From contig CACNXQ010000003.1 of NCBI GenBank assembly GCA_902624455.1, forward strand, positions 103,029 through 167,028: a stretch of DNA of 64,000 nt, read 5' to 3'. This stretch comes from an uncultured Pelagibacteraceae bacterium. GTDB lineage: Bacteria; Pseudomonadota; Alphaproteobacteria; Pelagibacterales; AG-422-B15. The notes under the pieces were generated by a model. The model made no database searches. It was not told the DNA's origin and saw only the letters and a program-made list of their open reading frames with translations. A program made the position numbers and the translations under genes. The number at the start of each line of letters is the position of its first letter. The first letter of the stretch is position 1. Shown here in pieces: positions 1 to 64,000 of the stretch.

Positions 1-551
1 CTTATCCATGTATAAGTATTGGTTTCATTAATTTTTTTAATTTCTATTGATTTGTATTTCTGTCCTTTAACAGTAATCCCCTTTGATATTTTGCTAATAA
101 TGAAGTCAGTTATCTTACCTTGAATTTTTACTTTATATTCTCTTTGATAATTGTTCTTAGGTAGTTCAAATTCTCGTTTAAGCTGACCGTCATTCGTTAG
201 GATTAATAAACCTTCTGAATTATAATCTAATCTACCAACAGTAATCAAATTTCTATATTTTTTATTGATAAAATCAAAAATTGTCTTTCTATTTGATGGG
301 TCATTATGTGTCACTAGACAGCCTCTTGGTTTATGAAATATATAAATTTGTGTATCTGTCGATCTATTGATTAATTTTTTGTCGATAAAAATCTTATTAT
401 TTTCAGAGACATTCATTCCCTGTGAAATTATTTTTTTTCCATCAACTGATACTCTTCCCTCATCAATTAGCTTTTCAGCCTGTCTTCTTGAGTAGGATGT
501 ATTACGAGCTATAACTTTACTGAGACGTTCAATTTGAGTAGATTTTTGCAT
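1..551 (-). CDS. Pseudouridine synthase, RsuA/RluB family (C-terminus cut by window edge)
   Basis: Minus-strand translation from ATG at 551: MQKSTQIERLSKVIARNTSYSRRQAEKLIDEGRVSVDGKKI...HKPRGCLVTHNDPSNRKTIFDF...VGRLDYNSEGLLILTNDG; S4 domain plus the GRLD catalytic motif. Confidence 0.9.
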   Translation of the reverse strand, partial: MQKSTQIERLSKVIARNTSYSRRQAEKLIDEGRVSVDGKKIISQGMNVSENNKIFIDKKLINRSTDTQIYIFHKPRGCLVTHNDPSNRKTIFDFINKKYRNLITVGRLDYNSEGLLILTNDGQLKREFELPKNNYQREYKVKIQGKITDFIISKISKGITVKGQKYKSIEIKKINETNTYTWI

Positions 552-586
552 CTAAAGCCTTCTTAATCAGATATAATACCTTTTAA

Positions 587-1036
587 ATGTCACAAAACCA
601 ATACATGGATCACGCTCTTAATGCAGCCTTAGATGGACAGAAATTAGGTGAAGTACCTATTGGATGTGTAATTATCGATGAAAATAAAAATATTTTGTCT
701 CTAACTCATAATAAAGTTACTGCAGATAATGACCCAACTGCGCATGCTGAAATTTTAGCTATAAGAGAAGCTTGCTCTAAAATACAAGCAAGTAGACTAG
801 TTAATTGCAGCTTATATGTTACTCTTGAGCCTTGTTTAATGTGTGCAAGTGCAATATCAAGAGCAAAAATTAAAAGGTTATTTTACGGCGCTGATGACAA
901 TAAATATGGATCAATTAATGGTAGTATAAATTTTTTTCAATCAAATATTTGCAATCATATACCTGAAATATATGATAACATCTGTAAAGATAAGTGTGAG
1001 AATATAATTAATAATTTTTTTAAGGATAAACGATAA
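587..1036 (+). CDS. tadA: tRNA-specific adenosine deaminase
   Basis: HAEILAIREA and PCLMCASAI zinc-deaminase motifs. Confidence 0.92.
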   Translation: MSQNQYMDHALNAALDGQKLGEVPIGCVIIDENKNILSLTHNKVTADNDPTAHAEILAIREACSKIQASRLVNCSLYVTLEPCLMCASAISRAKIKRLFYGADDNKYGSINGSINFFQSNICNHIPEIYDNICKDKCENIINNFFKDKR

Positions 1037-2242
1037 ATGGCAATTTCAGACAGAGCTCAACAAACTACAGATAGATTACAAAAATTTATGGATAAAAATA
1101 TTTATCCAAATAATGATACATATATAAAACAGATTGATGATTTTGGTGATAATAGATGGCAAGTTGTTCCTATAATAGAAGACTTAAAAAAAGAAGCCAA
1201 AAAGGAAGATCTTTGGAATTTGTTTCTTCCGGAAAGTGATTATGGACATAATCTAACTAACGAAGAATATGCACCGATGTGCGAAATAATGGGACGAGCT
1301 ATGTGGTCCGCTGAAGTTTTTAATTGTTCTGCTCCTGATACCGGCAATATGGAGGTATTAGTAAGATATGGAACTGAAGAGCAAAAAGAAAAATATTTAA
1401 AACCATTATTAGATGGTGAAATAAGATCAGCATTTGCAATGACTGAACCAGCAGTTGCCTCTTCAGATGCAACAAATATACAAAGCGAAATAAAAAAAGA
1501 GGGTAATCAATATGTTTTAAATGGCACTAAATGGTGGACCTCAGGTGCAATGGATCCAAGGTGTCAATTTTATATTTTTATGGGAAAAACTGATCCTGAA
1601 AATCCTGATAAGCATAAACAGCAGTCTATGATACTTGTCGACAAAGATACTCCAGGTATCAAAATAAAGAGACATTTGCCAGTATTTGGATTTGATGATG
1701 CTCCGCATGGCCATGCTGAAATTGAATTTAATAACGTAAAAGTTCCGCCTGAAAATATGTTATTAGGTGAGGGTAGAGGTTTTGAGATAGCACAAGGCAG
1801 ATTAGGGCCAGGCAGGATACATCATTGTATGAGAACTATAGGACTTGCAGAGGTTGCTTTAGAGGCCATGTGTAAAAGACTAATGTCAAGAAAAGCATTT
1901 GGAAAAGAAGTTGTTAGACACTCCGTATGGCAAGAGCGTATAGCTGATGCTAGAATAAATATTGAAATGACAAGGTTACTTACTCTTAAAGCCGCATCGA
2001 TGATGGATAAAGTTGGTAATAAAGTTGCAAAAAATGAAATAGCTATGATTAAAGTTGCCGCTCCAAATATGGCACTTAAAATTATTGATGACGCGATCCA
2101 AGCTTTTGGCGGTGCGGGTGTAACATCCGATCCCCAACTAGCTAGAGCTTATGCAGGTATGAGAACTCTTCGTCTTGCAGATGGACCAGATGAGGTTCAT
2201 AGACTTTCAATTGCCAGAAATGAGCTAAAAAAATACTTATAA
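1037..2242 (+). CDS. Acyl-CoA dehydrogenase, ACAD10/11-like
   Basis: [58 protein letters not shown]. Confidence 0.88.
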
Positions 2243-2243
2243 A

Positions 2244-2411
2244 TTGATAAAGAAAAGAAAAGTAACAAAAAAAGATGGGTACGGTCAGTTAGTCAATGAG
2301 GCCGATTTTGATAAGTATTGGGATAATTATCACTCGCTTGAGGATCTTTCTATGAAAGAGTCAGTTCGTCAAAAAAAAGAACGTTTAGCTAAAATAAACT
2401 CTAAAGAATAG
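2244..2411 (+). CDS. Small hypothetical protein (55 aa), TTG start
   Basis: Open frame directly after the ACAD stop: LIKKRKVTKKDGYGQLVNEADFDKYWDNYHSLEDLSMKESVRQKKERLAKINSKE*; overlaps the tail of the convergent gene by 11 nt. Confidence 0.45.
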   Translation: MIKKRKVTKKDGYGQLVNEADFDKYWDNYHSLEDLSMKESVRQKKERLAKINSKE

Positions 2412-3642
2412 TATCAAGAAAGTTAATAAGTCTCTGTACCTCTTCGATGGTATTATAGTGAACCATGGAAACTCTTACGACACCATCATTTGTTTCTATA
2501 CCTAGTCCTTGTAAACATCTCCAAGCATAAAATTCACCATTTCGAATACCAATATTTTCTTTTCCAGCCTGAACTGCAATATCATACGAGCTCATACCAT
2601 CTACTGTAAATGAAACTGTAGGCATACGATCACTTCTAAGATGAGAAGTTTTACCTAAAAGTCTCACATTTTTTTTTAATTTAAGAAAATCAAGTAGTAT
2701 TTTTATTAAATTTTCTTCGTAGTCATAAATTAATTCAAAAACTTTTTTACCCTTTTTATTTAAATTACTTTTATCACTTCCAAAATGATGATTATAAACA
2801 TTCTCATAATAGTCTGTTATTCCTGATAGACATGCCAATTCCTCATGATTTGGTCCACCAGGATTTAATGTGTAGGGCACATCTCCTTGAAGGAATTCAT
2901 GGTTTAAATTTTTCGTTTTTTCAAGCAGCTCTTTCTTACCATATAATAATGCTAAATGAGGTCCATATGTTTTGTACAAACTAAAAGCGTAGAAATCTAT
3001 ATCTATACCCTTGAGATCAGCAATATCGTGAGCCATATATGCCACACCATCGCCAACCACTTTAATACCCTGATCGTGTGCAATTTTTACAACTGTTTTT
3101 AAATCATTTATTGAAGCAATTACGTTAGATGTATGACACATACTTATTAATTTTGTTTTTTTAGTTATTAATTTTTCCAGATCACTTATTTCTAATTCTG
3201 CTGTTTCTGGGTTGAGGCACCATTCTTTCACTACTACACCAGTTTCAGCTAACTTACGCCAAGCACCAATATTCGCCTCATGATCTTGATTAGTGACAAT
3301 AATTTCATCTCCCTCAATAATACTGTCTTTAAGCGAATTGGAGAGTAAAAACATATTCATTGTAGTTGATGGACCAATAATAAATTCGTCATGTCTTACA
3401 TTTAAAAGTTCAGCAATTTTTTTCATGCTGTTATCCATTTCCTCTCCTGCTTCAATGGATGCACTAAAATCACCATAGGGTTGTACTTTTTTTGTGATCA
3501 TAAAATCATTTAATTTTTCAATTACAGTATTAGGAACGTATGTCCCGCCCGCATTTTCAAAAAAAGCAAGGTTTTGTGTTTTTTCATTTTGAAATGCTGG
3601 AAATTGACTTCTTATAAAATTTATATCCAGTTGATTTTTCAT
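2401..3642 (-). CDS. Aminotransferase class V / cysteine desulfurase-like protein
   Basis: PLP fold type I; NAGGTYVPN start, SLYKTYGPHLALLYG lysine region. Confidence 0.85.
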   Translation of the reverse strand: MKNQLDINFIRSQFPAFQNEKTQNLAFFENAGGTYVPNTVIEKLNDFMITKKVQPYGDFSASIEAGEEMDNSMKKIAELLNVRHDEFIIGPSTTMNMFLLSNSLKDSIIEGDEIIVTNQDHEANIGAWRKLAETGVVVKEWCLNPETAELEISDLEKLITKKTKLISMCHTSNVIASINDLKTVVKIAHDQGIKVVGDGVAYMAHDIADLKGIDIDFYAFSLYKTYGPHLALLYGKKELLEKTKNLNHEFLQGDVPYTLNPGGPNHEELACLSGITDYYENVYNHHFGSDKSNLNKKGKKVFELIYDYEENLIKILLDFLKLKKNVRLLGKTSHLRSDRMPTVSFTVDGMSSYDIAVQAGKENIGIRNGEFYAWRCLQGLGIETNDGVVRVSMVHYNTIEEVQRLINFLDTIL

Positions 3643-4706
3643 TAATTTAATCTCTCAACAATATTCCAGCCTAACTTACCAAGTATTGGAACAAAACTCT
3701 CATATTCTTTTGCTTGAGCACTAGAAGCTGTACCATCTCTAACTCTTCCCACAATACCTTGAGCAATACCGGCCAATCTAAATATATTATAAGCCATATA
3801 GAAATCCCAATTTTGTATTTTAGTTCTTCCAGTTTTCTTGTAATAAAGTTCAGCGTACTCATCTTCTTTTGGAATATTTAATTTTTGTAAATCTGCACCC
3901 ATTATCCCCATACCTCTAGCACCAACGGGGAGTCTCCAGGACATCATATGATATGTAAAATCTGCAATAGGATTGCCTAGTGTAGATAGCTCCCAGTCTA
4001 AAATTGCAACGACAGAATTATTTTTTTTATCAAATATCATATTATCTAATCTGAAGTCACCGTGTACAATAGTTGTATCTTGTTCATCAGGTAAATTTTT
4101 TGGAAGCCATTCAATAAGATTATTCATCTCTGGTATATCTTGAGTTTCAGAGTCTTTATATTGTTTTGTCCATCTATGAATCTGTCTACTCATATATTCT
4201 TCGTGTTTTCCGTAATCAGATAAACCAACCTTACTGAAATCAACGTTATGAAGCTTTGCAATTGTGTCATTCATTGATAAATAAATATCTCGTCTTTGCT
4301 CATGGTCACAATTTGGAAGTAAAAGTTCCCAGAATATGTTTCCTTTAACATGATCCATCACAAAAAATGGAGTGCCGATAATATTAGTATCATCACAATA
4401 CACATATGTTTTCGGAACAGGAACATCTGTTCGATTAAGCGCCGTCATTACTCTGTATTCCCTATCTACTGCATGAGCTGATTTCAAAAGCTTACCAGGC
4501 GGTTTCCTTCTGATAACTAAATCTTTTTCGTTAGTTGAAACTAAATAAGTGGGATTGGACTGACCACCTTTAAATTGCTTAATATCATTTATAATAATTT
4601 TGTTTCCTAGTAAATTTTTAAGAAAATCGTTTAGTGAATTTTTATCAATCTGTAACTTTTCATCAACTTCTTTTACACCTGAAAATATCTGATCTCTATC
4701 AGTCAT
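3642..4706 (-). CDS. APH-type phosphotransferase (ACAD10/11 kinase-domain-like)
   Basis: FKGGQSNPTYLVSTNEKDLVIRRKPPGKLLKSAHAVDREYRVMTAL, VHGDFRLDNMIFD, AILDWELSTLGNPIADF; start trimmed to MTDRDQIF, giving a 4-nt overlap with purD. Confidence 0.88.
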   Translation of the reverse strand: MTDRDQIFSGVKEVDEKLQIDKNSLNDFLKNLLGNKIIINDIKQFKGGQSNPTYLVSTNEKDLVIRRKPPGKLLKSAHAVDREYRVMTALNRTDVPVPKTYVYCDDTNIIGTPFFVMDHVKGNIFWELLLPNCDHEQRRDIYLSMNDTIAKLHNVDFSKVGLSDYGKHEEYMSRQIHRWTKQYKDSETQDIPEMNNLIEWLPKNLPDEQDTTIVHGDFRLDNMIFDKKNNSVVAILDWELSTLGNPIADFTYHMMSWRLPVGARGMGIMGADLQKLNIPKEDEYAELYYKKTGRTKIQNWDFYMAYNIFRLAGIAQGIVGRVRDGTASSAQAKEYESFVPILGKLGWNIVERLN

Positions 4707-5965
4707 CTCAAACCTTTTTGGCCAATATCTCTCCTGTAGTATCCTTTTGGCCAATCAATTTTATTAATTTCAAGATAAGTTTTATTTAATGCTTCGGAGA
4801 GCGATGAAGCTTTTCCTGTTACTGACAAAACCCTCCCTCCATTTGCCAATACTTTTCCTTCTTCCTTAATAGTGGAGGCATGAAATATTTGGAGAGAGTC
4901 ATCTTTACTTATTTTATCAAGCCCTTTGATTTCTGTTCTTTTTTCAAATTGACCAGGATATCCATCAGAGGCCATTACAACAGTGGCACAATAATCATTT
5001 TCCCAATTTAGTGTGTTTCGTTTTATTTTTCCATCAATACATTCAAGCATTAATTCAACAATATCACTCTTCATTCTAAGCATTAAAACTTGGCACTCAG
5101 GATCACCAAATCTTATATTGTATTCAACTAATTTTGCATGATTGTTTTGTATCATTAAGCCCGCATACAATACACCTTTGTAAGGGTGACCTAATTCCGC
5201 AAGTGCATTTAAAGTAGGTTTAATAATTTCTTTATCTACTTGTTGTTTAATTTCATCAGTAAAAATGGGAGCTGGTGAATATGCACCCATTCCACCAGTA
5301 TTTGGCCCCTCATCATTTTCTCCTATTCTTTTATGATCTTGAGCACTTTCAAGTGAAATGAAATCTTTCCCATCACAGCAAACAAAATAACTTGCTTCTT
5401 CACCATCCATGAATTCTTCAATTACAACATCCATTTCAGGGCCAAATTTGCCATTAAAAATATCTTGAAGTGCATCTTTTGCAGTTTTCTTATCCTCTGC
5501 AATTGTTACTCCTTTTCCAGCTGCAAGCCCGTTTGCTTTAATCACTATTGGAAATGATTGATTTTCCAAATACTTCATAGCTGTTTCTAAATCCGAAAAT
5601 TTTTCATAAGTAGCTGTAGGAATATTATTTTGCTTACATAGATCTTTCATAAACCCTTTTGAACCCTCAAGCTGAGCAGCAAATTTATTTGGTCCAAAAA
5701 CTTTGATGTTTTTGTCTAATAAGAAGTTAACAATACCATTTACAAGTGGCTCTTCAGGACCAACAACTACTAATTCAATCAAATTTGAATTTATGAATTC
5801 GTATATCTTCTCAAAATCACCAATGTTTATATTAATACACTTTGCTATTTCACTTATACCATAATTTCCAGGCATTGCATAAAGTGCAGATGTTAATGAA
5901 CTTCTTTTTATCGCATAACATAAAGAGTGTTCTCTAGCACCACTCCCAATTACAAGAATTTTCAT
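4703..5965 (-). CDS. purD: Phosphoribosylamine-glycine ligase
   Basis: GSGAREHSLCYAI, GPEEPLVNGIV, NTGGMGAYSPAP. Confidence 0.96.
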   Translation of the reverse strand: MKILVIGSGAREHSLCYAIKRSSLTSALYAMPGNYGISEIAKCININIGDFEKIYEFINSNLIELVVVGPEEPLVNGIVNFLLDKNIKVFGPNKFAAQLEGSKGFMKDLCKQNNIPTATYEKFSDLETAMKYLENQSFPIVIKANGLAAGKGVTIAEDKKTAKDALQDIFNGKFGPEMDVVIEEFMDGEEASYFVCCDGKDFISLESAQDHKRIGENDEGPNTGGMGAYSPAPIFTDEIKQQVDKEIIKPTLNALAELGHPYKGVLYAGLMIQNNHAKLVEYNIRFGDPECQVLMLRMKSDIVELMLECIDGKIKRNTLNWENDYCATVVMASDGYPGQFEKRTEIKGLDKISKDDSLQIFHASTIKEEGKVLANGGRVLSVTGKASSLSEALNKTYLEINKIDWPKGYYRRDIGQKGLR

Positions 5966-6015
5966 AAGTAAAAATTTATTTTATTGATATAGTAACATAT
6001 TTAATTTTAAGTGAA

Positions 6016-7317
6016 ATGGTAAGAGAGAATATACAAGAATTTTCGGTATCAGAAATCTCCTCTGCAATTAAGGAATCCCTTGAGGAAAATTTTGGTTATG
6101 TAAAAATTAGAGGTGAAGTCTCTGGTCTGAGTAAACCAACTTCTGGTCATATTTATCTTAAATTAAAAGATGAGAAAGCAATAATAAATGCCATTATATG
6201 GAGAAGTGCTGTTAACAAAATAGGCTTCGTACCTGAAGATGGTCTTGAAGTAGTGTGTTCGGGAAGACTGACTACAGGTTTTTCTGATAGATATCCTGGA
6301 CGATCAGACTATTCAGTCATAGTAGACTCATTAATGCCGGCTGGAGAAGGCGCGTTAATGGCTCTTTTAGAAAAAAGAAAAAAAGAATTTTCAAATGAAG
6401 GTTTATTTGATGAAGCTCACAAACAACAAATTCCTAAATTTCCTCAAACCATTGGCGTGATAACATCGCCAACTGGTGCTGTTATTCAAGATATCTTAAA
6501 TAGGGTTAACGACAGATATCCGTGTAATATTCTTTTATGGCCTGTTCCTGTTCAAGGTGAAGATGCTGCTCCATTAGTATCGGAGGCTATTGAGGGTTTT
6601 AATTCACTGTCCGTCAAAAAAGAATTTAATCCTCCGGATGTAATAATTATTGCTAGAGGTGGGGGGAGCATTGAAGATCTATGGCCATTTAATGAGGAAA
6701 TAGTTGTAAGATCCGTTTTTAAAAGCTCCATTCCAGTTATTTCAGCTATTGGACATGAAACGGATACAACACTAGTTGACTATGTATCTGATTTAAGAGC
6801 ACCTACACCAACAGCGGCAGCTGAATTATCTACGCCTGATAAAAAAGATCTTTTGTCTAATATTGAAGAGTATCAATTAACACTAAATACATCACTAAAT
6901 TCTTTTTTAGAAAATAAAAAACAAAAATTTAAAAACTTAATAGATCAGCTTATAAATATTCAGCAATTATTTGTTAGCAACAAGAAATCAAATTTTCAAA
7001 ATTTATCAGGTTCACTGAATTTGAGAATTCTTGACGAACAATTAAAAAGTAAAAATAAAGATCTCAAACTATTATCTGAAAGAATTATACAAGGACAGCA
7101 AGCTTATATTAAAGATTTATCCAAAACCATTACTTCGTTTTCAAAATTACTTAATAGTCTTAGCTATAAGTCTATATTAAATAGAGGATTTTCGGTTACT
7201 AGAAATTCAAAAAAAGAAATTGTAAAGTCAACAAAAAATTTATCTCATAATGAGAGTTTGAAAATCGAAACTAATTTTGGTACTTTACATACTGTATTAG
7301 AAAAAATAGATGAATAA
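6016..7317 (+). CDS. xseA: Exodeoxyribonuclease VII large subunit
   Basis: N-terminal OB domain, GVITSPTGAVIQDI, IARGGGSIEDLWPFNEE, SAIGHETDTTLVD. Confidence 0.96.
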   Translation: MVRENIQEFSVSEISSAIKESLEENFGYVKIRGEVSGLSKPTSGHIYLKLKDEKAIINAIIWRSAVNKIGFVPEDGLEVVCSGRLTTGFSDRYPGRSDYSVIVDSLMPAGEGALMALLEKRKKEFSNEGLFDEAHKQQIPKFPQTIGVITSPTGAVIQDILNRVNDRYPCNILLWPVPVQGEDAAPLVSEAIEGFNSLSVKKEFNPPDVIIIARGGGSIEDLWPFNEEIVVRSVFKSSIPVISAIGHETDTTLVDYVSDLRAPTPTAAAELSTPDKKDLLSNIEEYQLTLNTSLNSFLENKKQKFKNLIDQLINIQQLFVSNKKSNFQNLSGSLNLRILDEQLKSKNKDLKLLSERIIQGQQAYIKDLSKTITSFSKLLNSLSYKSILNRGFSVTRNSKKEIVKSTKNLSHNESLKIETNFGTLHTVLEKIDE

Positions 7318-7522
7318 TAATTTTACAGAGTTAGCAAAAATAAAACTTGATAATGGAAGTTTTGAAATAATTGAACCTGGTGACTATGTAGAATGTTCTA
7401 TAACTGGAAAAAAAATAGCATTAGAAAACTTAAAATACTGGAACGTAGAACTACAAGAAATTTATTTTTCACCAGAGGTTGCACTTCAGAGATATAAAGA
7501 GATCAATGAAATCTCTAATTAG
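7310..7522 (+). CDS. DUF2093 family protein
   Basis: Small protein with EPGDYVECSITGKKIALENLKYWNVELQEIYFSPE; coupled to xseA. Confidence 0.75.
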   Translation: MNNNFTELAKIKLDNGSFEIIEPGDYVECSITGKKIALENLKYWNVELQEIYFSPEVALQRYKEINEISN

Positions 7523-8306
7523 AATATGTTTTTTAATTTGTATTACAACTAATGTAGTACTTGCGAAAGAGCTACCAAAGAATGCCTTGCAAGGAAGTCT
7601 AATTATTGGTCAAAACTCTCATATTGATGAAATCTTGATGAACGGTAAGCCCCTAAAACTGAGTAAAGATGGAGATTTTGTTTTTGCAATCGGTCGTGAT
7701 TATAAAGAAACCATTAGTATTACATCAATTAAGTCGGGTGAAATTCTAGATATCCATCAAATTAAGATTATTCCGCAAGACTACGAAATTCAGCGAATTG
7801 ATGGATTGCCAGAGCAAATGGTTACGCCACTGGATGATGAAATTATCAAAAGAATTATCTCTGAAAACAACATTATTAAAGAAAAAAAACTCTTGAGTTT
7901 GGATGAAACATTTTTCAAGAATGAATTTATACAACCAACGAGCGGAGTTATAAGTGGAGTATTTGGAAGTCAACGCATTTTAAACGGTAAAGCAAAAAGT
8001 CCACATAGAGGTCTTGATATAGCAGCAGACGAAGGTACGCCAATATATGCATGTAATGATGGTATTGTTATCCATGCTGAAAATGATCTTTATTATACAG
8101 GTGGAACAATAATTTTAGATCATGGCCATGGTGTAAAATCAATTTATGCTCACATGTCTGAAGTAAAAGTGAACGTGGATGATAAGGTGACAAAAAACGA
8201 TGTAATTGGAAGCGTGGGGTCTACCGGCCGATCAACGGGTCCCCATCTTCATTGGGGAGTGATGGTTTTTAATGAATATGTAGATCCCGCTTTATTAATT
8301 AAATAG
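7506..8306 (+). CDS. M23 family metallopeptidase, secreted
   Basis: Signal peptide MKSLIRICFLICITTNVVLA; GVFGSQRILNGKAKSPHRGLDIAADEGTPIYA; GRSTGPHLHWGV. Confidence 0.92.
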   Translation: MKSLIRICFLICITTNVVLAKELPKNALQGSLIIGQNSHIDEILMNGKPLKLSKDGDFVFAIGRDYKETISITSIKSGEILDIHQIKIIPQDYEIQRIDGLPEQMVTPLDDEIIKRIISENNIIKEKKLLSLDETFFKNEFIQPTSGVISGVFGSQRILNGKAKSPHRGLDIAADEGTPIYACNDGIVIHAENDLYYTGGTIILDHGHGVKSIYAHMSEVKVNVDDKVTKNDVIGSVGSTGRSTGPHLHWGVMVFNEYVDPALLIK

Positions 8307-8326
8307 CAATAAAAGTATGAATTAAT

Positions 8327-9202
8327 TTATTTAATTTTCCATCTATCATGAAGCCAAAAGTATTGATGAGGATATTTTTCAATCATCAATTCATAAAATT
8401 CAATTATTTTTTTTGTGATCTTTTGTATTTCTTCATCTGTCTGAGATAATCCTTGTGTTTGAATGCAATCAATTATTTCAAATGAAAGACTATAATCCTC
8501 TTTTCTTATGGGCCAGCCTAAGTAAATATCACATTGGTACTTTAGTCCTAGTTGTGCAGGTAAGGATGAAAATTTCATTTTCTTTTTAAAGAAACTCATC
8601 TCAATTCCACTCGATAATTGTTGATCTGCTAACAAGGCTAAAGAGTCACCATTTCTAAAATTACTTAAAAGTTTTTTCGTACCTGCTTTATTCTTACTAT
8701 AGCATTTAACACTATATTTTGATCTTAGAATTCTTATGTAACTATTTACAAATTGATTATTTGGTTCCCTTACAATAGCAGAAATATCAATAGGTAGTTT
8801 TTTAACTGACATGCCTGGAACTTCCCAATTAGCACTGTGTGCAGAAACTATAATACAATTTTTTTTCTGTGATTTTATTTCCTCTAAATAATTATTTTCT
8901 ACAAGATCAATATTTTCTGAAACTTTTTTTAAATGTGAATACTCTGCAATTGTACATCCAATATTAATCCATGACTTAAAAGCTGTGTCCTTTATCCATA
9001 ACTCATCTTTTTTGGGAAATGCAATCCTTAAATTATCCAATAAAAGTTTATGTATAGATGTGTTTGGACCAACTGTTTTAGCAACTAAAATACCAAAAGA
9101 CCTTGCATATTTAATTGGAATAATTTTGAAAATACTAATTGAGGTAATAAATATTAAGAATTCAATTGGATATCTAAAAAATTTTTTAAGAAAGAGCTTC
9201 AT
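8327..9202 (-). CDS. Lipid A lauroyl acyltransferase (HtrB/LpxL family)
   Basis: SAHSANWEVPGM, LLADQQLSSGIEMSFF, HQYFWLHDRWK; next to lpxK. Confidence 0.88.
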   Translation of the reverse strand: MKLFLKKFFRYPIEFLIFITSISIFKIIPIKYARSFGILVAKTVGPNTSIHKLLLDNLRIAFPKKDELWIKDTAFKSWINIGCTIAEYSHLKKVSENIDLVENNYLEEIKSQKKNCIIVSAHSANWEVPGMSVKKLPIDISAIVREPNNQFVNSYIRILRSKYSVKCYSKNKAGTKKLLSNFRNGDSLALLADQQLSSGIEMSFFKKKMKFSSLPAQLGLKYQCDIYLGWPIRKEDYSLSFEIIDCIQTQGLSQTDEEIQKITKKIIEFYELMIEKYPHQYFWLHDRWKIK

Positions 9203-9204
9203 CT

Positions 9205-10188
9205 TTATTTGCTTCTGATAAGGCTTAGTAACTCATTTTCATTATTAAATTCAATATTTATTTTAAGACATTCAATATAATTTTGATATTCTTTTGGTAT
9301 TTTTATAAAATCTTTTTCAGTTGTGATTAGTTGAAGTTCTAAATTTTTTGCTTCAGATACGAGGGATTGAATGTCATTTTCATTATAATGATAATGATCT
9401 GGAAAAAATTTTGTCATTATTGGATTTATTTTATTTTTATGGAGAGTTTTTATGAAATTTTCATTATTGCCTATTCCGCTGAAGGCATAATACATCTGAC
9501 TTTTATGTATTGTTAAAGTCTGAATATTGGCATTTATTATTAATTTTGAGCTTAATAAGTGCGTGTATTTTCCAATAATATTTCTTTCATCACTACCAAT
9601 TAAAATCAATCCATCTGATTTTTTGATAGCTTGCTGAACAGGTTCTCTAAGAGGCCCTGCAGGTAAAACTAGATTATTGCCAAAACCTCTTGATCCATTA
9701 ATTACAAGAAAATTTAAATTTTTAAATATTGAATTGTCTTGAAAGCCATCATCTAAAATAATTAAGTCTGGATTTTCTTGATCAATTAACTTTTCTATAG
9801 CATTTGATCTATTCTTGCCAATGTATGTGCACACTTTTTTTGCATATAATAATGCCTCGTCACCTACCACATTTGGATCATCCTCAATATTTACCTTCAT
9901 GATTGATTGTGCCTCACTTTTATAGCCCCTAAGTAATACGACAATATTTCTTTTATGAAGTTTTAAAATCTCTAGTAATGACAAAATTGTAGATGTTTTA
10001 CCTGTACCGCCAGTATTTATATTGCCAAAACAAATAATTTGAACATCAAATTTTTTTTTCTGGGATTTTAAAAATTTTATAATATAAAAAATTACCAAAT
10101 AAATAATTGAGAAAGGAATGAGAAATATAACAGATATTTTATCAATAAATTTTGGTCGGTACCAAACTCTATTAAAAAAGTTTTCCAT
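9205..10188 (-). CDS. lpxK: Tetraacyldisaccharide 4'-kinase
   Basis: FGNINTGGTGKTS Walker A, ILDDGFQDNSI, GPLREP. Confidence 0.94.
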   Translation of the reverse strand: MENFFNRVWYRPKFIDKISVIFLIPFSIIYLVIFYIIKFLKSQKKKFDVQIICFGNINTGGTGKTSTILSLLEILKLHKRNIVVLLRGYKSEAQSIMKVNIEDDPNVVGDEALLYAKKVCTYIGKNRSNAIEKLIDQENPDLIILDDGFQDNSIFKNLNFLVINGSRGFGNNLVLPAGPLREPVQQAIKKSDGLILIGSDERNIIGKYTHLLSSKLIINANIQTLTIHKSQMYYAFSGIGNNENFIKTLHKNKINPIMTKFFPDHYHYNENDIQSLVSEAKNLELQLITTEKDFIKIPKEYQNYIECLKINIEFNNENELLSLIRSK

Positions 10189-11447
10189 TAATATCCAATT
10201 ACTCTATTAATGACATTCATAGAATTATTCACAGCTTCATTTCCTTCTTTTTTAAGAGCAGTGGAGATTTTTTTAGTTTGGTGAGAATTTGTATTTTCAT
10301 ATTTATCAATTAATCTATTAACAAATAATTCTAATTGTCGCTCATTTTCTACTTGTTCAGTTAATTTCATTAATTTGAGAATTTCATAAACATCAGTAAA
10401 ATTTTGAATATTTTTTCCATGTAAAATGGTTTTTCCATAATAAGCTGCCTCAATCGGGTTTTGACCACCATGATTAACCATGCTTCCACCAACGAAAATC
10501 ACATTTGCAAGTTTATAAAATAGACCCAACTCACCAATCGTATCTGCAATATAAAACAAAGTATTTTTTGTGATCTTTTCTTTTTTTGATCTTACAGCAA
10601 TTTTATTACCTTTCACCCCAGTTAAAATATCTTTTCTTTGAGGATGTCGAGGAACTATTATCGTGAGCAAATTTTTATGTACTTTTGATATACTTAAACT
10701 GATATTTTTTATTATATTTTCCTCACCGTTATGAGTGCTAGCTGCTAAGAAAATTATTCTATCTCTTGATGAGTTTTTTAAATCATTATAGCTTTCTTCA
10801 TCTATTTTAATATCGTGATTAGCAAACTTTAAGTTACCTGTAAATTCCGTATTTATGATGCCAAGTTTTTTATAAAAAATTGTGCTATCACTATTTTGAG
10901 TACAACAAGCATCAAAATTGCTAAATAATTTTTTTGAAAAACCACCAAGCAATGTCCATCTCTTAAAAGTTTTAAGGGTCATTCGCCCATTAAGAATAAT
11001 CAGCGGAGTGTTCATCTTTTTTGTTTCATAAATTATATTTGGCCATATCTCCGATTCCACAAATATAGCCAATGAGGGTTTCCAGTGATTTAAAAACCTT
11101 TTTGCGTAAATAACTATATCGAATGGAATAAACTGGTGGATAACTTTATTACCGAGCTTCTGTTTGATAATTTTAGAGGAAGATGTTGTACCTGTTGTAA
11201 TCAAAATAGTATCAAAATATTTATCTTTTATCATTTCTTTTACAATTGGTATAATTGACAAGCTTTCACCAACACTTGCTGCGTGTATCCAGACTAATTT
11301 ATCTGAAATATTTTTAATTTGTGTTTTTCCGTATCTTTCATTTGTTCTTCCTTTAGTCTCTTTCCCATCAATTAACCGTCTAAAAATAATAAATGGAATA
11401 AATGGTATTAAAATGAAGCCAATTAATTTGTACAGATACATTGCCAT
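10188..11447 (-). CDS. waaA: 3-deoxy-D-manno-octulosonic acid transferase
   Basis: VWIHAASVGESLSIIPI, FVESEIWPNII, FVGGSMVNHGGQNPIEAAYYG. Confidence 0.94.
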   Translation of the reverse strand: MAMYLYKLIGFILIPFIPFIIFRRLIDGKETKGRTNERYGKTQIKNISDKLVWIHAASVGESLSIIPIVKEMIKDKYFDTILITTGTTSSSKIIKQKLGNKVIHQFIPFDIVIYAKRFLNHWKPSLAIFVESEIWPNIIYETKKMNTPLIILNGRMTLKTFKRWTLLGGFSKKLFSNFDACCTQNSDSTIFYKKLGIINTEFTGNLKFANHDIKIDEESYNDLKNSSRDRIIFLAASTHNGEENIIKNISLSISKVHKNLLTIIVPRHPQRKDILTGVKGNKIAVRSKKEKITKNTLFYIADTIGELGLFYKLANVIFVGGSMVNHGGQNPIEAAYYGKTILHGKNIQNFTDVYEILKLMKLTEQVENERQLELFVNRLIDKYENTNSHQTKKISTALKKEGNEAVNNSMNVINRVIGY

Positions 11448-11451
11448 AATA

Positions 11452-12129
11452 TTATAAATTCTTATTTGCTTCTTTAGTGAGCTGGTTCATTTTCTTTTCA
11501 AGTTGAATTTTAAGATCATCGACTTTTTTTGTTCCACTTTTAAAATTAATTGGATTTCCCCATATAATTCTGATGTTATTAAAAGGCCTGGGTATTATAA
11601 ATTGGTCCCAAGTATTCAATACCCATTTCTTCTGAAAACCAATTGCTACAGGTAAGATTGATTTGCGGCTAAGTTTTGAAATTTGAATAATACCGTCACT
11701 GACTTCATGTCTTGGTCCTTTCGGCCCGTCTGGAGCTATACCAATAGAGATGCCATTTTGAAGAGACTTTATTACTTGTCTTGCAGATACCAAGCTTCCT
11801 TTATTTTTTGTTTTTGAAGGTTTGTGTGTTGATCCTCTGATTGCTTTAAAACCAAATTTATCAATAACTTTAGTTATTATATCTCCATCCCTGTGTTTTG
11901 AAATAAGTACTTTTATTATTTCAGTGCTTTGCCAAGTTAAAGGACAAAACAGCAATTGGTCATGCCAAAATGAGTAAATGAAAGATTCTTTTTTATTTAA
12001 AAAAATTTCTATTTTATTTCTTCCTATTAATTCGATCCTTGATGTTGAGTAAACAAGCTTAAGATAAGCAGAGGCTAAAAGGGCAATAATTTTTTGTACC
12101 TTTCTATTACTCGAGATATTTTTTAACAT
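11452..12129 (-). CDS. DUF374 lysophospholipid acyltransferase-like protein
   Basis: FWHDQLLF, RGSTHKPSKTKNKGSLVSARQ, GIAPDGPKGPRHEVSDG. Confidence 0.85.
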   Translation of the reverse strand: MLKNISSNRKVQKIIALLASAYLKLVYSTSRIELIGRNKIEIFLNKKESFIYSFWHDQLLFCPLTWQSTEIIKVLISKHRDGDIITKVIDKFGFKAIRGSTHKPSKTKNKGSLVSARQVIKSLQNGISIGIAPDGPKGPRHEVSDGIIQISKLSRKSILPVAIGFQKKWVLNTWDQFIIPRPFNNIRIIWGNPINFKSGTKKVDDLKIQLEKKMNQLTKEANKNL

Positions 12130-12132
12130 TGT

Positions 12133-13863
12133 TTAAAATTCTCTTTCATAGAGCTTTTTATACATTCCATCATTTTTGATCAGTTCAGAATGTGTACCAG
12201 ACTCAACAACTTCTCCATTATCTATTACAATAATATTATCTGAATTAATTATTGTACTTAAGCGATGTGCTATTATTAGTGTAGTTCTATTTTTCATTAA
12301 TGTATTGATTGCTTCTTGAACTAGATGTTCTGACTCTGTATCTAAACTTGAAGTCGCTTCATCTAAAAGCAATATTGGAGCATCCTTTAAGAATGCGCGT
12401 GCTAATGAAATTCTTTGTTTTTGTCCTCCTGAAAGACTATATCCATCTTCTCCAATAATAGTGTTATAACCTTCTGGTAGCTTTGAAATAAATTCATCTG
12501 AAGCAGATGATTTTGAAGCAACTTCTATTTCTTGATCACTAGCATTTGGGTTGCCATAAAGAATGTTATCTTTAATAGACATGTCAAAAAGTATAGGTTC
12601 TTGGTTAACCAATGCAATTTTGCTGCGAAGTGATTGCATTGTTAAGTGCCTAATATTTTGATTGCCTATAAGTATCGCACCTGATTTTGGGTCATAGAAT
12701 CTTGGTATTAGGTTTAATATTGAAGATTTACCAGATCCACTTGGACCAACAAGAGCTGTAATTTTTCCATTTGGAATTTCTAAACTTATGTTTTTTAAAG
12801 CTGAATTTTTCTGACCATCATAAGATAATGTGACATTATCAAACAGTATATCAGAATTAGGATTGCTTAGTTCTTGAGAATTAATTTCCTCGTTTATGAG
12901 ACTTTTCTGATCTAAAAGATCAAAAACACGAATTGCCGCAGCAAAACCCTCCTGTAAAGTTGTATTAACAGCTGCCAATCTTCTCAGAGGTTGAAAAGCA
13001 AGCATCATCGCTCCCAGGAATGACACAAATTCATTTAAGGGCAATTCTCCCTGCAAACCTCTCATGCCTGCATAGTAGAGTGTGCCTGCTATTCCAAAAC
13101 CTGCTAAAAATTCAGCAAATGGAGAAGTTGCACCTCTGGTGTTAATAGCTTTTAGTATTTTATTCATACGCCTATAAACAGACTCACTTAATTTTTTTAT
13201 TTCTCGATCTTCTTGTTGATATGCTTTGACAATTCTTGTCCCATCTAAATTTTCAGACAATATTGACGCCATAATTCCAGTTTCTTCTTGAGTCTCAGTA
13301 GAGGCCTTTTTAATTCTTTTTCCAAGTTGTCTTGACAATAAACCTACGAGTGGAAAAGCAATAATAGCAATAGTTGCGAGTACCCAATCTTGATAATACA
13401 TAACACCAACTAAACAAATGAGAGTCAAAAAATCTTTTACACCATTTGCTAAACTGCTACTTACTGAGTCTTGAAGAAGTGTAACGTCATATAAAAAATT
13501 TGAAATAATTTTTGCAGAGTGGATTTTATGAAGCCATGCTAAGTCTGCATTGATAATTTTTTTAAATAATTTTATCTGAGTATCGGCTATTACATTCTGA
13601 GCAACAGAGTTTAATAAGAATACTTGAATATATGTGGATACACTCTTTATTAATAAAGTACCAATAATTGCTATTGGAATTATTATTAGCATCGAACTAT
13701 CTTTATCTAAGAAAATCTTTTCAATAGCAGGATCAAGTAGCCATGCTGTAGCTCCAGTACAAAGAGCAATAATTATCATGAAAAATAGAGAACTTATAAG
13801 TCTTGATAAATACGGCTTAATACTGTCTCGAAATAAGCGCAATAATATTTGAGTACCTGTCAT
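12133..13863 (-). CDS. msbA: Lipid A export-type ABC transporter, fused TM + ATPase
   Basis: ALVGPSGSGKSSILNLIPRFYD, LSGGQKQRISLARAFLKDAPILLLDEATSSLD; lipid A gene context. Confidence 0.88.
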   Translation of the reverse strand: MTGTQILLRLFRDSIKPYLSRLISSLFFMIIIALCTGATAWLLDPAIEKIFLDKDSSMLIIIPIAIIGTLLIKSVSTYIQVFLLNSVAQNVIADTQIKLFKKIINADLAWLHKIHSAKIISNFLYDVTLLQDSVSSSLANGVKDFLTLICLVGVMYYQDWVLATIAIIAFPLVGLLSRQLGKRIKKASTETQEETGIMASILSENLDGTRIVKAYQQEDREIKKLSESVYRRMNKILKAINTRGATSPFAEFLAGFGIAGTLYYAGMRGLQGELPLNEFVSFLGAMMLAFQPLRRLAAVNTTLQEGFAAAIRVFDLLDQKSLINEEINSQELSNPNSDILFDNVTLSYDGQKNSALKNISLEIPNGKITALVGPSGSGKSSILNLIPRFYDPKSGAILIGNQNIRHLTMQSLRSKIALVNQEPILFDMSIKDNILYGNPNASDQEIEVASKSSASDEFISKLPEGYNTIIGEDGYSLSGGQKQRISLARAFLKDAPILLLDEATSSLDTESEHLVQEAINTLMKNRTTLIIAHRLSTIINSDNIIVIDNGEVVESGTHSELIKNDGMYKKLYEREF

Positions 13864-13926
13864 GTTGGGTATTCATAATACTATAATTAAAAAATTTAAA
13901 CTAAATATCAATTGATTGGAAAATTG

Positions 13927-15258
13927 CTATTTTCCAGCTAATGTCATGCCATCTATTCTGATAGTAGGCGCATTTACCCTATATTTAAATTCGAGATCAT
14001 TTGCCGCAGTTAAATTCGTATACATATTTATGAGATTAGAAGCTATGGTAACCTCACTTACAGAGTAACTAATTTCACCATTTTCAATCCACATGCCAGA
14101 CGCACCAACGCTATAATCGCCCGTAACTAAATTTACTCCCATTCCTATTAGTTCATTAGCGTAAAAACCATTCTTTATTGACGCTATCATATCGTCATAA
14201 GAGTTTACTCCGTTTGTCATATATAAATTTGACGTACTCACACCTGGAGGTGAACCAATGCCTCTTGATGCATGCCCAGTTGTTTTAAATCCTAATTTTT
14301 TAGCAGTAGAGGTATTAAGAAGCCAGCTTGTTAGAACGCCATTTGAAATTATCTCTTTTTTGTCAGAAACAATTCCTTCTCCATCAAATGGATGTGAACC
14401 TAAACCTCTTAAAATTTTTGGATCATCAATAATAGAAATATCTTTGTTGAATATTTGTTTGTTTAAATGATCTTTTAAAAAGCTAGTACCCCTTGCTATT
14501 GCGGGTCCAGAAATAGCACCAGCTAAATATCCCACTAAACTTTTACTAATTCTCTTGTCGAATACTACTGGAACTTTACAGGATGCAACTTTTTTTGGAT
14601 TTAATCTTCTTAATGTTTGTTGAGCTGCTTTATTACCTATACTTGCTGGACTTGGTAAATCGTCAAAATATATTGCTGAGGAAGTTTCATAATCTCGCTC
14701 CATACTCTGACCTTCTCCTGCTAAAACAGAACAAGAGATTGAATTACCTGAAGATTTATAGCCCCCTCTAAATCCATTGCTTGTTGCAAGAAAAAATTCA
14801 CCAGTTGAGAATGATGCACCAGCTCCTTCTGAATTAGTAATTCCTTCAACAGATAAAGCTGCATCTTCACATTCCATTACTGAATCAACAAGAATTTGCG
14901 TGTCAGTTTCATCCTTTTGAAATAAATCAAGGTCTGAAATATTCGTTTCAAAAAATTCACTATCACCTAAAACCGCAGTATCATCATCAGGGGCTTGTTT
15001 TGCCATTGATACGCATTTTGAAACTAATTTGTCTAAATTTTCTTTATCAACTTGAGACGAACTTACAAAAGCCTGTTTTTGATTGATCAGAGCTCTTACA
15101 CCAATTATTTTCTCGCTAGATTCTTCTATGTCTTCAATTTTTTGCTTTCTGCAGCTGATGGATTTTCCAGATGATGCAGCTAATACGACGTCACATGCAG
15201 TCGCACCTTCTTTTAATGTTTTATTAATTATGCTTTCAACTGTATTCTCAAAATTCAT
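13927..15258 (-). CDS. pmbA: TldD/PmbA family metalloprotease
   Basis: GVNLVTGDYSVGASGMWIENGEI C-terminal signature. Confidence 0.9.
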   Translation of the reverse strand: MNFENTVESIINKTLKEGATACDVVLAASSGKSISCRKQKIEDIEESSEKIIGVRALINQKQAFVSSSQVDKENLDKLVSKCVSMAKQAPDDDTAVLGDSEFFETNISDLDLFQKDETDTQILVDSVMECEDAALSVEGITNSEGAGASFSTGEFFLATSNGFRGGYKSSGNSISCSVLAGEGQSMERDYETSSAIYFDDLPSPASIGNKAAQQTLRRLNPKKVASCKVPVVFDKRISKSLVGYLAGAISGPAIARGTSFLKDHLNKQIFNKDISIIDDPKILRGLGSHPFDGEGIVSDKKEIISNGVLTSWLLNTSTAKKLGFKTTGHASRGIGSPPGVSTSNLYMTNGVNSYDDMIASIKNGFYANELIGMGVNLVTGDYSVGASGMWIENGEISYSVSEVTIASNLINMYTNLTAANDLEFKYRVNAPTIRIDGMTLAGK

Positions 15259-15259
15259 A

Positions 15260-16111
15260 TTATAAAATGTTAACTATTAGACATGCACAAACAAGCAATC
15301 CTAAAATACTATTACTTTTAAAAAGTTTTAGACAAATTTCACTATTATTTATATCAAGTTTAATAATTTGATTAATTAGATGTAATCCAACAAAAATCAA
15401 TGCAATATAATAAAAAAGATTTACGTTAGAAAAAATTCCATAAAAAATAAGTAATACAAGCATAATAATATAGAATATCAAAATCCACAATTTAGAATTT
15501 TTATCAAACAAAATTGCTGTTGATTTTATTCCAATTTTTAAATCATCTTCTCTATCTTGATGAGCGTATATTGTATCGTATCCAAGCGTCCAAAATATAC
15601 CGGCCAAATATAAAAATATAATTTTGATATCTATTGTGTTTGTTATTGAACTATAGGCAATTAATACCCCAATATTAAATGTGATACCTAAAAATAATTG
15701 AGGCCAATAGGTAATCCTTTTCATTAAAGGGTAAATAATGAATAAAATAAAAGAACATAAACCAATTATTATTGAAATTGTTTTAAGAGACAAAAGTATT
15801 ACTAAGCCTATCAAACATAAAACACAAAATAAAACTAGTGCAGTAAATATAGATACTGATCCGCTTGCTAGAGGTCTTGAGGCTGTTCTTTTTACTGACG
15901 TGTCTAATTTACGATCAAAAATATCATTAATGATACATCCTGCTGATCGCATCACGATTGAACCAACAGCAAAAATAATGAATAACGGTAAAAGTGCAAT
16001 TAATTCAGTATATGTATTAGTTGCCGAAAGAATACCCCAGAAGCATGGCAACATTAATAACAGAAAACCAATAGGTTGGTTTATTCGTAATAAAGTAATA
16101 TATTTTTGCAA
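15260..16111 (-). CDS. ubiA: 4-hydroxybenzoate polyprenyltransferase
   Basis: RSAGCIINDIFDRKLDTSVKRTASRPLASG; AHQDREDDLKIGIKSTAI. Confidence 0.94.
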   Translation of the reverse strand: MQKYITLLRINQPIGFLLLMLPCFWGILSATNTYTELIALLPLFIIFAVGSIVMRSAGCIINDIFDRKLDTSVKRTASRPLASGSVSIFTALVLFCVLCLIGLVILLSLKTISIIIGLCSFILFIIYPLMKRITYWPQLFLGITFNIGVLIAYSSITNTIDIKIIFLYLAGIFWTLGYDTIYAHQDREDDLKIGIKSTAILFDKNSKLWILIFYIIMLVLLIFYGIFSNVNLFYYIALIFVGLHLINQIIKLDINNSEICLKLFKSNSILGLLVCACLIVNIL

Positions 16112-16153
16112 AATCGATCAAAAAATTAATAATAAGATTATATATAATTATTT

Positions 16154-16873
16154 ATGAAAATTAAAAGTAGAGTCTATATAGATCGAGAACTCAGTAACAA
16201 TCAATTAATAATCCCAAGTTCTGAAATCCAGCACTACTTAATAAGAGTGCTTAGATGCAATTTAAATGATTTTTTTTCAGTTTTTAATGGAAAAGAAGAG
16301 TGGATAACTAAGGTTTCAAAATTAGATAAGAATTACTGTGAATTGACTACCCTAAAATTACTCAAAAAACTAACAGATACTTGTCGAGTTGATCTTTTTA
16401 TTTCACCATTAAAAAAATCACCTTTTGAATTTGTAATACAAAAATGTTCAGAGCTGGGTGTCGATGAATTTCATCCTGTGCATATGCATCATACAAATAA
16501 GGGTAATCTTGATTATTTAAGGTTAGAGACGATTGCTAAGGAGTCAGCAGAGCAATGTGGACGTATTACAGTTCCAAAAATTCATAAAGTTAAAAAATTT
16601 GAAGAATGTTTTAAAGATAGTAATTATGATTTTATTATTTATTGTTCTTTGAATGAAAAAGGTAAGCATATCAACAGTAAAATCATAAAAAAAGATACAA
16701 ATAGAGTAGCCATAGTAATTGGTCCAGAAGGCGATTTTTCAAAAAGTGAATTTAAACAGTTAGAAAATAATGACAAATTTTATCCAGTCTCATTAGGCAC
16801 TACTGTGTTAAAATCAGAAACAGCTGCAATTGTTGCGACTGCTCTATTGAAAAACGAAATTAATAATGCTTAA
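16154..16873 (+). CDS. rsmE: 16S rRNA (uracil1498-N3)-methyltransferase
   Basis: VIGPEGDFSKSEF, SLGTTVLKSETAAIVATALL. Confidence 0.93.
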   Translation: MKIKSRVYIDRELSNNQLIIPSSEIQHYLIRVLRCNLNDFFSVFNGKEEWITKVSKLDKNYCELTTLKLLKKLTDTCRVDLFISPLKKSPFEFVIQKCSELGVDEFHPVHMHHTNKGNLDYLRLETIAKESAEQCGRITVPKIHKVKKFEECFKDSNYDFIIYCSLNEKGKHINSKIIKKDTNRVAIVIGPEGDFSKSEFKQLENNDKFYPVSLGTTVLKSETAAIVATALLKNEINNA

Positions 16874-18200
16874 GAAATCTGATTTAGTAAATTATTTCAT
16901 TAGTGGATGTAAATCATCAGATAATCTAAAGATAGGCACAGAACACGAAAAGTTTATTTTCCATAGAAATAATTATAAAGTTATACCATTTAAAGGTGAT
17001 GTTAGCGTAACTAGGATATTAGAATTCTTTAATGGTTATGGTTGGAAATCTATTTTTGAAGGAGAAAATGTTATTGCTTTAACAAAAGATAAAGCCAGCA
17101 TTACCTTAGAGCCTGGTGGACAATTTGAATTATCTGGCGCGCCACTAAATACAGTTCATGAAACCTGTATTGAAATCAATAATCACTTAGAAATCACAAA
17201 AGAACTTGAAGACAAATTTGACGTAGGCTTTTTAGGTATTGGCTTTTATCCAATAAATTCACTAGATCAAATTCAAACAGTTCCAAAAAAAAGGTACTCC
17301 GAAATCATGGTGCCCTACATGAGAGATCTGGGTGGACTAGGTCTTGAAATGATGCATCAATCTGCAACAGTGCAGGCGAATTTTGATTTTACATCTGAAA
17401 AGGATATGCAAAAGAAAGTAAATGTTTCATCTGTGCTTCAGCCGCTAGTAACAGGCTTATTTGCGAATTCCCCTTTTAAGAACTCCAAATTAAATGGATA
17501 CGAATCTTATCGAAATCATGTTTGGTTTAACACTGATCCAGATAGATCTGGTATTCCAAAATTCTTAACTGAAAGCACACTTAGTTTTGAAGAATATGTC
17601 GATTTTGCCCTTAATGTTCCAGTCTATTCAATTATAAGAGATAATAAATATTTCAGTTGCACACAATATTCTTTTGCAGATTTAATGGAAAATAAAAATC
17701 CAGAAATAAATTCTGAAGACCTCAACCTTGATGATTGGGTAAATCATGTATCAACAATTTTTACAGAAGTTCGCTTGAAAACATTTATTGAAATGAGGGG
17801 TGCTGATGCTGGAGTCTATAAATCATTGTGTGCACTTCCAGCATTATGGACAGGCATATTATATTGTAGTGACTCTCTTGATGAGGCTTTAAAGATCACA
17901 AAAGGTATCAATTTTGAAGATTTGCTTAATTTTAGAAAAGAGGTATGTAGGATAGGATTGAATGCTGAGCTAAATGGTTATAAAGGCTGGCAGTTGGCGA
18001 AGGAAGTGTTAGAAATTTCAAAAAGTGGACTTAAACATAGAAAAAAAATCAACTCATTTGGAGATGATGAAAATATACATCTTAGTTTTATTGAAGAACT
18101 AATATCCCAAAAAAAATCTAATGCAGCTTCGATGATAGAAAAATACTATAAAAATGAAAAAATAAATATTGAATTACTTTTTAATGAACAATCTTTTTAA
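16866..18200 (+). CDS. gshA: Glutamate-cysteine ligase, plant/alphaproteobacterial type
   Basis: GTEHEKFIF, ITLEPGGQFELSGAPL, EMRGADAG. Confidence 0.9.
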   Translation: MLKKSDLVNYFISGCKSSDNLKIGTEHEKFIFHRNNYKVIPFKGDVSVTRILEFFNGYGWKSIFEGENVIALTKDKASITLEPGGQFELSGAPLNTVHETCIEINNHLEITKELEDKFDVGFLGIGFYPINSLDQIQTVPKKRYSEIMVPYMRDLGGLGLEMMHQSATVQANFDFTSEKDMQKKVNVSSVLQPLVTGLFANSPFKNSKLNGYESYRNHVWFNTDPDRSGIPKFLTESTLSFEEYVDFALNVPVYSIIRDNKYFSCTQYSFADLMENKNPEINSEDLNLDDWVNHVSTIFTEVRLKTFIEMRGADAGVYKSLCALPALWTGILYCSDSLDEALKITKGINFEDLLNFRKEVCRIGLNAELNGYKGWQLAKEVLEISKSGLKHRKKINSFGDDENIHLSFIEELISQKKSNAASMIEKYYKNEKINIELLFNEQSF

Positions 18201-19282
18201 GTATTTTTTTCTACATAAATTGATTGGGAAGGGAAAGCAAATCCAGCATTATTTTCTTCAACGATAGATTTTATTTTAAGTGCAAGCTCTTCTTTGATTT
18301 TAAGCCATTCACCCCATATGGTTGTTGTTGCGAAGCAATAAATTAATATATCAATTGAACTGTCAGAAAATTTTTCAAGTCTTACGAATAGAGGTTGCTG
18401 AGAAGATTTTACAAAGTCTCCACTGCTGCTTATGTATTCTTCAATCTGGTCCCTAATTATTCGGAGTTGATCATGAGTCGTTCTGTATTCAAGTCCAATA
18501 GTCCAATAAATCCGACGACTTTTCATATTACTAAAATTAGTGACGGCATTTTCAGCAAAATTAAAATTTGGGACCATTACTGGAGATGAGTCAAATCGCC
18601 TAATTAACGTTGACCGAAAACCTATTTTCTCTACGACTCCTTCAACAATATTTTCTACTTTAATCCAATCGCCATTTTGGAATCTTTTTTCTAATAGAAT
18701 TAATATACCGGATATTAGATTTTTGAATAAATCCTGCGCTCCAAGCGCAACTGCTACACTCAAAAGTCCAAGACCAGCAAGTATCGGGCCTACTTTAATA
18801 CCCCACAGCTCCAATACTGCAGCAGCTCCAATAACAAATATCAAAAACTTTAAAATTCTAACTCCCCAGTCAATCAAATCATTTGTAAGCACATCTCCTA
18901 GACGATGAGCCAAAAAAGAAAGTGGATCAATGAGTTTGTAAATTAACCAAAAAATTTGAATTGTTATTAGGGATCGATTCAAATTATCAGCGAATGATTC
19001 AAGAGTTATATTTAAATCGATATATTGAGTGCTGATATAAACACCTATTACAATAGGGAAGAACCTCAGGGGACCATCAAATGCCTCTAGAACTTCATCA
19101 TCAATTTTATTTTTTGATTTTTTTACAAGTGATTTAATTCGATTGATAATAATTTTAGAAAAGAGTGAACGAAAAAATACAAAAATGAATAAAATTACAA
19201 TGCCAATTAAAACATTATTCAGATCGATACCAAATACACCTTCATTCCAAACTGATAAAAAAAGATCTAAAAAATCTGACAC
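18197..19282 (-). CDS. Small-conductance mechanosensitive channel (MscS family)
   Basis: GLGLLSVAVALGAQDLFKNLISGILILLEKRFQNGDWIKVE. Confidence 0.9.
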   Translation of the reverse strand: MSDFLDLFLSVWNEGVFGIDLNNVLIGIVILFIFVFFRSLFSKIIINRIKSLVKKSKNKIDDEVLEAFDGPLRFFPIVIGVYISTQYIDLNITLESFADNLNRSLITIQIFWLIYKLIDPLSFLAHRLGDVLTNDLIDWGVRILKFLIFVIGAAAVLELWGIKVGPILAGLGLLSVAVALGAQDLFKNLISGILILLEKRFQNGDWIKVENIVEGVVEKIGFRSTLIRRFDSSPVMVPNFNFAENAVTNFSNMKSRRIYWTIGLEYRTTHDQLRIIRDQIEEYISSSGDFVKSSQQPLFVRLEKFSDSSIDILIYCFATTTIWGEWLKIKEELALKIKSIVEENNAGFAFPSQSIYVEKNT

Positions 19283-19332
19283 AATGAGAAAATTTTATCT
19301 GATTTAATAATAATATAATAGTGATTAATCTA

Positions 19333-20187
19333 TTATAAAAAATTATTAATTTCCGCAGAAACTTCATCAATTTTCTCAAGAGGTAACATGTGAGAACTTT
19401 GACCAATGAAGCAAATCTCTGAATGAGGGATAAATTTTTTTATTCTAGATTGGCTGGCATTGTTGCAAACTAGACTTCCTGGTGTAAGCATAATCTTAAC
19501 TGGAATATCAATGTATTTGAGATCAAACCACACCTCGTGAGACGTCAGTCGAAAACAAGCTGACTCCCAAGCGGGATTACATTTAAGCTTATATTGGGTC
19601 TCTTTCTTGAGGCCATACTCAACATAATTAGTTATTACTTCATCACCTGTTTTTGAAAATAGTTTTTTACCTCTAAAATATTCAATTGCTTCTTCTTTAG
19701 TGTCCCAGCCGTTTCTTCTGATACTAGCATTTCGAGCTAAAGGACTTACAAAATGAGCAAGCTTTAAAAACTGTAATAAACGATAACTGATGATGTACCT
19801 TAATGGAAGTATTACTGGTTCAATTAAAATGAGTTTCTTTACTAATTCTGGTTTATGCAACGCAACGAGTAAGCTAGCAGTTGCCCCCATAGAATGACCT
19901 GATAAAACAACCGGCGTCTTAAAATTTTCGATTACACTTAATAAATCATCTCGAAAACTATACCAAGATTTTAGATTGTTCGGATTAGCTTTCAAAGTTG
20001 TATCACCATGACCACGCATGTCATAAGTGTGAATATTGTAATTATTGTTTATTTTATGAAGTAGTGAATTATAAACTCTTCCATTGAAACCATTTGCGTG
20101 AGAAAAAATCAAATTTAATTCATTATTGTTATCAATTGTATATTTTGCGATATTTCCTTCAGGAGTAATAATTTCACTCGACTTCAT
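19333..20187 (-). CDS. Alpha/beta hydrolase
   Basis: FSHANGFNG, YDMRGHGD, LSGHSMGATASLL nucleophile elbow. Confidence 0.88.
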   Translation of the reverse strand: MKSSEIITPEGNIAKYTIDNNNELNLIFSHANGFNGRVYNSLLHKINNNYNIHTYDMRGHGDTTLKANPNNLKSWYSFRDDLLSVIENFKTPVVLSGHSMGATASLLVALHKPELVKKLILIEPVILPLRYIISYRLLQFLKLAHFVSPLARNASIRRNGWDTKEEAIEYFRGKKLFSKTGDEVITNYVEYGLKKETQYKLKCNPAWESACFRLTSHEVWFDLKYIDIPVKIMLTPGSLVCNNASQSRIKKFIPHSEICFIGQSSHMLPLEKIDEVSAEINNFL

Positions 20188-20613
20188 TTAATGACAGGCT
20201 TGATTATATTTTTTAAGTCGAAAATAATTGTAGGGGAGGGGCGTTACAAATCCTGCAAGCAACATAAATGGTATAATCGTTAAGGTTAAAACACCTCCTG
20301 CAAAGATCAAGTCAACTGCATTCATAGCAATTTCCATACTTATCATACTTATAAGACTCATTTTAATTGCAATATTTAATGCTTCAAAGATAGGAAATTG
20401 TTTTGCTAAAATTATAGTTTCTAGAATAATACTTGTGATAATTCCATTAATAATAGCAAGAAGCATAACTAAATAGATTGATAATGAATGATCAATTGAT
20501 TGAAAAAAGTAAATGGTACCAAAATCTCCTATACTGCATCCAATCAGACACCACATTGTATTGTAGCTACTTTTTCTCCAAGTAGATTTACATGTCCAAT
20601 CAATATCAAGCAT
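20188..20613 (-). CDS. DUF4396-like integral membrane protein
   Basis: Polytopic membrane protein, WRKSSYNTMWCLIGCSIGDFGTIYF, PLPYNYFRLKKY. Confidence 0.6.
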   Translation of the reverse strand: MLDIDWTCKSTWRKSSYNTMWCLIGCSIGDFGTIYFFQSIDHSLSIYLVMLLAIINGIITSIILETIILAKQFPIFEALNIAIKMSLISMISMEIAMNAVDLIFAGGVLTLTIIPFMLLAGFVTPLPYNYFRLKKYNQACH

Positions 20614-20833
20614 ATTTACGATTAAACTTTATTTTTCTCTCTTTAGAGTCTTCGATCACTTCTTTTTTCTGATTAGTACTCATTGATGTCCAAGACGTTA
20701 TTTCATACTGTTCTCGAAAGCAGCCAATACAGACCATACCATCCATAAAATTTTTATCGTATTTGCAAACCTTCACACATGGACTTGAAACAGTTGAATT
20801 ATCTCGACTTTTAGACATTATAATTGTCACCAA
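20606..20833 (-). CDS. DUF1289 family protein
   Basis: SPCVKVCKYD...GMVCIGCFREQYEITSWTSMS cysteine pattern. Confidence 0.85.
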   Translation of the reverse strand: MVTIIMSKSRDNSTVSSPCVKVCKYDKNFMDGMVCIGCFREQYEITSWTSMSTNQKKEVIEDSKERKIKFNRKYA

Positions 20834-20909
20834 AAACGCACTTTTATTTAGAACTTGATTTATTTATATATTTCAATAAAAAGCAACTTCAATTTCCACA
20901 TATTAAAAT

Positions 20910-21533
20910 ATGGCAAGAATAACTGTTGAAGACTGCATAAAACAAGTAAATAACCAATATGACTTGGTAATATTGGCTAAAGAAAGAGCTGTTCAATTAG
21001 GAAGAGGTGCTGCACCAGCCGTTGATCCAGAAGATGATAAAAAACCTGTTATTGCTCTGAGAGAAATTGGTGAGTCCAAAGTAACACCTGAGGAGCTACA
21101 GGAGAGCATTGTATCAAAACTTCGACAGATACCTGATTATCAAGAGGAAGAGGAACTCGAAGAAGTTGATAATGATACTTTTAGACAAATGTATCAAGGT
21201 GGTTTGTCAAAATCAGAAATGGAAAAATCAGCAACTAGAAAGTTTACTGCTAGATCTCCTCGTAATGAGACTAGAGTTAAACCATTAGAAGAGCAAACTC
21301 ATGTAACTGATCTCAAAAATAATGAGGAGAGTATTACAGAAGAATCTGATCAAAACAATACAACTGACTCGCCCGAAACTATTGATGAAGCAGCACCAAG
21401 TGTTGAAGAGATATTAGCTGAGTCTGCAAGTTCAGATGATGTAACTCCAGATATTAATATTCCTGAGCATGATCAAGAATCTGAGATTAATGAATCAACT
21501 GCTCAAGAAGAAGCTTCAAATAAAGAAGACTAA
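20910..21533 (+). CDS. rpoZ: RNA polymerase omega subunit with long acidic C-terminal extension
   Basis: MARITVEDCIKQVNNQYDLVILAKERAVQLGRG; PVIALREIG; then about 130 aa rich in D/E/S/T. Confidence 0.9.
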   Translation: MARITVEDCIKQVNNQYDLVILAKERAVQLGRGAAPAVDPEDDKKPVIALREIGESKVTPEELQESIVSKLRQIPDYQEEEELEEVDNDTFRQMYQGGLSKSEMEKSATRKFTARSPRNETRVKPLEEQTHVTDLKNNEESITEESDQNNTTDSPETIDEAAPSVEEILAESASSDDVTPDINIPEHDQESEINESTAQEEASNKED

Positions 21534-21538
21534 ATCTA

Positions 21539-22672
21539 ATGAATTTTGACTTTTCAGATGATCAAAAGCTTCTGCGTGATCAAGCTAGAAAATTTCTTAC
21601 AGATAAATGTGATCGTTCAACTGTTAGAACTGTTTTAGAAGATAACAGCAACTACTATTCAAATGACTTATGGAAGTCCATTTCAGAGATGGGATGGACA
21701 GGAACAGCAATACCCGAAGAATATGGAGGCCTTGGATTAGGAATGTTGGAGCTATGTATAATTGCTGAAGAACTTGGTAGATCACTTGCTCCAACCCCGT
21801 TTTCATCATCAATTTATTTATTTGCAGAATTTATAAAGTTGTATGGTAATGAAGAACAAAAAACTAAAATTCTTCCATTGATTGCAAGTGGTGAAAAGAT
21901 TGGTACATTCGCACTATCTGAAACAAATGGTACTCCAAAGCCTAGTAATATTAGTACTGAGGAAAATGGTTTAAAATTAACAGGCACAAAATCACCAGTA
22001 AGTGACGGACAATCAGCTGATTACATTATTGTTGCTGCTAATTCTGACAGCAATAAAGACCCTAATTCTTTATCATTATATATTATTGATAAAAGCCAAG
22101 AGGGAGTCGAGATCTCTGAGCTTGAAACAATCGATCCAACTCGACCAGCATGTACAATTAATTTAAAGGCCGCTGATTGTGAAATGTTGGGAGAAAAAGG
22201 AAATGGCTGGAATATGATTGAAAATATTTTTAATCGAGCTGCAGTACTATTTTCATTTGAACAAGTAGGTGGTGCACAAGTTAGTTTAGATGAAGCTAAA
22301 AAATATTCACTTGAGAGATTTGCATTTGGTAGACCAATAGGCTCATTTCAATCCCTGAAACATAGAATGGCAGACATGTATGTAAAAATTGAGCTTGCAA
22401 GATCTAATGCTTATTATGGTGCTTGGGCATTAAGTACCGACTCGGCAGAGTTACCAGTTGCAGCTGCAGGCGCAAGAGTAAGTGCTTCAGATGCTTTTAA
22501 CTATTCTTCTCAGGAAAATATTCAAATTCATGGTGGAGTAGGCTTTACGTGGGAATACGATTGCCACTTGTTTTATCGAAGATCGAAATTACTTTCATTA
22601 AATATTGGTAGTCAAAGACAATGGAAAGAAAATTTAATTTCAAATCTTGAAAAAAGGAATATATTACAATAA
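21539..22672 (+). CDS. Acyl-CoA dehydrogenase, likely non-FAD subunit of a heteromer
   Basis: ACAD fold; C-terminus SLNIGSQRQWKENLI lacks the canonical GG(S/T)xE(I/V)xRN motif. Confidence 0.85.
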   Translation: MNFDFSDDQKLLRDQARKFLTDKCDRSTVRTVLEDNSNYYSNDLWKSISEMGWTGTAIPEEYGGLGLGMLELCIIAEELGRSLAPTPFSSSIYLFAEFIKLYGNEEQKTKILPLIASGEKIGTFALSETNGTPKPSNISTEENGLKLTGTKSPVSDGQSADYIIVAANSDSNKDPNSLSLYIIDKSQEGVEISELETIDPTRPACTINLKAADCEMLGEKGNGWNMIENIFNRAAVLFSFEQVGGAQVSLDEAKKYSLERFAFGRPIGSFQSLKHRMADMYVKIELARSNAYYGAWALSTDSAELPVAAAGARVSASDAFNYSSQENIQIHGGVGFTWEYDCHLFYRRSKLLSLNIGSQRQWKENLISNLEKRNILQ

Positions 22673-23937
22673 TGGATTTTAACGACACATCGAAAGAAGC
22701 TGAATTCAGACAGAGAGTTCGAGATTTTCTAGACCAAAACGCTGAAAAAAGAGTTAACTCAAAACAAGCTGAAGTCTCATCAGCCGGTGCTCCTGAAACT
22801 GTTCAAGGTGGAGCTGAGGCGGCAAAGATTGCACTTAATAATGCTAAAGAGTGGCAAAAGAAAAAAGCTGAAGCTGGTTTTGCCGCTATCTTATGGCCAA
22901 AAGAGTTTGGTGGATATGGAGGTACTCCTATTGAACAAGTTATTTATCAACAAGAGGAGCATAACTATTTTGTTCATTCAGGATATTTTGAAATAGGTAT
23001 AGGCATGTTGGGCCCCACAATGATGGTTTGGGGTAAAGATGAAGATAAAAAAAGATACCTCCCTAAAATGATAACTGGTGAAGAAATCTGGTGCCAGTTA
23101 TTTTCTGAACCATCTGCAGGCTCAGACCTTGCAGGAATAAGGATGAAAGCTGAAAAAGACGGTGACGAATGGGTACTGAACGGTCAAAAGGTTTGGACTT
23201 CTGGAGCTCATTTCGCAGATTATGGAATGGTTGTTGCCCGATCAGATCCAAGTGCGCTCAAACATAAGGGTTTAACTTATTTCTTTTTAGACATGAAAAC
23301 CCCTGGAGTTGAAGCAAAGCCAATTAAACAAATATCAGGTTCGGCAAACTTTAATGAAGTATTTTTTAATGATGTAAGAATTCCTGACTCTCAAAGATTG
23401 GGTGCGGAAGGAGACGGTTGGAAAGTTGCACTAACGACTCTTATGAATGAACGTCTAGCCGTTGGTGATCCACCAGGACTTGATTTTGATCAAATTTTTG
23501 AAGCTACCAAAGAAATAGAAGTTGAGGATGGTCTTGCAATTAAGAACAGTGAAGTAAGACAGAAAATGGCTGAATGGTATGTTCAATCTCGTGGATTGCA
23601 GTACACAAAATATAGATCTATGACGGCTTTGTCTAAGGGGCAAACACCAGGACCTGAATTATCCATAAGTAAGCTTGTAACCGCATCAAAGATGCAAGAA
23701 GTTTCATCTTACGCACTTGATCTTATGGATATGGCTGGATATGTTCATCATGATAAAAATCCCGTTATGAGAAATTTATTTCAAAATGGTTATTTCTTCT
23801 CAGCTGCTATGCGAATTGCTGGTGGTACGGATGAAGTCTTAAGAAATATTATTGCAGAGAGAGTTCTTGGACTTCCTCAGGACGAGAGACCAGATAAAAA
23901 AGTTCCATTTAACGAACTTCCATCAGGTAAAAACTAA
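22672..23937 (+). CDS. Acyl-CoA dehydrogenase
   Basis: QLFSEPSAGSDLAGI, VWTSGAHFAD, IAGGTDEVLRNIIAERVLGLP; coupled to the previous ORF. Confidence 0.92.
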   Translation: MDFNDTSKEAEFRQRVRDFLDQNAEKRVNSKQAEVSSAGAPETVQGGAEAAKIALNNAKEWQKKKAEAGFAAILWPKEFGGYGGTPIEQVIYQQEEHNYFVHSGYFEIGIGMLGPTMMVWGKDEDKKRYLPKMITGEEIWCQLFSEPSAGSDLAGIRMKAEKDGDEWVLNGQKVWTSGAHFADYGMVVARSDPSALKHKGLTYFFLDMKTPGVEAKPIKQISGSANFNEVFFNDVRIPDSQRLGAEGDGWKVALTTLMNERLAVGDPPGLDFDQIFEATKEIEVEDGLAIKNSEVRQKMAEWYVQSRGLQYTKYRSMTALSKGQTPGPELSISKLVTASKMQEVSSYALDLMDMAGYVHHDKNPVMRNLFQNGYFFSAAMRIAGGTDEVLRNIIAERVLGLPQDERPDKKVPFNELPSGKN

Positions 23938-23944
23938 ACACCCA

Positions 23945-24796
23945 GTGATAGAAGCTATATTAGGTAATTTACCTACTGATAGTATCTTCTTGTCTCTATT
24001 CATGCTAATTGCAGTTGGAGCATTTGCAGGCTTTATAGCTGGATTATTTGGCATAGGTGGAGGTGTGGTGATTGTTCCTCTTCTCTACTATATTTTTACA
24101 CTAGCTGACGTAGATGAGGGTGTAAGAATGCACTTAGCTGTTGGAACATCATTGGGCAATATTGTACTTGTATCAATAATTTCAGCAGTTAGTCATTCAA
24201 GAAAAAATGCAGTTGATTTAGAAATAGTAAAATTTCTTGCATCATCTTTAATTACAGGTGTGATTTTAGGATCTATTGCTATCGCCATCTTAAAAGGTAG
24301 TAGTTTAATATTAATTTATTCAATCATTCTTATTGTAGTAGCATTTCAATTTTTCTTTTGGAGAGACACTTGGGAAATTTCACCAGAGTTTCCTAAAAAT
24401 ATGTTTGGTCGTTTGTGTGGTTCATTAATTGGATTTTTATCTGTATTAATTGGAGTTGGCGGTGGTTCTATGAGCATACCATTTTTGAAGATGTATGGTT
24501 TTCAGATACATAAAGCAATTGGAACAGCGGCAGCTTTTGGAGTTATTATCGCAATACCTGGCGCAGCTGGCTTCATGATAGCAGGCATATCTAATAATGT
24601 GATACTACCTTATAGCCTTGGTTATATAAATTTTTTAGGTTTATTAATGATTACTCCAATAACAATTTTATCAGCCCCCTTTGGAGTGAGGTTCGCACAC
24701 TCACTATCTAAAGATAAGCTAAATTTAATTTTTGGATTTTTTATACTCTTAATGGCCATAAGATTCTTTATGGAGTGGCTTAATCTTACTTCATAA
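23945..24796 (+). CDS. TauE/SafE-family sulfite exporter / anion permease
   Basis: GAFAGFIAGLFGIGGGVVIVPLL; IGVGGGSMSIPFLKMYGF; GTG start proposed after the ACAD stop. Confidence 0.85.
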   Translation: MIEAILGNLPTDSIFLSLFMLIAVGAFAGFIAGLFGIGGGVVIVPLLYYIFTLADVDEGVRMHLAVGTSLGNIVLVSIISAVSHSRKNAVDLEIVKFLASSLITGVILGSIAIAILKGSSLILIYSIILIVVAFQFFFWRDTWEISPEFPKNMFGRLCGSLIGFLSVLIGVGGGSMSIPFLKMYGFQIHKAIGTAAAFGVIIAIPGAAGFMIAGISNNVILPYSLGYINFLGLLMITPITILSAPFGVRFAHSLSKDKLNLIFGFFILLMAIRFFMEWLNLTS

Positions 24797-26299
24797 AGAT
24801 TGATCGTATTTACCAACTTTTCCAGTACTTTCCAAAAGTTGGTTTATTGCGTTAAAAATTTCTTTTACTTCTTTTTCAGACTCAAAGCTTTCTATTACAA
24901 TCACAAGGGAAGGCTTATTTGATGAGGCTCTGATCAAACCCCAAGAATTATTTTCAAATTCGAAACGAATTCCATTAATAGTATTGATGGATTTAATCTT
25001 TAACTTTGCAAAGGTTTGATCATTCTTTTGTATTTTTTGAATTTTATCTACCAGATCATCAACAACTTCATATTTTTCCTCATCTTTGCAGAAAGGTGCC
25101 ATTGTTGGTGATTGGTAGGTTCGAGGAATTTTGGTTCTAATTTCAGAGAGTTTAAGTGGCAAATTCTTTTGAAGGTAATTTATCATGAGACAAGCTGATT
25201 TTAGTCCATCATCAAATCCTAAACCAAGTGGTTGATTTATGAAAAAATGTCCACTTTTCTCAAATCCACATAATGCATTGATCTCTTTTACTCTTCTTTT
25301 CATATACGAATGCCCAGTTTTCCACATATCTATTTCACAATTTTTATTTTTAAGAATTTTACTATTTTGGTACAGACCAGTTGATTTGACATCGATGACA
25401 AATTTCGAATTTGGATACTCTTCGGCCAATGACTCGGATAGTAATAATCCAATCTTATCTGAGAAAATTTCTTCACCTTTATCATCCACAACTCCGAGTC
25501 GATCTCCATCTCCATCAAAAGCGAAACCTACGTCTGCATCATGCTTTTTTACTGCACTTGCCAGATCCTCTAACATTACCAGATCCTCTGGGTTTGGATT
25601 GTAATTTGGGAACTCAAAATTGAGATCGCAGTGCAATTCAATTACCTCACATCCAATTTTTCTTAATAATGTTGGAGCAAATGCTCCAGCTGTGCCATTG
25701 CCACAAGCTGCAACCACTTTAATTTTTTTCTCTATTTTCTTATTAACAAGATAGTCGAGATAAGCAACATGAACATCCTTGATAAATTTATAAGTTCCAC
25801 TTGGTCTAACTTGAAATTGTTTATAATCTTCAGAGATTTTTTTTATTTCACTTACTTCATCAGGACCAAAAGTAAGCGATTTTTCAATACCACATTTTAT
25901 GCCAGTCCAGCCGTTTTCATTATGACTAGCGGTTACCATAGCCAAACTATCTGCATCAAAATGATGTTGCGCAAAATAAACCATGGGAGACAATGAGAGA
26001 CCAATATCAATAACATTCATATTTGCTGACATTAAACCACGGACTAAGTAATTTTTGACCTCTTCACTATAAGATCTATAGTCTTGACCCACTACAATGC
26101 TTGCTGATGCTCCTTTTTTATCAGAAATAAACTTGCCTAAACTATAACCAAATAATTCTAGTCCTTTTTTATTTATATCTTTTGGATACAACCATCTGAC
26201 ATCGTATTCTCTAAAGCCTAGAGGTGAAATTTTTACATCACCGTCTACTATTGTACTAAGGTCAATTTCAAGACCTTTTTGCTCATCAAAAATTGTCAT
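24791..26299 (-). CDS. Phosphomannomutase/phosphoglucomutase
   Basis: VTASHNENGWTGIK phosphoserine loop, FAFDGDGDRLGVVD metal loop, GFEKSGHFF sugar loop. Confidence 0.93.
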   Translation of the reverse strand: MTIFDEQKGLEIDLSTIVDGDVKISPLGFREYDVRWLYPKDINKKGLELFGYSLGKFISDKKGASASIVVGQDYRSYSEEVKNYLVRGLMSANMNVIDIGLSLSPMVYFAQHHFDADSLAMVTASHNENGWTGIKCGIEKSLTFGPDEVSEIKKISEDYKQFQVRPSGTYKFIKDVHVAYLDYLVNKKIEKKIKVVAACGNGTAGAFAPTLLRKIGCEVIELHCDLNFEFPNYNPNPEDLVMLEDLASAVKKHDADVGFAFDGDGDRLGVVDDKGEEIFSDKIGLLLSESLAEEYPNSKFVIDVKSTGLYQNSKILKNKNCEIDMWKTGHSYMKRRVKEINALCGFEKSGHFFINQPLGLGFDDGLKSACLMINYLQKNLPLKLSEIRTKIPRTYQSPTMAPFCKDEEKYEVVDDLVDKIQKIQKNDQTFAKLKIKSINTINGIRFEFENNSWGLIRASSNKPSLVIVIESFESEKEVKEIFNAINQLLESTGKVGKYDQSL

Positions 26300-26342
26300 A
26301 AAAAATCTTGATTAATAAGATTAAATATAGAATAGTTTTAAT

Positions 26343-26491
26343 GTTGGTTCACGTAAAGTGAATAACAGGGAATAAGGTTTAAATCCTTAACTGTACCCGC
26401 AACTGTGATAGTGGAGTTTTTAGAAATATGTCACTGGGAAACTGGGAAGACTTCTAAAAATTAAGATACTTTAGTCAGGAGACCTACCAAC
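26343..26491 (+). promoter_or_regulatory. Cobalamin riboswitch
   Basis: GGGAATaaggttTAAATCCTTaACTGTACCCGCAACTGTGATAGTGG...GTCACTGGGAAACTGGGAAG...TTTAGTCAGGAGACCTACC; terminal helix TTGGT/ACCAA; upstream of a TonB receptor. Confidence 0.95.
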
Positions 26492-26571
26492 AAAATTATA
26501 GTCATCCACATCTGATCGGGATAATCATTTGGACAAATTTGTTTGCGGTGACTTCAAACTGGAGACAAATT

Positions 26572-28794
26572 ATGACTAAAAAACTATTATTAACCTTTAT
26601 TATATTTTTTTCTATTACAGCTAATTCAATAGCTGAGTTACAAGAGATTCTCATAAATCCTGATAATGAGGAATACACGAGAATATCGTCAGGACTTGCT
26701 GGTTCGAATATTACAATTATAAATTCAGATGAAATCAAAAAAAATCTTGATAGCAATATCCCTGAAATACTTGAGTCTTACTCTGGGATCGCAGTTCGTA
26801 GTCTCTATGATGGAGTAGATGGAAAAAATTCTTCATTAGATATGAGAGGCTTTGGAGAAGCTTCGAAATCAAATGTTCTCATCTTAATAAATGGTCTTCG
26901 TTTAAATGATATTGATATGTCTAATGTAAGTTTTTCTCATATTCCAATTGAGTCAATTAAGAGAATTGAAGTCATAAGGGGCGGTTCTGCAGGTACTTTA
27001 TATGGCTCAGGCGCGGTGGGTGGTGCAATTAATATTGTTACGAATAATGAAAAAAAGATAAATCAAGCACGTACCTCTCTTGGAACTCATAAGAAACAAA
27101 ACTTAGATTTTACAATTAGTTCTTCAATTAACCAAAATGGCTTACTGACACTTTCCGGATCAGAGCTGTCGAATGAAAATTTTCGTGAGTCTGCTGACTA
27201 TTCGAACAGCAGCTTTATTTTAAATTTTCAAAATTCTATTAATAGAACGAAATTTAACTTTGATTATTATAACTCTAGACAAGAGCAAGATTTACCAGGT
27301 CCAAGAGTCAAAGGTGGATCGGTTTATAATTATCATTATTGCAATCGATACGAAGACAGCAGAACAGCAAAACATATTGGTGGATCATTTGCCATGAATG
27401 GTAATAGTTGCAATGTAGAACAAAGAGATGATTACTCTGACTCTGAAAATGAAAGGGTTAATGCAAGCTTGATGCATGAAATAGACCTTGCTAATAAAAT
27501 TTCTTTCAATCTTGGCTACAAAAATAAAACTGATAAGGCTTTTCTAGCAGCCAATGGAAATACTCTCGAAACTCCAAATAATGGAGATCGTTATTTAAAT
27601 ACAAAAATTGATGGAAATATTTTTAATTCTCGATACGAGAACAGGTTAGTTGATGATCGTACTTCTAACATCTTAAATATAGGCTTCGATCATGCTCACT
27701 CATTTTATGTATCGAAAAGACATAGAAAAGAAGATGAACCAGTCGGTCATAGCTACGACGCTGATTTAAAATCTGAGTCATTTTATTTACAAAATACAAT
27801 GTACTTTAATTACTACGATCTAGCCTTATCATTTGGTATGAGATCAGAAAAATCTTATTTCAGTGCAAGGGATGAAGTAGACAGAACAGTTTCGGGGTTT
27901 ATTAATTCATGGGACGCAACTGAACATGAAACATATAATAATACAACAAACAACCAAGCATTAAACCTTGGAATAGAAAAAAAACTCAATAAAAATCTAT
28001 CTTTCTATTGGAATTATTCTGAGTCATTTAGAATTCCAAATATAGACGAGAGAATAAAGGCAACTACCTCTGGCTCGTTTGCCCTTAAGGACCAAGAGTC
28101 TGAAGGAGTAGAACTTGGTTTTATTTTAGCAAATACAATTTTAAGTCTTAATGCTAGTTATTACCGAATGGATACAAAAAATGAAATACAATATGATCAA
28201 TCTGTTAACACGAACCTTGATCCAATCGAGCGTCAAGGTTTAAATATTGATTTAGAATATAAGCCTGATGACCGTCAAAAAATAAGGACATCATTTAACT
28301 ATACAAATGCAGAATTTACTTCTGGTAGTCTTACTCCTGGTTCAGGAGGACCAGATAGTTGTAATTATGATAATACAACGTACTGCAGTAATTCAAATAC
28401 ATGGAAAAATTTAATGGGTGGGGGCACAACCTTTAGCTTAGTTGGAAAAAAAGTACCATTGGTAGCCCCTATTAATTTTTCAATAAATTATGAGAATGAA
28501 TTACAAGATAACCTAAATTTTGATCTTGAATTTAAATATACTGATGAAAAATATGTTTCAAATGATCAAGAGAATATTGAACCACAAATTCCTGATTATT
28601 ATCTTATAAATACATCATTAACCTCTCTGAACGGTCCTTATACAGTTTCAGTTGGTGTGAACAATGTCCTAGATAAAAAAGTATATGACTTTGCTGTTTC
28701 TAGTACATTTCATGATGACGCACATTATGGTCTATCAAATGTTTATCCTTTAGCTGAGAGAAATATGTTTGTTAATTTTGGATATACATTTTAA
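26572..28794 (+). CDS. TonB-dependent outer membrane receptor, BtuB-like
   Basis: Signal peptide; plug domain (ILESYSGIAVRS...VLILINGLRLND...IEVIRGGSAGTLYGSGAVGGAINIVT); terminal aromatic NFGYTF; under a B12 riboswitch. Confidence 0.92.
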   Translation: MTKKLLLTFIIFFSITANSIAELQEILINPDNEEYTRISSGLAGSNITIINSDEIKKNLDSNIPEILESYSGIAVRSLYDGVDGKNSSLDMRGFGEASKSNVLILINGLRLNDIDMSNVSFSHIPIESIKRIEVIRGGSAGTLYGSGAVGGAINIVTNNEKKINQARTSLGTHKKQNLDFTISSSINQNGLLTLSGSELSNENFRESADYSNSSFILNFQNSINRTKFNFDYYNSRQEQDLPGPRVKGGSVYNYHYCNRYEDSRTAKHIGGSFAMNGNSCNVEQRDDYSDSENERVNASLMHEIDLANKISFNLGYKNKTDKAFLAANGNTLETPNNGDRYLNTKIDGNIFNSRYENRLVDDRTSNILNIGFDHAHSFYVSKRHRKEDEPVGHSYDADLKSESFYLQNTMYFNYYDLALSFGMRSEKSYFSARDEVDRTVSGFINSWDATEHETYNNTTNNQALNLGIEKKLNKNLSFYWNYSESFRIPNIDERIKATTSGSFALKDQESEGVELGFILANTILSLNASYYRMDTKNEIQYDQSVNTNLDPIERQGLNIDLEYKPDDRQKIRTSFNYTNAEFTSGSLTPGSGGPDSCNYDNTTYCSNSNTWKNLMGGGTTFSLVGKKVPLVAPINFSINYENELQDNLNFDLEFKYTDEKYVSNDQENIEPQIPDYYLINTSLTSLNGPYTVSVGVNNVLDKKVYDFAVSSTFHDDAHYGLSNVYPLAERNMFVNFGYTF

Positions 28795-28817
28795 ATTGAA
28801 AGATATATAAAAATAAT

Positions 28818-29333
28818 ATGCGTGTTAACAAACATTTGATACTTGGCTTTGCGATTATACTTCTTTTAGCAATAAGTAGATTAATGCCTCATCCACCAAA
28901 CTTCACACCAATTCTTGGTATGGCAGTATTTTCAGGAGCTATAATTAATAGACGACTAATTGCATATTTAATTCCTTTAGTGGCCATGCTAATAAGTGAT
29001 TTATATCTTGGCTTTCACTCAGGTATGCCGATTATATATTTTTCTCTAGCGCTATGTGTTTTGATTGGAACAATCATTGAGGCAAGGGTAACAATACTTA
29101 ATTTTGTATTAGGAATATCAGCGGGAGTAATTGTATTTTATTTAATAACAAACTTTGCAGTTTGGTATGGATCTGGAATGTATGATTATTCATTTTCTGG
29201 ACTTATTACATGCTATGTTATGGCATTACCTTTTCTTCAGAATACTATCATTTCAAGCATGATTTATGGTGTGGGTGCGTTGTTAATTTATAATGTTATC
29301 AATAAGCGCTTAATCCTTGCAAATAACGCATAA
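28818..29333 (+). CDS. DUF6580-like integral membrane protein (candidate ECF-type substrate-binding component)
   Basis: MPHPPNFTPILGMAVFSGAIINRR, LVAMLISDLYLGFHSGMPIIYFSLALCVLIG; directly downstream of the receptor. Confidence 0.65.
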   Translation: MRVNKHLILGFAIILLLAISRLMPHPPNFTPILGMAVFSGAIINRRLIAYLIPLVAMLISDLYLGFHSGMPIIYFSLALCVLIGTIIEARVTILNFVLGISAGVIVFYLITNFAVWYGSGMYDYSFSGLITCYVMALPFLQNTIISSMIYGVGALLIYNVINKRLILANNA

Positions 29334-29400
29334 AAAATAGAGTTGAAATCAGATTTTTAAGACATTATATATTTTATTATTATCAAGATAAGGTGACCCA

Positions 29401-30603
29401 ATGGATACAGCATTTTCAAGTGAAGATTTAAAATTTCAATCAGAGATAAGAGACTTTATTAAAAATAATTATCCTAAAGAATTGAAAGACTCTATCAGTC
29501 AAAAAAGAAAAACTGGCAAAGAGCTCTCTCGCGATGATTTAATGACATGGCATAAAATTCTTGGAAAAAATAATGGATGGTCTGCACCTAGTTGGCCAAA
29601 GAAATATGGTGGTGCAGAGTTCACTCCAACACAGAAATATATATTTGAGCAAGAGTGTGCTAAGGCAGAGTGTCAGTATATTATGCCTTTCGGTGTAAAC
29701 ATGGTTGGTCCGGTTATTTATACTTTTGGAAATGAAGAACAAAAAAATAAACATCTTCCAGGAATTATTAGTGGAGATATATTTTGGTGTCAGGGATATT
29801 CAGAACCAGGTTCGGGGTCTGATCTTGCATCACTCAAAACTACTGCTGTAAAAGAAGGAGATCATTACATTGTTAATGGTCAGAAAACTTGGACAACTCT
29901 AGCTCAATATGCAGATTGGATATTTTGTTTAGTTAGAACAAATCCAGATGCCGAAAAACCACAACAAGGCATATCATTTCTTCTTATTGATATGAAGACG
30001 CCTGGAATAACAGTCCGCCCTATTAAACTAATGGATGGATCTCACGAAGTTAACGAAACTTGGTTTGATAATGTCAGAGTGCCAGCTGAAAATCTTATTG
30101 GAGAGGAAAACATGGGATGGACTTATGCAAAGTTCTTATTGGCCCATGAAAGATCAGGTATCGCAGGTGTTGCAAGATCAAAAAAAGCTTTGGAGCGTAT
30201 TAAGCAAATCGCTAGTGCAGAGATGTCTTACGGTGAACCATTGATACAAGATCCTGCATTTAAGTCTAAAATTGCTAATGCCGAATTAGAGCTAAACTCT
30301 CTAGAATATACTGAACTTAGAACACTTGCTAAAGACTCGGCTGGTAAAGGGCCTGGACCAGAGTCTTCGCTTTTAAAGATTAAAGGCACCGATATACAAC
30401 AGATGGTAACAGAACTAGCAATGGAGGCTGTTGGATATTATGCTAATCCACACCTTGGCACTACTCTAAGTAATGAATACGTTGGACCAGACTATGCAAC
30501 AAATATTTCTGGATCATACTTTAATTTCAGAAAAGCATCTATTTATGGTGGTTCTAATGAAATTCAGAGAAATATTATTGCTAAGATGGTATTAGGTCTT
30601 TAA
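29401..30603 (+). CDS. Acyl-CoA dehydrogenase
   Basis: YSEPGSGSDLASLKT, GQKTWTTLAQYADW, ASIYGGSNEIQRNIIAKMVLGL. Confidence 0.92.
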   Translation: MDTAFSSEDLKFQSEIRDFIKNNYPKELKDSISQKRKTGKELSRDDLMTWHKILGKNNGWSAPSWPKKYGGAEFTPTQKYIFEQECAKAECQYIMPFGVNMVGPVIYTFGNEEQKNKHLPGIISGDIFWCQGYSEPGSGSDLASLKTTAVKEGDHYIVNGQKTWTTLAQYADWIFCLVRTNPDAEKPQQGISFLLIDMKTPGITVRPIKLMDGSHEVNETWFDNVRVPAENLIGEENMGWTYAKFLLAHERSGIAGVARSKKALERIKQIASAEMSYGEPLIQDPAFKSKIANAELELNSLEYTELRTLAKDSAGKGPGPESSLLKIKGTDIQQMVTELAMEAVGYYANPHLGTTLSNEYVGPDYATNISGSYFNFRKASIYGGSNEIQRNIIAKMVLGL

Positions 30604-30646
30604 AATTTTTTTGACATTTAAATAGCCAATATATAGGACTATCCCC

Positions 30647-31825
30647 ATGAATTTCGATTACAACGAAGAACAAACTCTTCTTGATAATATGGTTACCTCT
30701 TTTGTCAGAGATAACTATGACTGGGATACAAGATGCTCCATTGTTAAAACAGAGAGTGGTTGGAAAGAAGAAAATTGGAAACAATTTGCTGAACTTGGAC
30801 TTTTAGGTGTTCCTTTTGAAGAAGCTCATGGTGGATTAGGTGGCCAAGCAACAGACATCATGATTGTTATGGAACAGTTTGGCAAAGGTTTAGTTGTAGA
30901 GCCCTACATGTCCTCAATAATTTTAGCTGGTGGTCTTATTTCCAAACTTGGCTCAGATAACCAAAAAGAACAGATTATTCCTGAAATTATATCTGGCAAA
31001 CAACGTTATGTTTTTGCGTATGCCGAACCACAAAGTAGGTTTGACTTATTTGATGTTAAATGTTCAGCAAGTCTTGATGGTGAGAATTATGTTATCAATG
31101 GTTTTAAATCAGTGGTTTTTGGTGCAAGTATGGCTACGCATGTAATTATTTCTGCTCGAACTAGTGGTGATCAAAGATCCAAATCTGGTATTACGTTATT
31201 CATGGTCGATATCAAATCTGATGGTATCACTCTACAAAATTATCCAACGATCGACGAGTACAGAGCATCTGAGGTAGTTATTGAAAATTTGAAAGTATCA
31301 AAAGATAATATATTAGGAAGTATCGATGATTCTTACGAAGCTATTGAAGAACAGATTGACTTATCTACAATAGCGGTTTGCTCGGAAGCTGTTGGAATCC
31401 TTCAAGTATTAAAAGACTCTACCAATGATTACTGCAAAAATAGAAAACAATTTGGACAACCAATTGGTGCAAATCAAGTAATCAAACATCGATTAGTTGA
31501 TATGATGATAGAATATGAACAAGCAAAATCAATATTATACATGGCTGTTACCGCTGATTTATCTAATCCTATTGAAAGAAGAAAAGCTGCCTCAGCCGCG
31601 AAAGCTAGAATAGGTAAGGCTATTAAATTTGTAGGTGAGAACGCCATACAATTACATGGTGGTATGGGTGTTGTTGATGAATATATGATCAGTCACTTCT
31701 TCAAACGAGCTACCATGATTGGAATTTTATTTGGTAATGTTGATTTCCATATGAAGAGATATATTGAATTAACTCAATCAGATATTCAGTCCACCGATGA
31801 GTCTGGTGGAATAAGTCTTTCTTAG
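30647..31825 (+). CDS. Acyl-CoA dehydrogenase, likely non-FAD subunit of a heteromer
   Basis: QLHGGMGVVDEYMISHFFKRATMIGILFGNVDFHMKRYIEL; canonical FAD-side motif absent. Confidence 0.85.
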   Translation: MNFDYNEEQTLLDNMVTSFVRDNYDWDTRCSIVKTESGWKEENWKQFAELGLLGVPFEEAHGGLGGQATDIMIVMEQFGKGLVVEPYMSSIILAGGLISKLGSDNQKEQIIPEIISGKQRYVFAYAEPQSRFDLFDVKCSASLDGENYVINGFKSVVFGASMATHVIISARTSGDQRSKSGITLFMVDIKSDGITLQNYPTIDEYRASEVVIENLKVSKDNILGSIDDSYEAIEEQIDLSTIAVCSEAVGILQVLKDSTNDYCKNRKQFGQPIGANQVIKHRLVDMMIEYEQAKSILYMAVTADLSNPIERRKAASAAKARIGKAIKFVGENAIQLHGGMGVVDEYMISHFFKRATMIGILFGNVDFHMKRYIELTQSDIQSTDESGGISLS

Positions 31826-31834
31826 AAGTTTATC

Positions 31835-32737
31835 TTATCCAGAAAGTTTCTTAAAAATGTGAGCAGTATGTTCTGCACCACTTAAGAGTGCTTTACCGTT
31901 TTGCATATCTGAAACTTCAGACCACTTATCTGCTAGCATGTCAGCATTAAGGTCATCACCTTTGAGTGCAATGCCCTCAGAGTGAACTATTTCAGCTTTG
32001 GCAAAAACTCCCGCACCTGCAGAAATCATAGCACCATCAGGAGCATTTTCTGATGACATAAAAATTACTGCTGGTGATACCGTTTCTGGTTTGAGGCTTT
32101 CAAAGACAGCATCTGGCATGCCTAAATTTTCAGTCATGCGTGTTGCAGCAACAGGAACCAGTGAATTTACTTTAATATTGTATTTTTTTCCTTCAATTTT
32201 AAGCGTGTTCATTAACCCAACTACACCCATCTTAGCTGCACCATAATTTGATTGCCCAAAGTTTCCAAAGATACCTGATGATGAAGATGTCATCACAATT
32301 CTCCCATAATTTTGTTCAACCATGATCGGCCATACTGCTTTAGTACAATATACTGAACCCATTAAATGTACGTCTACTACAAATTCAAAATCATCAAGTG
32401 TAACTTTAGCAAATGATTTGTCTCTCAATACACCTGCATTGTTAATTAAAATATCTATTCGTCCAAAAGCCGACATAGTATCTTCGACAAGCTTATTGAC
32501 ACCAGACTTATCTGTAACACTTGAACCATTAGAGATAGCTTCACCACCTGCAGCTTTAATTTCCTCAACAACTTTATCTGCGGCTTCACTTGAACCACCA
32601 GTACCATCAACGTTTCCACCTAAATCATTAACAACAACTTTAGCACCTCTTTCAGCTAATTGAAGTGCATGACTTCTACCAAGTCCGCCACCAGCACCAG
32701 TAACGATGGCAACTTTATTATCAAAATTAATTGTCAT
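31835..32737 (-). CDS. SDR oxidoreductase, MFE-2-like 3-hydroxyacyl-CoA dehydrogenase
   Basis: VTGAGGGLGRSHALQLAERGAKVVVNDLGG, NNAGVLRDKSF, SNYGAAKMG. Confidence 0.88.
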   Translation of the reverse strand: MTINFDNKVAIVTGAGGGLGRSHALQLAERGAKVVVNDLGGNVDGTGGSSEAADKVVEEIKAAGGEAISNGSSVTDKSGVNKLVEDTMSAFGRIDILINNAGVLRDKSFAKVTLDDFEFVVDVHLMGSVYCTKAVWPIMVEQNYGRIVMTSSSSGIFGNFGQSNYGAAKMGVVGLMNTLKIEGKKYNIKVNSLVPVAATRMTENLGMPDAVFESLKPETVSPAVIFMSSENAPDGAMISAGAGVFAKAEIVHSEGIALKGDDLNADMLADKWSEVSDMQNGKALLSGAEHTAHIFKKLSG

Positions 32738-32748
32738 ATTTATATCTC

Positions 32749-33414
32749 CTAGTTTACTAATTCCTTAAGTTGAGAAAAATCGTTTATAACTAAATCAGCC
32801 TCATTGTAAATATCTTTGTTATCCGTATACCCATAACTTACTAAAACAACTGGCATACCAGCACCTTTGCCGGCATTTAGATCAGTTACACTATCACCAA
32901 TCATAATAGAATCAGAGATTTCAGTATTAAGTTTTTCACATATATTTAATAGTGGAAAGGGATCAGGCTTACTTTTACTCAGAGAATCACCACCTACTAA
33001 GTAGTCAAACATATGAAGCACGTTTAGTTTCTCCAATAAAATATTACTTAGACGTTCCATTTTATTAGTACATACGGCAAGTTTTATTCCATTATCTTTT
33101 AGAAATTCAAGTACATTTCTTACATTATTGAAAAGAACACTGTCGTCATCAATGTTGTGTGTATAATGAAGTAAGAATATTTTTAACATCTCTTCAATTT
33201 TTTGTTCGTCATGAGGAATATTTTTATCTACCACTGTTCTTCTTATAAGCTCTCTGGCTCCATAACCCACCCAGTTACGAATTTCCTCTAGAGAAACTTC
33301 AGACTCATTAAGTTCATTAAGCATGTAATTGATCGAATTTTTGAAGTCAGGCGCTGTATCGACAAGAGTTCCATCTAGGTCAAAGATAAAAAGTTTTTTA
33401 TTTTGGATTGTCAT
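32749..33414 (-). CDS. gph: HAD-family phosphoglycolate phosphatase
   Basis: FDLDGTLVDTAPDF, CTNKMERL, KPDPFPLL, MIGDSVTDLNAGKGAGM. Confidence 0.88.
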   Translation of the reverse strand: MTIQNKKLFIFDLDGTLVDTAPDFKNSINYMLNELNESEVSLEEIRNWVGYGARELIRRTVVDKNIPHDEQKIEEMLKIFLLHYTHNIDDDSVLFNNVRNVLEFLKDNGIKLAVCTNKMERLSNILLEKLNVLHMFDYLVGGDSLSKSKPDPFPLLNICEKLNTEISDSIMIGDSVTDLNAGKGAGMPVVLVSYGYTDNKDIYNEADLVINDFSQLKELVN

Positions 33415-33484
33415 AAAAAAGTAAGTCTATGAAATAATTTTTTACAGTACTTTTAACACCATATTGTTTATTTTCCACGAATAT

Positions 33485-34789
33485 ATGGAAAATATTGATG
33501 TAATCATTTTAGCAGCAGGCAAAGGAACACGTATGTATTCTTCAATACCTAAGGTGCTACATGAAGTAGGGAGTCAAAGTTTATTAAATCATGTAATAAC
33601 CACTGCACAAAAGATAAAACCAAAAAAAATTCACCTGGTTGTTAGTGAAGAGATTTCAAAAATATATACTAATGCAGATAAAAATATTAATTTTGTAATT
33701 CAAAAAAACAGAAAAGGAACAGCTGATGCTATATCTCAGTGCATTCCCTATCTTAGACAAAATAATAATAAAGTTCTTATACTTTATGGAGACGTGCCAT
33801 TCATAGATATATCAACAATCAAGAAATTAGTAAGTATAAAGAAAGAGGAAATAAAGCTTCTATGTTTCAATAAAGAAGAAAAGAATTCTTATGGTAAAGT
33901 AATTCTTGGTACTGACGGCAATGTATCTGAAGTTATTGAGCAAAAAGAACTAAAGAAAAAAGATCACTTTTTACTATGTAATGCAGGAATTTTTTGTCTT
34001 TTCATAAAAGATCTAAAGAAATATTTACCTTTAATTTCTAATAAAAATAAGAAAAAAGAATTTTATGCAACAGATATCTTTAAAATAGCCACAAATAATA
34101 ATATTAATGTAAAACCGGAGATTGTCTCTGAGGGTGAAGTCATGGGTGTGAATGATAAAGAAGATTTAGCAACTGCTGAAAAAGCTTTGCAAATTAAACT
34201 GCGTCAAAAATTTCTAAAAAAAGGGGTTACAATGATAGATCCCGAAACAGTTTATTTATCTTCGGATACTAAAATTGGTAAGGATGTTGTATTGCAACCA
34301 TTTTTATTCATTGGCCCAAAGGTAACAATTGATAATAATACTATAATTCACTCTTTTTCCCATTTAGAAAACTGTCGTATTGGAAAGAATGTCCAAATCG
34401 GACCTTATGCAAGAATAAGGCCGGGTACACAACTTATGGACGAGTCTAAAGTTGGAAATTTCGTTGAAATTAAAAATTCTAAAATAAACAAAAAATCAAA
34501 AGTTAATCACTTATCATATGTTGGAGACTCAAACATTGGCCAATTAGTTAATGTAGGTGCTGGTACAATCACTTGTAATTATGATGGATCAAAAAAACAC
34601 CAAACAAAAATTGAAGATGGTGCTTTTATTGGATCCAATTCATCATTGGTAGCTCCTGTAACTATAGGTAAAAATGCCTATGTTGGATCTGGCTCAACGA
34701 TTACAAAAGATGTAAGGGCAAATAGTTTAGCAGTTGAGCGATCTATTCAGATGTCAGTAAAAAACTGGTTAAGACGAAAGAAAAAATAA
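33485..34789 (+). CDS. glmU: Bifunctional GlcNAc-1-P uridyltransferase / GlcN-1-P acetyltransferase
   Basis: ILAAGKGTRMYSSIPKVLHEVG; hexapeptide repeats; GAGTITCNYDGSKKHQT. Confidence 0.95.
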   Translation: MENIDVIILAAGKGTRMYSSIPKVLHEVGSQSLLNHVITTAQKIKPKKIHLVVSEEISKIYTNADKNINFVIQKNRKGTADAISQCIPYLRQNNNKVLILYGDVPFIDISTIKKLVSIKKEEIKLLCFNKEEKNSYGKVILGTDGNVSEVIEQKELKKKDHFLLCNAGIFCLFIKDLKKYLPLISNKNKKKEFYATDIFKIATNNNINVKPEIVSEGEVMGVNDKEDLATAEKALQIKLRQKFLKKGVTMIDPETVYLSSDTKIGKDVVLQPFLFIGPKVTIDNNTIIHSFSHLENCRIGKNVQIGPYARIRPGTQLMDESKVGNFVEIKNSKINKKSKVNHLSYVGDSNIGQLVNVGAGTITCNYDGSKKHQTKIEDGAFIGSNSSLVAPVTIGKNAYVGSGSTITKDVRANSLAVERSIQMSVKNWLRRKKK

Positions 34790-34793
34790 AGAT

Positions 34794-36617
34794 ATGTGTG
34801 GCATTATTGGAATTACATCAAATGAAAATGTGTCAGCCGATATAATAGGTGCTTTGAGAAAATTGGAATATCGTGGGTATGATTCAGCAGGTATTGCCAT
34901 TCATGAAAGTAATAAAATTTTTCAGAGAAAAGTTAAGGGTAAATTAGACAACTTAGTTAAATCACTCGAGCTTGAAAAGTCTGAAGGGAAAACAGGCATA
35001 GGACATACTAGGTGGGCAACACATGGAAAACCATCCGAGAGAAATGCTCATCCTCATTCTTCTCCTTATGTATCTTTAGTACATAATGGCATTATTGAAA
35101 ATGTATCTGATTTAAAGAATCTAGCTGAACTTGAAGAATATTCATTCGAGTCTGAAACTGACTCAGAAGTTATTACTGCTCTTTTATCGCATTATAGGAA
35201 AGAAGGGTACGCTCACATTGATTGTGTAAAAGAAACTATCTCAAAATTAGTAGGATCTTATGCACTTGCAATTATTTTTAGTGATCAAAAAGAAAGTATA
35301 TTTGGCGCAAAAAATGGTAGTCCTTTAGTTGCAGGAATAAATAATTCAGGAACTTCTTTAGGGTCAGACTCAATTGCATTAAGTTCTGTAGCTGAAAAGG
35401 TATGCTACCTTGAAGACGGGGATATTGTTGTATGTAATAAAAATATTTTAGAGATATTTAATATCGCTGGTGAAAAAGTTGAGCGCGAATTCGTCGATAT
35501 TGGATTTGATGAAACTGATATCAGCAAAGGCAACTTTCAGCATTTTATGGAAAAAGAAATACATGAGCATCCACAAGCAGTCGGAGAGACATTCAAGCAA
35601 TTTATTGATCATGATAAAGGCTTAATCACTGTTAGTGATTTTGAATTAGATTTTACTAGTTTTAGTCGAATTCACCTTATTGCTTGCGGAACAGCTTATT
35701 ATTCTTGTCTGGTTGCAAAGTATTATTTTGAAGAATATGCCAGGATCCCCGTCGATTGTGATATGGCTTCTGAATATAGGTATAGGAACCCAGTTTTAGA
35801 CAAAAATGCACTTTGTATCTTTGTATCTCAATCAGGAGAAACAGCAGATACAAAAGCTGCGTTAGATTACAGTAAATCTCTTGGAATAAAGACACTTAGT
35901 ATTGTAAATGTAAAAAATAGCTCAATTGCAAGAGAGAGTGACCTTTGTATGTATACAAAAGCGGGAGCAGAAATAGGTGTTGCGTCAACTAAAGCATTTA
36001 CTGCACAACTATCGGTTTTATTGTCAATGGCTATTCACCTTGGAACAATAAATAAAACTCTTTCCGAAAATCAAAATAAAGAAATTTGCCATGAGATCAT
36101 GAAAGCGCCAACTTTGTTAGAAGAAGCTATAAAAAGATCTTATAGTCTTAAAGAGACGGCACAATCTATCATCAATGCAAAAGGAGTAATGTACTTAGGA
36201 AGAGGAACTTCTTTCCCTTTAGCTCTAGAAGGTGCCCTGAAGTTCAAAGAAATATCTTATATTCATGCAGAAGGATATCCGGCAGGTGAAATGAAACATG
36301 GTCCTTTAGCCTTAATTGAAAAAGATCTTCCAGTGGTTTGTATTGTTCCGCCCGGTGAACTATTTCATAAAACAGTATCAAATATCCAAGAAGTTATTGC
36401 TCGAGGTGGTAAGATATTAATGATTACTGATGATGATACTCTTCAATCTGGTTCAGAAAATATATGGCAGGTATTTCGACTGCCTAAATCTCCAAAATCT
36501 ATTGAGACCATTATCTATTCTGTTCCAATTCACATGCTTGCTTATTATACAGCTGTTGAATTAGGAAATGACGTTGATCAACCAAGAAATCTTGCAAAAT
36601 CTGTTACTGTCGAATAA
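34794..36617 (+). CDS. glmS: Glutamine-fructose-6-phosphate aminotransferase
   Basis: MCGIIGIT; GHTRWATHGKPSERNAHPH; AEGYPAGEMKHGPLALI; NLAKSVTVE end. Confidence 0.97.
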   Translation: MCGIIGITSNENVSADIIGALRKLEYRGYDSAGIAIHESNKIFQRKVKGKLDNLVKSLELEKSEGKTGIGHTRWATHGKPSERNAHPHSSPYVSLVHNGIIENVSDLKNLAELEEYSFESETDSEVITALLSHYRKEGYAHIDCVKETISKLVGSYALAIIFSDQKESIFGAKNGSPLVAGINNSGTSLGSDSIALSSVAEKVCYLEDGDIVVCNKNILEIFNIAGEKVEREFVDIGFDETDISKGNFQHFMEKEIHEHPQAVGETFKQFIDHDKGLITVSDFELDFTSFSRIHLIACGTAYYSCLVAKYYFEEYARIPVDCDMASEYRYRNPVLDKNALCIFVSQSGETADTKAALDYSKSLGIKTLSIVNVKNSSIARESDLCMYTKAGAEIGVASTKAFTAQLSVLLSMAIHLGTINKTLSENQNKEICHEIMKAPTLLEEAIKRSYSLKETAQSIINAKGVMYLGRGTSFPLALEGALKFKEISYIHAEGYPAGEMKHGPLALIEKDLPVVCIVPPGELFHKTVSNIQEVIARGGKILMITDDDTLQSGSENIWQVFRLPKSPKSIETIIYSVPIHMLAYYTAVELGNDVDQPRNLAKSVTVE

Positions 36618-36628
36618 TTTTGAAATAA

Positions 36629-37078
36629 ATGTCGAATATAATTACAGGAAGTTGTCAATGTGGAAATATAGAGATTGAATTTGACAATAAAAAAGTAATT
36701 TCAGCTCATCATTGTTATTGCAAAGATTGTCAAAGATCTACAGGAACTGGAAAAGCAACTATTTTATACATTCCCAAAAAACATTTTTCATCAAATACTG
36801 AACTTAAATATTATGAAAGCATTGGATCTCAGGGTATGCATATACAAAGAGGATTTTGTGAAAATTGTGGATCAGGAATTTTAAGTTTTGCGAAAGAATT
36901 TCCAAGACTTCTTTTTGTAAAGGCTGGCATATTAAATGACTCAAGTTGGATCAAAGTTGAGTCAAATTATTTTATAGACTCTGCAAGTGAATGGTCAAAA
37001 CCTGATTTATCTATTAAGAGTTTTAAAGGGAATCCAAATTTTATGTCTAATATTAAGGCAATTTTAAAATCCTTATAA
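36629..37078 (+). CDS. GFA family (glutathione-dependent formaldehyde-activating-like) protein
   Basis: GSCQCGNIEIEF, HHCYCKDCQRSTGTG, FCENCGSGI zinc motifs. Confidence 0.85.
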   Translation: MSNIITGSCQCGNIEIEFDNKKVISAHHCYCKDCQRSTGTGKATILYIPKKHFSSNTELKYYESIGSQGMHIQRGFCENCGSGILSFAKEFPRLLFVKAGILNDSSWIKVESNYFIDSASEWSKPDLSIKSFKGNPNFMSNIKAILKSL

Positions 37079-37116
37079 TCATTGAAAATAAATATCTGTT
37101 TATGTAATATTTATAT

Positions 37117-37806
37117 ATGACAGCAAATTTAGAAATTAAAGATGACGTTTCAATAATTACTTTAGATGATGGAAAGGTAAATGCCTTTTCACCTGATATG
37201 ATTAAGCTAATTAACGAGCTGCTAGATAAAGTTCCTGATAATAAAGGCTCATTATTAATTGCTGGTAGAGAGGGAATGTTTTCAGCAGGTTTTGATCTTA
37301 AAGTAATGATGTCTAATCCTGAAAATGCTTCTCAAATGGTGAAGTCAGGTTTTGAAATGTTACTTAGAATATTTTCTTTTCCAAGACCAGTAGTAGCAGC
37401 ATGTTCTGGTCACGCAATTGCTTTAGGAGCATTTCTTCTGTGTAGCAGCGATTATAGAGTTGGATCAAAAGGCAATTTTAAAATTGGTGCAAACGAACTA
37501 AGAAATAATATGATTATTCCAACCCCAATTCTTGAAATAGCTAAATTTAAATTAAACAAAACGCATAAACAGAGAGCATTGCTTAATGCTGAAATGTATG
37601 CCATCGAGGACGCTATAGAACCAGGATATTTAGACGAAGTAGTTGCACCTGAAAAAGTATTTGAAGTAGCGATGATTAAAGCAAAGGATCTTGCGACATT
37701 GGCACATCCTCAATATCTTCAAACAAAAAAACTTGATCAAGAAGCTATTTTTCAAAAAATAAGTGATGGAATAGAGAAGATAACAGCTTCGTCAATAATG
37801 CCCTAG
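37117..37806 (+). CDS. Enoyl-CoA hydratase/isomerase (crotonase) family
   Basis: AGREGMFSAGFDLKVM, ACSGHAIALGAFLL. Confidence 0.88.
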   Translation: MTANLEIKDDVSIITLDDGKVNAFSPDMIKLINELLDKVPDNKGSLLIAGREGMFSAGFDLKVMMSNPENASQMVKSGFEMLLRIFSFPRPVVAACSGHAIALGAFLLCSSDYRVGSKGNFKIGANELRNNMIIPTPILEIAKFKLNKTHKQRALLNAEMYAIEDAIEPGYLDEVVAPEKVFEVAMIKAKDLATLAHPQYLQTKKLDQEAIFQKISDGIEKITASSIMP

Positions 37807-37928
37807 AAACTAAGAAATATGACTCTGAAAATTGATTTTTGTCATAAAAATCAACTGATTTGACATAGACTCTAGTATTTTACTTTATTTAGTACTATAA
37901 ATCGCAAAAAACGAATATTACATATTTA

Positions 37929-39308
37929 ATGAAAAAATGGACTGCAAATAGTTGGAGAAACTTCGAGGCAAAGCATCTGCCAGAATATCCAGATCAATCA
38001 AAGCTGGATAAAACTGAGGCAGAGCTAAAAACATATCCACCACTTGTTTTTGCTGGTGAAGCTCGCGAACTCAAGAATAACCTAGCTGAAGTATCGGAAG
38101 GAAAAGCTTTTTTATTACAAGGCGGCGATTGCGCTGAAAGTTTTGAAGATTTTAATGCTGATTACATAAGAGATACCTTTAAAGTTTTATTACAAATGTC
38201 AGTTACTCTAACTGCAGCTGGTAATGTACCGGTAGTAAAAGTTGGACGTATGGCTGGACAATTTGCGAAACCAAGAAGTGCTCCTAAAGAAGAAATCGAT
38301 GGTATTGAATTAGACAGCTACAAAGGCGACATCATAAACGATATGGCTTTTAATGAAGAAGCCCGAGTACCTGACCCAAATCGTATGTTAAGAGCTTATA
38401 CTCAATCTGCTGCGACTTTAAATTTATTAAGAGCGTTTGCGAAAGGTGGTTTCTCGGATTTAAATAAAGTTCATCAATGGAATATGGGTTTTGTTGATGA
38501 AAGTCCTCAAGGAAAAAAATTCAGAGAGCTTGCAGACAAGATTTCAGACACACTAGCATTTATGGGAGCCATTGGTATCTCTTCAAAAACATCACGAAGA
38601 TTAAGAGCAGTTGATTTTTATACAAGTCATGAAGCACTTTTATTACCATATGAAGAGTGTCTCACAAGATTAGATAGTACTTCAGGTGAAGTATACGATA
38701 CATCGGCTCACATGGTTTGGATTGGTGATAGAACTCGTGATCCAAAAGGTGCACACGTTGAATTTTGTAGGGGGATAAAAAATCCAATAGGTATTAAATG
38801 CGGCCCATCTTTAGATCCTGATGAACTGAAAGAGTTGCTAGACATTTTAAATCCAGAAAATGAAGCTGGACGTATCACTCTTATCTGTCGATTTGGTTCT
38901 GAGCAAGTTACAGAATCTTTACCTAAATTAATCAAGCCATTTATAAATAGTGACCATAAGCTTGTGTGGTCATGCGATCCGATGCATGGAAATACTATGA
39001 AAGCCAATTCAGGTTTTAAAACAAGACCGTTTGAGAGTGTTTTAAAAGAAGTTAAGGAATTTTTTGATATTCATCATAGTTTTGGAACTTATCCTGGTGG
39101 TGTTCATCTTGAGATGACAGGCCAAAATGTTACTGAATGTATTGGTGGAGCTCAAGCAATAAAAGATGACGATCTTTCTGCTAGATACCATACGCATTGT
39201 GATCCACGATTAAATGCTAACCAAGCATTAGAGCTTGCTTTCTTGATCTCAGACAGACTAAAAGAGTCAAAAGATCACAATAAATCAAACATTATAATTG
39301 CCAAGTAA
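37929..39308 (+). CDS. Class II 3-deoxy-7-phosphoheptulonate (DAHP) synthase
   Basis: [53 protein letters not shown]. Confidence 0.96.
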
Positions 39309-39343
39309 TTGCTACTAAATTATTTAGTTGTAGTATCACTGAA

Positions 39344-39409
39344 ATGAGAGAAAAAATTTCTATATTAATTTGCCAAACAAACCCTACAGTTGGGGATATG
39401 GATAATTAA
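39344..39409 (+). pseudogene. nadE: Apparent remnant of glutamine-dependent NAD synthetase (N-terminal nitrilase domain start)
   Basis: MREKISILICQTNPTVGDMDN* resembles the start of alphaproteobacterial NadE (pattern ...LAQxNPTVGDIxGN); stop lies 1 nt before the gltX ATG. Confidence 0.6.
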
Positions 39410-39410
39410 T

Positions 39411-40739
39411 ATGACAGTGATTACAAGATTTGCTCCTAGTCCAACAGGACTGTTACATTTAGGTAATATACGTACGGCACTAATTAATTGGTTATATGCA
39501 AGAACTCATAATGGAAAATTCATATTGAGAATAGATGATACAGATCAAGAGAGATCAAAAGATGAGTATATTTCAAAAATAAAATATGACCTTGAATGGT
39601 TAGGTATCGACTATGATGATACATTCAATCAATCTTCAAGATTTGAGAGATACCGCGAACAGTTTGAAAAGCTTAAAGCTGATGGAAGAATTTATCCATG
39701 TTACGAAACACCAGAAGAACTTGAAAGAAAAAGAAAACTGCAAATGGCATCTGGTGGTAAACAAGTCTATGATAGAACATCATTAAGTCTCACTGATGAA
39801 GAAAAAAGGGGATATGAAGATGATGGAAGAAAGCCTCATTGGAGATTTTTGCTTCAAACGGAGAGACTAAAATGGAATGACCTTCTAAAAGGAGAGCTTG
39901 ATATTGATTTAACAAGCTTATCAGATCCTGTGCTTTTTAGAGAAGATGGTGTTCCACTATACACGTTTTCCTCTGCAGTTGATGATATTGATTATAATAT
40001 TACGAATGTCATCAGAGGTGACGATCATACTAGTAACACAGCAGTTCAAATTGAAATTATAAATGCAATCGATAAGAATAGGATAACTTTTGCACACCAT
40101 GCATTATTAAAAGCATCAAGTGGAGATAAATTATCCAAGAGAGATAATGTGATATCTATTGATAGTTTTAGAAAATCTAATCTTGAACCACTTGCTATTC
40201 TTAGTTTGCTCGCAACAATAGGAACATCTCAATCTATTGAACTTAAAGATAGCTTAAATCAAATTATTAGCGAATTTAAACTCGAAACAATTTCAACATC
40301 ACCAGGGAGAATTGAAATTGATGTTTTAAATGCATTAAATAAAAAGCAGGTTCAAAAGTTAAACTTTGATGATGTGAGTGAAAGATTAAAAAATATTGAT
40401 GAAAAAATTGATGAGAAGTTTTGGAACACAATTAGGAGTAATCTTGAAACAGTGGAGGGTGTTAAACAGTGGTCTGATATTGTTTTTGATAGCAAGTTAA
40501 TAGAGGCTGAGGATAAAGAATATATTAAGTCTGCTATGGAACTTATACCTGATGATCCATGGGATGAAAATACATGGGAATTGTGGACAACTGCAATAAA
40601 GGAAAAAACTGGAAGAAAAGGTAAGGAACTGTTCCTTCCTTTACGTGAAGCGTTTACTGGAATGAGTCATGGTCCTGAAATGAAGCTTTTAATTCAACTA
40701 ATAGGAAGAGAAAAAATTTTAGAGAGAGTAAAAACTTAA
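39411..40739 (+). CDS. gltX: Glutamyl-tRNA synthetase
   Basis: RFAPSPTGLLHLGNIRTAL, KLSKRDN; start trimmed to MTVITRFAPSPTG. Confidence 0.96.
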   Translation: MTVITRFAPSPTGLLHLGNIRTALINWLYARTHNGKFILRIDDTDQERSKDEYISKIKYDLEWLGIDYDDTFNQSSRFERYREQFEKLKADGRIYPCYETPEELERKRKLQMASGGKQVYDRTSLSLTDEEKRGYEDDGRKPHWRFLLQTERLKWNDLLKGELDIDLTSLSDPVLFREDGVPLYTFSSAVDDIDYNITNVIRGDDHTSNTAVQIEIINAIDKNRITFAHHALLKASSGDKLSKRDNVISIDSFRKSNLEPLAILSLLATIGTSQSIELKDSLNQIISEFKLETISTSPGRIEIDVLNALNKKQVQKLNFDDVSERLKNIDEKIDEKFWNTIRSNLETVEGVKQWSDIVFDSKLIEAEDKEYIKSAMELIPDDPWDENTWELWTTAIKEKTGRKGKELFLPLREAFTGMSHGPEMKLLIQLIGREKILERVKT

Positions 40740-42101
40740 ATGCCTTTACAAATTTACGATACTTTTTCAAATGAAAAAAAGCTATTTGAACCTATCGATC
40801 CTTCAAATGTAAGGATGTATGTGTGTGGCCCTACAGTCTATGATTTTCCTCATGTAGGCAATGCAAGACCAGTTATTGTTTTTGATCTATTATTTAGATT
40901 GTTAAGAAGAATATATGGCAATGATAATGTCACTTACGTTCGAAATATAACAGATGTAGATGACAAGATAATTACTGCAGCAAGTGAAAATAATGAAGAC
41001 ATAAAATCCCTTACTGAAAGAACAATTAAATTCTTCCATGATGATGCTGACTACATTGGTGCTTTAAAACCTACATTTGAACCAAAAGCGACTGATTATA
41101 TCAATGATATGATAGACATTATAAGTAGCCTCATTGAGAAAGATTATGCTTATGTGTCAGAGGATAACGTGTTGTTTTCAGCAAGTAAGTTTTCAAAATA
41201 TGGCCAACTTTCAGGAAAAAATTTAGAGGAAATGATAGCTGGATCACGTGTAGAGGTTGAGAGTTTTAAAAGGAGTTCGTCAGACTTTGTTCTTTGGAAA
41301 CCATCAAAGTCTAGTGAACCTGGATGGGATAGTCCCTGGGGCAAAGGTAGACCCGGATGGCATATTGAATGTTCTGCTATGAGTGAAAAACTTCTAGGAA
41401 AAAATTTTGATATCCACGGGGGTGGACAAGACTTAATATTTCCTCATCATGAAAATGAAATTGCTCAGAGTGAGTGTGCAAATAATGAAAAATTTGCAAA
41501 TTTTTGGTTACATAACGGCTTCGTTAATGTTGAAGGCAATAAAATGTCAAAATCAGAAGGAAATTTTGTAACCGTTAATCAATTAAAGCAAAAATATCAA
41601 GGAGAAGTTATAAGATTGGCAATGATCTCTACTCATTATAGACAACCACTTAATTGGACTGAGAATAACTTAATCGAATGTAAAAAAACCTTAGATAAAT
41701 GGTATCAACTGATTTCCGAAAATAATTTTTCTTTTGATAATGAAAAAATCAGCAGCGAGGTCATCAATGCTTTAGAGGATGATCTTAATACACCAAAAGC
41801 TATCAGTGTTCTTCATCAATTGTATAAAGATTGTAAAAGCAATGATAGAAATACAGTTGAGACCTTTTTAAGTTCTGCAAACTTTCTAGGAATGCTTATG
41901 CATACCTCCTCTGAATGGTTATCATGGGGTAAAGAAAAATTAAGTATAGACGAAAAACAGATTGAATTATTAATTTCTGAGAGGAAAAGCGCAAGAGATA
42001 ATGGTAATTTTGATAAAGCCGACAAAATAAGAAACGATCTCGAACATAAAGGCATTTTGCTCGAGGACAATGAAGGTAAAACAACTTGGAGATTTAAATA
42101 G
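40740..42101 (+). CDS. cysS: Cysteinyl-tRNA synthetase
   Basis: YVCGPTVYDFPHVGNARP, GWHIECSAMSEKLLG, GGQDLIFPHHENEIAQSE, KMSKSEGNF. Confidence 0.97.
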   Translation: MPLQIYDTFSNEKKLFEPIDPSNVRMYVCGPTVYDFPHVGNARPVIVFDLLFRLLRRIYGNDNVTYVRNITDVDDKIITAASENNEDIKSLTERTIKFFHDDADYIGALKPTFEPKATDYINDMIDIISSLIEKDYAYVSEDNVLFSASKFSKYGQLSGKNLEEMIAGSRVEVESFKRSSSDFVLWKPSKSSEPGWDSPWGKGRPGWHIECSAMSEKLLGKNFDIHGGGQDLIFPHHENEIAQSECANNEKFANFWLHNGFVNVEGNKMSKSEGNFVTVNQLKQKYQGEVIRLAMISTHYRQPLNWTENNLIECKKTLDKWYQLISENNFSFDNEKISSEVINALEDDLNTPKAISVLHQLYKDCKSNDRNTVETFLSSANFLGMLMHTSSEWLSWGKEKLSIDEKQIELLISERKSARDNGNFDKADKIRNDLEHKGILLEDNEGKTTWRFK

Positions 42102-43706
42102 GTGAGTGAAAAAATATTCATTTTTGATACAACTTTAAGAGACGGTGCACAAACCTACGGTGTCGACTTCAATGTAGATGAAAAAAAGATTCTCGCCGAG
42201 AAACTAGACGAACTTGGTGTTGACTACATCGAAGGAGGCTGGCCAGGTGCTAACACTACAGATACAGAGTTTTTTAATAAAAAACATAATTTTAAAAATT
42301 CTGTGTTCACAGCTTTTGGCATGACAAAAAAATCTGGTAGAAGTGCTGAAAATGATCCAGGTCTAGCTTCAATGATTAATGCTGATGCACCATCAGCATG
42401 TGTAGTTGGTAAATCTTGGGACTTTCATGTTGATCTTGCATTAGGTATTTCAAATAAAGAGAATTTAGAAAATATTTCTGAGTCTGTTAAATTTCTCGCT
42501 CAAAATAAAGAAGAAGTTCATTTTGATGCGGAACATTTTTTTGACGGATATAAGTCGAATCCAGATTATGCACTTGATTGTCTTATAGCTGCTTTTGAGT
42601 CTGGCGCGCGATGGGTAGTTCTATGTGATACAAATGGAGGCACTCTTCCTCATGAAGTTGAACGTATAGTGCTAGAAGTGTGCAAAAAGATTCCAGGCAA
42701 AAATATTGGGATACACGCTCATAATGATACAGGAAATGCAGTTGCAAATTCACTGGCAGCTGTGAGAGCGGGAGCTAGGCAAGTACAGGGAACAATAAAT
42801 GGTCTTGGCGAGCGGTGCGGTAATGCAAATTTAGTATCTATAATCCCGACGTTTGCTCTGAAGAGAGAATTTAATGAAAACTATGAACTATCAATCAATA
42901 AAAATAAAATTGATAAATTAACTGAATTATCGAGACTTCTTGATGAAATTTTAAATCGAGTACCGGATAGGAGTGCTCCATATGTTGGATCATCAGCTTT
43001 TGCTCATAAAGGAGGACTACATGTATCGGCAGTCAACAAGGATCCTAAAACTTACGAGCATATTGAACCAGAGCTAGTTGGTAACTCTCGGCAAATTATT
43101 GTTTCAGAACAGTCAGGTAAATCAAATATACTTTCAAAATTAAAATCAGCAGGAATTCAAGTTGATGAAGATGACAAGACAATTCAAAAGATTCTCGATA
43201 GAGTAAAGGATAGAGAATTTATTGGTTATTCTTATGATGGTGCAGATGCATCATTTGAAATATTGGTCAAAAAAGTTCTTGGTGAGATGCCCTCTTTTTT
43301 TGAAGTTAAAAACTTTAATGTAAATGTAAAAAACTCCGGCGAAGAAGGAAGTACTCTCTCACACGCTGAGGTAAGACTTATTTTCAATGGTAAAGAAATA
43401 GTTGGTACTGGAGACGGAGTTGGACCTGTAAATGCCCTTGATAAGGCGTTACGAAACAATTTTGAGTCAAGTGAATATGCTAGTTCGATAGAGGATTTAT
43501 CCTTAATTGATTATAAGGTTAGAATTTTAAATACAGGTACTGATGCAACAACAAGAGTTTCAATCGAAAGCTCAGATAAAAATAAGAAAAGCTGGTATAC
43601 GGTTGGAGTGTCAGAAAATATAATAGAGGCATCTTTTAGAGCTCTTATTGACAGCGTTGAATATAAATTACTTAAAGAAAAAGTAGCACCTGTTAAATCT
43701 AACTAA
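42102..43706 (+). CDS. cimA: (R)-citramalate synthase, GTG start
   Basis: FDTTLRDGAQTYGVDFNVDEK; HAHNDTGNAVANSLAAVRAGARQVQGTINGLGERCGN; C-terminal LeuA-type regulatory domain. Confidence 0.93.
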   Translation: MSEKIFIFDTTLRDGAQTYGVDFNVDEKKILAEKLDELGVDYIEGGWPGANTTDTEFFNKKHNFKNSVFTAFGMTKKSGRSAENDPGLASMINADAPSACVVGKSWDFHVDLALGISNKENLENISESVKFLAQNKEEVHFDAEHFFDGYKSNPDYALDCLIAAFESGARWVVLCDTNGGTLPHEVERIVLEVCKKIPGKNIGIHAHNDTGNAVANSLAAVRAGARQVQGTINGLGERCGNANLVSIIPTFALKREFNENYELSINKNKIDKLTELSRLLDEILNRVPDRSAPYVGSSAFAHKGGLHVSAVNKDPKTYEHIEPELVGNSRQIIVSEQSGKSNILSKLKSAGIQVDEDDKTIQKILDRVKDREFIGYSYDGADASFEILVKKVLGEMPSFFEVKNFNVNVKNSGEEGSTLSHAEVRLIFNGKEIVGTGDGVGPVNALDKALRNNFESSEYASSIEDLSLIDYKVRILNTGTDATTRVSIESSDKNKKSWYTVGVSENIIEASFRALIDSVEYKLLKEKVAPVKSN

Positions 43707-43707
43707 G

Positions 43708-44436
43708 ATGTATCTTAAAAATTTATCAATCATTCTTGTCGATACCCAACTGCCTGAAAATATCGGTTTAGTAGCAAGATCAATGTTTAATTTTGGATTT
43801 GAAAAACTCAAACTTGTTAACCCTAAGGTAGATTGGCCAAATGAAAAGGCACTAGCTGTATCTGTTGATGCAAGTTCAATTATTGAGAATGCATCAATAT
43901 ACTCTTCATTAAGAGAAGCCTTGAATGATGAGACCTATTCAATTGCTTTTACTGCCCGTAAGAGAGATATGAATAAAGAATTTTTTAATTCAAATGAGGT
44001 GATACAAAATGTATCTAGTAATCTAAAAAAAGAAAACATAGCCGTTGTTTTTGGAGGAGAGTCTTCTGGACTGACAAATGATCATCTATCTCTTGTAAGT
44101 AAATGTGCTACAATTGATACTCACACAAATTTTTCATCATTAAATTTATCTCATGCAGTTAATGTATTTTGCTTTTCAGTTTTTAATTCGCTCACAAAGA
44201 TTGGTGATAATGCTAGTTTCAATAATGAAATTCAAACTAACCAAAATGATTTGTTATACTTCTTTGACCATTTAGAAAAAGAACTAGAAGAAAGAGGATT
44301 CTTTCAGCCCCCAGAAAAAACGACGAAAATGAAACAAAATTTGAGAAATATATTCCATAGAGCTGATCTGAATGATAGAGAAATAGCTACTTTACGAGGT
44401 GTTGTAACCGTTTTGACAGAGTACAAAAAAAGCTAG
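43708..44436 (+). CDS. trmJ: TrmJ/TrmH-family RNA 2'-O-methyltransferase
   Basis: LVDTQLPENIGLVARSMFNFGF; FGGESSGLTND; SSLNLSHAVNV. Confidence 0.88.
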   Translation: MYLKNLSIILVDTQLPENIGLVARSMFNFGFEKLKLVNPKVDWPNEKALAVSVDASSIIENASIYSSLREALNDETYSIAFTARKRDMNKEFFNSNEVIQNVSSNLKKENIAVVFGGESSGLTNDHLSLVSKCATIDTHTNFSSLNLSHAVNVFCFSVFNSLTKIGDNASFNNEIQTNQNDLLYFFDHLEKELEERGFFQPPEKTTKMKQNLRNIFHRADLNDREIATLRGVVTVLTEYKKS

Positions 44437-44499
44437 TATTTTAGCGCTTTCTCGTTTGACAATGTTTCAGAAACAAGTATAAACCACGCATCATAACGT

Positions 44500-45117
44500 A
44501 TGACAAAAAGAATAGCTCAAAAACACAAAATTGACAGACGCCTAAGCGTTAACCTTTGGGGTAGACCTAAGAGCCCGTTTAACTTGAGAAAATACAGACC
44601 TGGTCAACACGGACAGAAGCATACAGGCAAATTATCAGATTATGGTGTTCAATTGAATGCCAAGCAAAAATTAAAAGGTTATTATGGAAATCTTAACGAG
44701 AGACAGTTTCGTAACTGTTATAAAGAAGCAATCAGACAAAAGGGTGACTCAGGAGAAAACTTAATTGCAATTCTTGAAAGAAGATTAGATACAGTTGTCT
44801 ATAGATCAAAATTTGTACCAACTGTTTTTGCAGCTAGACAATTTATTAATCACGGCCATGTAAAGGTAAATGGTAAACGAGTTAATATTGCAAGTTATTT
44901 ACTTAAAGAAAGCGATGTTGTTGAAGTTAAAGATAAATCAAGAGAACTTGCCTTAGTTGTTGAATCCCAAAAGAGTCAAGAACGAGAAATACCTGGGTAC
45001 ATATCAGTGGATGAAAAAAAATGTTCAACAACTTTCATAAGAGTTCCACAGTTCGCTGAAGTTCCATATGCAACGCAAATGGATCCAAAACTTGTCATCG
45101 AGTATTACTCTCGTTAA
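44500..45117 (+). CDS. rpsD: 30S ribosomal protein S4
   Basis: [67 protein letters not shown]. Confidence 0.98.
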
Positions 45118-45124
45118 CTAAATC

Positions 45125-46228
45125 ATGAGTGCCTCGCACTGGTTTTCAAAGTCATATTTAGACTCAAGAAAAAGATTTCTTACATCTATCAATGAACTGA
45201 GTGACCTTGGTTATAAAGTGAAGACTGATCATCTTTTAATTGAAGCTAAAGGTTCAGATGAAGAAGAACTTACAATTGATATTGCGGTTGTTGGTTCATT
45301 AGAAAGTGAAAAAATGCTGATCAGCAGTTCAGGAGTTCATGGAGTCGAGGGATATCCTGGATCAGCAATACAATTGTCAATTATAGATGAAATGAAAAAA
45401 ACAATCATGTTTGCTGATGTTTGTATTGTCTTTATTCACTCTATAAATCCTTATGGCATGTCATGGTTACGAAGAGTTAATGAAAATAATGTTGATTTGA
45501 ATAGAAATTTTTTAGAAAAACATGAGGGAGAACCAGAAGGGTACAAATTAATTGATAAATTTGTAAATGCTCCAGGATTGCCGAAAAAGTTTGATCCAAC
45601 ATTTTATATACAAGGCATACAATTACTTGTTAGGTATGGATTTACAAATATAAAGCAATGGTTTGCTCAAGGACAATATACTCGTCCAAAAAGCCTTCAA
45701 TACGGTGGAGACAAGCTTCAGGAAGGACCGTCATTAATAATTGAATGGCTAAAAAAAAATTTAAAAAAAACAAAAGAGATATTTGCTATAGATCTTCATA
45801 CGGGCTTAGGACCTTCAGGTTTTGATACCATTCTTATTCCTGAAGATATTAGTGATGAAAAATATAAATTATTAATATCATTATTTAATGGCCATGTAAC
45901 TTCACTAGACCCTTTAAAAGGAGTAGGCTACAAAATTACCGGAGATATACATGCAGGGCTCGTATCTGAATTTCCATCGATAAATTGGATTTGTATTACT
46001 CAAGAGTTTGGCACTTTCAAACCTATGAGTGTTCTCAAGAGTCTAAGATCAGAGAATAAGTGGACTAACTTTAATAATGAAAAAGATTTAGTAAATGTAA
46101 AAAAGCATTGGTCTAGATCAGATCTACTCCACGTTTTCAATCCAGAAGATCCCATCTGGCAAGAGAAATTAATTTCTAGAGGAAATATAGTTTTTAATAT
46201 CGCTCTGGATTATCTATTAGAAAATTAA
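45125..46228 (+). CDS. DUF2817 (M14-like peptidase) family protein
   Basis: SSGVHGVEGYPGSAIQ, INPYGMSWLRRVNENNVDLNRNF, IDLHTGLGPSGFDT. Confidence 0.82.
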   Translation: MSASHWFSKSYLDSRKRFLTSINELSDLGYKVKTDHLLIEAKGSDEEELTIDIAVVGSLESEKMLISSSGVHGVEGYPGSAIQLSIIDEMKKTIMFADVCIVFIHSINPYGMSWLRRVNENNVDLNRNFLEKHEGEPEGYKLIDKFVNAPGLPKKFDPTFYIQGIQLLVRYGFTNIKQWFAQGQYTRPKSLQYGGDKLQEGPSLIIEWLKKNLKKTKEIFAIDLHTGLGPSGFDTILIPEDISDEKYKLLISLFNGHVTSLDPLKGVGYKITGDIHAGLVSEFPSINWICITQEFGTFKPMSVLKSLRSENKWTNFNNEKDLVNVKKHWSRSDLLHVFNPEDPIWQEKLISRGNIVFNIALDYLLEN

Positions 46229-46554
46229 CTTAAAGTAATATTCTTTGATTTAAATACTTCTTCGAGCTCACCGTTTTTGTGCATTTCTAAAACAATATCA
46301 CAACCACCGATGAATTCACCTTTGACGTACAGTTGAGGAATTGTGGGCCAGTCAGTGAATTCCTTAATACCTTCTCTTAATTCGTCAGTCTCAAGGACAT
46401 TAACATCTTTATATTCAACATTCATGAATGAAAGCGTATTTACGACTGCATTTGAGAAACCACACTGAGGTTGCTCTTTTGTCCCCTTCATAAATAAGAC
46501 CACATCATTCTGGTCAACAATATTTTTTATGTCGTTTTGTATATTTTTGTCCAT
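46225..46554 (-). CDS. grxD: Monothiol glutaredoxin, Grx4 family
   Basis: VLFMKGTKEQPQCGFSNAVV; FTDWPTIPQLYVKGEFIGGCDI. Confidence 0.95.
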   Translation of the reverse strand: MDKNIQNDIKNIVDQNDVVLFMKGTKEQPQCGFSNAVVNTLSFMNVEYKDVNVLETDELREGIKEFTDWPTIPQLYVKGEFIGGCDIVLEMHKNGELEEVFKSKNITLS

Positions 46555-46656
46555 CCATAAACACTTAACTTTTTTTACTATTTAATCAATAAGAAAAAAT
46601 ATACGAAAAAAAAAGCAGTGCATCTATAGGGATTTAGAAAAATGATGAGAAATTAA

Positions 46657-48855
46657 TCAAATTTCACTTATACCTCGCTCGTAATAATGCTTCAATTCAG
46701 AGACCTTTATTATGTTTGATTTATTTATTCTGATGTTTTCTTGATTAACTTCTCCTAGTTTTTCAAAACTAATATTCTTGCTTTTAGCTAACTGTTTTAT
46801 CTGTTCAAAATTTTCTTGTTTTATTTCTATTAAATATCGCGACTGATTTTCACCGAAAAAATACCTATGTGAGAATTCTTTATCTTCATCAATGTTTAAA
46901 CCCAGATTTCCTGCGATACACATTTCAGCAACTGCAATTAAAATTCCTCCTTCACCTACATCATGAGAAGACATTACCAATTGTTTATTAATCAATTCTA
47001 ACACAAAGTGACCGTTTGCTAATTCTTCATCTAAATTTATTGCGGGCGTACCACCATCTTCTTTCTTTTGAATAATCGTCATGTACTTTGAATTACCAAG
47101 ATGATTATTGGATTTTCCCACAATGCATAAATAGTTACCTTCACCTTTTAGAGAAATAGTTTTAACATTAGATAAATCTTTAATTAGTCCCACACCTCCT
47201 ATTGCTGGAGTTGGATAAATACCCTCACCATTAGTCTCATTATAGAGTGAGACATTTCCTGAAACGACAGGGTAATTCAATTTTGAGCATGCATCGCCCA
47301 TACCTCTTATGCATTCTACAAACTGTCCCATAATTTCTGGTTTTTCTGGATTACCAAAGTTCATACAATCTGTGATAGCAATTGGTAGAGCCCCTGATGC
47401 AACTAGATTTCTCCAAGTCTCAACGACAGCATGTTTACCGCCTTCATATGGGTTATGTTTACAGTACACAGGGGAACAGTCTGTACTTATTGCAAGACCT
47501 TTGTTAGATCCATGAACACGTACTACTGCTGCATCAGATCCAGGTCTTACAACAGTATCTGCCATAACCATGTGGTCATATTGTTCCCATATCCACTTAC
47601 GACTACAAAGATCAGGATGGGCAATCATGGTTAGCAAGTCGGGAATAATTTCACTTTGATCAAAGTCCTCAGGTAAATATTCCTTAATCGGGGATGGTTC
47701 TTCAATAATGTAATCTCTTTGATACTCAGGCGCATCTTCAACTAAAATATTTATAGGAATACTCGCTTCTTCTTTACCGTTCATAATAAGTATTAGTTTT
47801 TTTGTATCTGTTACTCTGCCGATAACTTCAAATTCTAAATCCCATTTCTGAAAAATTTCCCTGGCCATTGTTTCTTTAGACGGATCAAGAACCATAAGCA
47901 TTCGCTCCTGACTTTCCGATAGCATTAGTTCATAGGCTGACATATTTTGTGCACGCATTGGAACTTTTGATAGGTTTATCTCTAAGCCAACATTGCCTTT
48001 TGAAGCCATTTCAATTGAAGATGACGTCAGACCAGCTGCTCCCATGTCTTGAATCGCAATTATGGCTTCTTCCTTCATTAATTCTAAACAAGCTTCTAGA
48101 AGTAGCTTCTCTGTAAATGGATCACCTACTTGGACTGTGGGTTTTTTTTCTTCTGAGTCTTCATCAAACTCGGCAGAAGCCATGGTTGCACCATGAATAC
48201 CATCTCTTCCAGTTTTTGAACCAACATAAACAACGGGATTACCAATACCCGCTGCTGCTGAATAGAAAATCTTATCTCTTTTTGCTATTCCAACGGTCAT
48301 CGCATTTACTAATATATTGCCATTATAAGATGGGTGGAAGTTTACTTCACCACCTACAGTTGGAACGCCAATACAATTACCGTAACCACCAATTCCACTA
48401 ACAACACCTGACAGTAAATGTTTTGTTTTAGGATGATTGGGTTCACCGAATCTTAGAGCATTTAGATTTGCAACTGGACGCGCTCCCATTGTAAAAACAT
48501 CTCTTAGTATACCACCAACCCCAGTTGCTGCGCCTTGATAAGGCTCAAGAAAAGATGGATGATTATGGCTTTCCATTTTAAAGACAGCAACATCACCATC
48601 ATCTATGTCAATCACACCAGCATTTTCACCAGGACCCTGAACAACCCGATCCCCAGATGTTGGCAATTTTTTTAACCAAAATTTTGAGGATTTATAAGAA
48701 CAATGTTCATTCCACATTGCGCTAAAAATTCCAAGTTCAGTAAGATTAGGTTCACGACCTAATCCTTCAACAATTTTTTCAAATTCATCAAATTTTAAGC
48801 CGTGACTTTCTACAAGCGTTTGATCTGTTTGAAATTGCCATTTAGAGCTTGTCAT
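46657..48855 (-). CDS. purL: Phosphoribosylformylglycinamidine synthase subunit PurL
   Basis: [49 protein letters not shown]. Confidence 0.97.
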
Positions 48856-49526
48856 TAGTTGAGAATGCTTTCAAATATAGTTTTACCATCCTCACATCCA
48901 TGAATATTTTCTGCTGCTCTTTCAGGATGTGGCATCATGCCAAGCACATTTTTATTTTGATTTAATATTCCAGCTATATTTTTAATAGATCCATTAGGAT
49001 TCGACTCATCATTAATATCTCCATTTTCATTGCAGTATTGAAATGCAATTTGTTCGTTGTCTTCCATTTTTTTTATTTGATCATCACTTGCAAAGAAATT
49101 CCCCTCATTGTGAGCAATAGGCATTTTTGAAATTTTCGATTTGTTGGTGAATATTGATTTGGAATTGGTAGTTTTTATTATCACATCACGACAAATAAAA
49201 CTGAGACTGCTATTGCGCATAAGAGCCCCTTGAAGAAGACCTGACTCAATAAGAATTTGAAAACCATTACAAATACCAAGCACAGGAACTCCTTTAATTG
49301 CATTTTCAATTACACTTTTCATGATAGGTGAGGTTGAGGCCATCGCTCCGCATCGTAAATAATCTCCATAGGAAAATCCACCAGGCACAACAATTAAGTC
49401 GGATTGGTCTATTGATGTATCTTTGTGCCAAACCATCTTAGGTAGAGAGCCAATTATTTTCTCAATTGCAACTGCTACGTCTCTATCACAATTTGATCCT
49501 GGAAAAACAACTACGTGAGTTTTCAT
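48855..49526 (-). CDS. purQ: Phosphoribosylformylglycinamidine synthase subunit PurQ
   Basis: [41 protein letters not shown]. Confidence 0.96.
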
Positions 49527-49769
49527 TTAACTTTCAATTTCAACTGAATAATCTTCAATAACAAGATTTGCTAAAAGCTTCTCGCACATTTCATTGCATT
49601 GTTTAGTTGCAGTATCTCTATCTTTACCTTCAATTTCCAGCTCGATAAATTTACCTTGTCTTACATCCCTTACATTATCAAAACCTAGGGATTTTAGAGA
49701 GTTTGCAATTACCGATCCTTGAGGATCTAAAACGTCTTTTTTTAATGTAATATGGATTTTAGCAAGCAT
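49527..49769 (-). CDS. purS: Phosphoribosylformylglycinamidine synthase subunit PurS
   Basis: KKDVLDPQGSVIANSLKSLGFDNVRDVRQGKFIELEI. Confidence 0.94.
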   Translation of the reverse strand: MLAKIHITLKKDVLDPQGSVIANSLKSLGFDNVRDVRQGKFIELEIEGKDRDTATKQCNEMCEKLLANLVIEDYSVEIES

Positions 49770-49775
49770 TCAGAT

Positions 49776-50498
49776 TTAATGCATGATTCCTAATCTTGAA
49801 GCAACCTCTTCATAGGCTTTCATTAAACTTCCTAAATTTCTTCTAAAAACATCTTTATCAAGTTTTTGATTTGATTTTTTATCCCATAGTCTGCATGAGT
49901 CAGGGCTTATTTCATCCGCAAGTACAATTTTTTTTGGGTTTGAAGCTAATCTTCCAAATTCGATTTTAAAGTCTATCAGTACAATCCCTTTTTTTATGAA
50001 TAGCATTTTGAGATACCGATTTATTTCAAGAGACATTTTATCAATTTTCTTAATTTCTGATGCAGTTGCCCATCCAAATGCTACTACATGATCTCTTGAA
50101 ATCATCGGATCGTCGAGTTTATCTTCCTTATAATAATATTCTAATAAAGGTTTTTTCAGCTTGGTCCCTTCCTTCAAACCTAATTTTTTTGCTATTGATC
50201 CAGCTACTACATTTCTTGTAACAAATTCAATTGGAATTATTTCGCATTTTCTTATTAGTTGTTCTCTATCATTTATTCGTTTCACAAAATGTGACGGGAC
50301 TTTTTTCGATTTTAAATAAGTCATTATAAATGCTGAAATCAGATTATTAAGGACACCTTTTCCTTTGAAAAGTTTGTGTTTTTTCTTATTAAAGGCCGTA
50401 GCATCATCTTTAAAAAATTGAATAAGTGTATGTCTATCAGGCCCTTTAATTATCTTTTTAGCTTTACCTTGATATAAAATTGTTTTTTTTGATGACAT
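49776..50498 (-). CDS. purC: SAICAR synthase
   Basis: YQGKAKKI, DDATAFN, RNVVAGS, LIDFKIEFG, DEISPDSCRLWD. Confidence 0.96.
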   Translation of the reverse strand: MSSKKTILYQGKAKKIIKGPDRHTLIQFFKDDATAFNKKKHKLFKGKGVLNNLISAFIMTYLKSKKVPSHFVKRINDREQLIRKCEIIPIEFVTRNVVAGSIAKKLGLKEGTKLKKPLLEYYYKEDKLDDPMISRDHVVAFGWATASEIKKIDKMSLEINRYLKMLFIKKGIVLIDFKIEFGRLASNPKKIVLADEISPDSCRLWDKKSNQKLDKDVFRRNLGSLMKAYEEVASRLGIMH

Positions 50499-50566
50499 TG
50501 CAGGGGTCTGATTGTTCTGCTATGATATTAAATTATATAAGTAATGAAAGTATTAAATATACACTT

Positions 50567-50896
50567 ATGAAAAAACTAGACGATAGAAAAAAGGGGTTTG
50601 AAGGAAAGTTTGCACGTGATCAAGAATTGGAATTCAAAATTCTTGCAAGAAGAAATAAATACCTTGGAGTCTGGGCAGCAGAAAAACTTGGATTGTCAGG
50701 TAAATCTGTTGAAGAGTATTGTGCTGAGGTTGTAAAATCTGACTTAGAAGAAGATGGAGACATGGATGTATTTCGTAAAGTAAGAAAAGATTTTGATGAT
50801 AAGGGAATTGCAATTACTGACGACGAATTGAGACAAAATATGGATCAATTTTTACTTCAAGCAAAAGAAGAAATAATAGGTAAAGATAATATTTAG
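50567..50896 (+). CDS. DUF1476 family protein (F1F0-ATPase zeta-subunit type)
   Basis: MKKLDDRKKGFEGKFARDQELEFKILARRNKYLGVWAAEKLGL. Confidence 0.88.
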   Translation: MKKLDDRKKGFEGKFARDQELEFKILARRNKYLGVWAAEKLGLSGKSVEEYCAEVVKSDLEEDGDMDVFRKVRKDFDDKGIAITDDELRQNMDQFLLQAKEEIIGKDNI

Positions 50897-50907
50897 GGGG
50901 ATAAACT

Positions 50908-51189
50908 ATGATCAAAATATTATTTGCGGCTTCAAGAAAAAAAGCAAAAAAGAAAGTTGCTAAAAGAAAAGTGGTAAAAAAGACTGTAAGAAAAAAAAAG
51001 AAAGTTACTAAAAAGAATAAAGTTACTCGTAATAAAAAATCCTCGAGATCAGTAAAATCAAAAGCTCCAAATTCACTAAGCTTTTTGTCAGACGATCAAA
51101 TGAATAAGTTTGGTGAGAACGGTATTTTTATATATGCGGGTGGATTTATTTTGCTTTTTATTTTAATGACTTTTGCAATAAGCGCTTAA
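50908..51189 (+). CDS. Lys/Arg-rich (histone H1-like) small protein with C-terminal transmembrane segment
   Basis: KKAKKKVAKRKVVKKTVRKKKKVTKKNKVTRNKKSSRSVKS then IFIYAGGFILLFILMTFAISA; ribosome-binding-site-like AGGGGG upstream. Confidence 0.75.
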   Translation: MIKILFAASRKKAKKKVAKRKVVKKTVRKKKKVTKKNKVTRNKKSSRSVKSKAPNSLSFLSDDQMNKFGENGIFIYAGGFILLFILMTFAISA

Positions 51190-51195
51190 GAATTC

Positions 51196-52488
51196 TTATT
51201 TAAATACTTTTTTAAAAATAAAATCTGTTTTCTTTAAAGCATGATTAAAGTCAAGCAGGCCCTTTATTTCTTTATTGCTTAAATATTTTTTTATTTCTTT
51301 ATCTTTATTCAATACAACTTCAAAATCTTCATTAGTTTTCCAGACTTGCATTGCATTTCTTTGCACTAACTTATATGCGCGTTCTCTTGTGATTCCTTTT
51401 TGAGTCATTGCAAGCATTAATCCCTCAGACATACTTAATTTATTTAACAAATTTAAATTTCTTTTCATGTTTTTTGGATAAACAATTAAGTTTGCTACAA
51501 TATTATTCATTCTAGATAATGAAAAATCTAATAGAATATTTGCATCTGGAGCCATTACTCTTTCAACACTTGAATGTGATATGTCTCTTTCATGCCATAG
51601 AGTAACATTTTCCATAGCTGGAATTGAATAGGACCTGATTAGCCTAGCGAGCCCAGAAAGATTCTCAGATAGTACAGGATTCCTTTTATGAGGCATTGCC
51701 GATGAACCTTTTTGTCCTCTTGAAAAGAATTCTTCAGCCTCTAGCACTTCTGTTCTTTGCAGATGTCTTATCTCTGTTGCTAGACGCTCTAATGAACTAG
51801 CAATTATACTTAGAGTATTAAAATATACTGCATGACGGTCCCTTGGTATTACCTGAGTAGCAATTTTTTCAACGTTCATACCAAGTTTTTTTGCAACATA
51901 TTTCTCCACACGCGGATCAATATTCGCATAGTTGCCAACTGCTCCAGATATACTACAAACCGATATTTCTTTTGTTGCACTTTCAAGCCTTTCTAAATTT
52001 CGTGCAAATTCTGAGTAGAATCCAGCCATCTTGATCCCGAATGTGGTGGGTTCAGCATGTATGCCATGGCTTCTTCCTATACAAATTGTTTTTTTGTGTT
52101 TTAAAGAAATTTTTTTAAGAGATTTTAGGAGTGCGCTGATCTCTTTTTTTAAATTCTCCGCTGAACGCATAAGTTGAACATTAAATGCCGTATCAAGTAT
52201 ATCAGATGAAGTTAATCCTTGATGAAGAAAGCGTGCAGGCGGTCCTGCGTATTCAGATATTGAAGTTAGAAAAGCGATGACATCATGCTTAACTTTTCTT
52301 TCGATTTGATCAATTCTTTTCTCATTGATCTTGGCCTTAGACCTTACCTTTCTTGCAGTACCTTTTGGAACGGTTCCAAGTTTTTCCATAGCCTCGCATG
52401 CAAAGAGTTCAATATCCAACCAAATTTCAAATTTAGTTTTAGAGCTCCAAATGTTCGACATAGGCTCTCTAGAATAACGAGGGATCAT
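51196..52488 (-). CDS. purB: Adenylosuccinate lyase
   Basis: RYSREPMSNIWSSKTKFEIWLDIELFACEA; GSSAMPHKRNPVLSENL. Confidence 0.96.
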   Translation of the reverse strand: MIPRYSREPMSNIWSSKTKFEIWLDIELFACEAMEKLGTVPKGTARKVRSKAKINEKRIDQIERKVKHDVIAFLTSISEYAGPPARFLHQGLTSSDILDTAFNVQLMRSAENLKKEISALLKSLKKISLKHKKTICIGRSHGIHAEPTTFGIKMAGFYSEFARNLERLESATKEISVCSISGAVGNYANIDPRVEKYVAKKLGMNVEKIATQVIPRDRHAVYFNTLSIIASSLERLATEIRHLQRTEVLEAEEFFSRGQKGSSAMPHKRNPVLSENLSGLARLIRSYSIPAMENVTLWHERDISHSSVERVMAPDANILLDFSLSRMNNIVANLIVYPKNMKRNLNLLNKLSMSEGLMLAMTQKGITRERAYKLVQRNAMQVWKTNEDFEVVLNKDKEIKKYLSNKEIKGLLDFNHALKKTDFIFKKVFK

Positions 52489-52510
52489 ATAGTTTGTTTT
52501 AATCTTTTAT

Positions 52511-53272
52511 TTAGGGTTTATCAAGTCCTGCTGGAGATTTAGTAAAAATCTCAAATCCATCACTCGTTACACCAACTGAATGTTCATATTGTGCTGATAA
52601 ACTTTTGTCTTTTGTTACTGCAGTCCATCCGTCGCCTAACATTCTTACATCATACTTACCTACATTTATCATAGGCTCTACAGTGAATATCATGCCAGCT
52701 GACATTTGTTCTCCAGTATTAGGTTCGCCGTAGTGCAATATATTTGGAAATTCATGAAACATTTTTCCAAGACCGTGACCACAGAAATCCCTAACTACAC
52801 TAAAATTATTTTTTTCTGCATAACTTTGTATCGCATGACCTATATCACCTAATTTCTTGTTTGGAGAAATTACATCAATACCTCTGAGCATAGACTCGTA
52901 TGTGCAGTCCATTAATCTTTGAGATTTTCCATTAACTTTGCCTACTGGATACATTCTGCTTGTATCACCGTGCCAGCCATCAAGAATAACGGTAACGTCA
53001 ATGTTTAAAATATCACCTTCTTCAAGTGTTCTTGAAGACGGAATACCATGACATATAACATGATTCAACGAGGTACAAATTGATTTAGGATAGCCTTTAT
53101 AAAAAAGAGGAGCAATATTTGCACCGTGCTTGGTTATGAAATCAAAAGCTTTACGGTCTAATTCTTCAGTTGATATACCAGGCTTAACATAATTCACCAA
53201 CATATCGAGCGTAAGAGCAGCAAGATTGCCTGCTTTACGCATACCCTCAAAATTTTGATTAAATGTATCCAT
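52511..53272 (-). CDS. map: Methionine aminopeptidase type I
   Basis: MRKAGNLAA, GDILNIDVTVILDGWHGDTSRMY, GHGLGKMFHEFPNI, FTVEPMIN. Confidence 0.96.
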   Translation of the reverse strand: MDTFNQNFEGMRKAGNLAALTLDMLVNYVKPGISTEELDRKAFDFITKHGANIAPLFYKGYPKSICTSLNHVICHGIPSSRTLEEGDILNIDVTVILDGWHGDTSRMYPVGKVNGKSQRLMDCTYESMLRGIDVISPNKKLGDIGHAIQSYAEKNNFSVVRDFCGHGLGKMFHEFPNILHYGEPNTGEQMSAGMIFTVEPMINVGKYDVRMLGDGWTAVTKDKSLSAQYEHSVGVTSDGFEIFTKSPAGLDKP

Positions 53273-53976
53273 TAATTTATTAGCTTTACTCTTTTATTTA
53301 CTTTAATTTGAGAATTATCAAAAGAACAATTATAGCAAATTACTTCAACTCCTAACTTCCTAGCTTTTTCAAAATTATCAAAGTAATTGGGATCAATGTC
53401 TTGAGCAATCTTGAATGAAGTGCAGTCATCACGTTGAACTAAATAAAACATCATAGCTTTTGTATTTTTATTAGGTAATTTTGCTAATTCAAGCAAGTGC
53501 TTCGTACCACGCTCAGTAACTGCATCAGGAAATTCACTCAAACTCTTTTTCCTCGAGAGAGTAACATTCTTAACTTCTAAAAATATGCTAATGTTTTTTT
53601 TTGTCTTAATAAGAAAATCAATTCTTGAATTTTCCCCATACTTAACTTCTCGTTTATATTCTGTGATTTTACCTAGTTCTTTGATCTTGCCGCTGATGAT
53701 GGCATTTTCAACAATTCGATTTGCCCTGTGAGTATTGACGCCAACATGACCATTATTTCCTTTAAGTACTTCAAGTGTATATTTTAATTTTCTTTTTGGA
53801 TCGTCAGATTTTGAAATTAAAGCTTTATCGCCTTCATTTAACAAACCCATCATAGAACCAGTATTTGGACAATGAGCTGTGACGATTTCTTTATTATTAA
53901 GTCTAATATCTGCAAAAAATCTTTTATATCTTTTTATAAATATGCCTTCAATAAATGTACTTTTTAGTTTATTCAT
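53272..53976 (-). CDS. sfsA: DNA-binding/sugar fermentation stimulation protein SfsA
   Basis: AHCPNTGSMMGLL, EVKNVTLSR, FPDAVTERGTKHLLEL, VQRDDCTSF. Confidence 0.94.
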   Translation of the reverse strand: MNKLKSTFIEGIFIKRYKRFFADIRLNNKEIVTAHCPNTGSMMGLLNEGDKALISKSDDPKRKLKYTLEVLKGNNGHVGVNTHRANRIVENAIISGKIKELGKITEYKREVKYGENSRIDFLIKTKKNISIFLEVKNVTLSRKKSLSEFPDAVTERGTKHLLELAKLPNKNTKAMMFYLVQRDDCTSFKIAQDIDPNYFDNFEKARKLGVEVICYNCSFDNSQIKVNKRVKLIN

Positions 53977-53982
53977 GCCCCT

Positions 53983-54705
53983 ATGAAAGCAGCTCTTATA
54001 ATTATAGGCAATGAAATATTATCCGGTCGTACGCAAGACAAAAATTTATCATATCTAGCAAACTGGCTGAATGAAATAGGGATACAGTTATCAGAAGTTA
54101 GAGTTATAAGGGATGAAGAAAAGGCAATAATTGATACGGTAAATCATTTACGCTCTGAATATGATTATGTATTCACAACTGGTGGCATTGGTCCAACGCA
54201 TGATGACATTACATCTTTAAGTATTGCTCGAGCATTTGGAGTTGAATTAGAGATTAATGACAAAGCTCTCGCTATTCTTAAAGAATATTATAAAGATGGT
54301 GAACTGACTGAAGCCCGAATGAAAATGACAATGATCCCGGTTGGGGCTGAATTAGTTGATAATCCAGTAAGCAAAGCACCTGGTTTTAAGATGGATAATG
54401 TTTTTGTTATGGCAGGAATACCGTCCATTATGCAAGGTATGTTGGAGGGAGCTAGAAGGTTTTTGAAAGGCGGAGATGTCGTTAAATCTATGTCGATTGA
54501 TGTATTCACTCCCGAAAGTAATGTAGCTCAAGCCCTCACGGATCTGCAGAAGAAATATGATGATGTTGAAATTGGAAGCTACCCTTTCAGTAAAGATAAT
54601 CGGTTTGGTACCACGCTTGTCATGCGGTCAAGTAACGAAAAAAGACTTCATCAATGTGATGAAGAACTAAAAGAATTAATGAAAGAATATGACACAAATT
54701 ACTAA
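53983..54705 (+). CDS. CinA-like molybdopterin-binding domain protein
   Basis: IIGNEILSGRTQDKN, FTTGGIGPTHDDITSLSIARAFG. Confidence 0.88.
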   Translation: MKAALIIIGNEILSGRTQDKNLSYLANWLNEIGIQLSEVRVIRDEEKAIIDTVNHLRSEYDYVFTTGGIGPTHDDITSLSIARAFGVELEINDKALAILKEYYKDGELTEARMKMTMIPVGAELVDNPVSKAPGFKMDNVFVMAGIPSIMQGMLEGARRFLKGGDVVKSMSIDVFTPESNVAQALTDLQKKYDDVEIGSYPFSKDNRFGTTLVMRSSNEKRLHQCDEELKELMKEYDTNY

Positions 54706-54839
54706 CAGGCGAGGGTTAAAATTTGTTAAGTTGTTGAATTTATTGTATATTTTATAAATTTTTTTTACTTTTTTGCTTTACTTAACGTCGATTCTACATA
54801 AAGATTGCTTAATTTTATAAAATTAAGGGGAAAAATAAC

Positions 54840-55532
54840 ATGAAAGTATTAATGCTAAATCCCGGAGATCACGTAGCGATATCGTTTTGGTTGATCTCTA
54901 TGGCCATGGTAGCTGCTACTGCTTTCTTCTTTCTTGAAAGAGATCGTGTAGCTGCAAAATGGAAGACGTCCCTTACTGTAGCCGGTTTGGTTACTGGTAT
55001 CGCGGCGTGGCACTACTTCTACATGAGAGGCGTATGGGTCGCTACTGGTGACTCTCCAACAGTCCTAAGGTATATTGACTGGTTGATTACTGTGCCTCTA
55101 CAAATCGTAGAATTTTATGTAATTCTTGCTGCAATGACTGCAGTTTCATCAAGCCTATTCTGGAGACTACTTATCGCGTCTATCGTGATGCTTGTTTTCG
55201 GTTACATGGGTGAAACAGGCGCAATGAGCGCAATGCTAGGCTTTGTCATTGGAATGGCAGCTTGGATTTACATAATTTACGAGGTATTTGCAGGTGAAGC
55301 AAGTAAAGCAAGTGCTGGCAGTGGAAATGCTGCAGGTCAAGCTGCATTTAACGCGTTGAGATTGATCGTTACAGTTGGTTGGGCGATTTATCCAATAGGT
55401 TATGCGGTAGGTTATTTTGGTGGTGGCGTTGACGCTGGTTCACTGAACTTGATCTACAACCTTGCTGACTTTGTTAACAAAATTGCATTTGGTATGGCTA
55501 TTTATGTAGCTGCAGTATCAGACAGCAACTAA
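54840..55532 (+). CDS. Proteorhodopsin, blue-type proton pump
   Basis: RYIDWLITVPLQIVEFYVIL (D97/T101/Q105/E108 by motif alignment to green proteorhodopsin) and retinal-lysine helix NLADFVNKIAFGMAIY. Confidence 0.97.
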   Translation: MKVLMLNPGDHVAISFWLISMAMVAATAFFFLERDRVAAKWKTSLTVAGLVTGIAAWHYFYMRGVWVATGDSPTVLRYIDWLITVPLQIVEFYVILAAMTAVSSSLFWRLLIASIVMLVFGYMGETGAMSAMLGFVIGMAAWIYIIYEVFAGEASKASAGSGNAAGQAAFNALRLIVTVGWAIYPIGYAVGYFGGGVDAGSLNLIYNLADFVNKIAFGMAIYVAAVSDSN

Positions 55533-55559
55533 GTTAACGCAAAGTAAGTTATAAAGAGA

Positions 55560-55583
55560 GGGGCCTTCGGGCCCCTTTTTTTT
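55560..55583 (+). terminator. Rho-independent terminator of proteorhodopsin gene
   Basis: GGGGCC-TTCG-GGCCCC stem-loop followed by T8. Confidence 0.95.
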
Positions 55584-55638
55584 ATCTTTTGTTAAAGTTC
55601 TGGAACTTAACTAGACATAACTATATAAATTCATTAAT

Positions 55639-55726
55639 GGCCTCATGGCGGAATTGGTAGACGCAAAGGACTTAAAATCCTTTGGGATTTATTCCCGTCC
55701 CGGTTCGAGTCCGGGTGAGGCCACCA
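55639..55726 (+). tRNA. tRNA-Leu (anticodon TAA), encoded CCA
   Basis: GGCCTCA acceptor pairs with TGAGGCC; loop CTTAAAA; variable arm; GGTTCGAGTCC T-arm; ACCA end. Confidence 0.96.
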
Positions 55727-55782
55727 CTGCAATACAATAATAATTTGTATCTATTTAGAATTTCTCTAATATTAATGTTTAA

Positions 55783-56673
55783 ATGTTAACAGTTAAAAAA
55801 TTTTTTCTACCTTTTTTAATATTTATTGTCTTTATTGGTGTTGCTAGAGCCTCTACGTTGGAAAGCAGAGTAACATCATACGTCAATAACCTTGCAAACA
55901 ATTTGGGAGATAATATTTCAAGCCTATTAAAAGGTAATGATCGCATTAAGCATTTGGATCTAAGCATTGGTGTAAAGGAACATTTAAAGCCAACTATATC
56001 TTTGATGAATGTCAACAAAATTAAGGAAACAGAAACTGGAGCATTTTTCAATCAAAATTCATTATCTCTCCATGATAACGATCAAACCATAAATGTTGGT
56101 TTAGGCCACAGATCTCTTATGTATGATGATAAGTTAATAATAGGTATCAATGTGTTCTTGGACTATGCATTTGATGAGGCACATCAGAGACAAGGTGCAG
56201 GGGTAGAATTTATTTCAAGTTCATTTGATCTGCGAGGTAATTATTATGACGCTACAAGCGGAATTCAGAATACTGGAGGAGGATCAACTGAGGAAGCTCT
56301 TGACGGTTGGGACTCTAGATTAGATTTCCATTTACCAATTAAATATGATGTGAGACTTTTTGGGTCCGTATTTGATTTTGAGAATGCAGCAGGAAATTTT
56401 GAATTAAAGGGTGAGAAATATGGCTTCAATGCTTTGATTGATAGACTGAATATAGAAGTAGGTTATACAGACGATAATAAGACTGGCGATGGAGTGTTTG
56501 CAAACGTTGCATATCGAATTCCACTCGGTAATCAACAAGTAAATAAAAAAGTTTCGAAAAGTATTTCAGAGTTTGTGAGCGTTAGAGACAGGTTATACGA
56601 GCCTGTGAAGAGAGAAAATAAAATACGAGTCGTAAAAATTAGTGCTTCGAATGTCATTGTGAGTGGTTTTTAG
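55783..56673 (+). CDS. Inverse-autotransporter beta-domain-like outer membrane protein, standalone
   Basis: Signal peptide, then TINVGLGHRSLMYDDKLIIGINVFLDYAFDEAHQRQGAGVEF and GWDSRLDFHLPIKYDVRLFGSV strand patterns. Confidence 0.75.
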   Translation: MLTVKKFFLPFLIFIVFIGVARASTLESRVTSYVNNLANNLGDNISSLLKGNDRIKHLDLSIGVKEHLKPTISLMNVNKIKETETGAFFNQNSLSLHDNDQTINVGLGHRSLMYDDKLIIGINVFLDYAFDEAHQRQGAGVEFISSSFDLRGNYYDATSGIQNTGGGSTEEALDGWDSRLDFHLPIKYDVRLFGSVFDFENAAGNFELKGEKYGFNALIDRLNIEVGYTDDNKTGDGVFANVAYRIPLGNQQVNKKVSKSISEFVSVRDRLYEPVKRENKIRVVKISASNVIVSGF

Positions 56674-56686
56674 GAGAAAAGATTAT

Positions 56687-57808
56687 ATGAGAGTATTTTT
56701 TATTATTTTTTTTATTTTTATATTTAATTCTATAAAACCTGCACTTGCAGAAGGAACAGGCTTACTTCAGTCTATTGATGATCTTAAGTCGTGCAGTGAT
56801 GATGACGATACTGATGCATGTGATGGCCAGTGTGCTACTAACGAATCAGGAGCAATTATAATTGCGAGTAACGGGCTACCTTATGACGCTGATAATTCAA
56901 CTTCTTATAGAGACTCGTGCAATATGATTCCTGATTTTTATCGAGTAACCCTATATAAAGGAGGACTGTGTATTTCAGACCCATATACTTCGGAGTCTAC
57001 TGTTGATTATACAACTAATTGTGACTTATTCTTTAATGATGCAAATGGAAAAGTAATTACTTTAACAAATCAAGGCGACGGAACTGCAACTGCAAGCCCC
57101 TCCCTTGTTGAAAATGGCATTAATCTTGGTATCAAAACTTACACTCATGCGTTTATGGTAATGAGTAATCATTTGCAGATTAAACATCAACAAGCCTATG
57201 ATTTTACTGGAACTGAAACCTCTGATGAGATGCGGGGTGGAGACGTAAGTTCTGCAGCACTTCCACGATTAAATGACCAAGCAACTGGAGGTATTGTCTG
57301 CTGGACAGTAGATAGGACTTCTACTTTTTCAAATTTGGATGGAGTCACTGGCACTAATCATGGTGAAGTTATCTTGAGAACTGGGAATGGAAATCCAAGT
57401 GAAGCAAGTACAAAATGTGGATCAGTGGTTGATGAGACGTATGATTATGCTACTGAGATTATTGAGTCGTTTGGAGAAGCAAGTGGAAATTGGGGAGACA
57501 GCGAAGTCACTGCAAAATGGCCTTATGCAGAATCAAGCATTGACATTGGAGGAACAAAAGCTGCAATATTATTACAATCAAATCTAACAGAAGTAGCAAC
57601 CACTATGGAAAATGCTGTTGCAATGCTATATGCCGTAAATCTTACAAATCCATTAGAGATTACTGAAAATACAAATCAATTTAATATAGAATTTGGACTA
57701 TCTGGGTCTGTAAGTATTGACTTTACAACTCAAAATAGCACCCCTGAATATCTCATGATCTCTAAGCATGGGGCTGACCCTGTTGATATAAGGTTTTCTG
57801 CTAATTAA
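56687..57808 (+). CDS. Secreted cysteine-containing hypothetical protein
   Basis: Signal peptide MRVFFIIFFIFIFNSIKPALAEG; eight Cys in the mature region; Ser/Thr/Asn-rich; directly follows the beta-barrel gene. Confidence 0.75.
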   Translation: MRVFFIIFFIFIFNSIKPALAEGTGLLQSIDDLKSCSDDDDTDACDGQCATNESGAIIIASNGLPYDADNSTSYRDSCNMIPDFYRVTLYKGGLCISDPYTSESTVDYTTNCDLFFNDANGKVITLTNQGDGTATASPSLVENGINLGIKTYTHAFMVMSNHLQIKHQQAYDFTGTETSDEMRGGDVSSAALPRLNDQATGGIVCWTVDRTSTFSNLDGVTGTNHGEVILRTGNGNPSEASTKCGSVVDETYDYATEIIESFGEASGNWGDSEVTAKWPYAESSIDIGGTKAAILLQSNLTEVATTMENAVAMLYAVNLTNPLEITENTNQFNIEFGLSGSVSIDFTTQNSTPEYLMISKHGADPVDIRFSAN

Positions 57809-58572
57809 AATTTAAATTGTTCGTTTAGTATCCGTTCTTCAAAAGAATGTTGCTCATCAAATAAAAGTTCTATTGCATGATCATTATCCTGCTTAACAGT
57901 AACACTTTGAACATCTCTAAATTCAATGCTGTCAGCAACTGCACTCACTGGTCTCTTCTTGAAATCGTGGACCTCAAAAGTAACCTCAGCTGTATTATCC
58001 AAGATTGCTCCCTTCCATCTTCGAGGCCTGAATGCACTTATTGGGGTTAGGGCTAAAACATCTGCATTTATTGGAAGTATTGGTCCGTGCGCAGATAAAT
58101 TATAAGCAGTACTTCCAGATGGTGTGCAGACTAATACGCCGTCACAAATAAGTTCGTCGATCCTGACTTTACCATCAATTGATATTTTAATTTTTGCTGC
58201 TTGATGCATTTCTCTTAAAAGAGAAACTTCATTAATTGCCATTGCAGTATGTTCTTTGCCATCTGGTGTTAAAGCACTCATCTTTAGGGGTGAAATTGTT
58301 ATAGATTGTGATGCATTAACTCGATCTATTAAGTCAAGATCATTTGAAGCGTTCATTAGAAACCCTACACTACCGTGATTTATGCCAAAGATTGGTAATT
58401 TATGATCCATGTTTGATTTCATAGTCTCAAGCATAAAACCATCACCGCCTAAAGCAATAATCGCTTCTGCGCCATCGATAGCATATGAACCATATTTTTT
58501 CTCAAAAATATCTTTATGTTTTTGAGCATCATTATTTTCTGAAGCTAAAAAATGTAACTTTTGTATTGTCAT
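57805..58572 (-). CDS. nadK: NAD kinase
   Basis: IALGGDGFMLETM; GINHGSVGFLMN; CTPSGSTAYNLSAHGPIL. Confidence 0.94.
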   Translation of the reverse strand: MTIQKLHFLASENNDAQKHKDIFEKKYGSYAIDGAEAIIALGGDGFMLETMKSNMDHKLPIFGINHGSVGFLMNASNDLDLIDRVNASQSITISPLKMSALTPDGKEHTAMAINEVSLLREMHQAAKIKISIDGKVRIDELICDGVLVCTPSGSTAYNLSAHGPILPINADVLALTPISAFRPRRWKGAILDNTAEVTFEVHDFKKRPVSAVADSIEFRDVQSVTVKQDNDHAIELLFDEQHSFEERILNEQFKF

Positions 58573-58651
58573 GTATATTTATCTATAAAAAAACACATCT
58601 TTATCCTAAAATAATAAGATAATGAACCTTTAAATTTATCTCTTAAATTAT

Positions 58652-60145
58652 ATGGCTAAAGATGGGTATATTCTCTCAATTGATCAAGGGACAACAAGTT
58701 CAAGAGCATTAATTTTCAGTGATAACGGGGAAATTTTATCTCAGAAAAATTATGAATTTACTCAATTATATCCAAAAAATGGATGGGTTGAACATGATCC
58801 AATTGAGATTGTGGATACTACTATAAAAGCAATAAAATTTGTAATTGCTGACTCAAAGATTGACCCTAAAGATATTAGTGTTGCAGGAATAACCAATCAA
58901 AGAGAAACAGTTGTTGTGTGGGATAAAATTTCTGGCAAGCCAGTTTATAATGCAATTGTGTGGCAAGATAGAAGAACCGAGGAGATTTGTGAGAAGTTAA
59001 GGTCAGATGGACTTTCAGAAACCATAACAAAGAAAACGGGTTTGATCATAGATCCATATTTTTCTGGTACAAAAATAAAATGGATACTTGAAAATGTTCT
59101 TGATGCAAAGAAAAAACTTGATAGTGGCAATTTAATCATTGGTACAATTGATACATGGTTAATTTGGAATCTTTCAAAAGGCTCTTCTCATTCTACTGAT
59201 GTAACAAACGCATCTCGAACAATGCTATATAATATTGAAGAAGATGTATGGGATACAGACTTACTGAAAATATTAAATATAGATTCATCTTTGCTTCCAA
59301 ATGTAAAAAACTCTTCTGGTGATTTTGGAGCAATTGATAAAAATTTTTTTGGAAGTTCAATTTTAATTGGTGGCGTTGCTGGCGATCAACAATCAGCATC
59401 AATTGGTCAGCTTTGTTTTAAGGAAGGAATGATTAAGTCAACATATGGAACAGGGTGTTTTGTGTTAATGAACACTGGCACTAACAAAATGGTCTCACAA
59501 TCAAACTTGCTCGCAACAACTGCTTATAAATTAGATACAAATAAGTCATTTGCTCTTGAAGGAAGTATTTTTAATGCAGGTACGGTTGTACAATGGATGC
59601 GAGATGAATTAAATTTTATATCTAATGCATCTGAAGTTGAAACTTTATCGTCTGAAAGTAAAAATCAAATTTTCTTTGTACCAGCATTTACTGGATTGGG
59701 TGCACCATATTGGAACTCAGATGTTAGAGGTCAAATTTCAGGTATAACAAGAGATACCAGCAAGGCAGATATTGCCTTAGCGGCTCTTAAGTCAATATGT
59801 TTTCAAACAAGAGACCTATTTGAGTGTTTCAAAACTGACACAAGTAGACCTATTGCTGACTTTGTTGTTCGAGTAGATGGTGGAATGTCAAAAAACAATC
59901 TTATGATGCAGTTTTTGGCTGATATTCTAGGCACTAAAATTGAGAGACCTGCCAATCAAGAGAGCACAGCATCAGGTGCGGCATACTTAGCAGGAATGTA
60001 TTCAGGCTTATATAAAGGTATTGCAGACCTTGAAGAATTATGGAAGACTGACCGTGTTTTTGAGCCAAGAATGACCATTGATCAAGCCGACTCTGAATAT
60101 TCTGGCTGGAAAACAATAATTAACAAATTGATAAAAGATGGCTGA
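58652..60145 (+). CDS. glpK: Glycerol kinase
   Basis: SIDQGTTSSRALIF; WVEHDP; AGITNQRETVVVWD; VRVDGGMSKNNLMMQFLADILG. Confidence 0.95.
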   Translation: MAKDGYILSIDQGTTSSRALIFSDNGEILSQKNYEFTQLYPKNGWVEHDPIEIVDTTIKAIKFVIADSKIDPKDISVAGITNQRETVVVWDKISGKPVYNAIVWQDRRTEEICEKLRSDGLSETITKKTGLIIDPYFSGTKIKWILENVLDAKKKLDSGNLIIGTIDTWLIWNLSKGSSHSTDVTNASRTMLYNIEEDVWDTDLLKILNIDSSLLPNVKNSSGDFGAIDKNFFGSSILIGGVAGDQQSASIGQLCFKEGMIKSTYGTGCFVLMNTGTNKMVSQSNLLATTAYKLDTNKSFALEGSIFNAGTVVQWMRDELNFISNASEVETLSSESKNQIFFVPAFTGLGAPYWNSDVRGQISGITRDTSKADIALAALKSICFQTRDLFECFKTDTSRPIADFVVRVDGGMSKNNLMMQFLADILGTKIERPANQESTASGAAYLAGMYSGLYKGIADLEELWKTDRVFEPRMTIDQADSEYSGWKTIINKLIKDG

Positions 60146-60884
60146 TGTAAAAAATACCGTGTCAAAAGAAGAATGGGAAGTACGCCAGGATCTCGCGGCA
60201 TTCTATAGAACGATACCTTATTTTGGTTGGGATGATCTTATATTTACGCATATTTCTGCAAAAGTTCCAAACACAGAAGCTGAATTTTTAATTAATCCAT
60301 ATGGTTTTTTATTTGATGAAATTACAGCATCAAATTTAGTTAAAGTAGATTTAAAAGGTAAAATATTAAGTGATACAAATAATTTTATAAATCCTGCAGG
60401 ATTTACAATTCACAGTGCAATTCATGAAGCACGTGAAGATGCTCATTGTATTGTTCACTTACATTCAAACGACGGTGTTGCAGTTGCTTCACTTAAAGAA
60501 GGATTGCTACCATTGTCTCAAACAGGAATGCTTGTTAGAAGTCAAGTTGCTTATCATGATTATGAGGGTGTCGCATTGTTTGATGAAGAAAAAGAGAGAT
60601 TAGTTGATGACTTAGGTGAAAATAAATTAATGATACTAAGAAACCATGGAACTCTTGCCGTTGGCAAACATGTAGCTGAAGCATTTACTAATATCTATTT
60701 TCTAGAAAAAGCTTGCACATATCAAGTTAGAGCTTTATCAGGAAATCTTGATTTAAATTACCCATCAGATGCGGCAATTGAAACTACTCGACAACAAGGT
60801 GAAGGACGAGAAATGGCTGCAGCATTACTTTGGCCTGCAGTCAAAAGAAAAATGGAGAGTTTAGATCCATCATTTATGAATTAA
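60138..60884 (+). CDS. Class II aldolase/adducin family protein
   Basis: FTHISAKVP, INPYGFLFDEITASNLVKVDL, HLHSNDGVAVA, LRNHGTLAVG. Confidence 0.9.
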   Translation: MADVKNTVSKEEWEVRQDLAAFYRTIPYFGWDDLIFTHISAKVPNTEAEFLINPYGFLFDEITASNLVKVDLKGKILSDTNNFINPAGFTIHSAIHEAREDAHCIVHLHSNDGVAVASLKEGLLPLSQTGMLVRSQVAYHDYEGVALFDEEKERLVDDLGENKLMILRNHGTLAVGKHVAEAFTNIYFLEKACTYQVRALSGNLDLNYPSDAAIETTRQQGEGREMAAALLWPAVKRKMESLDPSFMN

Positions 60885-60904
60885 AAAAACTAAGGAGATA
60901 AAGA

Positions 60905-62104
60905 ATGAAAATTTTATGTATTTTATATGACGATCCTAAAGGTGGAATGCCCTCAAGTTATCCGGTAGAGCAATTACCTAAGATTGAAAAATATCCTGAC
61001 GGCCAAACTCTTCCAACTCCTAAAGCTGTAGATTTTAACCCAGGCGAGCTACTTGGATGCGTGTCTGGAGAGCTTGGACTTAGAAAATTTTTAGAAGACG
61101 CTGGTCATACATTAGTAGTTACTAATGATAAAGATGCACCAGGATGTACAGCTGAAAAAGAACTTGTTGATGCTGATGTAGTTATTTCTCAACCATTCTT
61201 TCCGTTCTATTTGACAAAAGAACGTATTGAGTCTGCAAAAAATCTTAAAATGGCAATTACTGCAGGTATTGGTTCAGACCATGTTGATTTACAAGCTGCA
61301 ATGGATAATAAGATTGATGTTATGGAAGTTACTTTTTGTAACTCAAGATCAGTTGCTGAACATATTGTGATGATGATACTTTCTCTAGTTAGGGATTATC
61401 ATAATCAACATCGTATTATTAATGAAGGTGGATGGAATATTGCTGATGCTGTTCAAAGATCATACGATTTAGAAGGTATGCATGTTGGTACAGTGGCTGC
61501 TGGTCGTATTGGCCTAGACGCACTTCGAAAATTAAAGCATTTTGACGTTCATATGCATTATTTCGATAGACATAGATTGCCCGAGTCTGTTGAAAAAGAG
61601 CTCAATTTAACTTTTCATGACTCAGTAGAATCTATGGTTGCTGTATGTGATGTAGTTACTATTAACTGTCCTCTTCATCCTGAAACCGAAAATCTTTTCG
61701 ATGATGAAATGATCAGTAAAATGAAAAAAGGTGCTTACATAGTAAATACTGCACGTGGTAAGATTTGTAATCGAGAAGCAATTGTTCGAGCTCTTGAGTC
61801 AGGTCAACTAAGTGGTTATGCGGGAGATGTTTGGTTTCCTCAACCAGCACCAAATGATCACGCGTGGAGATCTATGCCAAATCATGGTATGACACCTCAT
61901 ACATCTGGTACTTCATTATCTGCACAAGCAAGGTACGCTGCAGGAGTCAGAGAAATACTAGAATGTTTGTTTGATGGCAATGATCAAAGAACAGAGTATA
62001 CAATTGTTAAAGATGGTGAGTTAGCTGGAACTGGTGCGCACTCTTATAGTAAGGGTTCTGCGACAAGTGGTTCTGAAGAGGCTGCAAAATACCAGAGAAA
62101 ATAG
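60905..62104 (+). CDS. fdh: NAD-dependent formate dehydrogenase
   Basis: ISQPFFPFYLTKERI, TAGIGSDHVDL, EVTFCNSRSVAEHIVMMIL, TPHTSGTSLSAQARYAAG. Confidence 0.93.
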   Translation: MKILCILYDDPKGGMPSSYPVEQLPKIEKYPDGQTLPTPKAVDFNPGELLGCVSGELGLRKFLEDAGHTLVVTNDKDAPGCTAEKELVDADVVISQPFFPFYLTKERIESAKNLKMAITAGIGSDHVDLQAAMDNKIDVMEVTFCNSRSVAEHIVMMILSLVRDYHNQHRIINEGGWNIADAVQRSYDLEGMHVGTVAAGRIGLDALRKLKHFDVHMHYFDRHRLPESVEKELNLTFHDSVESMVAVCDVVTINCPLHPETENLFDDEMISKMKKGAYIVNTARGKICNREAIVRALESGQLSGYAGDVWFPQPAPNDHAWRSMPNHGMTPHTSGTSLSAQARYAAGVREILECLFDGNDQRTEYTIVKDGELAGTGAHSYSKGSATSGSEEAAKYQRK

Positions 62105-62154
62105 TCTAAAAATTATATTGGGACGGAGTAAAATCCGTCCTATATAATACAGAT

Positions 62155-62775
62155 ATGATTTCAGTATTTAGAAATTATCTGTCTCATTCCACAATTTATG
62201 GCTTCCTGATTATGGCCGTAGTTGGTCTTTATTACATTTTCTCTACAGGATTAATAATAGATCACCTTTTGTGGTTTTTTATACCAATCATATTGGCTCC
62301 ATTTTATGAATGGTATGTGCATAAATTTCAATTACACAAAGAACTGACAAAAAAAGATGGCTGGTATCGAAGATACCAAATCGTACTTCATCATGGTCAT
62401 CATAGAGATCCAGATAATATAAAACTCCAATTCGCTCCATGGAGATATTTAATCTACACTTACGGTCAAGTATACCTGCTATATTCTCTTCTATTCTGGA
62501 GTTTCAGCGTTTCACTTGTTCCATTTACAGGCCACCTAGTTTATCATCTTTGGTACGAGTGGATGCATTTGGCACATCACTCAAGAGACTACAAGCCATT
62601 GACGCTTATTGGCAAAAAACTTAAAGATGCACATATGAGTCATCACTTCCACAATGAGAATTATAATTGGGGTATTACAAATATGATAGGGGATTATTTT
62701 TTTGGATCTCTTAAAGATAATAAATCAATAGAAAAAAGTCGAACAGCTAGAACTATTTCAGGATATACCGACTAA
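62155..62775 (+). CDS. Fatty acid hydroxylase / sterol desaturase superfamily membrane protein
   Basis: Histidine clusters EWYVHKFQLH, LHHGHHRD, HLAHH, HMSHHFH. Confidence 0.8.
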   Translation: MISVFRNYLSHSTIYGFLIMAVVGLYYIFSTGLIIDHLLWFFIPIILAPFYEWYVHKFQLHKELTKKDGWYRRYQIVLHHGHHRDPDNIKLQFAPWRYLIYTYGQVYLLYSLLFWSFSVSLVPFTGHLVYHLWYEWMHLAHHSRDYKPLTLIGKKLKDAHMSHHFHNENYNWGITNMIGDYFFGSLKDNKSIEKSRTARTISGYTD

Positions 62776-62833
62776 AAAATTACCACTGACAAATTAAAAT
62801 TTTCGAGTCTTAAAATATTTGGATCTGAAATTT

Positions 62834-63052
62834 TTAGCAACAATCGCAAGTTTTATTTTTAGCTTGGTGTTTGCTATTTTTTGATTCCAGACCAGTTTCC
62901 TTACAAACAGCCTCATCTGCTTGCTTCTTTAAAAGTTTATCTTCTATATATTCATACAATGTGGCAAATCCAAATTTAGCCGCTCTTTTTTCTTCGTATG
63001 CTTTTCTGCCTTTGAGATTTTCGATAATAATTAATACTTCAGGATTGTTCAT
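62834..63052 (-). CDS. Small hypothetical protein ending in CDCC
   Basis: 72-aa ORF MNNPEVLIIIENLKGRKAYEEKRAAKFGFATLYEYIEDKLLKKQADEAVCKETGLES...TCDCC. Confidence 0.55.
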   Translation of the reverse strand: MNNPEVLIIIENLKGRKAYEEKRAAKFGFATLYEYIEDKLLKKQADEAVCKETGLESKNSKHQAKNKTCDCC

Positions 63053-63112
63053 AATTAATTTTTAAAATAAATAAATCAGATTTCAATAAAAAAATAAATG
63101 ACTGTTTGAGAA

Positions 63113-63188
63113 TGGTGCCCCCACACGGACTTGAACCGCGAACCTATTGATTACAAATCAATTGCTCTACCAATTGAGCTATAGGGGC
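63113..63188 (-). tRNA. tRNA-Thr (anticodon TGT), encoded CCA
   Basis: Reverse complement GCCCCTATAGCTCAATTGGTAGAGCAATTGATTTGTAATCAATAGGTTCGCGGTTCAAGTCCGTGTGGGGGCACCA folds as a cloverleaf. Confidence 0.95.
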
Positions 63189-63280
63189 TCTGGATAAGGA
63201 AGATTTATAAGTCACCGTGATTGGTCAGTCAATCAAAAGCTATTAATTGATAAAAACATTATTTTAGATTATCTTTTGGT

Positions 63281-63373
63281 ATGAAAAAATTTATGGAATT
63301 TATTGGTGGACAAATAGCATTAGCTTATCTGATTATTTTCTTCATGTTAGTGATTGCTTTGTTCTTTATCTAA
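63281..63373 (+). CDS. Single-pass membrane microprotein (30 aa)
   Basis: ATG...TAA: MKKFMEFIGGQIALAYLIIFFMLVIALFFI. Confidence 0.4.
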   Translation: MKKFMEFIGGQIALAYLIIFFMLVIALFFI

Positions 63374-63386
63374 TTAAAGGACAAAC

Positions 63387-64000
63387 ATGAATTTAATAGA
63401 GCGTCTAAACACAGGCCCTATAATATGCGCCGAAGGTTACCTTTTTGCTATGGAGAGAAGAGGTTATTTACAAGCAGGATCATTTGTTCCAGAAGTTGTC
63501 TTAGACAATCCAGAAGTAGTTACTCAATTACACAGAGAATTTATAAGAGCTGGTTCAGATGTTGTGCAAGCTTTTACATACTACGGTCATAGAGAAAAAT
63601 TAAGACTGATTGGAAAAGAGGACCTCCTCGAACCTCTTCAAAAAACTGCCCTAAATATTGCTAAAGAAGCAGCCAATGATTTCAAAGATTTGGATTTGCT
63701 AGTTTGTGGGGATGTTGCAAATACAAATATTTTTGATCCAACAGATAAATCATCTTCACTTGAATGTCAGAGCATGTATGAAGAACAAATTAGATGGGCA
63801 AAAGAGGCGGGAGTTGATTTTATCGTTGCAGAAACAATTGATTGGGTAGATGAGATGAAGATTGCTCTTAAAGCAATAAAGGATGAAGGATTAATTGCTG
63901 TTACAAACTTTGCAATTCCTAAAGGAGATAAAACAAGAGATGGTTATTCAGGTGAGGAAGCATGCAAAATTATGGAAGATTTAGGAGCAGATGTAGTTGG
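63387..64000 (+). CDS. Homocysteine S-methyltransferase / BHMT-like protein (3' cut by window edge)
   Basis: MNLIERLNTGPIICAEGYLFAMERRGYLQAGSFVPEVVLDNPEVV...AGSDVVQAFTYYGHREKL...FIVAETIDWVDEM. Confidence 0.85.
   Translation, partial: MNLIERLNTGPIICAEGYLFAMERRGYLQAGSFVPEVVLDNPEVVTQLHREFIRAGSDVVQAFTYYGHREKLRLIGKEDLLEPLQKTALNIAKEAANDFKDLDLLVCGDVANTNIFDPTDKSSSLECQSMYEEQIRWAKEAGVDFIVAETIDWVDEMKIALKAIKDEGLIAVTNFAIPKGDKTRDGYSGEEACKIMEDLGADVV

Follow-up and report, generated by a model that had tools for sequence, protein, structure and literature searches.

A nadE relic beside gltX and an apparently foreign NAD synthetase in the surface-polysaccharide island of a Pelagibacteraceae genome

Gain, loss, and transfer have been described for the forms of NAD synthetase (PMC3376133). 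In xenologous gene displacement, the acquisition of a distant family member is followed by loss of the resident enzyme. Among the glutamine-dependent enzymes, NAD inhibits the NadE2Gln of Azospirillum, Herbaspirillum, and Synechocystis, and PII lifts this inhibition, while the NadE of M. tuberculosis belongs to another group (PMC7196632). In SAR11, the hypervariable region HVR2 adjoins the rRNA genes and holds 48 kb of genes for surface polysaccharides, and there is evidence that recombination has exchanged it there (PMC2217521). The Pelagibacteraceae genome described here touches on all three systems: it carries a relic of a NadE2Gln gene at the ancestral nadE site, and an NAD synthetase of the M. 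tuberculosis type within a polysaccharide island next to its rRNA operon. A literature search retrieved no prior description of this nadE relic and replacement.

Positions 39344-39409 (+ strand) of the window, i.e., the whole stretch of 64,000 nucleotides that was analyzed, hold a 66-nt open reading frame of 21 codons, MREKISILICQTNPTVGDMDN followed by a stop, which is wedged between aroG and gltX and terminates 1 nt ahead of the gltX ATG at 39411 (Table 1). By its length alone, a frame of 21 codons is unremarkable in an AT-rich window. Upon alignment with the NadE N-terminus of a relative, 13 of 17 residues were identical, a score attained by only this one of the 2473 ATG starts in the window (runner-up, 7). 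Because the score is unique and the frame sits exactly where relatives carry nadE, flanked to the left by the conserved spacer and to the right by the nadE stop and gltX, we consider its homology to the NadE N-terminus not to be due to chance. A preliminary description had proposed an apparent 21-codon nadE remnant between the DAHP synthase gene and gltX, and the reading frame, its NadE homology, and its position all hold. That description had correctly matched the N-terminal part to NadE but overlooked that the last four codons and the stop are the nadE C-terminus.

Table 1. Features of the relic locus and of the second NAD synthetase gene. Positions are those of the window, except for the last row (genome:contig:positions).
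Feature	Position	Strand	Evidence and remarks
aroG, class II DAHP synthase, left flank	37929..39308	+	NCBIfam TIGR01358, 695.6 bits; left of nadE in all members of the order read
Spacer, aroG stop to nadE start, with hairpin	39306..39346	+	Hairpin is conserved across the family; in this genome, a T.T mismatch at 39313 weakens it
nadE N-terminal remnant, codons 1-17 (MREKISILICQTNPTVG)	39344..39394	+	Aligns without gaps to the start of nadE in 17 relatives
Deletion junction	39395..39399	+	Both ends of the relatives' nadE compared column by column; ATAT (39396-39399) agrees with either side
nadE C-terminal remnant, final four codons plus the native stop (DMDN, stop)	39395..39409	+	Relatives DMEN, DKEK, or DREN, each followed by the stop
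gltX, glutamyl-tRNA synthetase, intact, right flank	39411..40739	+	NCBIfam TIGR00464, 361 bits; N-terminus aligns with relatives
cysS, next in the conserved cluster	40740..42101	+	Gene order
NAD synthetase of 647 aa, M. tuberculosis-type NadE1Gln	G000:C1:340289-342232		NF002730

The composition of the relic became legible from both of its ends. Read ungapped from the start codon, the window tracks the nadE of relatives through GTTGGG and then again in ATAT (to 39399), while, read backwards from the stop, it tracks nadE from GATATGGA (39395) onward, such that the tail GAT ATG GAT AAT TAA corresponds to the nadE C-terminus (...RDMEN and stop in relatives, ...DMDN and stop in the window). This comparison places the breakpoint in, or adjoining, the ATAT at 39396-39399, and identifies the relic as codons 1-17 of nadE fused to its final four codons and its original stop; in between, 527-528 codons (~1.58 kb) are gone in frame. 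Judging from the sequences of relatives, the deletion was probably mediated by a short microhomology of the ATAT type. The relic lacks both the glutaminase and the synthetase domain, and its 21 residues alone gave no Pfam or NCBIfam match, as expected at such a short length; by its sequence, it is a gene remnant and not an enzyme. A search for the exact junction pattern in viral contigs gave no match.

Relatives carry the complete gene at this site. We searched 39 genomes with the junction DNA, and most genomes of the same genus showed two separate matches ~1.6 kb apart, one ending at query base ~200-206 and the other starting at ~188-212. At all 17 loci of the genus that were fetched, the gap proved to hold an uninterrupted nadE, 548-549 codons long, that ends directly at the gltX ATG, and the order aroG-nadE-gltX-cysS recurred in one further member of the genus and in six genomes of other genera of the family. 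Overall, an intact nadE of 548-551 aa lies exactly in this slot in all family members read for gene order (24 of 24), which bears out the earlier proposal that an internal deletion removed nadE while sparing its start and frame. Of the 297 genomes of the order that were searched, 52 belong to the family, and 43 of these have nadE of the 548-aa type. A search for gltX in the other nine, run without a positive control of its own, found none, though the gltX query gene readily turns up next to nadE in the family members whose gene order was read; such a joint absence is what incomplete assemblies lacking this locus would show. In a tree of GltX proteins, the genome falls within its genus clade (support, 100/99), with nadE-bearing genera branching outside. 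It follows that the ancestor had nadE and that its loss is derived, having occurred on the branch of this genome. No second genome with the same deletion was found among the relatives searched, and the junction is known from one assembly.

In the sister family, all nine genomes read showed the order aroG-nadE-cysS-cimA, with a NadE of either ~552 aa or ~245 aa, the latter of the ammonia type. At these loci (L167-L174 and L176), the longer of the two enzymes between aroG and cysS (~552 aa) is a NadE2Gln, the shorter one (245 aa) is of the ammonia type, and gltX lies outside the cluster. The aroG-cysS slot seems to be a hot spot of NadE turnover. Separately, eleven sister-family genomes that are ~90% complete or more (G083, G094, G096, G125, G131, G145, G163, G171, G174, G178, and G181) yielded no NAD synthetase domain at E <= 1e-10, through either incompleteness or real loss.

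Searching the rest of the genome, as the preliminary description had suggested, revealed a single other NAD synthetase. A PF02540 search of this 99%-complete genome returned one NAD synthetase proper, in a 655-codon frame on contig C1; two further weak matches were read from their sequences as GuaA and MnmA and were set aside. The 647-aa protein scored 814.3 bits against NF002730 (PRK02628) over residues 5-647, where the equivalog cut-off is 473, while the lost type of NadE (NadE2Gln, PRK13981) scores best on NF010588 and is 25% identical to it. Residues 6-645 align with M. tuberculosis NadE (3dla), with FPEL, PK..LP, EICED, and SGGLDST conserved, and in this alignment the Glu/Lys/Cys glutaminase residues of the nitrilase domain and the SGGxDS ATP loop are intact; the roles of these catalytic residues are those we take over from M. 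tuberculosis NadE. The protein is accordingly named NadE1Gln by sequence, a predicted glutamine-dependent NAD synthetase of the octameric type. Within the order, it occurs in this genome alone (1 of 117 genomes), and within the class in 19 of 289 genomes including this one, with a best identity of 45%. In the databases, its nearest relatives share 52-53% identity with it and come from several phyla, and a 99-row tree gave no supported sister group that would point to a donor. We read the 647-aa gene as horizontally acquired.

The gene lies between those for a DegT-type aminotransferase and a nucleotide-sugar epimerase, in an island of ~49 kb on C1 (~315.4 to 364.9 kb) that comprises sugar-nucleotide, glycosyltransferase, and export genes. 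The island starts right after an unsplit 16S-tRNA-tRNA-23S-5S operon and is flanked by housekeeping genes. One gene was tested on each side and both have homologues in relatives, which gives the contig a native appearance. Immediately ahead of the rRNA operon lies a 430-aa gene found in other family members, for which near-complete G039 gave only a weak partial match. Like SAR11 HVR2 (PMC2217521), the island thus presents ~48-49 kb of surface-polysaccharide genes next to an rRNA operon; unlike HVR2, it follows an unsplit 16S-23S-5S operon and holds what is apparently the cell's only NAD synthetase. Genome size, base composition, and gene order suggest a SAR11-like organism.

The genome encodes nadA and nadC on contig C4 and nadK in the window, where, as described earlier, nadK is intact as an open NAD kinase frame (57805-58572, - strand). 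Given these genes, de novo NAD synthesis needs a NadE. The earlier suggestion that NAD comes from another nadE copy or from salvage stands in its first half, as one foreign NAD synthetase is present; a supply from salvage only need not be assumed, because nadA, nadC, and nadK are there. The acquired enzyme is by sequence of the octameric M. tuberculosis type, whereas the lost one was of the dimeric type of 540-550 aa (PMC7196632). Inhibition by NAD and its relief by PII are traits of the NadE2Gln of the three bacteria tested (PMC7196632). The lost enzyme may have shared them and the new one may not, so that the swap from NadE2Gln to NadE1Gln may have changed the regulation of NAD synthesis. 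This genome has a PII gene, as do five family members that were tested. In the sister family, G032 and G036 showed no PII match, and G032 nonetheless carries NadE2Gln.

What is directly established is the relic, the intact ancestral gene, the single foreign copy, and its location: the resident gene was lost in this lineage alone, and its replacement is absent from relatives and of distant origin. We consider it very probable that relic and foreign copy together record a xenologous displacement of NadE2Gln by an acquired NadE1Gln, followed by near-complete deletion of the resident gene. The lineage would have taken up the 647-aa NadE1Gln by horizontal transfer into its surface-polysaccharide island, the transfer, we infer, preceding the loss. 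The resident nadE, of the dimeric NadE2Gln type, would then have lost its ~1.58 kb in frame, probably via recombination at a short microhomology, a deletion tolerated because a different glutamine-dependent NAD synthetase had already been acquired. The foreign enzyme would now make NAD from NaAD, being presumably active and sufficient, and the relic would be neutral save for keeping the translation-start context of gltX.

That last role could be taken further, with the relic kept as a functional upstream reading frame, or leader, that couples or regulates gltX translation. It retains its start codon, its frame, and a stop 1 nt before gltX, the in-frame fusion preserves the nadE-gltX layout, and the tail includes a possible ribosome-binding stretch for gltX (GGAT, ~8 nt upstream; the 16S 3' end carries CCTCC). 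A random deletion is nevertheless in frame one time in three, and the nadE stop already touches gltX in relatives, such that a new function need not be invoked: the deletion left the layout as it had been, with nadE abutting gltX (between the relic stop and gltX, the window has one T more than same-genus relatives). The differences between the relic and relatives, such as five synonymous and seven non-synonymous ones against G010, resemble those among the relatives themselves and are thus probably older than the deletion. Furthermore, the upstream hairpin is weakened in this genome. In the family, the 35-nt aroG-nadE spacer forms an 11-pair hairpin (39309-39334 in the window), in which 92% of cells are paired (<=54% in slid controls) and compensatory changes affect both sides of two pairs; three relatives gave a z of about -4, and the window gave -0.7 owing to one mismatch. 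Such weakening would be expected if constraint had relaxed once nadE was lost, although, as one substitution, it is weak evidence. On balance, we regard a leader function as improbable. Scanning the spacer gave promoter-like matches at chance level and no terminator-like site. A TTG at 39390 was considered as an alternative gltX start and discarded, as the GltX of relatives begins at the ATG matching 39411.

We rate two other readings lower still. The 647-aa protein might serve the polysaccharide pathway, as its aminotransferase and epimerase neighbors could suggest, with NAD drawn from salvage of amidated precursors; this is very unlikely given a full-length equivalog match far above the cut-off with catalytic motifs present, and given nadA and nadC, which imply de novo synthesis as far as NaAD and with it a need for NadE. 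The junction might also be an artefact of a draft assembly of 15 contigs, the real genome having a full nadE. Yet no native nadE fragment occurs elsewhere in this genome (99.1% complete, 0.01% contaminated), the contig extends over 176 kb with conserved gene order, a junction repeat of a few bases is presumably too short for a typical repeat collapse, and the sole genome without the native nadE is also the sole one with the foreign NAD synthetase, so that we give an artefact hardly any credence.

Xenologous displacement of an essential enzyme is a known kind of event, and gain, loss, and transfer are on record for NAD synthetase (PMC3376133). The present case is an unusually legible example: both ends of the displaced gene can still be read, which assigns the loss to one lineage and locates the breakpoint. 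The swap of an essential enzyme is thereby documented from both sides, by the remnant of the old gene and by the foreign gene that succeeded it. It is conceivable, if doubtful, that the polysaccharide island has become indispensable because it carries the sole NAD synthetase, its replacement by a relative's island through recombination at the rRNA genes being barred unless the incoming island brings a nadE, which would lock a normally exchangeable surface locus. Across the order, the slot occurs in three states (ammonia-type NadE, NadE2Gln, and empty), and the turnover of NAD synthetase can hence be studied there directly. By its sequence, this genome appears to rely on a foreign NAD synthetase in a variable surface island, which would mean that, in a lineage of small, streamlined genomes, a core metabolic function has moved into the region that is the most exchangeable in SAR11.
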